Below are positions 1-64,000 of a stretch of DNA of 64,000 nt, piece by piece (position 1 is the stretch's first letter; every line of letters begins with the position of its first letter). The notes under the pieces are model-generated. The model saw only the letters and a program-made list of their open reading frames with translations, ran no database searches and was not told where the DNA came from. The DNA comes from Brachyhypopomus gauderio. Taxonomy: Eukaryota > Chordata > Actinopteri > Gymnotiformes > Hypopomidae. The stretch spans positions 4,147,039 to 4,211,038 of the forward strand of contig NC_135213.1 of assembly GCF_052324685.1 (NCBI RefSeq). Reading direction: 5' to 3'. The position numbers and the translations under genes were made by a program.

Positions 1-461
1 GAAATTCCTAGGACAATCACTTCCTGTTCGTGTCCTGTTCTGATAGCTTCTGTTTGCTCTCCTTGTTGACTCTGGTGTGTTCTGCAGAGCATGTCAGTAC
101 CAACACCTGCTGCATCATAGTTCTGCTAACATGGCGCCTTTGGGAGCTTTACGTACAAAAACAGATCATTTTCAGACATTGGTTTCTTGGATGCCTAATG
201 ATTTGTCATCTGGTTTAATACTTATATCAAACACTGAAACACAACACAGTGAGTGTCTAACACACGTCAGCTTTTCCCCTGTGAAACTGCTGCATGAGGC
301 ATTCGTTTGGCACTCCACTGACCTGGGATCAGAAGTAATGGCTGAAATAACTGCAACGTGAACAGGAATCTGTTTTATTTGTTTGGTGCTTTTTCTGAAC
401 AGCTGTTACCATGACAAAGCTTTACACAAGCTGGTTTTACTATCATGCTGCTCTCCCATAG
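1..461. other. Upstream part of ccdc125 locus, no exon assigned
   Basis: An open frame on the plus strand covers about 77-361 and is preceded by an acceptor-like TTCTGCAG at about 79-86. I could not match its translation to CCDC125, so I leave it unassigned. It may be intron, or a poorly conserved upstream exon. Confidence 0.4.
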
Positions 462-1624
462 ACGCCAGTGTTGAGGACTCCAGTGAGGTGTTACAGAGAA
501 GACTGCAGGAAGTTACGGAGGTATGACGGCTCCACACACACACACACACACACACACAACACTCATCACAACCACAAACTCACAGAAAGATTTGATTTGC
601 TCAGTTTTGCTATGCTTAATCAGCTGATATGTTTAACCAATACTTTGAAATATAATTAATTTTTAATGGCATTTTGTGAATAGAATTTTGCACGCACAGG
701 AAAATGCTTTTAATGTAAAAACACATGATACAGTCCTCTACAAAAGTATTAGAACAACAATCAAATTTCCTTTTTGTTGTTCCCTGAAGACATTTGGGAT
801 TGAGATCAAAAGATGATTGAGAAGAGTTCAGAATTTCAGCTTTTATTTCCTGGTGTTTACAAGTTGTTAAACTTGTTAGGACATATTACTGTTTGTATTA
901 GACAGCATTTTTAGGTGAGCAAAAGATTTAGAAAAAATAATCATAACATTTGGTGGCATAACCCTTGCTTGCGATAACTGCCTCCATCTCATCTCATCAG
1001 TCCAGAACATTGTGTTCCAGAACTTTTGTGTTCCATCTTTGTACTTCTGTGCACATTCCAATCTGGCCTTTTGATTTCTCCTGCTGATGAGTGGCTTGTG
1101 GTATGGCCATATGTCTCCTCTCGGTCTTCTTCAAGCAGTGGAGTCGATACCTTTACACAGTACCTAACTACTGTTGTTCTTCTTGGCCGACCTGTGTGAC
1201 GTCTGTTTCTCAGTACACCTGCAGTTTCTTTCTTTTTCAGGACATTCCAAATTGTTGTGCTTGCAATGCCTGATGTTTGTCCAATAGCTCTGATCGAGTT
1301 TCTCAGTTTTTCTCAGCTTCAAAATGACTTACTTTTCTCCCATAGATAGAACACTTTTCTTCATGTTAATTTCATGTCAAGCTTTTTTTATGTTTAAACC
1401 CAGACTACAAACTTATACAAGTCATACAGAGCTGTTTAATGTTTGAACAGTCATGGTCTGGTGCTAGGGAACTGGTCTTGTGACCGGAGAGGCAGCGATT
1501 CCCAGGCCTGAGACCACGACTAAGGTGCCCTTGAGCAAGGCACCTAACTCCAACTGCTCCCCGGGCCCCGGGCTAGTGCTGCCCACCGCTCGGGTCATGT
1601 GTGCACCACAGCCCCCTAGTAATC

Positions 1625-1689
<65 letters not shown>

Positions 1690-4600
1690 CTAACTGCACA
1701 GATGGGTAAATGCGGAGGACAAATTTCAAACTCTTGTCTCATACTCCTCTTTTGATCTTAAACCCAAATGTCTTCAGTGAATAACAAAAACAAAAGAATT
1801 TGCCTCGCTGTTCCAATACGTTTGTAGAGGACTGTAGGCATCAAGAGCTGTATTCACGAGGCTAATGAATCGATTCAAACACTGGGGCACATTGTGGACA
1901 TCAGTGCTGACATGATGAACATATTGGCACGGTGGGTTTTCACAATGGGGAGACCAGGACTGAGGAGGGTACCGTTGAGCGTGGAACATGACGTCCTGGG
2001 CTGTTGTTCCCCGCAGGAAGTCGAACTGTTGCGGACAGAGCTGGAGGTCACCCATCGACACCTGGAGGGCAAGCACGAAGCTCTGAGGATCTTGCAGGGA
2101 CAAGTAATGCCCATCGATCAGTTGTTACGCTGTACTGTACGAAATACAGTCCGATGCATTTCCATTCACCACACCTCTAGCACAGTAGGAATGCCTCATT
2201 GGCCATCGGTATGGTTTGATCTGACTTGATATGCATGTCGTTATTGTTCCCACCATGAAGGCCATATTGGACAAAGCAACCAGCCACACCAAGATCTTGC
2301 TCCAGAAGAGTGAGGAACGAACCAAAGCTCTGGAAAAGGTGAGGTCTTCATGCCAGGACCTGATTTGATGCTCTAGGGTCATCACTTGTATTTTACACTC
2401 TTCTGAAATTTTGATGGACCTGATTAGTCCTGGTATTGTGGAGATGCTTCACAGACCAGGATGGCACTCGAGGCCACTTACTGTATGAAGGTGGGCCGGT
2501 GTGTTTTCAGACTGTGGTATGATGGTCTGAACTCTCTGCCCTGCAGGAGGTGAACGCTCTGCAGTGGGAGATCACCTTCAACCAGGTGCAGTTTAAGAAC
2601 ATAGAGCACGCATGGAACCTGAAGTGTGAGAGGTGAGTGACCGGATGTTAACACCTCTTACGCAGTTGCTAATGGTTGCTAGCAGTGGTTGCTAATGTCT
2701 GCTAGCAGCACTGGGTACATATGCGTTTGTTGCTTTTCTGCGAAGTCTCGAAGGAGCTGTTTTACGGTTTTGCTTACTTCTAAGATTTTACATTTCATAG
2801 TTTATTGTGGACATTGGGGATAATCTGTCTGGATCAGGGTGTGTGCAGAAAACAAGGCACTGAGTCAAGGCCTCAGCAAGAGGATGGAACAACTGCAAGA
2901 GCTACAGACCGAGAACTCCTGTAAGTCTAATTAATGCTTGTCCTCTAATTGATGTCTGTCCTCTAATTAATGCTTGTCCTCTAATTGATGTCTGTCCTCT
3001 AATTAATGCTTGTCCTCTAATTGATGTCTGTCCTCTAATTATTGCTTGTCCTCTAATTGATGTCTGTCCTCACAGCTTAGTTGTTTGGACCCGGTTTAAA
3101 GGAATACACATGAAAGCTAATGTTTCTTTTAATGAATACAAGCTGGTTGGCTGTGGCTAGCGTTATGATAATGAGATGGTACTCATTATAACAAGGCTGA
3201 ATTTATTGCTGATACTATTTTAGAACATAACATTGATTTTCTGTGTTTGACTGAAACCTGGCAACAAACAAATGACTACCTTGCACTGAACCAAGCTATG
3301 CCAACTGACTATCAATTTGTGGACAAACCATGCTTAACTGGACGTGGTGGAGGACTAGCTATTGTGTTTAAATCAGAGTTTAAAGTTAAAACTGTTCCAG
3401 TCCCTCATACGTCTTCATTTGAGTGTTTAGCAGTACTAATTACTGCTGCTAGCCCTCTACTGATTGTACTCGTTTATCGCCCCCCCCAAAACATCTCCTG
3501 TTTTTATTTCTGAGCTTTCTGAGTTACTCGCTTCATTATGTCCTCTTTACTCAAACATTTTGCTGCTTGGTGATTTTAATATCCACGTTGACTCTGGTAA
3601 CTGTCCACTTGCCAAAGAACTTTTAAATGTGCTCCAGTGTTTCGAACTTACCCAGAACGTAGACTTTTCTACACATAATAAGGGTCATATTCTGGACATT
3701 GTTTGTTTTACTGGCATATCACCTACTAATCTCCATGGTATTGATGTAACTATATCTGACCATAAGGCTGTTCTCTTTGATTTTACTCTACCATGTTATA
3801 AGCAGGGGAAGTGTAAACCACGCCAGTTCACTTTTAGAAATACAAAGAATATCAGTCCTCTTGCAATTATGGACTTATTTGATCACACTGCTACACCTGA
3901 AATAATGGACCCTGATATTTTATTAGCCCATTATGACAGAACATTCTCTTCTATTTTAAACAGACTGGCTCCTCCCAAAACTCGCACTGTTACATTTTCA
4001 TATTCGGCTCCTTGGTTTACACCAGAGTTGCGCAAACTAAAAGCTTCTGGACGATAAATTGAGCGTCTTTGGAAGCGAACTGGTCTGACTGTGCATGGCC
4101 ATGCTTACAAAGACTTTGTGGCGAACTACAAGGAAGAATTGAAAAAAGCTAAAACTTTTTATTACTCAAATGTCATTCAAGGTGCCCATGGCAATCCAAG
4201 AGCTCTTTTTTCCACTGTTAGTAAGTTACTGCATCCTGCAAAATGCTCTACCTTAGTTCCATCTACTGAACTATGTTGTCGGTTCATGGCGTTCTTTAAC
4301 CAGAAAATAGCTACAATCTATTCTCAATTTCCATCCAATCTAGCATCTGCTGATTTTGATTCTTCCTCTACACGTTTTAATGGCAGCTGTCTGTGCACTT
4401 TCAATACTGTGCAGGAAGGTTTCGTCTCACAGTTGATTATGACTTCTAGAGCCACCACGTGCCAATTAGATCCGATGCCAAAATCCTGGGTCAAAGCTTG
4501 CCTTACCACAATTTGCCCTTTTATTACACAGTGCGTTAACGCCTCACTGATCGCAGGTCTAGTTCCAGCTTCCTTGAAGATGGCTGCCATTACTCCTGTT

Positions 4601-6319
4601 TTAAAGAAAAATGGCTTAGACCCTGAAAATCTGGCAAACTACAGGCCTATCTCCAATGTTCCTTTCCTCGCCAAAACTCTAGAACGGACGGTAGCTACTC
4701 AGTTAACTGAACACATTGAATAAAAATGAGCTGTTTGAGGTGTTTCAGTCCGGCTTTAGGAGAAATCATAGCACTGAAACTGCACTAGTGAGGGTGGTTA
4801 ATGACCTTCTTATAGCAGCTGACCAGGGGTTGGTAAATTTACTCATACTATTAGACCTGACAGCTGCATTTGACACAGTCTGCCACAAGACATTACTAAC
4901 TTGGCTCTGTAATCTAATTGGCATATCTGGAACTGTTCTTTCTTGGTTTCAGTCTTGCCTTACGGATAGGCAACAGTTTGTTTCAATTGGAGGTTTTAGA
5001 TTTTTTTATCTAAAACGTTAGATAAAAAAAACATTTTTTTCATTTTATCACACGGTGTCCCTCAGGGTTCAGTGCTTGGTCCACTACTTTTTATACTGTA
5101 CTTGCTCCCTCTTGGTGACATTATTAGGGGTCATGGGCTACAGTTCCACTGTTTTGCTGATGATGTACAGATATACATATGCACTAAACCTTCTGTCAGT
5201 CTACCGCCTCCTGTTCTGACTAAGTGTCTAGCTGATGTGAGGACATGGATGAAGGAGAACTTCTTGAGTCTAAACAGTAACAAGACAGAGGCTATATTAA
5301 TTGCTTCTTCTGGTACACTCAAGAAGATTGGCAATAGTGCTGTCTCTATTCCTGAAGTTACTGTCACATCATCAACCCAGATCAGAAATCTGGGAGTCAT
5401 CCTAGACTCAACCCTCTCATTTGAACAACACATTACGAACATCTGTAAGACAGCCTTTTTCATTTAAGGAACATTGCTAGGATCCGACCATTTCTTTCCC
5501 ATACTGCTGCTGAGGCTATTGTTCATGCATTTGTGACATCTAGGATTGACTACTGTAATGCTGTATTGCATGGACTCCCGGCTCGGCTGTTGAACAGGCT
5601 TCAGTATGTGCAAAACTAAGCTGCAAGTGTTTTAACTCATACCAGATCCTGGGTGCATATTACGCCCATTCTGGAACGTCTTCACTGGCTCCCTGTCCAG
5701 TATCGTATTCAGTATAAGGTAATTGTGCTGGTGTTTAAATCTCTGAATGGCTGTGCACCATCCTACCTCAGTAGTCTCCTTCAAACATACTCTCCAGTAC
5801 GCACCTTGCGCTCATCAGAGCTGCACTTGCTCAAAGTTCCTAGCAGCAAGTTGCGCACTATTGGTGATGGGGCCTTTAGTGTGGCTGGGTCAACGTTATG
5901 TGCACTATTGGTGATAGGGCCTTTAGTGTGGCTGGGTCAATGTTATGTGCACTATTGGTGATAGGGCCTTTAGTGTGGCTGGGTCAAAGTTATGGACCTG
6001 TTGGTGATAGGGCCTTTAGTGTGGCTGGGTCAAAGTTATGGACCTGTTGGTGATAGGGCCTTTAGTGTGGCTGGGTCAAAGTTATGGAACAGTCTGCTGC
6101 TTGAGTTACGTACTTGCCCATCTGTCACTATATTCAAGGCACATCTAAAAACCCATCTTTTTCAGTTGGCTTATGGCTGAGCCTATGTTGTTTTATTTGT
6201 ATTTTTGTATTGTATTTTAACGTTAAAATTGTATTTTAATGTTCTTATATTTTCCTTCTATTGTTTGCTATTATTGTGCAATGTCCTTGGGTGTATTGAA
6301 AGGCGCTTATTAAATAAAA

Positions 6320-6372
<53 letters not shown>

Positions 6373-7893
6373 TATTAGAATGTTCTGGGAAGAGTGTGTA
6401 TTAATGGTGCTGTTGATTGGTTCTCCTGATGTTCTCCAGCACTGAGTCAGCAGTGTCTAGAGCTGCTGGGGTTACTGAGCGCTCAGGAGAGAGGAGACTT
6501 CCAGAAGACCCAACCTCCATGCAGCAAAGGGAGAGAGGGATCTTCACTGGAGGTGGGATGGATGGATGGATGGATGGATGGATGGATGGATGGATGGACC
6601 AGCACGAAGAATTTTAAGATGGACAAATGGCTGGCCAGTTGGTTTGACAGACAGACTGACATGTGCATGGATGTCTGTGTGTGCCAGCTGGCTGTGTACG
6701 GGGCGTGCCAGTGTGTGTGCGACGCAGGCGAGCCGTGTCCCTGTGCGAAGAGCGCAGCCGCAAGCCGCAAGCAGGTTCTCCAGCTCCAACAAGAGGTACC
6801 AGCGTCCAACATGGCGGTTATGTTCATCCACGACAACAGCATCCAGCACTAGCTAATGAGACGGAAGGAGTATCCATGGATTTGAGCACTTGCCAAAAAT
6901 GTGTGTTTGCGTGTGTGTGTGGGTTTCTCCCTGTCAGCTTGAGCAGCAGAGGAGGAGGAAGGAGGAGGCGTATGTGATGGTGGACGCATTCCGCATTGCT
7001 TTTGAGCAGCAGCTGCGGAGGGGAAGCGAGGAGGTTCTCCGGCTGGCCGCGTGTGACGGACGCTTACCGCCATCGCAAAGAGGTGCAGGGGTCGGCGTGC
7101 AGAAATTGCCACGGCTGATGCGACGCACGTGACGTGTGCCGTTACTGAGTGCGTGCTGCATCCCCCGTTGCAGGGAAGCCGGGCGTGGCCAGCGTGGCTG
7201 AGAGGCTGAGAAGGTTCCTGCCGTCCGCCAGGGAGGGAAACGTCCCAAACGACCCCATGGAGACCCTCCAGTTGTTGCTCGATCTGGTCCGTGTGCCTGA
7301 CTCTGCGATTCATCACGTGACAAGGTTTACATATAGTAGCAGAGAAATCGGGTGGCATAAGTATAACTTTTAATTGTTCTACACCTCACGTGACCTTTCC
7401 GCATCGATTTACAATACTACGCAGACTACAATTATGCTAAACTATGCAGCCACCTAAACGGCATGTGGCATTCAGCACAGCTTTTCCCTGTGCTCTCGTA
7501 ACAATGAAAGGCGGTTACAACAGTCAGACACGTGTTTACCCAGCTGTGCCTCTGTGTCAGCTGTGTGACAAGGAAGAAGCCCTGGCACATCAGAGGAAGG
7601 TGAGCTACATGCTGGCCCGTAGCTCCGAGGACCTGGACAAGCGCGCGCAGGAACCCTGCGTGTCCCGGCACCACGCGGGGGACGGAGGGGAGGCCTGCGG
7701 CTGCTCGGCGGACAGCACCGCTGGCCCGTCTCCCCATGATCCTGGTCCCATCACCGAGGTTGTGGACAGCACCTGTGGCCCATCTCCCCATGATCCTGGT
7801 CCCATCACCGAGGTTGTGGATCTTCAGGAATTTGACGGTTCGGTGGCGGGCCAGCCAGGCGACGCTGCCGTGAAGACAAAGGTTGATGATTGA
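462..7893 (+). CDS. ccdc125: ccdc125, coiled-coil domain-containing 125 (5' end outside or unresolved)
   Basis: Ten coding exons read in one consistent phase: 462-520, 2017-2103, 2261-2338, 2547-2632, 2838-2920, 6440-6552, 6688-6795, 6938-7082, 7174-7286 and 7561-7893 (stop TGA 7891-7893). Each is flanked by AG and GT. The product matches vertebrate CCDC125 through its length: [24 protein letters not shown], the Cys-rich stretch [20 protein letters not shown], then [19 protein letters not shown] and [18 protein letters not shown]. The protein is mainly coiled coil; the mammalian protein has been linked to cell motility. The exon encoding the N-terminus was not identified; the first exon found enters in phase 2. 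A decayed L2 LINE enlarges the intron between 2920 and 6440. The last exon contains an 18-codon tandem duplication (about 7710-7818). A poly(A) signal AATAAA lies at 8212-8217. Confidence 0.92.
735..1400 (-). mobile_element. Tc1/mariner-like DNA transposon fossil
   Basis: The minus strand, read from 1400 down to 735, shows broken pieces of a Tc1-type transposase. A helix-turn-helix-like stretch followed by GRPRRTT corresponds to the GRPRK linker of the family. Further along, [17 protein letters not shown] and FWTDE resemble the region around the first catalytic Asp. Frameshifts and stops break it. The edge near 735 (CTCTACAAAAGTATTAGAAC) looks like a Tc1-like terminal repeat. It sits in a ccdc125 intron and is inactive. 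Confidence 0.7.
1450..1735 (+). mobile_element. tRNA-derived SINE, long-tail type
   Basis: The head carries the pol III A-box-like GCTAGGGAACTGG and a degraded B box. The body reads through CCCTTGAGCAAGGCACCTAA, a (GT)n tract at 1629-1688, and ends near GGTAAATGCGGAGGACAAAT. The same body occurs in reverse near 21.8-22.06 kb and 50.56-50.9 kb. Confidence 0.8.
2926..3075. repeat. 36-bp minisatellite, about 4 units
   Basis: Units alternate TAATTAATGCTTGTCCTC and TAATTGATGTCTGTCCTC. The array begins just after the donor of the ccdc125 exon ending at 2920 and abuts the 5' side of the L2 LINE. Confidence 0.85.
3080..6380 (+). mobile_element. Decayed L2-clade LINE (endonuclease + reverse transcriptase)
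   Basis: Successive open frames give one non-LTR polyprotein in pieces. The endonuclease part runs from about 3200 to 4050, with [16 protein letters not shown] and SDHKAVL. The reverse transcriptase runs from about 4090 to 6180, with [48 protein letters not shown] and FADDVQ. Breaks: a frameshift at the C-run near 3480, stop codons near 4056 and 4721, an insertion near 5005-5040, a frame change near 5465, and an internal tandem repeat at 5853-6090. The 3' end GAAAGGCGCTTAT followed by AATAAAAT leads into an (ATT)n tail at about 6320-6378. It lies in the ccdc125 intron, in sense orientation, and is inactive. Confidence 0.9.
5853..6092 (+). repeat. 46-47-bp tandem repeat inside the L2 C-terminal region
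   Basis: Five near-identical units each contain TTGGTGATAGGGCCTTTAGT followed by GTGGCTGGGTCAA. Spacings are about 47, 47, 46 and 46 bp. The unit is part of the conserved LINE segment encoding [13 protein letters not shown], so the repeat arose by internal duplication within the element. Confidence 0.85.
6552..6600. repeat. (GGAT)n microsatellite
   Basis: About ten GGAT units follow directly on the donor of the ccdc125 exon ending at 6552. The repeat produces the WMDG/HPSI peptides seen in several frames, which are not genes. Confidence 0.9.
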
Positions 7894-8251
7894 AGACACC
7901 TGACTTATTTTAGAGTCTTTACGTTACTAATGTAATCACGTATCTGCTTTTTAAGTAAACTGTTGTGAGAACCGTTGAGGTACACAAAGAAGCCATTTTA
8001 AAGACACAGAAAAAAGAAAAAAGTACATTGAAAGTTAATGTTTATTTCTTTGTAATCAGATTTATACTGGAAAAATATTCAGAAGTTGAATTATCTATGT
8101 ATAAGTGTTTGTATATTATACAATATATAATATTGCGTAATTACATTTTATTGGTGTTAATATTTTAATATCTACTTAATTAGGTTTATCTTAGGCCTAA
8201 TATATTTCTTGAATAAAGGTACATTTTTGCACCAGATTTCACCTGTTGATC

Positions 8252-8625
8252 GTTAATAAATAATAATACTACATTTTATTTATAAGCGCCTTTCACAACA
8301 CTCAAGGACACTACAAGAAATAAAACAAATTATGGAGAGAACACAATACGCACCAGAGGACACAAAACATACAATAGACAATAAAGTAAATCACAGGGAA
8401 TAGGCTATTGTGAACAGGTGAGTTTTGAGTCTAGATTTAAAAAGAGGAAGAGAATCAATGTTACGGATGTCAGGTGGGAGGGAGTTCCAGAGTTTGGGAG
8501 CACAGCGACTGAAAGCTGCTTCCCATGGTACTCATACAAGCAGGACAGGTGCAATGTGTTGGAATGAATGAGTTTTAGAAATAATACGAACAGCTGTATT
8601 CTGAACCAGCTGAAGCTTAATTTAT
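8252..8625 (-). mobile_element. L2 LINE 3' end fragment
   Basis: The minus strand encodes a LINE C-terminus, AAFSRCAPKLWNSLPPDIRN followed by SLPLFKSRLKTHLFT. It ends in GTGAAAGGCGCTTATAAATAAAAT and an (ATT)-rich tail near 8252-8275. This is the same 3' end as the L2 at 3080-6380, so both belong to one family. It lies between ccdc125 and fam151b. Confidence 0.85.
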
Positions 8626-8809
8626 AAAAAAAATTAACAAATAAAAAAACAGCCATTAAAATTATTTTTTGTAAATGTAGCGTGAGAACGTGAGAACGAA
8701 CTTCATATCCCAGTGTGCAACACGGCGGAAGTGCTTGATTAATGCTGTCCGTGCGGAAAAAGGATTAGCATGAAACTTCTTGAAGCAGAGTTGGAACTTA
8801 TCAAAGCAC

Positions 8810-11800
8810 ATGGGCATAAATAAACGCAGTCTGCGCCTTTACTGCACATGTGCCGTGATTCTTATCGCAACGTTTGTATGTGTCGCCTCGTATCTTTGGT
8901 TTGAAGCGCCGACAAGCGCCACAGGTTGGTGTATTTATCTGTCAGTGCTAAGGCAGGTGCCTAGTTAAGTGTACACGGACAGCCAAACTGCACTAGCTGT
9001 TTTGTAAAGCATATCTAACTAGATAACTTGGTTATTTTGAATTGTTGAAAGATTTGACAGACTCCAGTGGAAATGGGGGCGCTAATGTTTATCATAATGC
9101 ATCTAAAACGACCTGACATTTTCTGATTCAGCGTCCATGCGGGACCAAACCTTGGAGTTCTTCAGTAAAGACTCCATGCAGGTGAGGGACGCTGCAGACA
9201 TCACCTGGTATCATGCCGCCAACAGCAAGGACAAGATCAACGAAGCAATTAAAGGTGAGGATCAATCTTTCAGGTTAAGCGTTATTTTATATTTAACGGA
9301 TCTATTCCTAAAGGCTTATCTATGACAGAAGTTTTTAGGACTTTAAGCTCTAGTGCATATCTCCTTCCATATAGCCAAAACCTTTTGCAGAGATTTAAAA
9401 TGTTGAAGGACACTGGCAAGATCCAGAAAGATGTTACGTTGTCTTTGTCTTTTAGAGAAATTAGAGCAAACCATTTTTGATAGAAACGTAATATAATTTA
9501 CTATTAGAACTGGTATGGGTTTTGCAGGACTGGTTGTGAGGTCTCCAGGAGCTGCTGGTCTCCAGGAGCTGCTGGTCTCCAGGAGCTGCTGGTCTCCAGG
9601 AGCTGCTGGTCTCCAGGAGCTGCTGGTCTCCAGGAGCTGCTGTTGGTTTGATCTCAGATTTGTTGGTTCTTGCCTCATCTGTGTAGGTCCTGCTCAGATG
9701 ATTGAAGCCGATGTTCTTCTCAGGGGTCATGACCCCCAGGAACCCATTATGGCACACCCTCCTCTTACAGACAGTGACATCACACTGCAGGAGTGGCTAG
9801 GGGCAGTAGAGAACTCAAACAAGGGAATCAAACTGGACTTCAAAAGGTTGGCCAATGCAGCTGCATCGGAAATTTAATGAAACGTTTTGTCATTTCAGAT
9901 TGGTTATTTGTTGTTTTCTTAAATTGTGCAGACCGGCCCATACTGTACATATTAGTGAAAGGCACTTCCAGGTCTGGGCTCAATAACCAATAATCTTAAT
10001 AATAATAAAAATCTTAATAATTGCTTTACTATGCCAAAGTTCATACAGTTTCACACCATTCAAATTTCCTCACGTACTTGAGAAGATCCAGAAAGACAAT
10101 CAGAATGATTTAGATATGCAAACAACTTATTTTGGTTTAGGTGTAAAACATAGAATTAGAGCAAACTATATATAGGAAGAGATATTATACGTGACTATTC
10201 AATGGACAATGTGTTGCTGCTGAGAATGATGGCCATTTTGTTTTTTCATGAGCTGGTCTCCTCCTCCTCCTTGGTTACCACAGGACACATTTTTGTCTGA
10301 GAGTGTTTATTAGTATGGCTGCATGGGACTACATGGGAGTTGTTCCTGTAAAATTTAAGTGCGTTGGCAAAATGACAGGAAACTGACCAATGAAATTAAT
10401 GTATTTCACTACAAGGGCGGGCCTATAGCAGCATGGTCTTAGCATTCTGAAGAAGGGGCTATGGTATAGTTAGTGAAATGTCCCTGTGTATGGACATGCT
10501 GCTTTGCTCATCTAACTACACATGCAATAGACATCGTGTTTTCAAGGGGGGCGTGGAGGAGGGTGAGGGGCGTGTCTGGAGGAGGGTGAGAGTCGTGTCT
10601 GGAGGAGGGTGAGGGGTCGTGTGGAGGAGAGTGAGGGAGTCGTGTGGAGGAGGGTGGGGGGGTCGTGTGGAGGAGGGTGGGGGGGTCGTGTGGAGGAGAG
10701 TGAGGGGCGTGTCTGGAGGAGAGTGGGGGGGTAGTGTGGAGGAGAGTGAGGGGCGTGTCTGGAGGCGGAACCAGTGACCTCCTCTTCTGCGCAGCCTGCC
10801 GGCGGTGGAACCCTCCATGGCTCTACTGGAGGAGGCTCGTGCTCGACTGAAGGGGCCCGTGTGGCTCAATGCAGACGTTCTTCCAGGGCCTGGGGGCAAG
10901 GCCACACCCCTGGACGCCCAGGCCTTCCTACAGGCAGTGGCTCTGGGAGCCCAGGAGGACGTGCTGTCCTTGGGCTGGACCACCGGATGGTCCCAGGACT
11001 CAGACAACCCAGGTAACGCGTGTCCCTGAATTGTGCAACCTTCTTAATGCACAAGGATATTATTTGGTGCCTCTCATGCCAAGACATTGCAAGATTAAAC
11101 CTTTTTTCCCCCCCACACTTGATAACCCGTACGATTTGTTCTAGAGTACGTGTTCTTCATTAACATCCTGAGAGGCCTCGACACCATCTGGAGCTCCATT
11201 ACAGACTGTCGTCAGCGCTGACTGCCCTCCTTCATCCTGCGTTGGTTTCTAGGTTACGGCTGGGAGATGGTTCAGCAGATGGAGGCGGTGTGTAGGCCCC
11301 TGGGGCGGCCCGTCACGTTCCCGGTGCGGGCGGCTCTCCTGTCCAAGTCCTTCCCACAATTCCAGTGGCTCCTGCAGCAGTCTGACAGGTGGGCGGCGTC
11401 TTGGGCAACACGGTGCGTTGCTATTGGGTGAGCCGGATGCTGATGTGGCTCGGGTGTGTGCGCCGCGGCCTGTTTGCATCTCGAGTGGCTGTACGCAGCG
11501 GGCCACTGATGGGCTGGTTGATTGGTTTCGTGTTATGTAACAGACGCAGCTCATTAAAATCTCTTTGAAGCACTAGTGGTGTAATTCGAGGTCTTGTTCG
11601 AGGCTGGAACAGACACACTCCATTAAGCTGGAAGATGCATGGAGTTGAAGTGCTTACAGCAGGCGGTGCGCTGGTACTAATCCATCCCCCTTCCCCCACT
11701 CCCCTGAGCACTCCAGCATCCAGCCCCGCCCCTCCCCCTCTCCCAGCCCCGCCCCTTCCGCCTCCAGACCTGTGCTGTAGCAGCGAGTGTACAACTTGAC

Positions 11801-12599
11801 GCCGCCCCTCGCCACAAGGCCAATCGGGGGAGTTGCACGTCCCGGTCGCCACGGGAATCACCGTGGAAGAGGGGGCAGTAGTTGAAGCCTTTTGCCATGT
11901 TCACGCTTTTGTTGTGAAACAGTCAAACACGCGGGTGCAGTCAGGGCGCTTATTGGGGAGGTGATCTACAGAAAGTCAAACTACACAGGAGCTAAGCAAC
12001 ATACACGGGTCCTCTGTGAACGTGCAAAACAAAAGAGTTTGTCTTCAAGACAGGTGTCCAGCGCACAAGCTGCTATCAAAACCTCCGGGACAGAAGAGAT
12101 AGAAAAATGTCTGGGCATCTTTTGGTTGTTAGTTTAATTTCATTTGTAGTACCCAGAACAGTTAAATACACAGAGGAAATTAAGAGTTCATTAATATTAA
12201 TACTTCAGGTTTGGATAATTGATAATGGTGTCAGGAATACGGGAATGAAAACATGTGTCCATGTGTATAAATGGAAATTCTGAACATGTAAGTATTTGAA
12301 TGAGTAATAACACTTCACAATTTATTATTGTGCCGTCATACATACCAAACGTAGTGTCCAGTAATATGGTGGTATGTTCATGTTGTTGACGTCATTATGC
12401 ACCTCCTCCTTCCTCCTGTACTGTCCATGGTCTCTGTCCGTCTCTCAGGTACACCCTGACCATATGGACGGGCCAGAACGATGTGCTGGATGTGGAAGAT
12501 CTCTTACCCTACAGGCAGCACTTCCACAAGTCCAGGATCTACTATGATCTACTGGATTCCCAGCTTTCCCAGTTTAAAACACTGCCTGGGTACATGTGA
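8810..12599 (+). CDS. fam151b: fam151b, FAM151 family protein, complete
   Basis: Six coding exons: 8810-8924, 9132-9254, 9687-9846, 10795-11012, 11253-11388 and 12449-12599 (stop TGA 12597-12599). All have AG/GT flanks and compatible phases, giving about 300 residues. The match to FAM151B is clear: DAADITWYHAANSKDKINEA, MIEADVLL, EPIMAHPP, NKGIKLDFK, GPVWLNADVLPGPGG, LSLGWTTGW, PVTFPVRAALL and TIWTGQNDVLDVEDL. The family has a TIM-barrel, phosphodiesterase-like fold related to PLC-like enzymes; loss of the mouse gene causes photoreceptor degeneration. Residues 9-28 form a hydrophobic segment (LYCTCAVILIATFVCVASYL), suggesting a signal anchor. The start was chosen at 8810 because an upstream ATG at 8770 is out of frame and closes quickly. 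Poly(A) signal at 12830-12835. Confidence 0.94.
9538..9642. repeat. 18-bp minisatellite in fam151b intron 2
   Basis: CTCCAGGAGCTGCTGGT with one more base repeats about six times. It is open in several frames but lies wholly in the intron before the exon at 9687. Confidence 0.9.
10547..10768. repeat. G-rich minisatellite in fam151b intron 3
   Basis: Irregular units of about 26-30 bp built on GTGTGGAGGAGGGTG and GGGGCGTGTCTGGAGG end about 25 bp before the acceptor at 10794. The G-rich strand is the transcribed sense, so it could form G-quadruplexes close to a 3' splice site. Confidence 0.8.
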
Positions 12600-12639
12600 A
12601 AGGAAGAATGGGATTTCTGAATGGGCGGCTTCCTGTCCT

Positions 12640-12748
12640 GGGGTGGGTTTCCCGAAACGTTCGTAGCGCTAAGTACTTCGTAACCTCGTATGAAACGTAT
12701 GAGGTTAAGAAGTACTTGGCGCTAAGAACGTTTCGGGAAACACACCCC
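12640..12748. mobile_element. Foldback MITE in the fam151b 3' UTR
   Basis: Two arms of about 50 bp are inverted copies of each other with about five mismatches: GGGTTTCCCGAAACGTTC on the left and its complement GAACGTTTCGGGAAACAC on the right. The loop is near 12690-12700. It begins about 40 bp after the fam151b stop codon and before its poly(A) signal, so it would be transcribed as a long hairpin. Confidence 0.85.
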
Positions 12749-13356
12749 TGTTGAGTACAAGTGACATGTTGGAGCTGACAGGAAACACTGAACTGGTTTA
12801 CTGGGCAGATTCATGACTGTAATTCAGGGAATAAATGACAAAGCATACCGAGTCATGGTGGAATTCAGTCTTTTACACTGACAGTATACGCAACACTTAA
12901 ACTACAGTTTCAGTTCTGGAAGGATGTAATGGTGCGTCTTGCCTCAATTCACTACGTTGCAGTATGACCTCGACAGTGGATTGACTTCAGTGTTGGGTTT
13001 TTAACCATGACAATTTACAATTTTAGAATTTTTTATTTCAACGCAGTAACACAGGTCGAGGGTGCATGATAAGGACACAAGTCTACAACATATAGCTCAC
13101 CAGTTATAGCTACATGCATGTTACATTTTACTATATTTACTGTCTGAAGTTAATTGAGATGTCAAGAATTTTTGGAGTTTCTTTTTCTTGCTCTCAAGAC
13201 ACAAGCATTTTGAATCTTACAATTTAAAACAACCAGTGCATTTTCATGTCCAAATAAGCAGAATAAACACAATGTCTGACTACTCTCAATCACAATTTCT
13301 GAATCATGCATTCGTAACTTCAGGGCGGCTTGTATGTTCTGAACACTGCCAACCAT

Positions 13357-18300
<4,944 letters not shown>

Positions 18301-19600
18301 ATCGGCGAGACGAGTTAAGCAGGTAATGGAGAAGACGTCCAAGAAGTGTGCGCAGATGCAATGTACTTAAAATAAGAGAATGCAAATAGGAAAAGGAGGA
18401 AAATGAAACAGTACTGACTAGCAGACGCCCAACAGATCAGTTTTACAATCCACCAATTGGAATGCCTTCCATTTCTTGTCTTATTTAAGGGAAGTTTATT
18501 TTTACCTTTCCCTTGCTTGTTGTCAGCACAGGCCTGGATCTCTAATCTGCGTTTTGATGTTATACACTTTTAAAAGGGACCAAGTTTCCAGTGGCACGCC
18601 ACTACAGACCCTCAACAAGCACATTAATGGCTTGATCTTGTTTTCCTAGACCTGCCCTCTCCTGCCTTACACTTCAAAAGCGATCTAGAGGCTGAAGAAT
18701 GCACTCATGATGAATATTAAGAGTTTATGTCACTACACAACCGCCTGCTGATGAACTGTATCTGTTCAATTTGATGTGCTCTGCATAGCCACAATAAATC
18801 CCAGGGGCAAGATGTGGAGAGGTAGACAGGAAGACAGCCAATCAGGACCAAACAACTCCATCTGTAATTAAGAGCAAGAGTCACTTATGTACCACTTAAG
18901 TGTGTGTGTGTGTGTGTTGACCTATCAATCAAACTAATTTCGCAGTTAGCACAAGCCTATGTCGCCTCCTGCAGGGCTGAGACTAATCAGCCTGAAAGGT
19001 TAGATCTGACTGCAGCCTCTGGCCTTTGTCAGAGGGGTGTTTAAGTGAGGGCTGTGTCAGTGGGGTCAACTGGGAAAGGTGACGATGTGTGTGAGACGGA
19101 GCGGAGAGAGGCTGAGATTATGTGTGTGCAATGTTGTCATCCAGCCTGAAAAACCACACAAGAAGCTTTTTGCCAATAATTAGTCCTCCAGACGATAAAG
19201 CAAAATGCAAATTCATGGGTGGAACAAAGTATTGAGCTGGATGATACAACCGCTACACGTCAAACAAGCACACACTCACACACACAGATATGGAGATAAA
19301 CACTGTTTTAATAGCACCGAATACATGGAGATTAAAAGGCAGAAAATAAGTAACACAATTTTAACCTTATAACCTCACCCTATGCAGTGTCCACCAAAAT
19401 GATTGGCTATTAAAAAAGTGTGAAATGCAGTTTCAAGTATTTCTCAGTCAGTGCTCCAGCCTTAGTTAATAAAGATATTTCTGACTGATCTCCTCTGATC
19501 TTGATGAACAACAGTATTAAACTGGCCATGTAAACCGTCCTTTCCAACCCCACGAGATGATCCAGGAGCTGTGGAGGTGGGAGAGTCCTGAAGGCCGTCC
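18301..19600. other. Intergenic stretch between ankrd34b and dhfr
   Basis: Unique-looking sequence with a short (GT)n at about 18900-18919 and a short (CA) run near 19265. The dhfr 3' UTR should occupy the right-hand part, but I could not settle on one poly(A) signal. Confidence 0.5.
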
Positions 19601-19614
19601 GAGATCACTCCTCA

Positions 19615-28011
<8,397 letters not shown>

Positions 28012-28200
28012 GACTAGCGAGCACACTCCCTCACGTCCGTTACCGGGATTACGGTCCCGGGTAGAAGCAGCGCGCGAGGATTCACGAGGCGCGCGCCAAA
28101 TGAAATCACCTTCCGGCAACACGCAGATCTCGCGAGACAGAGAGGATCACGCTCCACGTCTTGGACTTGCACCTTTGGACACTTTTAGGCCTTGTTGTTT
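28012..28200 (-). promoter_or_regulatory. dhfr promoter with E2F and TCTCGCGAGA sites
   Basis: A CpG-rich region directly upstream of the dhfr start codon. On the minus strand TTTGGCGC (28100-28093) is a consensus E2F site about 85 bp upstream of the ATG. TCTCGCGAGA lies at 28128-28137, a palindromic core-promoter motif of CpG-island genes. There is no TATA box. Mammalian DHFR is S-phase regulated through E2F sites next to its start, so the same control is likely here. Confidence 0.75.
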
Positions 28201-28790
28201 TAGTACATGACATTTATTCAGCTTATGTATGAACGGTGGAGCTTGTTGCTCACACCACGTCTGTGAGCACAATGTGAGACAGCAACACCGTAGGAGGATG
28301 AATCAGGATGACCATACCGACTCTTACAATAATAACCGATTACATTTATTACACTTTCACTCGCACATATAAAATACTAATTATGCTCACAGCGTTGTTT
28401 CACTTTTCCTCCGCTTTAAATCTTGCCATCTTGATATATATTTTAATTCATAGTTTATTATAGTATTATAGTAATAGTAATAATTAGTGTTCAAAGTATT
28501 TTTCTGCATAAATTACATGGGTGTGTGTGTGTGTGTGTGTGGTCCTCCATCAGAACAGTGCTGTAACAGGAAAAGTGACTTCAGCGCCATTTAAACTGAA
28601 GCAGGTTTGCAGGGAATAATTTTTATTGGTTTTACATTGCATTTAAATTGCAAGTTATTTCACAATTTACAGGACATTCAATCTGCTTGTGAAAGTTTAT
28701 CTTTTCAAGCCTGCTTTGAGAAATCTGGGTCTTTATAACATCTCTGGGATTTATCTCTCAGGATTTACAGTCCTGATGAAGAGATACTAG
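28201..28790. other. Intergenic between dhfr and the first C2 gene
   Basis: AT-rich sequence with a short (GT)n at about 28520-28541. A poly(A) signal for the C2 gene is read on the minus strand at 28627-28622 (AATAAA). There is no sign of msh3, the divergent neighbour of DHFR in mammals. Confidence 0.6.
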
Positions 28791-28796
28791 AGCTTT

Positions 28797-29201
28797 TTAA
28801 CTGACTGATAGGTTGTAGATCAACGTGCCCTTTTTTGTCATGGCACACGCAATATCGGTAAAAGTGCCCTTGGAAAGTGTTTTGGTGCAGGTGCCCAGAA
28901 CGTCATCGTCCTTCACGTCTTCGTCATACACCACCATCTTCAGAACCTGCCCGGATTTACAGCTGGCAAAGCTGAACACTTCGGACCAGCCGGGATAAGC
29001 CGTGCTCGGTTTGGTGACGGTCCTTCCTCCGCTGACCTTGTTACACGAGACCATAACGTACGGGTCTGGCTTGTTGCCGAGGGCGTCGCCCGCCAGGTCC
29101 CGGGCCCTGAGGCTGCGCACGGTGACGGCCGCGGTGGAGATCATGACGTGGAACACCAGCACCAGGACGGTGAGACACATCAGACGAAGACAGAGACCCA
29201 T
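28797..29201 (-). CDS. Secreted single-C2-domain protein A
   Basis: One coding exon of 134 residues (ATG 29201-29199, TAA 28799-28797). A signal peptide is clear (LCLRLMCLTVLVLVFHVMIS), followed by a lone C2 domain: VTVRSLRARDLAGD, NKPDPYVMVSC, STAYPGWSEVFSFASC, LKMVVYDED and DDDVLGTCTKTL. The Asp residues in DPYV and in YDEDVKDDD sit where C2 domains bind calcium. The layout resembles the C2 tail of perforin without the pore-forming MACPF part; I know of no established function. The ATG follows an acceptor (CATAACAG), and a matching donor (CAG/GTAAGA) near 29374 defines a 5' UTR exon. A longer open frame using TTG upstream crosses that acceptor and was not chosen. Confidence 0.88.
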   Translation of the reverse strand: MGLCLRLMCLTVLVLVFHVMISTAAVTVRSLRARDLAGDALGNKPDPYVMVSCNKVSGGRTVTKPSTAYPGWSEVFSFASCKSGQVLKMVVYDEDVKDDDVLGTCTKTLSKGTFTDIACAMTKKGTLIYNLSVS

Positions 29202-29420
29202 ACTTCCTTCTGTTATGAGCAAGGGGACAAAATGAAGCTTGCAGAACTTGCATGCAAACAGTTTGTTGTTTGGATTACAGTAGAAAATTGAACAGAAGCT
29301 TTCTTAACCTTAATTAACTGCTTTAAAGGCAGAAAACACTGTTTCAGGGTTTGAAGTGGATGGATAGCTCTTACCTGAAGATTCAAAACCCCAAGTTGCT
29401 CTCTGCTAAAACTAGTCCCA

Positions 29421-29427
29421 ATTTATA
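29421..29427 (-). promoter_or_regulatory. TATA box of C2 gene A
   Basis: On the minus strand the sequence ACATATAAATTGGGAC places TATAAAT about 45 bp before the donor of the short 5' UTR exon, so transcription should start near 29395. Confidence 0.6.
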
Positions 29428-29509
29428 TGTGTTCTGGAACATACTCTGACCTTGAACTTATCAACAGGTGAACAAGTCTCACGTACATCATCCAATAAGA
29501 ACATAGGCC

Positions 29510-29512
<3 letters not shown>

Positions 29513-29566
<54 letters not shown>
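29513..29566. repeat. (AT)n microsatellite
   Basis: About 27 AT units. A matching (TA)n tract at 32157-32216 stands at the same position relative to the duplicated segment, so it marks the left edge of that duplication. Confidence 0.95.
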
Positions 29567-30662
29567 CGCCTTGCATACATATTCATACCGTGGGTATATG
29601 TTAGACATACAGCTTGTACCAGCATGTGTTTAGATTACTCTGACATACAGTGCCTGACTTAACCCTCTATTGCACACATTATTACACCAACATATAAAAA
29701 AAAGTGTTTTTATTTTTTAAAGGGGTACATTATGGTACGTTGCCATATGGAAACATTGTGCAACAATGGAAACAAGATCAAACAGATTGTAACGAATGAG
29801 AGCTAAGAGGCGGACACAAAATCTGAGGAGAGCAGGGTTTAATGGCTGGAGTATTAACATAGGGGGTAAGAGGGTGACGAGGCATACTAATAAAATACAA
29901 ACTATCACAAACCAAGAACTGATAACCAGACAGGATGACTCAGAATACAAAAGACAGAGGAAAAACAAATACAAGAACTCAGAACAAGGCCAATAAACAG
30001 AACAACTTACAAGGCAGGAATACGAACAACCAGGATTACTAACACAATGACTTCCAAAGAGGGACTCAAACACGGAGTACAAGTACCAAACAAATCAAGA
30101 CAAACTAGACACACCTGAAATTAAGGAAGGAGGGACAGACAAGACAAGGTGAACAACAGAAGACACTGGACTAACTGGGGAACGGATCTAAACAAGGTTA
30201 CACAGAAGACAAGGACAGGACTGACAGCGGGACGGGATTCATATGTGACACAGATCATAGAACTTTCATATATGAATTTAATTAGTTTTGTTCACTGAAA
30301 AATGTTACAATTCAGTAATCAATGAGAAATAAATGATTAATGAATTGTAACATCAATTGTAACAGAATTACATTTACTGGATGGAAAAGGGTTTTAAACA
30401 GCACGTCCACTATTAAAATACTTTTTGCAGTTTAAAAATGAAACGGTGTTTATAGATCACTTTTTATTGCTCTTGAAGTCATTGGGAAACACACTACAGT
30501 CGGTTCTCGATCTCTAATGATTCTCATTTGAACAGAGCTACCTAGAGCTCATAGCTGTAGTACAGAGTGCCGTGCTGCAGTGGGCAAGCCATGCTCTGGT
30601 GAAGGCCTGGCTGAGCAGCAATGTTACAGGTGCCCAGCTTGTCGTCAAAGTTCAGGTCCTTG
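29567..30662 (-). pseudogene. Partial duplicate of C2 gene B (3' end only)
   Basis: The segments 29567-29787 and 30251-30662 match 32217-32832 closely (same ATACAGCTTGTACCAGCATG, same AAAAATGAAACGGTGTTTAT). They include the last 40 or so codons of C2 gene B and its 3' flank. The coding match stops at about 30662, within the codons for FEVWDKDLN, where unrelated sequence and a hAT element begin. Upstream exons and promoter are missing, so this is a broken copy. A solo LTR interrupts it. Confidence 0.85.
29788..30250 (-). mobile_element. Solo LTR (Gypsy-like), 463 bp, with empty site available
   Basis: On the minus strand the element runs TGTCACATATG to CTCATTCGTTACA, i.e. TG...CA ends. It is flanked by the 5-bp direct repeat CAGAT (29783-29787 and 30251-30255). 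The duplicated segment at 32.4 kb reads straight through (AAACAGATCATAG) without it, which fixes both ends. No internal retrotransposon genes remain. Confidence 0.88.
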
Positions 30663-30674
30663 TAGGCCTATAAA

Positions 30675-31779
30675 AGTGGTGGGCCGTTATCTGCGTTAAC
30701 GGTGTTCGATAATTTGATACTCTTATCGGGCGATATAAAAAATATTTATATTTATAATAATAAGTTGGGTTGGGAATTGGGTCAAAATGGGTAAGCAAAC
30801 TATGATGACTTTCAACTTGATAGTTTAGCTCGGCTGTATTCTTAACCAAATTGCACAGTAGGGAAGAGAACGAGTTTTAAACCTGTGAATTACAAATCGT
30901 ACGTGTGTTTACATGGATGCAGTCACGAAGTCGCCAGGTTTGCTTCATGGAAAATTCATTTTTAAGAAGTTTCCTAATGGAGACATTGACAAGACCAAAG
31001 TTTGTTTGCACCTTATGCAACGCGGAATTAGTTTATTGTAGGAGTTCTACCAGTCTTTAAACGCAAAGCACCCGTTTGCTAATGCTGCTGACGCTGGTCA
31101 AGCACTGATGCAGCCCAGGGGAAGAGTCGCTGAAAACAGGTTAAATGTACTAAATGTACTTACATTTCAAATCTCATGTTTAGCTGAATAAACATGTTAT
31201 CAACCCCTTTTAATGTACAGTATGTAGGCTTACAAATTCATGTTTGACTGAATATGCCTTCTTAAAGTATGTAGGCATACAGTACTATTTTCATGTTTAA
31301 CTGAATAAAGCGTTGAACACGAGTACAGTACATTTTTTTTGAGCATGTTTTTTTTTTCTTCAAGTATCAAAGTAGAACAGCTTCCTCAAGCAGTCATTGA
31401 TGCATTTTGGAAACAGGAGATGAGCCCCTGGTCTAATGCACCCTCTGTATTAAGAAACCCTATCTCAAAGACTAGAGGCGGTCCTTGCATAGAGGCATTG
31501 CTAGGCAATTGCCTTGGGCCCCTCCCACTGCAGCCCACTGTAGGGGCCCCCTGACTAGCTAACTTATTTCTTGCATATTAATGTTGATGGGCCCCCTAGC
31601 TAAATTCGCCTTGAGCCCCCAAATTGCTAAGTCCGCCACTGTCAAAGACTGACTTTTAGTTATTACTTGGGTAGCACGCATATTCTGAATGAGCCATTTT
31701 AATCTAGATTAATCTAGATTAATTTCAAGATTTCAGTGAGGTTAATCTAGATTTTAAAAATGTATCTATGCCCACCCCT
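30675..31779 (+). mobile_element. hAT transposon remnant with BED-finger coding trace
   Basis: The ends AGTGGTGGGC and GCCCACCCCT form near-perfect inverted repeats. Around 30950-31080 a broken frame reads KVCLHLM/TLCNAEL, like the BED zinc finger of hAT transposases. It is followed by repeated TAATCTAGATTAATCTAGAT near the 3' end. No clear target duplication is left. A younger 169-bp MITE is nested inside it. Confidence 0.7.
31473..31641 (-). mobile_element. 169-bp hAT-type MITE, copy 1 (nested)
   Basis: The ends TAGAGGCGGTC and GTCCGCCACTG are inverted repeats. Perfect 8-bp target duplications TCAAAGAC flank it (31465-31472 and 31642-31649). The internal sequence is the reverse of the copy at 38495-38663. 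Confidence 0.92.
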
Positions 31780-32152
31780 AATATATATATACAGTCCCTG
31801 ACATAAGTTCTGTCGCTTATCCATGTTGTGGAAACAAAAGGTTATAACCTGACTTTAAATTCATCGATTGGTTTTAGAAATTACTCATATGAAAGCTGAA
31901 ACCCTCCCAAATGAGATTTAATTTACGAAAATAAATTCGCTTTACTGCAGAAATATTGATCATTTAATGAACACAGAAAGGTCAGATTTTGGCAAGACAA
32001 AAGTTTTGTTGCCCACAGAAAGTAAGGTGAAAATCAAACAAATAATTCACTTCATATATGCTTAATAACACTGGTGAATGACATTGTGGTGCTATTAGAG
32101 CCATATTTAATATTTTGTGTGACTTCCACGAGCTTGAAGAACCGCATATACA

Positions 32153-32156
<4 letters not shown>

Positions 32157-32216
<60 letters not shown>
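32157..32216. repeat. (TA)n microsatellite
   Basis: About 30 TA units at the left edge of the second copy of the duplicated segment. The open frames of alternating Tyr-Ile across it are artefacts. Confidence 0.95.
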
Positions 32217-32225
<9 letters not shown>

Positions 32226-32711
32226 CCTTGTATACATATTCATGCCGTGGGTATATGGCAGACATACAGCTTGTACCAGCATGTGTTTAGATTACTCATA
32301 CAGTGCCTGACTGAACCCTCTAACATTATTACACCAACATATTAAAAAAGTGTTTTATTTTTTAAAAGGGTACATTATGGTACGTTGCCACATGGAAACA
32401 TTGTGCAACAATGGAAACAAGATCAAACAGATCATAGAACTTTCATATATGAATTTAATTAGTTTTGCTCACTGAAAAATGTTACAATTCACTAATTAAT
32501 GAGAAATAAATGATTAATGAATTGTAACATTGTAACATCAATTGTAACAGAATTACATTTACTCGATGGAAAAGGGTTTTAAACAGCACGTCCACTATTA
32601 AAATACTTTTTGCAGTTTAAAAATGAAACGGTGTTTATAGATCACTTTTTATTGCTCTTGAAGTCATTGGGAAACACACTACAGTCGGTAGTCTCATTTG
32701 AACAGAGTTAC

Positions 32712-33098
32712 TTAGAGCTCATAGCTGTAGTACAGAGTGCCGTGCTGCAGTGGGCAGGCCATGCTCTGGTGAAGGCCTGGCTGAGCAGCGATGTTACAGG
32801 TGCCCAGCTTGTCGTCAAAGTTCAGGTCCTTGTCCCACACTTCGAACTGGAGGTGGTCGCCAGCCCTGCAGTCTGGGAAGTAGAAGCTGGCTCCCCATGT
32901 CGGGTTGCTGGTGTCCTTATGGAACTCGGTCATGCCGCCGAAAGCAGGGCCGCACCACACCTTGACGTACGGGTCGGGGGGGTTAGGGGCGGGGTCGCCC
33001 TTCAGGCCGCTGGCCCGCAGGCCGTACACCCGCAAGGCCGCATCGGCGGACGACAGCGCCAGCACCAGCGTGAGCGCGTACAGCGGGAGGGCGTTCAT
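32712..33098 (-). CDS. Secreted single-C2-domain protein B
   Basis: One coding exon of 128 residues (ATG 33098-33096, TAA 32714-32712). The signal peptide is MNALPLYALTLVLALSSADA. The C2 domain follows: LRVYGLRASGLKGD, PPDPYVKVWCG, NPTWGASFYFPDC, LQFEVWDKDLNFDDKLGTC and ACPLQHGTLYYSYEL. The Asp pairs in DPYV and DKDLNFDD fit calcium-binding loops. Cysteines at CG, DC, TC and AC suggest disulfides, as expected for a secreted protein. It is a paralogue of protein A, 3.5 kb away, on the same strand and with the same layout of a 5' UTR exon spliced just before the ATG (acceptor CTGCCTAG; donor CAG/GTGAGA near 33456). Poly(A) signal AATAAA at 32653-32648. Similar to the perforin C2 tail; function unknown. 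Confidence 0.88.
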   Translation of the reverse strand: MNALPLYALTLVLALSSADAALRVYGLRASGLKGDPAPNPPDPYVKVWCGPAFGGMTEFHKDTSNPTWGASFYFPDCRAGDHLQFEVWDKDLNFDDKLGTCNIAAQPGLHQSMACPLQHGTLYYSYEL

Positions 33099-33560
33099 GG
33101 CTTCGTCTAGGCAGGGGGGAATATCGAGAAATATAGAGAAGGTCAAGTGTCAACAGCGACGGTTAATCGGCTCGGCTATGCCGGCAGCTCTGTGCGGTTC
33201 AGTATTGTTCTCGAGCTGAACTGTCTGATTCGGGGCTACACACGGCCCATCAGCAAGATCAGATGAGCTGAACCGCGCAGTGCTTGGATCTGGAAGGTGA
33301 GAGGGTTCACACCTCGGGATGAGATCCACGGGTCAGAATGGACCAGCCAGTGACCCTGACCTCACACCACAAGGATAAGAAAACACAGACAAAAGGCCCC
33401 AGAAGTACAGAGAGAAGTGTGGAACTATTGTTAGGAAATACTCGAGCCGATCTCACCTGTTCTGCAGAGTCTGAATACGAGCAGCTTTCCTGGACGGTGA
33501 GAAGTTACTCTGCACCTCGACCACCCTGAATATAAAGCAAACACGATGCACGTGACGACC
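33099..33560 (-). promoter_or_regulatory. 5' exon and promoter region of C2 gene B
   Basis: A donor (AACAG/GTGAGA) on the minus strand near 33456 ends a 5' UTR exon that probably starts near 33500. A TATA-like CTTTATATTC lies at about 33537-33528. The intron up to the acceptor at about 33107 holds nothing recognisable. Confidence 0.5.
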
Positions 33561-34193
33561 TTGAGCAAATCAGCAGGCATTTTATAGCTTGAAAACCTTA
33601 AAAAGTACCTCCTGAAAAACCCTGATGTGTTTATCAGACAGCACGACAAGTGGACTAGTCACGTATTCAGGGTCTTTGCGTAAGCCTATCATTGTGTAAA
33701 TAAACCAAGAGAACTGCATGTTACAAAAAAAAGTTAAAAAAGAAACAAGTAACAAAAAAGAAACAAGGAAAGTCAACACCAAACCTGTTCATGCTCCCCA
33801 AATGTAATATCCATTTGACTCAGGTAGTCTAATTAGACAGAATATTGACAGTAGTGTTGAGTAATGTAAAGTGATCATTAAAGTGAAAAGCCCACACTGC
33901 TCTGAGCAGAAAATAAACTACAAACTACACGGACATTTTAAGGCCTTTTATTTTAAACCAGGTTCAAGGAAATGTAAACAATATGAGCACTTCTGCCTGT
34001 CTGAAAACTGTAAAAAGATTTACACATTCGTAAAAGGTGACAATGTGCTTTACTTCATGACTACAAATAACCTATAAAAGTAGCTGTTAGTACGTTTAAA
34101 AAGGACTTTAGATTATGTCAGATAAATGACTGCAGCTATATTGAGAATCCTCATTTATTTTTTATATTTAAGTGTAGTAAGAATATTGTTGAT

Positions 34194-35944
34194 TCACGTC
34201 CAGATGATCTTTAACTTATGGCGCCTCCTGCTGGCCCTGTTCTGTAATTTCTTGATATTGCTCAGCGTCATAGACCAGCAGCCGCTCACGTCCAGCGTGG
34301 ACAGGCGATAGCAGGAGTTCACCAGTCGCACCATGCCCGCCATGGTGACGTCGGAGCGCCTCAGGCTGACGCGTCTCAGGCACTGCAGCGGGGCCTCGTG
34401 CGAGTCGCCACGGCGATCCAGGACCTGCTGGAACACGGGGTCCAGCGGACAGGGGGCGGCGGTCAGAGACAGGGTGTGGAGGTGCGGAGCGCCTCTCAGC
34501 AAGGCCCGCAGCGCCCCCTTCAGGGACCTCCAACACAGAACCGGCCTCAGCTGCCTCTCGTCCAAGGAGAAACTGTCAAGAACACGTTCTTAGTTAATAT
34601 CGCATATAAAACATATCGCACATCACAGAGAGGCAAAAAGACCATAGTGAAACAGTTAAATATATATACAGGTATACGATAACAGCTTTTATGATAGAAA
34701 ACCCAAACCAGATACCTCAGAATAACGAAAAAAAGAAAAGCTTTCGGACTGAACATCTCTTACTTCATCGTTAAAGCGCACAGGTGTGGCAGGCGTGGAA
34801 ACCCTGGGTCGTCTTCGCCTTCATCGTCCACTTCCTCTTCCTGGTTGGACCTGGGAGGGTCTACGTGAACGGTGAGCGTGGCGAGTTTGGGGCAGGCCCG
34901 CAGGAGCTCCAGGAAGGCCAGGTGTCCGTCTGCTCGGACGCCCTCCAGCGAGAGGGAGTGCAGTTGGGAGCCGGCGGCCTGCAGGGCGGGCACCAGCTCC
35001 GAGAGACCGCCGGGGAACTGCAGGGACAGACAGCGCAGCTGGCCCCCCGACGCGGCCAGGCCTCGCGTCAAAACCTCCGCCTGCCCCGGGCCTTCCTCGC
35101 CCTCGTCATCCTCTCTGTGGCAGTTCAGCGATATGGAGCAAAGGTCTGGGCAGAGCTGTGTGACGGCATCCAGGTTGGGGAGAGAAACGCCGTCGATCTC
35201 TCGAAGACGCAACTTAATCCCCTCCCCTTCGTCGCCAAATACTCCTCCTCCTCCTCCTCTGGCAGTACTCTCGCCTGCCCCAGCCCTCCGTCCGCAGACC
35301 GTCTTCCCGTCCCTGCCCCCCTCCTCCTCCGTCTTTAGGTCGCTATCATCTAAACGCAACCATCCGTCTGCGATTTCCTCCAAAGGCACGCTCTCCTCTC
35401 CGTCCGACCTTTCCCCCGTCTCCGCGTCCCTGTCTCCGGCCCGGACCCTCTCGGACCACAGCTCTCCCAGCCCGGGCACGCCCTCCTGCGCGCTGAATCC
35501 CTCCGTCAGCCCAAACGCCCTGTTCCGGATCAGCTCGCACGCCCGGCCCGCGCCGTCCAGGGCGAGCCGTCGCAGACTGGGCAAGCCGAGGAGGAGGAAG
35601 GCTCCCGAGGCCGCGCCCTCCCCCTCGCCCTCGCCCAGCCCCACGTCCAGGGCCAGCAGGCTGGTGAGGCGCTTCAGCCCGCCGCCCTGCTGCCCCCGGT
35701 GGGGCAGGGGCAGCAGGGCGGCCGGGGAGAGGTGGGGGCAGCGGGACACGTCCAGGTGCTCCAGCACGGGGCACTTCCACGCCACAGTCAGCATGACCGT
35801 GCGGTCCGACAGCGTTCCGGCCAGGCAGAGCGAGCGCAGGGTGGGGAGGTTACCCAGCAGGCTGCACAGGGCGGCCGAGGACACGTTCAGAGCACCGCTC
35901 AGATTCAGAGACCTCAGAGACTGGGGGGGGGAGAGAACCGTGGG

Positions 35945-36004
<60 letters not shown>

Positions 36005-37088
36005 CATTAACATTTTTATGCATGTATTGTTATTGTTTGTCTTTGACACAATACAAGTGGCCTGGGCAGTAATGGCCTGGTGGTTAGGGAACTGGTCTTG
36101 TGACCGGAGGGTCGCAGGTTCGATTCCCAGACCTGAGGCCATGACTGAGGTGCCCTTGAGCAAGGCCCTTAACCCACAATTGCTCACTTGTATAAAAATG
36201 AGATAAAAATATGGGCTCTGGATACGGGCGTCTGTCAAATACCATAAATGTAAATGTAAGTAGTGTTGGGCTGAAGAAATTTAATTGTGCTGTTTTAAAA
36301 GATTCTACCTGATGCTTCTCAGAGCCCACAAGCTTCTATTACGTGTGTGTGTGTGTGTGTAACCTGGCAGCGGGCTCCCACGAGGCTGCAGAGGTTGGCG
36401 GTGACCAGGCAGCAGGAGCGTGCGAGCGACAGGTGTTGCAGTTGTGGCAGCAGCAGCAGGTGGAGCGCGGCGCGTGACAGCAGGTTCCGCCGCGCCAGCA
36501 CACAAAGCAGCTCCTCCAGCAGCTCGCTGGCTACACAGCGCCACACACAGGAGAGAGGAGGGATTACAGGCCTAGCGGGACACCGGCGGGCCCACCACAG
36601 AGAGGCTCACAGAGTTATGAGGTGAACGCGAAACAAAGACAAGAGGTTTGGAGCTACAAGAGACCCAGAGTGAAAGAACACAACATAGAAAAACAGCTGA
36701 ATGGAAAAATCTGAGGATGAACGGCAAAGAAAGGCAAGAAACACCAAGAAAACAATGTGGAAAGAAGTACAGATATATGGAAACAGTCGATGAGTACACT
36801 GTGTGAAAGTGTGAAAAACAGCAGGGTCACACCAAGTCACCACACCCAGAGATACCTACGCAGCAGGCTGAAAGGGCCCATGACGTATCTGAAGAAGTAC
36901 TGATCCATGTAATTCTGCACATAGTCCTGCACCCAAAGGTCCTTCATATTCTCCGCCATGCTGAGGAGGCACAGTCGGACCAGCGAGGAAGGCTCGTCTT
37001 CCTCTTCCTCGCTGCACTCGCGCTTACGAGCCCTCCTCTTCTGACCGCCCATCTCCTCTCTGGAGTCGGGCTGGCGAAACAGGGGCAT
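34194..37088 (-). CDS. Leucine-rich-repeat protein with VHL-box-like N-terminus (unnamed)
   Basis: Four coding exons in transcription order: 37088-36860, 36530-36364, 35920-34764 and 34572-34194 (stop TGA 34196-34194), giving about 643 residues in one consistent phase. After a basic N-terminus (KRRARKREC) and an acidic run comes SLVRLCLLSMAENM, which fits the Elongin-BC box [APST]-L-x3-C-x3-hydrophobic. Further on, LLPSELLEELL fits a Cul2 box (hydrophobic-P-x2-hydrophobic-x3-hydrophobic). Leucine-rich repeats follow: LRSLNLSGALNVSSAALCSL, LRSLCLAGTLSD, LEHLDVSRCPHLSPAALLPL and LRCLSLQFPGGLSELVPAL. A long acidic, low-complexity insert (about residues 280-390) splits the repeats; the last exon has LSTLDVSGCWSMTLSNIKKL. 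This architecture suggests a substrate receptor of a CUL2 ubiquitin ligase, as in ZYG11 or LRRC14; that is inference. The family name was not recognised. The ATG follows an acceptor (CGTTTCAG), and a nearby upstream ATG is out of frame. Confidence 0.85.
35945..36001. repeat. (GA)n microsatellite beside an LRR-gene acceptor
   Basis: On the minus (transcribed) strand it is a (TC)n polypyrimidine run ending about 25 bp before the acceptor at 35921, where it may serve as the polypyrimidine tract. Confidence 0.9.
36068..36256 (+). mobile_element. tRNA-derived SINE, short-tail type
   Basis: The A box lies in GGTGGTTAGGGAACTGG and a perfect B box GGTTCGATTCC at 36117-36127. The head is the same as in the long-tail SINEs, but the tail is GGGCTCTGGATACGGGCGTC to CATAAATGTAAATGTAA. 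It lies in intron 2 of the LRR gene, antisense to it. Confidence 0.88.
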
Positions 37089-38490
37089 CGCTCACCATCT
37101 GCTCTTCAGGCACTGAAACGGGGGGAGTGTGTGTGTTATGATCACGGCTCGTCCCAGGGAGGAACGCTTGGTAACTAGTATGTGTGTGAGGGGAAGAGTG
37201 TTAGAGCCGCACAACACTGAGGAAAGACACCGGGAGGTTAAAAAACCACGAGTGGAGGTAGTCACACCTCATCCAGGAACATCTGAACATCTTCAACAAC
37301 TGATACCTTCATCAATTATCCAAGGCTGTTGCGTTAATAAACAGAAGGAACAAACCACTGCAAGAAAAGTCACGTAGCACATAAATATGAACTGATTGAA
37401 CATCAAACCGATGAATTGTCTTACCAAATGTTCAGTGGTGATGTTAGTGGGCGCTACACAGTGTGATGTGAAGCTCGTCTGGTCCGCTGGTCTCAGTGTG
37501 AGAAGACACCAACACATTACTGTCCAAATTACTGCGACCTTTGAACTACACTTTAGTTACAAAAATACGAAATGAGTAAAGTCTACAACTTGGTCGCTTC
37601 GCGTTCAAGTTTTCTTTCTAATGTCTGCGCTCTATGTGCGTGAAAAACTGTTTTTTTTTTTAGGTGATAGAATGAGCTGAAACAGTTCAGGAGTTCATCC
37701 TGGTAGAAGACTGAACATCTCAGCTCCTCGTCTTCCTGGTGTGTGTTACTCGGGTTGGTTTAGTGTGTTCACTCCCCTCAACATCGCCCCCTAGCGCCGT
37801 GGAGCTCCTCAATTATTAACACTAGAGCTGGAAAACTTTGATTGTATTAGTGATGCCACAAAGTGACTCACTTTGCAAAGACAGAGTAGTGCTGGAGACA
37901 TTGTAAGTGCAGTCAGTTGGTCCAATTACATTTTGGCTAAAGTCCAAATTAAATGTAATTAAATGTAATTAAATGCTGGACAGGTCTCAGAACAGCCTAT
38001 CGTCTCATGGACACAATAACGTAACATGTTCCCCCGTTTGTTTTAGACAGTCCTACTCCGACTGGGAAGACCTTGAACTTTTACTAAGTACTTTACAAAG
38101 GAGCTTAGCAGTGAGTCTGTTGAGCCAATCAAGAGGAGGCATTCAGGAGAGGAGGCGGGACTTAGACAGATAGACAGCAAGTCAACATCACTAAAATAAC
38201 AAGGCTGTTATCAGGGGATGTGAAATTTTTTTAAATAGCAAGTATATCAAATGAACATTACACAATTGGTTGTCCATGGGTTCCTAGATGTTTATCAGTT
38301 TGTAAAAATACACTTTTAAAAAGTTGCCAGTTTATTAGATATATACTTTTTAGCTGTACAGACAGCCATTTACGTACTCAGATGTTAACTGACCAATGGC
38401 AACTTCTTGTCCTGTCCTCTGTACATTTGTACCATGTTTCCAGTTGCCCCTGCCAAAAAAGAATTTAAAAAAAGTCAGAGTGTGTGTGCG
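37089..38490. other. Upstream flank of the LRR gene
   Basis: The LRR 5' UTR exon or exons and promoter should lie here, perhaps near 37780-37800 (CATCGCCCCCTAGCGCCG), but no exon was identified. A direct repeat of TTAAATGTAA lies near 37950-37975. The rest looks unique. Confidence 0.4.
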
Positions 38491-38494
38491 TGTG

Positions 38495-38663
38495 CAGTGG
38501 CGGACTTAGCAATTTGGGGGCTCAAGGCGAATTTAGCTAGGGGGCCCATCAACATTAATATGCGAGAAATAAGTTAGCTAGTCAGGGGGCCCCTACAGTG
38601 GGCTGCAGTGGGAGGGGCCCAAGGCAGTTGCCTAGCAACGCCTCTATACAAAGACCGCCTCTG
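38495..38663 (+). mobile_element. 169-bp hAT-type MITE, copy 2
   Basis: The ends CAGTGGCGGAC and GACCGCCTCTG are inverted repeats. Perfect 8-bp target duplications TGCGTGTG flank it (38487-38494 and 38664-38671). It has the same length as copy 1 and is in the opposite orientation. Confidence 0.92.
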
Positions 38664-38689
38664 TGCGTGTGCATATAACATTTTAGTTC

Positions 38690-39050
38690 TAGAGGCACAG
38701 ACAAACTTGGACTACTTACAAGAAACAACCGACAAGGGAACAGACGTTTTAAAGTTAAACACTGACTGCAGGGGAATCAAACACGACAAGGCTGGAGACG
38801 AATAACAAGAGAGGCGTGACAGACGGGGGACAGACAGGACAACGAACAACAACAGATAATAGGGAGTTTTTCCTCGCCACTGTCTCCTTTGTCTTGCTCA
38901 TTAGGGATCTGGACCCATACGATTGTAAAGCTGCTTTGTGACAACGTGTGTTGTGAAAAGCGCTATATAAATAAATTTGACTTTGACATGGACAGGACTG
39001 CCTGGGGAACGGATCCGGAAAGGACAGAAGACATGGACAGGACTATATAT
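38690..39050 (-). mobile_element. LTR-like fragment interrupted by a LINE-type 3' tail
   Basis: 38690-38850 and 38990-39050 have the purine-rich composition and shared words (CTGGGGAACGGATC, GACAGGACTG) of the minus-strand LTR at 29788-30250. Between them, 38855-38990 carries the common fish retroposon tail GGGAGTTTTTCCTCGCCACT to AAGCGCTATATAAATAAAT. The nesting order is inferred. An (AT)-rich run follows at 39040-39095. Confidence 0.5.
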
Positions 39051-39099
39051 AATATATATACTATATATATATTATATATATATATATATATATAATTTC

Positions 39100-40860
39100 T
39101 TCTTTAGTACGTGTGTATACTGAGAGGAACTGAGTGAGAAGGTTCTTGCTCCAGTCAGTCACAGCCACAGTCCTGACCGCCGATGCCACAACGCGGTTCC
39201 CCTCCACCTGCTTCTCATAAGAGTGGCTGTGCAGGAAACTGCATGCAGCAGGTCACGTGAACCAGCCGAGTGTCGGGATCACGCGGCCAGTGGCCGAATC
39301 TGCAGAGAGGTGATGTGGAAAACAGACTGCTAGGGTTAAAGGGAAATCTCTGTGCTTTTATCACTCTCTCATGAATCATTTTGCCTGAGCTACTCTTTCG
39401 TCAACATGCCAGAACAGATGCTCAGTGTAATGACGTTGTGCATTCACACAGAGCTCATTTTAAATGCCATGTTTCCCCATTTACAATTTGTTGGTGTGTG
39501 AATTCATTTTTAACATAGGGCAATGCAATTCTGCAACAATGCAAAGTCTTATAATTTAATGGTTCATGATTCGTGATTTTAGAACCGCTTTCAACAAATT
39601 TAGACTTGCCGGGTCGGTTCTGTGGGTTCTCTGCAGGAGAAACAGGGGGTCTTGGGTTTGGGTCTGCTGGTTAAAGGCTGGTAGTATTGTGTTGTATTGC
39701 AGGGCTGTGAACCTAGATTTGAGTTTCCCGAGAAGAGCTGTGTCGACCATCGTTCTCGTTGCCACCGCACTTTAAAATGCAAAGCACCTGATGCTTTATG
39801 CCTCATGTTTGATTGACCTCTTGATTGACCTTGGAAGTTTCCAGAAGGAGTACCAAGAAACGTGGCTGTTTTGTGAAACGTCATGTGCTGGAAAGAGAGT
39901 TGGTGATTGGTTGGTGTCAGCTCAGAGATTCAGCCAAAGCTCAGCGCAAATAAATGAACCCAAGCTTCAGTCCCACGACTCACGATACAGCCAGGAATTG
40001 TGATGTTTCAGAGACGCAGCTTCTGGGACTCCCTCTCTGGGTTTGCCCACCATGACAGGGATGAACCGTCTCTGTTGTTGCCATTTGACAAAACACAAAC
40101 AGAGGTGTAAGGGCTGTTGGAGCAGTTGTCTGCTGAAAAAAGCCCCAACCTTTAAGAAGTAATTAAAGTTTAATAGACGCTGTTTCATAACATGATGGGC
40201 AGATCAATAACACATGAGTAGCACTCATCAGCATCCATCAGACATGACTGCAAGGCTGTATGTAAATGATATCAGGCTGTAGGTACTAATGTTCTTCACA
40301 TTACACCTGCAGCTCTCTGGGATTTTGATATAGACGGGAATTGCTGTTTTAATTAGCTGAATTAATCATTGTTGAACTGTTAATGACTCTTAATGACTGA
40401 AATCTTAATGTAAGGGAGCCAACTTAATACGCTCCCATAATGCAATTTAGTCCCAGAACGTCCATGCTTGCAGTTTTATTGTAAAACTGGGGCTAGTGCA
40501 GACAAAATGGAACATAACGCTCTCCCCATGCATGTACATGAAACCACCTGAAGAGGTCGCCAAAACACACAAGCTAGAATCCTCAGCTTCTCGTCACGCT
40601 GTGCATATTAAGGGTGACCTCGTTCTGCAGTTGTCTTGTCTGTACTGTCCTAGCGTGCAGAGCAGATGTACGTTGAAGCTCGACAGGCTTCTGAAGCGTC
40701 ATGGGAAGTTCACCAAATCAAGCTGCCGCCTTTGGTGAGTTTGATGTCTAGGTACATTTAGACTTTATGAGATCATGATTCATAAAAATGATTCACATGA
40801 TCATGAAAATGATTCATTAAAAAACAAAGCAAATAGAGACCTAAAATAATTTAGTAGTAC
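39100..40860. other. No confident gene
   Basis: The minus strand at about 39110-39240 has a short open frame (FLHSHSYEKQVEGNRVVASA continuing to TDWSKN) that I could not assign. No splice-site pair supports it. The rest is unique-looking or AT-rich. Confidence 0.4.
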
Positions 40861-40866
40861 AGGTGT

Positions 40867-41130
40867 GCAGTGTCCTCAGCAGACCAGAAGATACCAAATA
40901 CACCAGAACACACCAAAAAACACCCAACACACCAGAAAACACCAAATACACCAGAACACACCAGAACACCCAACACACCAGAACACCCAGCAGACCAGAA
41001 GATACCAGAACACACCAGAACACCCAACACACCAGAACACCCAGCAGACCAGAACACACCAGAAAACACCCAACACACCAGAAAACACCAAATACACCAG
41101 AACACCCAACACACCAGAACACACCAAGTC
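40867..41130. repeat. AC-rich minisatellite
   Basis: Irregular units built from ACCAGAACACACC, ACCAAATACACC and CCAACACACC, with higher-order CAGCAGACCAGAAGATACC. All frames stay open on the plus strand and much of the minus strand, producing apparent ORFs that are not genes. Confidence 0.9.
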
Positions 41131-42380
41131 CAGTTCTGGTAGGCTCGTAAAACTCAGTACCATCTCTGTTCTAACAGAGAATGCTTTAGCGGTCACATCA
41201 ACTCTCTATTCCACTGTCCCTCAAACCTTGTGTTATACAGTAGGTAGACTCACAGGCGTGAGCTCACCTTCGCGTTCCTTCACTCTTTCTGGAGCATATT
41301 TGCTACACCTTTAAGGGAAGACATTTTTTGGCTAAGAAATTTTGTGAGCTGTAACAGGTCAGTTTTGAGGGTTCTGGGGGTTTTGATCTAAATGTGCTTT
41401 ATGGATCCAGTGTCTGTCCTCAAACCTTCAGAATCCCATTTCAGAATCCCACTGCAAAATGGCAAACGCATTTCAAACGGTTTCAGGACCCTTATTTGCA
41501 GTAAGGGTTGTCTCAGAGATACGAGTATCCACTTTGCATCTAAGTTCCTTAACATTGAGTTATATATGGAGAAAAACCCTTCAAAGAAATGCTGACCAGA
41601 ACAATTAGTAATTATCATATGCTAAGAGTGGGGAATTAACATTTTAAATCAAACTGTTGAAATCTAAATATGAAAGTCACTGCCTGAAATGTAAAACTAT
41701 ATCTAATAGTGTTTCAAAAGTCTTCTTTTATGTCGCACTTATCAAAGTCATAAAAAGGACTTTGAATGTAAAATATGCAAATGGCCAGTAAAGTGACTGT
41801 AACTAATCTATGTGATATTTGATCCATTAAGATATGTTGAGTACCATCTCCATATCAGAATCAGAATAAGGCATTACTGATCGAGTGTGTTTACTCATAT
41901 GGGAGTTTGTTTGTGGGCTGCTGTGATTGAGACTGTCAGAGTCACATGGGCTCACAGCTTAATAAGAGCCGTGTCATTCCTGACCACGTCGCCATGGAAA
42001 CCAGCAGCAGTCTCGCGTCATGGGGAGGAGTTGTTTACAATAACAGAGGAGTTACGTCATGGCTTATTACATGCTGATGAGATGCCCCCATACGTTTCTT
42101 ATGGCCTGTGCATTCTCTACGCCTCTTTAATTATCACATAACTTATCAATGGGCTGGTTATTAGGTACAGAATATAACACAGACGGGTCTTCCAATTGAA
42201 AACTCTCAATGTTTACACTGTACAGTGTATAGCATGCGGTTGTTCAACTATAACCCTTCAATCTCAGTCAGAATTGGGTTCACCGGCCAAATATATTGGC
42301 ACATATGAGAAATTTATCTTTGGTGACCAAAGTTTGCAGTACATGGTGGAATTTGCATTCACACAAATATCCATTCCAAG
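41131..42380. other. No confident gene
   Basis: AT-rich, unique-looking sequence. Short open frames lack splice context and recognisable domains. Confidence 0.5.
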
Positions 42381-42382
42381 AC

Positions 42383-42606
42383 ATTCATATATACACATCT
42401 TTATATAGACATTCATATAAAATCTTATTTATATAGAAATGCATACTTATACATCTTTATATAGACATTAATACATACACATCTTTATAAAGACATTAAT
42501 ACATACACATCTTTATGAAGACATTAATACATACACATCTTTATGAAGACATTCATACATATACATCTTTATAAAGACATTCATACATACACATATTTAT
42601 ATAGAC
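42383..42606. repeat. About 30-bp minisatellite
   Basis: Repeats of CATACACATCTTTATAAAGA followed by CATTAATA, in about seven units with drift. Confidence 0.85.
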
Positions 42607-42914
42607 GTTTTGTAATTGTAATTGTAGGTCCCAGAGACTCCATGTCTGCCAGGGTTTAGGACGGTGGAGGTGAAGAACTCTTCCTAAAGTCAACGATCAA
42701 CTCCACTGTTTTCTCCACGGTTTTTTCCACGGTCACTTAGTATAAGATTTTTCTCTCTGCTCCACAGGACAGGCTGATCAATTGCTTACTGGGACGCAGA
42801 CAACACCAGCTTGGCTATGACTGATGACAGTATGTGATGTAGTGATGATGTAGTCATCTGCAAACTTCAGGGCTTTCCCCTGACAGGTGAGTGGAAGTTC
42901 ACTGAGTAGAACAC

Positions 42915-43245
42915 AAGCCTAGTTCAACATGTCTCATGTTGTCCTGTCTCACCTAGTTCAACATGTCTCATGTTGTCCTGTCTCACCTAGTTCAACATGT
43001 CTCATGTTGTCCTGTCTCACCTAGTTCAACATGTCTCATGTTATCCTGTCTCACCTAGTTCAACATGTCTCATGTTGTCCTGTCTCACCTAGTTCAACAT
43101 GTCTCATGTTGTCCTGTCTCACCTAGTTCAACATGTCTCATGTTGTCCTGTCTCACCTAGTTCAACATGTCTCATGTTGTCCTGTCTCACCTAGTTCAAC
43201 ATGTCTCATGTTGTCCTGTCTCACCTAGTTCAACATGTCTCATGT
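42915..43245. repeat. 34-bp minisatellite, about 10 units
   Basis: CTAGTTCAACATGTCTCATG followed by TTGTCCTGTCTCAC repeats almost without change. One unit has TTATCC instead of TTGTCC. Confidence 0.95.
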
Positions 43246-44150
43246 GTATGTAATTGTCTGTACTATTTCTATCCTTTTATACTTTTGCATATCAGTATAT
43301 ATTTTAAATTTGAGAATGCACTAGAATGTAAGCAGTAACTTGTTTATTAACCTTACTCCTGTGAAAGTGCAAAGTGACATTAAAAACGATTTGATATGAC
43401 TCGACAACCAACACGATATGTAAGCTCAGTCTTTCTACTCATGAAATAATAGCTGATTCACTGAGACCTCATGACCTTGTGAGTTTGGTCCAATCACAGT
43501 CACTCTAGTGTACGTGACGGGTCCAGACTTCTCATCCGCAGCTGTGTGAATTCCTGCCAGATCTGCTAGCCTTATATACAGTAATCCTGCTTTTTAACAG
43601 ATGTGATGTCTCACAACTCTTGCCAGATATTGGGAAATATATTACATGTGCAATGAGATGAAACAGAATTCAAGATATGTTCTTTGAAAATATGGGAGGA
43701 GCCACTGTTCCCTTTTATTTTCCACCTTAAGTCTGGCCAGACCATAATATCATCCACCTCCTGCCAACTTACCGTGACCTAATAAACACAACAAAACTTG
43801 TCATAAATCCACTGCCTGTAGTGCAGTGATGCTGACCGCGGGGTCCTGGCCTGACCTGGGCTTCCTGCTCTCCATACACATGTTGTTCCTGCGTATCTAC
43901 ACCTACGAACATCTGGAGAAGTGACGTTCCTACCTGCCCCGGGGCAGAGTACACCCATCACTCCACAACAGGGCTCAGCTTATTCGAGCGCATTCTGGGG
44001 TTCCATCTGCCCTTGTACACCTGGAACCCAATGACCTCTAGTACCCTGAAGTCTACTTGTGGGCACAAGAGTGCCAGAGAGTCTACGAGGAGACACTCCA
44101 CCAGCTGCAATGTGCCATCACAGCCTTCAAGAAGAAGGAACATCGGTGAC
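43246..44150. other. Unassigned stretch with decayed coding-like segment
   Basis: 43800-44150 has coding-like composition and short frames (for example YLWAQECQRVYEETLHQLQC) broken by stops. It could be a decayed retroelement or pseudogene; I could not place it. 43246-43800 is AT-rich. Confidence 0.35.
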
Positions 44151-44157
44151 AGGGAGA

Positions 44158-44375
44158 GACCACCATCTACCAGTCAGTGAGACAGTGAGACCACCATCTA
44201 CCAGTCAGTGAGACAGTGAGACCACCATCTACCAGTCAGTGAGACAGTGAGACCACCATCTACCAGTCAGTGAGACAGTGAGACCACCATCTACCAATCA
44301 GTGAGACAGTGAGACCACCATCTACCAGTCAGTGAGACAGTGAGACCACCATCTACCAATCAGTGAGACAGTGAG
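44158..44375. repeat. 31-bp minisatellite, about 7 units
   Basis: ACCACCATCTACCAGTCAGT followed by GAGACAGTGAG, with AATCAG variants in two units. Confidence 0.95.
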
Positions 44376-45607
44376 CTGTGGGACTATTATAATTATGTAG
44401 ATTTACTAGATTTTTTTATTTCTGTTTATTTATTGATCTGTCCTGCTACAGAATAACCACCCGTGCCTCACCCTAAGCATTCCAATGCACGAATGTCCTG
44501 TACGTAGATGCAAATGACAAATCAACTCAACTTGTGTGGGTGACCACAAAGGACGGGATCACAGGCCCCAGAGGAAAATTCATTTCCAGATATGTAAACT
44601 CCTTCCTTAAATCAAAGCACTGACACAGGACGATCCAGTAGAATAGGAGTTGACCCTCATTCCTTTCCACTGGTTGATTAGTCCTCCTTTTAATACATTA
44701 CAGCCTCACCTTCTATTAAGTGCCTCTAAACAATTAATGTTAGTAGTATCTTGTTGATTTGGATCAGGGAATTTATGAGAAAATGGGCCCAGCAAGTTCA
44801 TCCTTGTTCTGATTTTTGGGGTTCCTCAGGGCTGTCTGTTATGTCCTTTGCTGTTGTTCTGTGTATTGTAACGGCTGCGGTATTTTCCTGTTGAAATATG
44901 CAGATTAAAGTACCCTTCTTTCTTGTCAGCAAGATACAGACACAGATAGTTCTTGCTACTGTTAATACATCAGCAGTCTTGTCTCGAGGTTAACATTAAC
45001 AAAATTCATTTTGGTACTGTATTACATTTTTTAAATTTAAATATAGGCCTACTGTAATTAGGGTATTTCAGGCAGACCTGGAGTTCGTCTTTAAGCTTTC
45101 TTAGAACACGTCTGTACAGTCCTGACCACAGGTTTGGCAAATGTGAGTTTGTGCTTGTACATTGGCAGGTCACGGTGGTCGCAGTGTGCCAAGGCTGCAG
45201 GTGTTGCTTTCCCTCGTCAGTATTCAGTTAGTTCTTGAATACCGTTTGCTCTATTATTGATTAAAAATATTGGTATTTTGGTCCTCTGCTCTGGTTTATT
45301 TGGCAAAAGAGTCTGCACTGCTCGGCTCTATCTTGGCTACGCAGGCCTGCAAGGGAATGTACAATCTAGGAAAGTTCTCATAGAGAAAAAAGTTACAAAA
45401 AAAAGTTTCAGCTTCCAGTTACAAAATATCAATCTAAGGAACAATCATTTTTAAAGGAATGATGTAAATTAACAACACAGAAGGACGTGACACCACAGTG
45501 AGTCCATGATCATACACAAAGGCTGGTGACTAGCATGACAAATCGCTAAGAATACATTTATAACATTTAGTGTTATATTGATGTACATGTGCTAACTCAC
45601 AGCAGCT

Positions 45608-45671
<64 letters not shown>

Positions 45672-45690
45672 TTGTGTGCATGAATCTGTG
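44376..45690. other. Intergenic, with a possible LINE trace and (GT)n
   Basis: Near 44815-44880 the plus strand reads GVPQGCLLCPLLLFCVL, like the reverse-transcriptase block GVPQG of a LINE, with nothing recognisable around it. A (GT)n tract lies at 45612-45668. The rest looks unique. Confidence 0.45.
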
Positions 45691-45694
45691 AATA

Positions 45695-45870
45695 TATTCC
45701 TGGAAACCAGCTGCCCAGGAGCTGATAAGGTGTTTGACTCATAGGGGGTGGAAACTACTTAAATTTCTTTCATCCAATGGCTGATCAGTGATATAATTTT
45801 CCGATACCCTGGGTGTAGCCAAGAGAGATTTATAGTTCGACTTTTGTAACCAGGTGTCAAGCAAGTCAAC
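45695..45870 (+). promoter_or_regulatory. Promoter of elastase gene 1
   Basis: Blocks shared with the second gene's upstream region: TGGAAACCAGCTGCCCAGG (with E-box CAGCTG), TTCATCCAATGG (CCAAT) and GAGAGATTTATA (TATA-like, 45829-45835), then TTGCCGTTCG after the ATG. The conserved spacing implies a retained acinar-type promoter. Confidence 0.65.
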
Positions 45871-47591
45871 ATGTTGCCGTTCGTTTTGGTGTCAGTGATC
45901 ATCGCTAGTGGTAAGAATCTCTTCATGTTCTCAGACATCAGCATCAGAAGAACTACAGCACAACACCTTGCTCTGTTACACTTTATAGTGCATTAGAACA
46001 GGATTTTTATTATGAAATAAGGGCTTTTATTATGAAATAAGGGCTTTTATTATGCTTTTACACCACAGTATTAAGTCTTGTCAGAGTTACCTCAAATTCC
46101 TATAGTCAGTTGTATATGGGTGGTCAGTGTGGTGATGTACGTCCCCTGCTGTGTGTCCTCCAGCGCTGGGGTGCGGGGTTCCCCCCATCGAGCCCCTCGC
46201 CACCCGCGTGGTCAACGGAGTGGACGCCCGCCCCCACAGCTGGCCCTGGCAGGTCGGTGCCCCCCCCCGCCCGCCCACCACTTCTGTCTCCTCCTGTCTC
46301 TGTTTCTCTCCATCATGCCTCTTTTCCTGTCTTTTCCTCCCTCGTTCTACCCGTCCTCTTGCCCTTCGTCTCTCTGACCCAGCGTATGTCCTGCCCACGC
46401 AGCCCAGCTGGTCCTTTTAATCGCGCTGACGTGTGTTTTGCCGCCCCCACAGATCTCTCTGCAGTACCTGCGTGATGCGGAGTGGAGACACACCTGCGGA
46501 GGATCCCTGATCGCCACCAACTGGGTGATGACGGCCGCCCACTGCATCAAGTACGTGGTGGTTTTTTCTCATGGACGTGTTATGTGCTCAACGCAGGTCA
46601 AGTTCAGCTCTGACGCTCTGGTCATCCTGAAACTTTTATACTGATGCATCGATATATTGATGTAACAATAATAACAATGATATTAATAATTAGATAGAAA
46701 AAATATATTCATGCAGTGCCTTTCAGGGATTCAAGGATGGTAATATGGTCAGCAAACCGGGTCTTGCATTTCCATATGTGCAGAGGTTGCATGTGCTCAC
46801 CACACTTCCTGTATACAGTAACAAGCAGACCTACCGCGTGTACGTGGGGAAGTACAACCTGGTGGAGGAGGAACCCGGCTCCATGGCCCTCTCTCCTGAG
46901 AAGATCATCGTGCATGAGAAGTTCAACCCCATCTTTGCCGCCTTTGGGTGAGAAAGATACCTCAGCCATGAATAAACTGCAAGTTACGGAAAACCTTCTG
47001 AAAATGACCTCAAATGTCATGATAGCAGCCCTCTGTAAAAATGTCTTATGCAGTACATAGAGTTCATGTAGTTACCCACAATGCTCTGGTACGTGTGTTG
47101 TTCTTCCTTTGTACCAGTTCCACCATTTTACCACTCTTCCTTTATCTACGGCTCAAGTGTAAGGACAAATAACACAGTTAGTTGAACAACTGGTCAGTCA
47201 GTCTTTGTTCTGTGTTTGTTCTGCTCTTTATTGGGGTTCTTGAGCAGTTCTAGGAACGTGAGAGGGCAGAGTGTCGGCATCTTACACATAATGCAAACAT
47301 TCTGTTTATGTAAACAAAACATGACAACACAAAGCATTTCCTGCTCATGTCTCCGTGCCGATGTGGTTAGGAATGACGTCGCTCTGATTAAGCTGTCGGA
47401 GCATGTGACTCTGAGCGAGACGGTTCAGCTCGCCTGTTTGCCCCCTGCTGACTCCGTCCTCCCCAACGACTACCCCTGTTACATCACCGGCTGGGGCAGG
47501 ATCTCCAGTAAGTCTGTGTGTGTGTGCATGTATGTAAGAATGTATGATTATATGCTTTGATCAGAAAAAAATGTGACTGTAAAAGTGTTTT

Positions 47592-47679
<88 letters not shown>

Positions 47680-49900
47680 TACAGCTTGTTGCACACATTA
47701 AGTCTACTCTATCACCACATCTGTTGACGTAACAGTGCGTACTGTAGTGTTTCAGCAGTATCCCCTCATTCAGAGGTCGTGTCTATAAAGGTCTATAAAG
47801 CTGTGGTGTCTTCCAGCCGGGGGCCCCATTGCTGACAAGCTCCAGCAGGCCCTCATGCCTGTGGTGGACCACGCCACCTGCACCCAGTCCGACTGGTGGG
47901 GTCCCGCTCTGAGGCCCATCCTTGTGTGTGCGGGTGGAGATGGCGTTGTGGGTGGATGTAACGTAAGTGACACTGCTCAGCCCTATGGGTCATTGCACAC
48001 TGCTGTCTGTACTGATTAGCTTCATGGACACAGGGCCTATGTGTGTGTGTAGCTGCAATAGGCCCTTATGCTGCCATTGGTAGTGGAGTAATTGTGGACG
48101 CAATGTGAATTAAGATGAGATTTATATTGTGATTTTATGGATAAAGTATAACTTTTCCTTAGGGTATCTGCAGTGTTAATTAATAAATCCATATTAATTC
48201 TACATTACACCACCTCTGTTATAGTGTATAGAGTAATATGAAATAAGCATTTGTAACAAAGCATTGATCCATTAATGGATTAATACTTTGATCCCATCGT
48301 GTAAGTACAACATGTCAGTGCCTTGTAACATATTAGATATATTAATATAATATTATAATTAATGGTATAGTTCTGTGGTTACAGTGCTGTTGTAATGTAT
48401 TCATTATTGTCACGCTACGGTCCCCGAACCCTTCGTTTTGGGGCGTGTGTTAACGTTGTCTGTGTCTACTCGTCTGCGTCAGTGTAGCTCCGTGGGTGCG
48501 GGTGCGTCTTGTCATTATCCGTCTCACCTGTGGCTCGTCTCGTCATCACGTGGGGTTGATGTGGTCTGTCTATTTAATGTGCGTTCGCGCAGTGTCTTGT
48601 GCTCGTCGTTGTCTAATGTCTACACGTTGCCGTGTCTGTTTAGGTTAAACGTGCGCTGTATTGCGCAATATTTGTATCACATTAAACGTGACGTCTGCTG
48701 AATTCGGAGGTTCTGTGTCTCATCCTTCGCTACGCTCCCGGCGTCACAATTATGTTAAAATAATATTATAATTACCGGTATGGTTGTGCAGTGATGGTGT
48801 AACGTTTTAGATATTATATGTTAATATAATATTCTAATTACCGGTATGGTTGTGCTGTAACAGTGATGGTGTAACGTGTCTGTCCTGCCGGGTGACTCTG
48901 GTTGTGCTATAGCAGTGGTGGTGTAACGTTTCTCTTCTGCAGGGTGACTCTCGTTGTGCTGTAACAGTGGTGGTGTAACATATCTGTCCTGCAGGGTGAC
49001 TCGTTGTGCTGTAACAGTGGTGGTGTAACGTTTCTGTCCTGCAGGATGACTGTGGTTGTGTTGTAACAGTGGTGGTGTAATGTATCTGTCCTGCAGGGTG
49101 ACTCTCGTTGTGCTATAACAGTGGTGGTGTAACATATCTGTCCTGCAGGGTGACTCTGGTTGTGTTGTAACAGTGGTGGTGTAACATATCTGTCCTGCAG
49201 GGTGACTGTGGTTGTGTTGTAACAGTGGTGGTGTAACATATCTGTCCTGCAGGGTGACTCTGGTTGTGTTGTAACAGTGGTGGTGTAACATATCTGTCCT
49301 GCAGGGTGACTCTTGTTGTGCTGTAACACTGGTGGTGTAACGTATCTGTCCTGCAGGGTGACTCTGGTTGTGTTGTAACAGTGGTGGTGTAATGTATCTG
49401 TCCTGCAGGGTGACTCTGGTTGTGTTGTAACAGTGGTGGTGTAACATATCTGTCCTGCAGGGTGACTCTCGTTGTGCTATAACAGTGGTGGTGTAACGTA
49501 TCTGTCCTGCAGGGTGACTCCGGCGGCCCTCTGAACTGTAAGAACACCGAGGGCGTGTGGGAGGTCCACGGCATCACCAGCTTTGTCTCAGGCCTTGGCT
49601 GCAACTACGTGAAGAAGCCCACCGTCTTCACACGCGTGTCCGCCTTCAACGACTGGATCGACCAGGTGAGAACTGGATCAACAAATTTTACTTTGTATCT
49701 TAAGCAGTGTAGCAGATTCACAGCAGACTGTTTCAGATACTTTTGTGATTTTTAGATGATATTCTGATGTTATAAATATAGCTAGTAATGGCTTCTATAA
49801 TGCTGCTATTAATATAATAATTATTTATATAATAACTATATATAATATAGTTAATAAAGTGTAATCTTTTTGTCATTTTCAGGTTATGATGGATAACTAA
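45871..49900 (+). CDS. ela3l: Elastase-3-like pancreatic serine protease, gene 1
   Basis: Eight exons: 45871-45910, 46164-46252, 46453-46550, 46819-46947, 47371-47507, 47817-47962, 49513-49665 and 49883-49900, totalling 810 nt and 269 residues. A chymotrypsin-fold digestive protease made as a secreted zymogen: signal peptide [13 protein letters not shown], activation peptide ending LATR, mature start VVNGVD. The triad is His in TAAHC, Asp in NDVALIKL and Ser in [14 protein letters not shown] places Val at position 216, as in elastases. GGCNGDSGG puts Gly at 189, where most elastases have Ser. [24 protein letters not shown] and CYITGWGR fit the CELA3/CTRC group; ela3l is my best symbol, not proven. 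Poly(A) AATAAA at 49920-49925. Intron 6 carries a solo LTR and the splice-acceptor minisatellite. The nearly identical gene 2 follows 3.2 kb downstream. Confidence 0.94.
47593..47674. repeat. (GT)n microsatellite in elastase 1 intron 5
   Basis: About 40 GT units, absent from the matching intron of gene 2. Confidence 0.95.
48408..48748 (+). mobile_element. Solo LTR, 341 bp, in elastase 1 intron 6
   Basis: TGTCACGCTACGG to CCCGGCGTCACA, i.e. TG...CA ends, flanked by the 5-bp repeat ATTAT (48403-48407 and 48749-48753). It contains a TATTTAA-type box near 48570 and ATTAAA near 48682, as in a retrotransposon LTR. It is absent from intron 6 of gene 2, so it inserted after the duplication. Confidence 0.88.
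48844..49512 (+). repeat. 52-bp minisatellite of 3' splice sites, elastase 1 intron 6
   Basis: Each unit ends TATCTGTCCTGCAG, identical to the true acceptor of exon 7, and continues GGTGACTC(T), the first codons of exon 7 (Gly-Asp-Ser). AGs of the array fall at 48942, 48994, 49044, 49096, 49148, 49200, 49252, 49304, 49356, 49408 and 49460; the true one is at 49512. A degenerate unit (CTGCCG) lies at 48881-48890. Every unit then runs to an in-frame TAA in GTGGTGTAA. Confidence 0.95.
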
Positions 49901-49965
49901 AGAAGAATTAATTCATCTTAATAAATGTTTCTATCAAATTCTGCCTCTCTCCCTTTTAATACACA

Positions 49966-49969
49966 CACA

Positions 49970-50014
<45 letters not shown>
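49966..50014. repeat. (CA)n microsatellite
   Basis: Just downstream of the elastase 1 poly(A) signal; gene 2 has a similar (CA)n at 56160-56229 in the same relative place. Confidence 0.95.
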
Positions 50015-50016
<2 letters not shown>

Positions 50017-50159
50017 GCATAATCAGCTTTAATTATTTAGCTAGCCCTAAATAAATTTATTAAAAAGCTAACAAACATGCAGTCTATGTAGCTCTCCTAT
50101 CTGATCTGTTACATCTCTTATAAAACAATGTTTGTCCAAATTTTCAAATGATAACATCA

Positions 50160-50295
50160 CTGAACCATTGATGATATTTGGGTTCAGTTACGACTGGATC
50201 ACTGAATCATCACCTACGTGATATTTGGGTTCAGTTACGACTGGATCACTGAATCATCACCTACGTGATATATGGATTCAGTTATGACTGGCTGA
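50160..50295. repeat. 47-bp direct repeat, 2.7 units
   Basis: TGATATTTGGGTTCAGTTAC followed by GACTGGATCACTGAATCATC and ACCTACG. A short ACCTTAATCCTG repeat follows at 50448-50495. Confidence 0.85.
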
Positions 50296-50559
50296 TGAAG
50301 CACAATATGCATGATATACCACTGACAGAGAACCTGTCACAGTTCAGAGTTCAGAGCTGAATTGATGTGGATCTGTACTAACACCAGCCAGAATTACATC
50401 TCAGAGAATCACACAGCTGTCAGTGACTCTTAGGAACACCACAGTCCTGACCTTAATCCTGACCTTAATCCTAACCTTAATCCTGACCTTAATCCCAACT
50501 ATAATCTTGGTGAGACAAAGTCAGAGATAAGTTGAGTTAAGAGAGTTAAGTTGCCAATA

Positions 50560-50625
50560 TTTGCCAATTGTGATTTATACCCCAATTGGAATTTGTCCTC
50601 CGCATTTACCCAATTGTGCAGTGAG

Positions 50626-50714
<89 letters not shown>

Positions 50715-50895
50715 GATCAATAGGGGGCTGTGGTACACATGTTGTCAGAGTGGTGGGGCAGCCCTAGCCCCGGTGCGTGGTGGGCAGTTGGGGTTAAGAG
50801 CCTTGCTCAAGGCACATCAGTCATGGTCTAGATGGGAATGAATCCCACAACCCTCTGGTCACAAGCCCAGTTCCCTACCAGAGCATGACTATAGT
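50560..50895 (-). mobile_element. tRNA-derived SINE, long-tail type, full head
   Basis: Reverse copy. It includes TTTGTCCTCCGCATTTACCC, a (CA)n run at 50629-50710, CTAGTGATCAATAGGGGGC, GCCTTGCTCAAGGCACATCA and the head CCCTCTGGTCACAAGCCCAG TTCCC. Confidence 0.85.
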
Positions 50896-51102
50896 TAAGT
50901 ACTTTAACTATAGGCTCAGTTTTTAAGTTTAAGCTCTGAGAAAATACTTGCAAAGTATCTGCCCTGTCTTTTCTCCCTGTAAGGACATGGGACCGTGTGA
51001 ATCTTTTGATTCTATTTTTGGATACAGAGAACAATAATGTTGCCAGTAGAAAATTTGAACCTTTCTTTGATAATGGGCATACTCTATCCTGGTAAAGAGA
51101 AT

Positions 51103-51155
<53 letters not shown>

Positions 51156-52930
51156 TACTAACTGGATCATCCCATCCTATTTATTGCCATGTCAGTCTGA
51201 ATTTGTTGATGACTGTAAATACTAATTATGCAAGCAGTCAGTCAGTACTGATGCAACAGGTGTTACATCACAAAAATATCTCATCCCCCTCGATGATCAG
51301 GTCTGATGAGCTGGTTTGAAGGCCTCATTTTAATGTGCCATAGTTTAATTGGGACATTTCTGAATGTCCCCAGACTGTAGATTTGGAAACAGAAAGGAAT
51401 GACGTCCAGAGACCTTGTTTTTGCTCAGGCTGTCACAAGTGAAACCACCCAAGAACTAACTAATGTAATATGGCATTAACTCGGTCCGCTGAACAAAAGT
51501 GCTTCTAGATCATTAAAAGCCAACAGCCAGAAAATAGCTCTTTAGGTATTTTCAAATCAAAGTTTATTTGACACATACACCAGGGCTCTCAAGTCTCACG
51601 CATTGAGCGTGTGACACACGCATTAACGTTCGCCACCCCCGTCAACAACTGTCACACTCTGACATGAATCCAAAACTTGAGAGCCCTGGTGTATGTGAAA
51701 ATTAAAACAAGATTAAACTACAGGTGAACATGCCCAAAACAGCTGCCTAGAATAACACACCGATAAGAAATATAAACAGCTTATCAACCACTTTTCTTGT
51801 GCACACATTCAGCCACAGACCATCAGACATCCATTGAAATGTATTAAATACAATTTAGAAATACTTATTCAAAAACTGTAGCCAAACAAGTGGAGGTGTG
51901 AGACACATCATTTATGCGAATGGAGACAAAGCAGCACCAGTATTGACAACTTAGCCACTTTGTCGCTATATTTAGTGAGTATTCAGACTTCTCTGGCTAC
52001 TCCTTTAAAGGGGTCATTTAGCAACTTTAACCTTTAAGACAGCCAATAGTTACTTTCCTTAGTGAGGAGTTGGCAACATGTAGTCATCTAGGTTAGCTAT
52101 TTTGAGAATGTGTTGCATATGAAGTTCTTTATAGCTAGCTTCATGTAACTAGCCAGCTAATTAGCTAACTAGCTACATGGCTAATGCAGAAATCCCTTCG
52201 TAGTGACACTTTCTTGCTCTATAGTTCTTTCCAAAAATTAAGAGAAAAGGTGATATAACACACTTCTTTAAAAAAATAAAATAAAATAAAGACACTCATG
52301 CAGAAAGTCAGTTAGAGCCAGATAATTCAGTTAGGGCGGACTGGTACAATATCCACACCTAGCTTGAATATTCAAAAACTTTTTGATTTGCATGCAGACA
52401 CTTCAGTCCTCCCCAAAACTCAGAGCCAGTATCTGACTCAGGAGCTGGATTCTGCAATTGTAACAAGGCGACTTACAAAGAGGGAGGATTTACAAGTAAG
52501 AGCGGCATAAACAATCAAGAAGACTGTTTGCTTGAATAATAATAGGCTATTGATAATTGATGCATTATTATATTTGATAGTTGATAATATTAACCAAATA
52601 AACACAAAATTAAAAGCACTGAATGTTGATCATGTATTAATCTTGTTATAACAGAAAAGTGTATAAATAAAATGTTATTGTGTTTACTTTTGCTTCTTAA
52701 TGCCGGCACCATAAGGGAAGGAGAGGAATCCAGCCCTCTAACAGACCTACTGCCACCTTACATTTTCTGCTTATTATATTCTAAAGTTTGATTTCATCAT
52801 TACAATCAAATACTAATGACAAAACTCTCAAACTATAATTACATACGTATTTCAAATTAATGTAATTCAAATACTGCATACCTATATATAAAGAAATGTG
52901 TGTGTGTGAGTGTGTGTTTGTGAAGGCCAT
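50896..52930. other. Intergenic between the elastase genes
   Basis: Holds (CA)n at 51108-51153 and the MITE at 51573-51696. The rest is AT-rich and unique-looking, with no exon-like frames. Confidence 0.6.
51573..51696. mobile_element. 124-bp MITE with 22-bp perfect TIRs
   Basis: The ends are ACATACACCAGGGCTCTCAAGT-type: CAGGGCTCTCAAGT on the left and its exact complement on the right, the match extending eight bases outward. The core has CGTTCGCCACCCCCGTCAAC, the reverse of the module seen in the MITEs at 24.2 and 25.2 kb. Confidence 0.85.
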
Positions 52931-52933
52931 GAG

Positions 52934-53138
52934 AATAAGTTCCTGGAAACCAGCTGCCCAGGTGCAGATAAGGCATTTGAATCACAAGGGGTGGTTGCTA
53001 CTTTAATTTCCTTCATCCAATGGATGATCTATGATTTCATTTTTTTGATTCACTGGGTGTGACCATGGTCAGTGACGTTTTGGGACGGAGAGATTTATAC
53101 TTCGGCTTTGCACGCGGTGTCATTTCAATCAAGTCAAT
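52934..53138 (+). promoter_or_regulatory. Promoter of elastase gene 2
   Basis: The same blocks as gene 1: TGGAAACCAGCTGCCCAGG, TTCATCCAATGG and GAGAGATTTATAC (53094-53100), followed by AAGTCAAT just before the ATG. An extra 25 bp or so separates CCAAT and TATA relative to gene 1. Confidence 0.65.
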
Positions 53139-56062
53139 ATGCTGCCGTTCGTTTTGGTGTCGGTGCTCATCGCCAGCGGTAAGACTTTCCAGCACCTTTA
53201 TACATGTCTGTGGACGTTGTTCACACCACCAACGTGCTGCTTCGGTTCAGTACTACAGCACAACACCTTGCTCAGCTACACTTTAAAGTGCATTAGAATT
53301 TAGGGCTTTTATTATGAAATGAGGGCTTTTATTATGCTTTTACACCACAGTATTAAGTCTTGTCAGAGTTACCTCAAATTCCTATGGTCAGTTGTATATG
53401 GGAGGCCAGTGTGGTGATGTACGTCTCCTGCTGTGTGTCCTCCAGCCCTGGGGTGCGGGGTTCCCCCCATCGAGCCCCTCGCCACCCGCGTGGTCAACGG
53501 AGTGGACGCCCGCCCCCACAGCTGGCCCTGGCAGGTCGGTGCCCCCGTCCACCCCATCCCATCTCTTCTTTGCCCCCTCCCATCTCCGTTTTTCTCCATC
53601 TCTGCCTCTCAGCTCTTTCGTTCTACACCCTGTAGTCTTTCACTGTTGGCATAGAGTAGTGATTTAATACAGCTGTTTCTGATTGGCCCTGTATCAGTGT
53701 CTTTGACTCCGCCCCACAGATCTCTCTGCAGTACCTGCGTGACGCTGAGTGGAGACACACCTGTGGAGGATCCCTGATCGCCACCAACTGGGTGATGACG
53801 GCCGCCCACTGCATCGAGTACATGAACCCACTGTTTACCATCCTAACAAATAAGTTACACGCTGGCACCAAGCCAGGTTACACTCATTGTGGTTACACAG
53901 GTTACACTGACGGTGTTACTCTTATAATGGTAGATCGATATATTGGAAGTTTTAATATATTCACCGATGTTATGTCCATCCGACTTTTCCCAGTAAAACG
54001 CGCACCTACCGCGTGTACGTGGGGAAGTATAACCTGGTGGAGGAGGAACCCGGCTCCATGGCCCTCTCTCCTGAGAAGATCATCGTGCATGAGAAGTGGA
54101 ACCCCATCTTTGTGGCCATGGGGTGAGAACCGAACTGCAAGCGCTGCAGTTCTGTGCTACACACCATACAAGTCCGTACGATACAGCCAACCTCTGTGAA
54201 CGCTGCACACGACACTTGCAGTTAATATGGTTACTTAGACACTGTAAACTTACTACAACTACAATAATTGAAATAATGAGTTCTTGAATAATTACAAAGA
54301 AAAATGAAACACTGACCAGTTCGTCAGAGGACAATTCTGTTACTGTAAATCATGTCTCTGTGGTGATGTGGTTAGGAATGACGTTGCTCTGATTAAGCTG
54401 TCGGAGCATGTGACTCTGAGCGAGACGGTTCAGCTCGGCTGTTTGCCCCCTGCTGACTCCGTCCTCCCCAACGACTACCCCTGTTACATCACCGGCTGGG
54501 GCAGGATCTCCAGTAAGTCTGTGTGTTTTCCAATTGGCTAACCATGGATCGGCCTGTATTATTATACAAAGATGTAGACGTGTGTGTAGTTGTGTGTGTG
54601 GCTAATATCGTTAAGTGTGCCAAAGTTGAAGGTTTTATAGTGTGTATGATGTATTGCTGAGTGCAAACGTATCGTTTTCCAGCCGGGGGCCCCATTGCTG
54701 ACAAGCTCCAGCAGGCCCTCATGCCTGTGGTGGACCACGCCACCTGCACCAAGTTTGACTGGTGGGGTCCCGCTCTGAGGCCCACCATGGTGTGTGCGGG
54801 CGGAGATGGCGTTGTGGGTGGATGTAACGTGAGTGACATTACTGCCTTATTATTGTTACTTAATATCACACTGTAATTAACGGTATGGCTCTATTGAAAC
54901 AGTGCTGTTGTACCGTATTTGATAAATTCATATAATGTTAGAATTAATGTTTTGGTTCTGCTGTAACAGTCGTGGTGTAACGTTTTAGATATAATATGTT
55001 AATATAATATTCTAATTACCGGTATGGTTGTGTTGTAACAGTCGTGGTGTAACGTTTTAGATATAATATGTTAATATAATATTCTAATTACCGGTATGGT
55101 TGTGTTGTAACAGGAGTGGTGTAGCATTTTAGATATAATATGTTAATATAATATTCTAATTACCGGTATGGTTGTGCTGTAACACTGGTGGTGTAACGTA
55201 TCTGTCCTGCAGGGTGACTCTGGTTGTGTTGTAACAGTGGTGGTGTAACATATCTGTCCTGCAGGGTGACTCTCGTTGTGCTATAGCAGTGGTGGTGTAA
55301 CGTATCTGTCCTGCAGGGTGACTCTCATTGTGCTATAACAGTGGTGGTGTAATGTATCTGTCCTGTAGGGTGACTCTCGTTGTGCTATAACAGTGGTGGT
55401 GTAATGTATCTGTCCTGCAGGGTGACTCCGGCGGCCCTCTGAACTGTAAGAGCACCGAGGGCGTGTGGGAGGTCCACGGCATCGCCAGCTTTGTCTCAGG
55501 CCTTGGCTGCAACTACGTGAAGAAGCCCACCGTCTTCACACGTGTGTCCGCGTTTAACGACTGGATCGATGGGGTAACGCACCTACACTGTACAACCACA
55601 CAGAGAATTCTAGAACATCACTAATCTACTTATAGAATATGACTATTCAAAAAAGAGTCCCAGAATGTCACCGGCGCATTACTTAACCATATTCACCACA
55701 CCTAGTCTCATTCATGAATGCACACCATAAGATTCTTAAGAGATTTTGCCATATTTATATTAACTGTAGTGCTGTGTGTAGTGGTTTTTGTAAACAGTAT
55801 CACTGATCCCTGAAGTGCAGTATTTGATAAAGGTTTGCTGCTATTTAATGAATGTATATTCAATTTTCTCATATAATGTTTCTATAGTAAAAATGGATAA
55901 TAATAGTAATTAGTAATAGTAATAATTCTACTGGCATAGAATCTGACACACATGTATTCAAATGAAACTACTTTAGATTCAAAATACACATTTAAGTTTA
56001 CTGAGTCTTTAAATATTTTTTTAAATTTTCTTTCTCTTTTTTAGGTTATGATGGATAACTAA
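53139..56062 (+). CDS. ela3l: Elastase-3-like pancreatic serine protease, gene 2
   Basis: Eight exons with the same sizes and phases as gene 1: 53139-53178, 53446-53534, 53720-53817, 53994-54122, 54376-54512, 54683-54828, 55421-55573 and 56045-56062 (269 residues). The triad is intact ([19 protein letters not shown]); activation site LATR/VVNG; Val at 216 and Gly at 189 as in gene 1. Visible differences from gene 1: HCIDKTRTYR for [21 protein letters not shown] for [18 protein letters not shown] for QLACLPP, CTKFDWW for [15 protein letters not shown] for [14 protein letters not shown] for CKNTEG, GIASF for GITSF and DGVMMDN for DQVMMDN. These are clearly recent tandem duplicates, both apparently functional. 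Poly(A) AATAAA at 56096-56101. Intron 6 has a shorter version of the splice-acceptor array and no LTR. Confidence 0.94.
54940..55185 (+). repeat. About 70-bp tandem repeat, elastase 2 intron 6
   Basis: Three to four units of CTAATTACCGGTATGGTTGT, GTTGTAACAGTCGTGGTGTA and ACGTTTTAGATATAATATGT. One and a half such units also stand at 48760-48880 in gene 1. Their GTTGTAACAGTGGTGGTGTAAC part is shared with the 52-bp units, so the two arrays are related. Confidence 0.88.
55186..55420 (+). repeat. 52-bp minisatellite of 3' splice sites, elastase 2 intron 6
   Basis: Four decoy acceptors with AG ending at 55212, 55264, 55316 and 55368 (the last reads CTGTAG), each followed by GGTGACTCT. The true acceptor ends at 55420. 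Spacing is exactly 52 bp throughout. Confidence 0.95.
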
Positions 56063-56152
56063 CATGTTTTCAAGGATCAAGGATTAAATAATTTCAATAA
56101 ATGTTTCATCAAAATAGCTGTGCCAAGTTTCTCTCTTTCTCCCACTCTTTCT

Positions 56153-56159
<7 letters not shown>

Positions 56160-56229
<70 letters not shown>
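56160..56229. repeat. (CA)n microsatellite
   Basis: About 35 CA units, downstream of elastase 2. Confidence 0.95.
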
Positions 56230-56232
<3 letters not shown>

Positions 56233-57760
56233 CATGCATTGTGAACATCTAATTGCGATATCTAATCCTAATTTCAACCTTCCACCCAATCTATAATGAT
56301 AGGTCTGAACTCTAATCTCAACTCTAAACTTCACCATCCTGCACGGGGAAATGGTAAAGCTCTCTCACATCTGTCTGCCCACGTATCTCAACTAGTTAAT
56401 CACCTCAGACTCATAAATGGGTTCATCTAAACTAAATAAAACATCCAGCGATCTCAAATGGATTAAGATTAAAAAGCCAACACAGATGGCAATGAGGTCA
56501 TTTGGTGCCATCTTCAAATGTTACATCCAGTCTTGGATGTTCGGGAGCTATTCTAGGTCTTTGGGTTGTAAGAACAATGTCTGAATTTGCACCAGCAACA
56601 TTTTGACCACCCCCACCCCCAACACACACACACACACCACACCACACAAAAACATCATATTCATAACCTTGTCAGTCTGAATCAATTGACAATTGTAAAT
56701 ATAGATCACGCAAACTGTCAGTCTTTACTGACAGCCACAGTACTTATGCAACTGACATTGCATCATTGCTGTTGATAAAAAACCCTATTACTGTTTCAAC
56801 TGAACAACTTTCAGGAACTGTTTCAACTGGACATTTACCTCAGATCCCCAGAGAAACGTATACGGATTTAAGTTCCCTCATTGTCTCGTTCCACAACAGG
56901 GTCATTCATATTCTACAGACAAACCGGTACATGATGCGAACAGTTCCTCTAAACACAGGTGTTTATATGGTGTTGGTTTCTCCTGGAGGGTGTGGCGGTG
57001 TTTCCTGTTACACCGTTTCTAAATTGTTCAGTATCATGCACGTTCCTCTCATCCACGGGTCAGCCACAGCAATGTGGCCCAAAGCAGAGCTGGAGACACT
57101 GGACCCGAGATAGGACACCAGCCTCCTGCCTCTGATGTACTAAAATGGGACCACTGCTGTGAATTCTGGCAGAGGAAATCAATCTCGAGCCCTGTTGGGT
57201 GTTTGTTATTTTCTTTTTGGCCTTGCACAATGATCCCTCAAAGTTGTGAATACCAGTGTTGAGGCTTCGTTGTGAAATGTTGTAATGATCCCTCAAAGTG
57301 GTTAAAGCATTGTAAAAGTCCAATGTTACAATGATCCTTCGGATGTGATTGAAATTATTTCTCTGTACCGTTGTGTTAAAATAAATAAAACCTTGTCGAC
57401 CAAAAAATATATACGTTTGGTTTGGATCTGCAGGGGTTTTTTTTATCATGCGTCTTGGGGTTAGTTTTAAACAACTAAGAATAAACTGCAATTAAAACTT
57501 CACTGCAATTGGGAAACAAGTATATTTCCGAGAGGAGTTCATAAATCAATAGACCTAGTTGTTAGGGGTCGCTATAGTTTAACAAAATGGTGTTCAGCGC
57601 ACTATTACGATGATTATATAAATTATAAATTGCAGACGTTACTGATGCATGGTGAAAACCCCTGTCTCGCACACATCAGTGAACTCTCGTTCTTTGGTCT
57701 TCTCGGGGATTGCTGCATTTGTAATGTGGGACTCTTGGCGTCACTGTATTGTGTGCAGCA
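56230..57760. other. Intergenic, no confident gene
   Basis: AT-rich, with a short CA-rich stretch near 56600-56645. Longer open frames near 56766-57113 and on the minus strand 57060-57491 have no domains or splice context. Confidence 0.5.
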
Positions 57761-58010
57761 GTGGAACGCGGGAGCGCCGCCGCATTGTCTGGGCGCCCTC
57801 GCGCACGCGCTCGCGCACGCACTCGCGCTCGCGCACAAGCAGTTTGAAAAGAGCGCTTTGTTTTCGTCCAGGGTAGTTTAACTACAGCCACGCCCCCTGG
57901 TTCTGGAGAAACGGGAGCTGACTTTGGACCGCAGCGACGCTGTTTTACGCAAAACGTGGTTTATCCATCGATAAACAAACATGACGCAAGCGAAGGGGAG
58001 CAGGCGTCGT
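57761..58010. promoter_or_regulatory. CpG-rich block, possible promoter
   Basis: GCGCCCTCGCGCACGCGCTC and similar CpG-dense runs are followed by a short ATG frame of 26 codons at 57980-58060 (MTQAKGSRRRS). It could be the 5' end of a gene running right, possibly the small membrane protein at 63.7 kb, but no exon chain links them. Confidence 0.4.
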
Positions 58011-58389
58011 TCGGGACCTAACGGGTCCAGACCCAGTCGGACCACTCGAACTACACTGTAGTGGCGGTGGGACTCTCGGGACAGACTACCGTATGTTTAA
58101 ATACCGGGGATTTACATATTGATCTCGGAATGATTCATGATTTTAGGAAAACTGGCGGAATTCTGTTTCTGTTGGATAAGGACCGAGAGAAGTTGGTGAA
58201 CATTTCAAATTGAAACGGGTCAGTTGCAATACTTTTTTACTTTTATGGGGATTTCAAAACATTTCCATAAATCGTATTACATTGTGATCTTTAACGGCAG
58301 GTTATTATAAGCAATAATTTAAAAATAGTTTGAGAAAAAAATCTTTATAGTTTTTGTGAAAATCTTTAAACGTTGTGCGTGCGTGCGTG

Positions 58390-58444
<55 letters not shown>

Positions 58445-58580
58445 CGGAGTGGGCCCCCGTTTTCAGCCCGGGAGTTTCATTACTAAATTCGGCCCAAAAT
58501 TATTTTTCCCTCCCAATCTAGAGATTGACATGCGCCAGCTCACCGGGAATCCTCCCGAATCTCCCGATTACCCACTCCGG

Positions 58581-58635
<55 letters not shown>

Positions 58636-58636
58636 C

Positions 58637-58690
<54 letters not shown>
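58390..58690. repeat. Two (GT)n tracts
   Basis: 58390-58442 and 58582-58682, separated by about 140 bp of unique sequence. They generate long Val/Cys open frames that are artefacts. Confidence 0.95.
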
Positions 58691-58696
<6 letters not shown>

Positions 58697-58931
58697 TCGA
58701 GACGAAGGATATGGAATGTCTAAAACTTCACTCTATCTGCGCGGTGTCCCCATAAAGACTTCGTTGCTGTCTGTGCGAGACATTTTTAAGCAATAATGAA
58801 TTTCAGATCCATATCGGTAGTTCAGACAAGCGCACTCCAGTTATCTACATTCGGAACAGTACGCTGTTGTTTTACAGACAGCTGTGTCTGTGTCTGCCTG
58901 TTTAGTATTCAACACCACAGTCCTGGCAGTG

Positions 58932-58934
<3 letters not shown>

Positions 58935-59014
<80 letters not shown>
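58935..59014. repeat. (CA)n microsatellite
   Basis: About 40 CA units. Confidence 0.95.
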
Positions 59015-59016
<2 letters not shown>

Positions 59017-59852
59017 ACAATATGGGACAGAAACAAACGTCTTATTGTTCAAGTCAACAACGAAAAAATTTGTTCTCACAGGAGTCATCAATAAAACATT
59101 CCAATTAAATCATTAACTTTTTTGAAACCATTAACTTTTGGTTTCAAAAGTTTGAACAATGATTTTGGGTATGACTGCATTTCCATTTCACATAAAACTC
59201 TTAAAAGAATACTACAAACGCATGTACCACCAACAACACATACGTTTACAAGATTAAATTTTACGTTTGTAACATTTTGCAGTGTTGCAAACCGCAACAT
59301 CACATCTTCTAGTTTCCAAGGTCACAGTATTTGGTCCAAACTCTCCCACGTTGTAACACATAACTCCTCCGAGTTGTTTTCTATCAAACGATAAGGTATT
59401 GATCCGGCAGCGAGCATTTCAGCTACACTGGTCTCGTTCGTGCACATGAATAGAGAGTTTGTATTTTGTAAAGCAAAGCAATAAATGGGATCAATACTGC
59501 GCGTGCACTGTACCTGCAGCAGGAATGTGGCGCGTGCGGTTGCGTGTTCAGTGTACAATTGCAAAGGTGCAATAGTCCTTATTCTGTTCCTTGAAATGAT
59601 CGCTTACACTTTATGCCGTAACGACAACCGCTTACAAATAACTGAGTACTCCACAGAGGTTGAATTTTTATAACGCATATAAAATCCACTTTGTTTAGCT
59701 GTGTTGTGCTGTGTGAAGTTACTATTGAACAGTATAGAGACCTGGCGAGCACTTTGTACCACCGATCTGCGACGAACGCGCCTCTCTTTGGGCTCTCCGT
59801 TTTTGCGGCAGCATATGAGAAGTGAAAGCATGTCGGCTGCAAGTGTTTGTTC

Positions 59853-59997
59853 ATGGAAGATGTTGGAGAATCTGAGGTGCTCTGTTGGATCGCATCCTTC
59901 ACTTTCATCTCCTCGGTTCTTCTGTGTTTTATCTGGCTGCTTCGAGCACGTTTGAGAGGCTGCGTGTGTTCTTCCATATCCTCAGGCACGCTTGAAG
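59853..59997 (+). other. Candidate exon with a transmembrane segment (weak)
   Basis: An ATG frame MEDVGESEVLCWIASFTFIS continues SVLLCFIWLLRARLRG, then Cys/Ser-rich residues to a possible donor (GAAG/GTGGTT). The hydrophobic block and following arginines look like a signal anchor. There is no second exon or homologue that I recognise, and a CT-repeat follows at once (60001-60031). Confidence 0.25.
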
Positions 59998-60000
59998 GTG

Positions 60001-60032
<32 letters not shown>

Positions 60033-60104
60033 ACCCCAGGGACCGAATTCCCTTATTCCCGTTCTCCTCTCAAACTTGCCACAAGCAATGAAACCTTCTG
60101 AAAA

Positions 60105-60408
60105 CACTCCTCTAGAAGAACACTCCTCTAGAAGAACACTCCTCTAGAAGAACACTCGTCTAGAAGAACACTCGTCTAGAAGAACACTCCTCTAGAAGAA
60201 CACTCCTCTAGAAGAAGAACACTCCTCTAGAAGAACACTCGTCTAGAAGAACACTCGTCTAGAAGAACACTCCTCTAGAAGAACACTCCTCTAGAAGAAG
60301 AACACTCCTCTAGAAGAAGAACACTCCTCTAGAAGAAGAACACTCCTCTAGAAGAACACTCCTCTAGAAGAAGAACACTCCTCTAGAAGAACACTCCTCT
60401 AGAAGAAG
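60105..60408. repeat. 16-19-bp minisatellite
   Basis: AACACTCCTCTAGAAG with or without an extra AAG, in about 18 units, some with CTCGTC variants. Confidence 0.95.
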
Positions 60409-60811
60409 TCTTATGATGACTTTGCTGAAATGTAACTAATATCAAACGTTGACTCACCTCAGAGACACCCTATTAACCTTTAACCCACCATGGAAGAATT
60501 GATGAAAATGAAATGTTTTCTTCAAACCAATGTATTTTATTTTACTGAAGAATTCTAAAATTAATTTCGCTTTTGTACATGTTCAAGACAGCACCTTCCC
60601 TGGCTGTATGGTTTATGATAAATAGGGGAGACCGGGTATGGTTGTAACACTTTTTGCTTCAGCACCTGTAACTCACTGAATTTTTGAGCTAGACTTCTCA
60701 AACTTTTATACAAAGTACACACGTTTACTACAAATGGCACCAATTCAAAACTCAATTCACATATCACAGCCCTCGTGAGTTGATGTCAAATACATGGTGT
60801 TCACTTGTTAC

Positions 60812-61000
60812 AAGTGATGGCCCGGTGGTTAGGGAACTGGTCTTGTGACCGGAGGGTCGTGGGTTCCATTCCCAGACCTGAGGCCATGACTGAGGTGCCC
60901 CTGAGCAAGGCTCTTAACCCTCAATTGCTCACTTGTATAAAAATGAGATAAAATGTAAGTCGCTCTGGATAAGGGCGTCTGCCAAATGCCATCAAATTTT
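60812..61000 (+). mobile_element. tRNA-derived SINE, short-tail type
   Basis: GGTGGTTAGGGAACTGG head, GGTTCCATTCC B box (one change from consensus), and tail TCGCTCTGGATAAGGGCGTC to GCCAAATGCC. It is nested in the TIR element. Confidence 0.88.
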
Positions 61001-61220
61001 ACAACCTACCCCTACTACCCCTACTGGGGTAGGTTGTAACACATGCTGGGTTAAGTTGTAACAACAATTAACAAAAGAAGCAAAAACAGAGGCTGCAAAA
61101 TGCTTCAAAATATTTCTTTTTTTTCATAAAATAACAATCCAGAACAATGTATGTCTTTCTGTGACTGACCATAACTCATATCCACCTTCTGTTTTACTCA
61201 GAAGTGTGTGTGTGTGTGTG

Positions 61221-61437
61221 TGGGTGTGTAAATTAGTGTACTAGAACAAACTTATTTAACAATATGTATGCTTAATGAACACTAATACAATGTACCTACG
61301 TGTAAAGAACGTGTAGGTCAAATAATAAACAACGTCAATGTGTGTGTGCGTGTGTGTGTGTGTGTGTGTTACATGGCATGTGCCATGTGCCTTCACAACT
61401 GATCTGACTGACTTGTCCTTCTTTGTGACCTCATCAG

Positions 61438-61508
<71 letters not shown>

Positions 61509-61714
61509 TGTAAATTAGTGTACTAGAACAAACTTATTTAACAATATGTATGCTTAATGAACACTAATACAATGTACCTACGTGTAAAGAACGTGTAGGT
61601 CAAATAATAAACAACGTCAATGTGTGTGTGTGTGTGTGTGTGTTACATGGCATGTGCCATGTGCCTTCACAACTGATCTGACTGACTTGTCCTTCTTTGT
61701 GACCTCATCAGATG
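61221..61714. repeat. Direct duplication of about 215 bp around (GT)n
   Basis: 61221-61440 and 61503-61714 are near-identical, from TGGGTGTGTAAATTAGTG to GACCTCATCAGATG. They differ mainly in the length of an internal GT run. A long (GT)n (61440-61502) joins them. Confidence 0.93.
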
Positions 61715-62189
61715 CTTCTTTTAAAAACATTTGCAGGCATACCTCTGTCAGTCTTAAAATTATTAAAAATCAGGAAAGTTTTCTTAGTTGTATGTAAGGT
61801 GATGGTTGTAACACGTTTTAAAGCTGTGTTTCAACCCACCCCACCCCTGTCAGCCATTGTTTAACTAGCTGTATTAGCAAGGTGATTTGAAATTAGCAGT
61901 GGAAAAATGCATCACAATTTATCTGAGAAACTACAGTTTAATGTAATATAATTCATATGGTTTTATCTGCAATAGTATAAGTACTAAACAAAATATAGTC
62001 TTGATTCAGAAATTTACTTTCTCACCTCAAAATCAGTTTTTTCGCGATATAATCTGCATGTGCCTGTTTACAGCCTTGACATTCACCATGTGGGATCAGG
62101 GAGGAATTGGGTAAATACTGGAATAATCATATGACTCCTATGTTGGTGTTACAACTCTCTCCATGTTACAACCATATCCGGTCTCCCCT

Positions 62190-63013
62190 ACATTATTAAT
62201 TATTGTAATGATGACAAGATAAGCCTTACAACTGCTGATAAACAAAAGCTGCACAGAGAAGCACTTTGGGAAAATAAATTGCTTTAATTTTGTGCAGTTT
62301 GGTTCTTGTTTTCATTACTGTCATGACACTGCAAAGCTGAGACAATCGTAGCTTAATGTTTTAGTAGGTTTGAGTTCTCAGTATTTCCAATTCACAGAAT
62401 CTTGAGGCAGAGTTGCAAACGTAGAGATAGTGAGCGTGAAAGACCAAGCGGCAGCAGATATCGGCGGATGGAACGTTAATACAACTCGAGTGATCCTCCT
62501 TAGTCTTTCTGCGTTGGCTCATTGACTCAGAATACCCAATAAGAGAAGATTGTGTGGACGCGTCGGGAGGAGAATCGCCTCCCGGGCGAGTAAAGCATCT
62601 GTGATTCGATCTCATCTGAATTTGTAAGCAATAAATGAAGGAAAACAAGAGAATGAATGCAAACGTGGCCCCCTGGCAAACACCACACTCCACCGTCCAA
62701 GGGGCCATTATCATGTGTCCATTCATCTTTATTTATCTGAATTACTCCAAACTGCATTGTGCATGCGTGTGTGTGTGTGTGTTTTTCAGAAGACAAAGTC
62801 AGGTGTTCAGCTGAGCAATGAGTGTTTAATGGATTTTAAGTCCGCCCACGTTCCCAGCGGGACCGAGCGGAACTCGTTCTCACTCATCTGCAGTGTCTGA
62901 TCATTAGAGGAGGTTTTAGAGGAGGAGGTGAACTCATATGTTCTCATGAACAATGCACACACTTTCAGTTTCAAGCATTTAAAGCAGCACAATATTATAG
63001 ATATTATAAAGAC

Positions 63014-63083
<70 letters not shown>

Positions 63084-63415
63084 TGGTTCTTGTCTTCAGA
63101 CACAGAATGTTGTTGGTACCTTACAAAAAAAAAAAGGCCAACACTTTTCTTCATTCAAGCACAGACAAGAAAACACACATTATTATTCACTCCAAATAGC
63201 AGTAGGGTTGGATATGTTATACGCTGCTCAGACTTGATGAGTTTATTTTGTATCACACTTTATTTTTAACAATATGAAATCTATTACAAGAGTTTCTGTC
63301 TGAATAGATGTCGCTGTCAAAAAACCCCACCAAATTAGAATTCAATTCAAGGTTTCAGGAAAAATGATCTCTGTTCAGTCTTGACATAAACGTGAATGTT
63401 TTTGTTTCATTGCAG
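62190..63415. other. Mostly non-coding, with (CA)n
   Basis: (CA)n lies at 63015-63082. An acceptor-like TGTTTTTCAG ends near 62790, followed by a short frame. An acceptor TTCATTGCAG ends at 63415 and may start the exon carrying the ORF at 63655. Confidence 0.5.
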
Positions 63416-63654
63416 GGGTCAAACCCAAGTTCAGACAACGGACTGTTCCAGAAATGACCGATCCAACAAGACAACCTTTAACGATCATTGGATTTTAGAC
63501 CCTGTCAATGGACCGCACATCATTGCATCTGTTTCATGAGATAGAGAAAGTTCACAGTGGGATCAGAACATATTCATTCATAGTGAGAAGCTGAGCTCTG
63601 GTGGTAAAGGAGCCAATCAGCCGCCTTCTTGACCTCTGGTGAGGTCAGGTGACC

Positions 63655-63855
63655 ATGGAGGCGGAGGGCAGGGTTGGCCTGTCGCCGGCGGCCGTGGTGG
63701 CCATCGTGTGCAACTCGGTGGCGGCTTTTCTCATCCTCATCCTCTTCTTCATTCTCTACAAAGCCTGCAAGGTGCCCTCCCATCCACAGATGGCGTCGGT
63801 GATGGTTGAGATTCAAGAGAAGCAGAAGACAGAACAAAATATCACAGGAGCATGA
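63655..63855 (+). CDS. Small single-pass membrane protein (66 aa), unnamed
   Basis: ATG 63655 to TGA 63853-63855. After a short acidic N-terminus (MEAEGRVGLSP) comes one long hydrophobic helix, AAVVAIVCNSVAAFLILILF continuing FILYKAC, then a polar, charged tail (EIQEKQKTEQNITGA). The C-terminal flank of the helix is basic, which predicts the N-terminus outside and the C-terminus in the cytosol. GC-rich codon use contrasts with the AT-rich flanks, which supports a real coding exon. An in-frame GTG six bases earlier was not used. An upstream acceptor at 63415 suggests that the ORF lies in a later exon after a non-coding one. Its left neighbour elastase gives no clue to function. I do not recognise the family. 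Confidence 0.6.
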   Translation: MEAEGRVGLSPAAVVAIVCNSVAAFLILILFFILYKACKVPSHPQMASVMVEIQEKQKTEQNITGA

Positions 63856-64000
63856 TGTTAAATCAAAGGCTCAAGTGAAGATTGAATCTGAATCATCCTT
63901 GCTGGTTTTTAGCTCACGTCCCAGGACACGTGGTAATTCTCTGAAGCATATGCAGTCTTAGTGTATACAGCATCTTGGCTTGAGTCACTGTTATGTAACT
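63856..64000 (+). other. Probable 3' UTR of the small membrane protein gene
   Basis: No poly(A) signal is seen before the window ends. Confidence 0.4.

Follow-up and report, generated by a model that had tools for sequence, protein, structure and literature searches.

Tandem repeats that carry splice sites

Minisatellites that have grown over an intron-exon boundary are known from amphioxus as mirages. They have been described for the Adh3, globin, TnC and PGBD5 genes and are reported, or suggested, to leave splicing intact in the available parts of the two reports (PMC3087553, PMC3902484). For the globin mirage, RT-PCR results suggest that regular splicing is undisturbed, and the same excerpt raises a possible role in intron gain (PMC3087553). 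According to the available text, each unit of the BflGb6 mirage spans 150-160 bp, one haplotype having 6 of them and another 3; the Adh3 units measure 10-72 bp (PMC3087553, PMC3902484). In the minisatellite of IFI6 the units carry many donor sites, and the accessible part of the report describes the use of alternative repeat units, which leads to three mRNA species (PMC4526556). The coding repeat of the polyubiquitin gene UBC has tandem dual-specific AGGT sites which, in the extract at hand, are reported to be used both ways (PMC10809524).

Arrays of the amphioxus kind are found at the end of intron 6 in two elastase genes on a 64,000-nucleotide stretch of Brachyhypopomus gauderio DNA, which was analysed as a whole and is referred to as the window. 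We consider it likely that they, too, are minisatellites grown over an intron-exon boundary, and that they are tolerated and near neutral. As in the amphioxus mirages, so far as the excerpts describe them, the fish array spans the boundary, its units being made of 44 nt of intron end and 8 nt of exon 7 with few changes; and many copies retain the splice signal. The inner units of the fish arrays look homogenised, concerted evolution being visible only in part. Both structural features of mirages that were tested, the boundary-spanning unit and the retained splice signal, are present. The regular protein is supported by RT-PCR for the amphioxus globins in the available account, and is suggested for the fish elastases by the intact genes. 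Unlike the amphioxus mirages as they appear in these excerpts, the fish arrays occur in a bony fish and in two paralogues, and they have 52-bp units, 11 intact decoys and an adjoining, parent-like 72-bp repeat. The number of intact decoys is higher than in the described amphioxus globin cases, to which alone this comparison extends.

The units of IFI6 bear splice sites as well, but these are donors in the part of the report available, whereas the fish units bear acceptors. With UBC, as described in the extract, the fish array shares the regular spacing of repeated splice sites; unlike UBC, it is intronic and without AGGT. This UBC-type site is absent from the elastase junction, which reads CAGGGTGAC. 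IFI6 and UBC resemble the fish array in some respects but belong to other kinds. A vertebrate acceptor mirage was not found in open-licence literature among the matches listed, and the fish array would be the first one among these matches, of a structure type already known from amphioxus. It provides a natural test of how a 3' splice site is chosen, with twelve near-identical acceptors of which only the last would yield a working protease, and with a second gene that has five.

The elastase gene pair

Gene 1 (45871..49900, forward strand) is elastase-3-like. Its eight coding exons (45871-45910, 46164-46252, 46453-46550, 46819-46947, 47371-47507, 47817-47962, 49513-49665 and 49883-49900, all on the forward strand) code for 269 aa, and the model translates without stops. 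The closest sequence by identity, among the best 120 of 3244 matches, is 'Elastase 3 like' from Electrophorus electricus (91% over 93%). Intron 6 (47963..49512, forward strand) has a length of 1550 bp and reads GTAAGT...CAG. It is followed by exon 7 (49513..49665, forward strand), which starts with GDSGGPL and provides the catalytic serine. The initial annotation had placed the Gly-Asp-Ser codons at the beginning of this exon, and the exon model, starting with GDSGGP, bears this out.

The tandem paralogue, gene 2 (53139..56062, forward strand), also has eight coding exons and 269 aa. Upon translation of the exon models, each of the two genes gives an intact 269-aa S1 protease frame. They differ in 38 of 810 coding bases (dN 0.033, dS 0.101). 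The two intact frames and the dN/dS of about 0.33 are consistent with purifying selection and hence with working splicing. Judged from the coding sequence, this suggests that exon 7 is spliced normally despite the arrays.

A 52-bp array across the intron 6/exon 7 junction

In gene 1, intron 6 runs into a minisatellite (48847..49520, forward strand) for which Tandem Repeats Finder reports a period of 52, 13.0 copies and 91% matches. An array of about 12 units of 52 bp had been noticed before; the array itself is confirmed, with 13 units by the present count. Each unit joins about 44 nt of intron end to the 8 nt with which exon 7 opens, so it is indeed the intron/exon junction itself that has been amplified. 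The catalytic-serine codon came to be included because it is located at the start of exon 7, of which 8 nt have been copied. That the junction array goes beyond chance follows from the tandem repeat itself. Its copy number is taken from one assembly, and the exact count is less sure than the existence of the array.

The real acceptor AG of gene 1 is located at 49511..49512 (forward strand). It is preceded by 11 intact decoy acceptors (48941..49460, forward strand), as had been claimed, with AGs that end at 48942, 48994, 49044, 49096, 49148, 49200, 49252, 49304, 49356, 49408 and 49460. The 5'-most decoy (48888..48890, forward strand) is dead, with CCG instead of CAG. The AG is intact in 11 of the 12 decoys of gene 1 and in all four of gene 2. 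The AGs of the gene 1 array are 52 nt apart throughout, save for a step of 50 nt from 48994 to 49044, which is due to a 2-bp deletion in that unit. Immediately 3' of the AG, GGTGACTC is found exactly in nine of the 11 intact gene 1 decoys, while those at 49044 and 49200 deviate.

The array of gene 2 (55171..55428, forward strand) has five units, with decoy AGs at 55212, 55264, 55316 and 55368 and the real one at 55420. A 72-bp minisatellite with 3.4 copies (54953..55199, forward strand), likely the parent repeat, is found in the same intron 6. This matching array of gene 2, which together with the parent-like repeat covers 54953-55428, is absent from the initial annotation.

Three long antisense ORFs of 250, 189 and 163 aa extend over the gene 1 array (48821-49604, reverse strand). 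They reflect composition, as the consensus unit is without TTA, CTA and TCA. In the same intron, a region of about 345 bp with near-matching inverted ends (48406-48750; ATTGTCACGC ... GGCGTCACAAT) has the appearance of a small insertion. A search of 45000-56500 against Rfam gave zero matches at the gathering score.

Splice signals and choice of the real site

Acceptors were scored with a small, home-made matrix, based on 22 paralogue acceptors out of 28 loci; six loci were left out where the match start is without AG or is apparently inside an exon (L022, L029, L035, L037, L038, L042). With this matrix, the 12 array AGs of gene 1 are the top 12 of the 53 AGs scored in intron 6, and the five array AGs of gene 2 are the top 5 of 20. 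The real site of gene 1 scores 9.18. Seven of the 11 decoys equal this value, the one at 48942 is higher (10.14), two have 9.03 and one has 6.88. In gene 2, three of the four decoys (9.18) score higher than the real site (9.03), and one has 6.71. As decoys score equal to or above the real site, local strength cannot single it out.

Every array AG is preceded by GTAAC or GTAAT with the A at -17, in agreement with the branch-point-like motif that had been pointed out about 17 nt before each AG. A second TAAC-like motif, which had not been named, has its A at -31, a more usual branch-point distance than -17, and is shared by 11 of the 12 sites in gene 1 and by 4 of the 5 in gene 2. Between -15 and -4, 8 to 10 of the 12 nt are pyrimidines at the array sites.

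Unlike the decoys, the real site opens on exon 7, with a donor 153 nt downstream. Exon definition likely chooses the real site: the spliceosome would take the last acceptor, since no other one leads straight into exon 7 and the enhancers and donor that belong to it.

Structural masking of the decoys was considered but is not supported. The folding energy of the array resembles that of shuffles (z 0.19, 40 shuffles), and accessibility over 8 nt is very low throughout, at decoys as well as at real sites, and does not mark out the real site. Over the 20 nt before the AG, the real site is the most accessible one of the array in each gene (0.00006 and 0.00010), all values being tiny.

Consequences of decoy use

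It had been proposed that any decoy would read about 11 codons and then hit TAA. This is the case for 10 of the 11 gene 1 decoys, the peptide sequences of which vary between units, while the decoy at 48994 gives 23 codons before the stop. Stops are reached from all 11 gene 1 decoys and from all four gene 2 decoys, 171-689 nt before the exon 7/8 junction, which is the last one. With a stop in each of the 11 gene 1 decoys the predicted product is truncated, in keeping with the claim that decoy use would make a dead protease. The decoys have intact acceptor signals and all lead to stops; choice of the last of the twelve near-identical sites is needed for the protease, as had been stated.

An early stop well upstream of the last exon junction is expected to lead to nonsense-mediated decay. 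Given their distance from that junction, the decoy products are expected targets, and transcripts spliced to a decoy would be cleared by this pathway.

Protein databases were searched with a chimaera of exons 1-6 and a decoy tail, of which residues 184-224 were used. None of the 13 matches covers more than 83% of the query, and they have ordinary protease names or no name; judged by names and coverage, no decoy isoform was recognised among them. The array also calls for caution with gene finders and short-read mappers, as junctions could be put on the wrong copy.

Selection or neutrality

The initial annotation had suggested that the array might tune output through non-productive splicing. A set share of the transcripts would then use the decoys and be destroyed, and the array and its length would set the elastase output. 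This is compatible with the position of the stops, which for all 15 decoys of both genes precede the last exon junction by 171 nt or more, and with the many decoys that equal the real site or exceed it in score (7 and 1 of 11 in gene 1; 3 of 4 in gene 2). The 20-nt accessibility maximum at the real site of each gene, though very small in absolute terms, could point the same way. We nevertheless regard regulated unproductive splicing as unlikely. Variable columns make up 6 of 20 in the splice core versus 10 of 32 in the spacer, so by columns there is no excess of conservation in the core (permutation P 0.59). When changed letters are counted there are 7 in the core versus 41 in the spacer, a weak trend in favour of regulation (P 0.05-0.07 in three test versions), and the fewer changes in the core could be a trace of weak selection to keep the decoys. 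The number of units is unequal between the paralogues (13 in gene 1 versus 5 in gene 2), which argues against regulation, as does an array that folds no better than shuffles. The failure to recognise a decoy isoform among the 13 matches of the targeted protein search also counts against it, as do the amphioxus mirages, reported in the available excerpts not to disturb splicing.

Excess conservation of the decoy AGs was also considered. Only 1 of 36 AG cells is changed, where the mean rate (48/936) predicts about 1.8. Such an excess was not found: the loss of AGs fits the general rate, though the letter count trends weakly.

It is quite unlikely that the array acts as a rheostat, a VNTR whose unit number determines what fraction of the elastase transcripts is spliced to decoys and degraded. 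If it did, the VNTR would adjust how much of this digestive enzyme is made, from one individual to another and from one gene copy to the other.

Within the sequence there is no clear sign that favours regulation over neutrality and, together with the reported behaviour of the amphioxus mirages, this leaves the proposed tuning of output without clear support. We prefer to see the array as a tolerated, nearly neutral mirage, the copy number of which would drift through unequal exchange.

The array might instead aid splicing, serial U2AF and branch-point sites boosting recruitment at exon 7 and exon definition selecting the last AG. The branch-point-like motif at -17 in all sites, mostly accompanied by the one at -31, and the 8-10 pyrimidines in 12 nt would suit this function. 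However, other S1 protease exon-7 matches of the genome manage without such an array (a junction-crossing array was found in none of the 28 examined), and we judge a helper function to be very unlikely.

Tandem repeats are prone to misassembly, and the amphioxus BflGb6 mirage, in the part of the report available, seemed aberrantly assembled in the draft genome (PMC3087553). The fish array or its copy number might likewise be wrong through misassembly or collapse. This is highly improbable: the array is borne by two separate genes that have differing unit orders, private variants and flanks, and the 42-Mb contig suggests a long-read assembly, where 674 bp would fit in a single long read.

A first stage of intron gain, with decoy acceptors and weak GT sites turning pieces of the units into exons and introns, has in its favour that the unit contains AGGGTGAC, but it is very improbable, as the dual-specific AGGT is missing from the junction and an intron of 52 nt would be short by vertebrate standards. 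Intron gain has been proposed for the amphioxus mirages in the available text (PMC3087553).

Origin of the array

In gene 2, the 72-bp repeat is found directly 5' of the 52-bp units. The same arrangement occurs in gene 1, where a remnant of the older 72-bp repeat (48774..48846, forward strand, with joints at 48774 and 48840) directly precedes the 52-bp array. The consensus units of the 72-bp and the 52-bp repeat are identical at 30 of 31 positions over the first 31 bp. Identical 52-bp units occur in both genes (those at 49252, 49304 and 49460 in gene 1 and at 55264 in gene 2), and the exon-proximal, last units of the two genes differ in 1 of 52 letters. As unit types are common to both genes, the junction array predates the gene duplication or was exchanged afterwards. 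The two 5'-most units of gene 1 are 4-8 letters away from every other unit, and its 3' edge unit is 1-5 letters away from the other gene 1 units.

From this comparison of units, the splice junction was probably captured by a minisatellite of the intron. The older 72-bp repeat of intron 6 would have ended near the acceptor of exon 7, where a single tandem duplication may have fused the 8th base of exon 7 to the start of a 72-bp unit. The 52-bp hybrid, with about 31 bp of the old unit, the acceptor and 8 exon bases, would then have multiplied, either before the duplication of the elastase gene or accompanied by subsequent exchange between the two genes. With its probable parent repeat next to it, this vertebrate array hints at the way in which such arrays come about.

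The array is located on a 42-Mb contig, and the genome searched comprises 797 Mb. Of the 13 exact copies of the 19-nt junction motif present in the genome, gene 1 accounts for 9 and gene 2 for 4, all of them inside these arrays. When the 52-bp and 72-bp arrays were used as queries, with very common words skipped and only the best candidates scored, matches were found only in these two introns. An origin of the unit from a dispersed repeat or transposon is not supported, as among the best candidates scored neither repeat has a match outside the two introns.

Arrays close to other acceptors

We surveyed 58 other exon matches, consisting of 28 of the 42 other S1 matches listed and 30 of 124 P450 matches. 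Arrays that cross the match end were found in none of them, and arrays within 30 nt of the match end in five (L024, L037, L038, L050 and L060). The match ends only approximate the exon ends, and L037 and L038 are apparently near-duplicates of each other. At L024, which is another S1 protease, an array of 41 bp x 10 extends to position -18 relative to the exon 7 match and thus reaches the branch-point region, short of the AG. In the window, a FAM151B-like gene has arrays at 9540-9642 and 10553-10765 which end 44 and 29 nt before the apparent acceptors 9686 and 10794. Like the elastase arrays, these arrays come close to an acceptor, ending about 18-44 nt from it; unlike them, they stop before the AG and the exon. 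They are possible early stages of junction capture, and arrays near acceptors may be common in this genome.

Elsewhere in the window, ORFs at 3175-5467 have Pfam matches to endonuclease and reverse transcriptase and represent a LINE-like element. ORFs with ankyrin-repeat and C2-domain Pfam matches are found on the reverse strand at 13360-14898 and 28800-29303.
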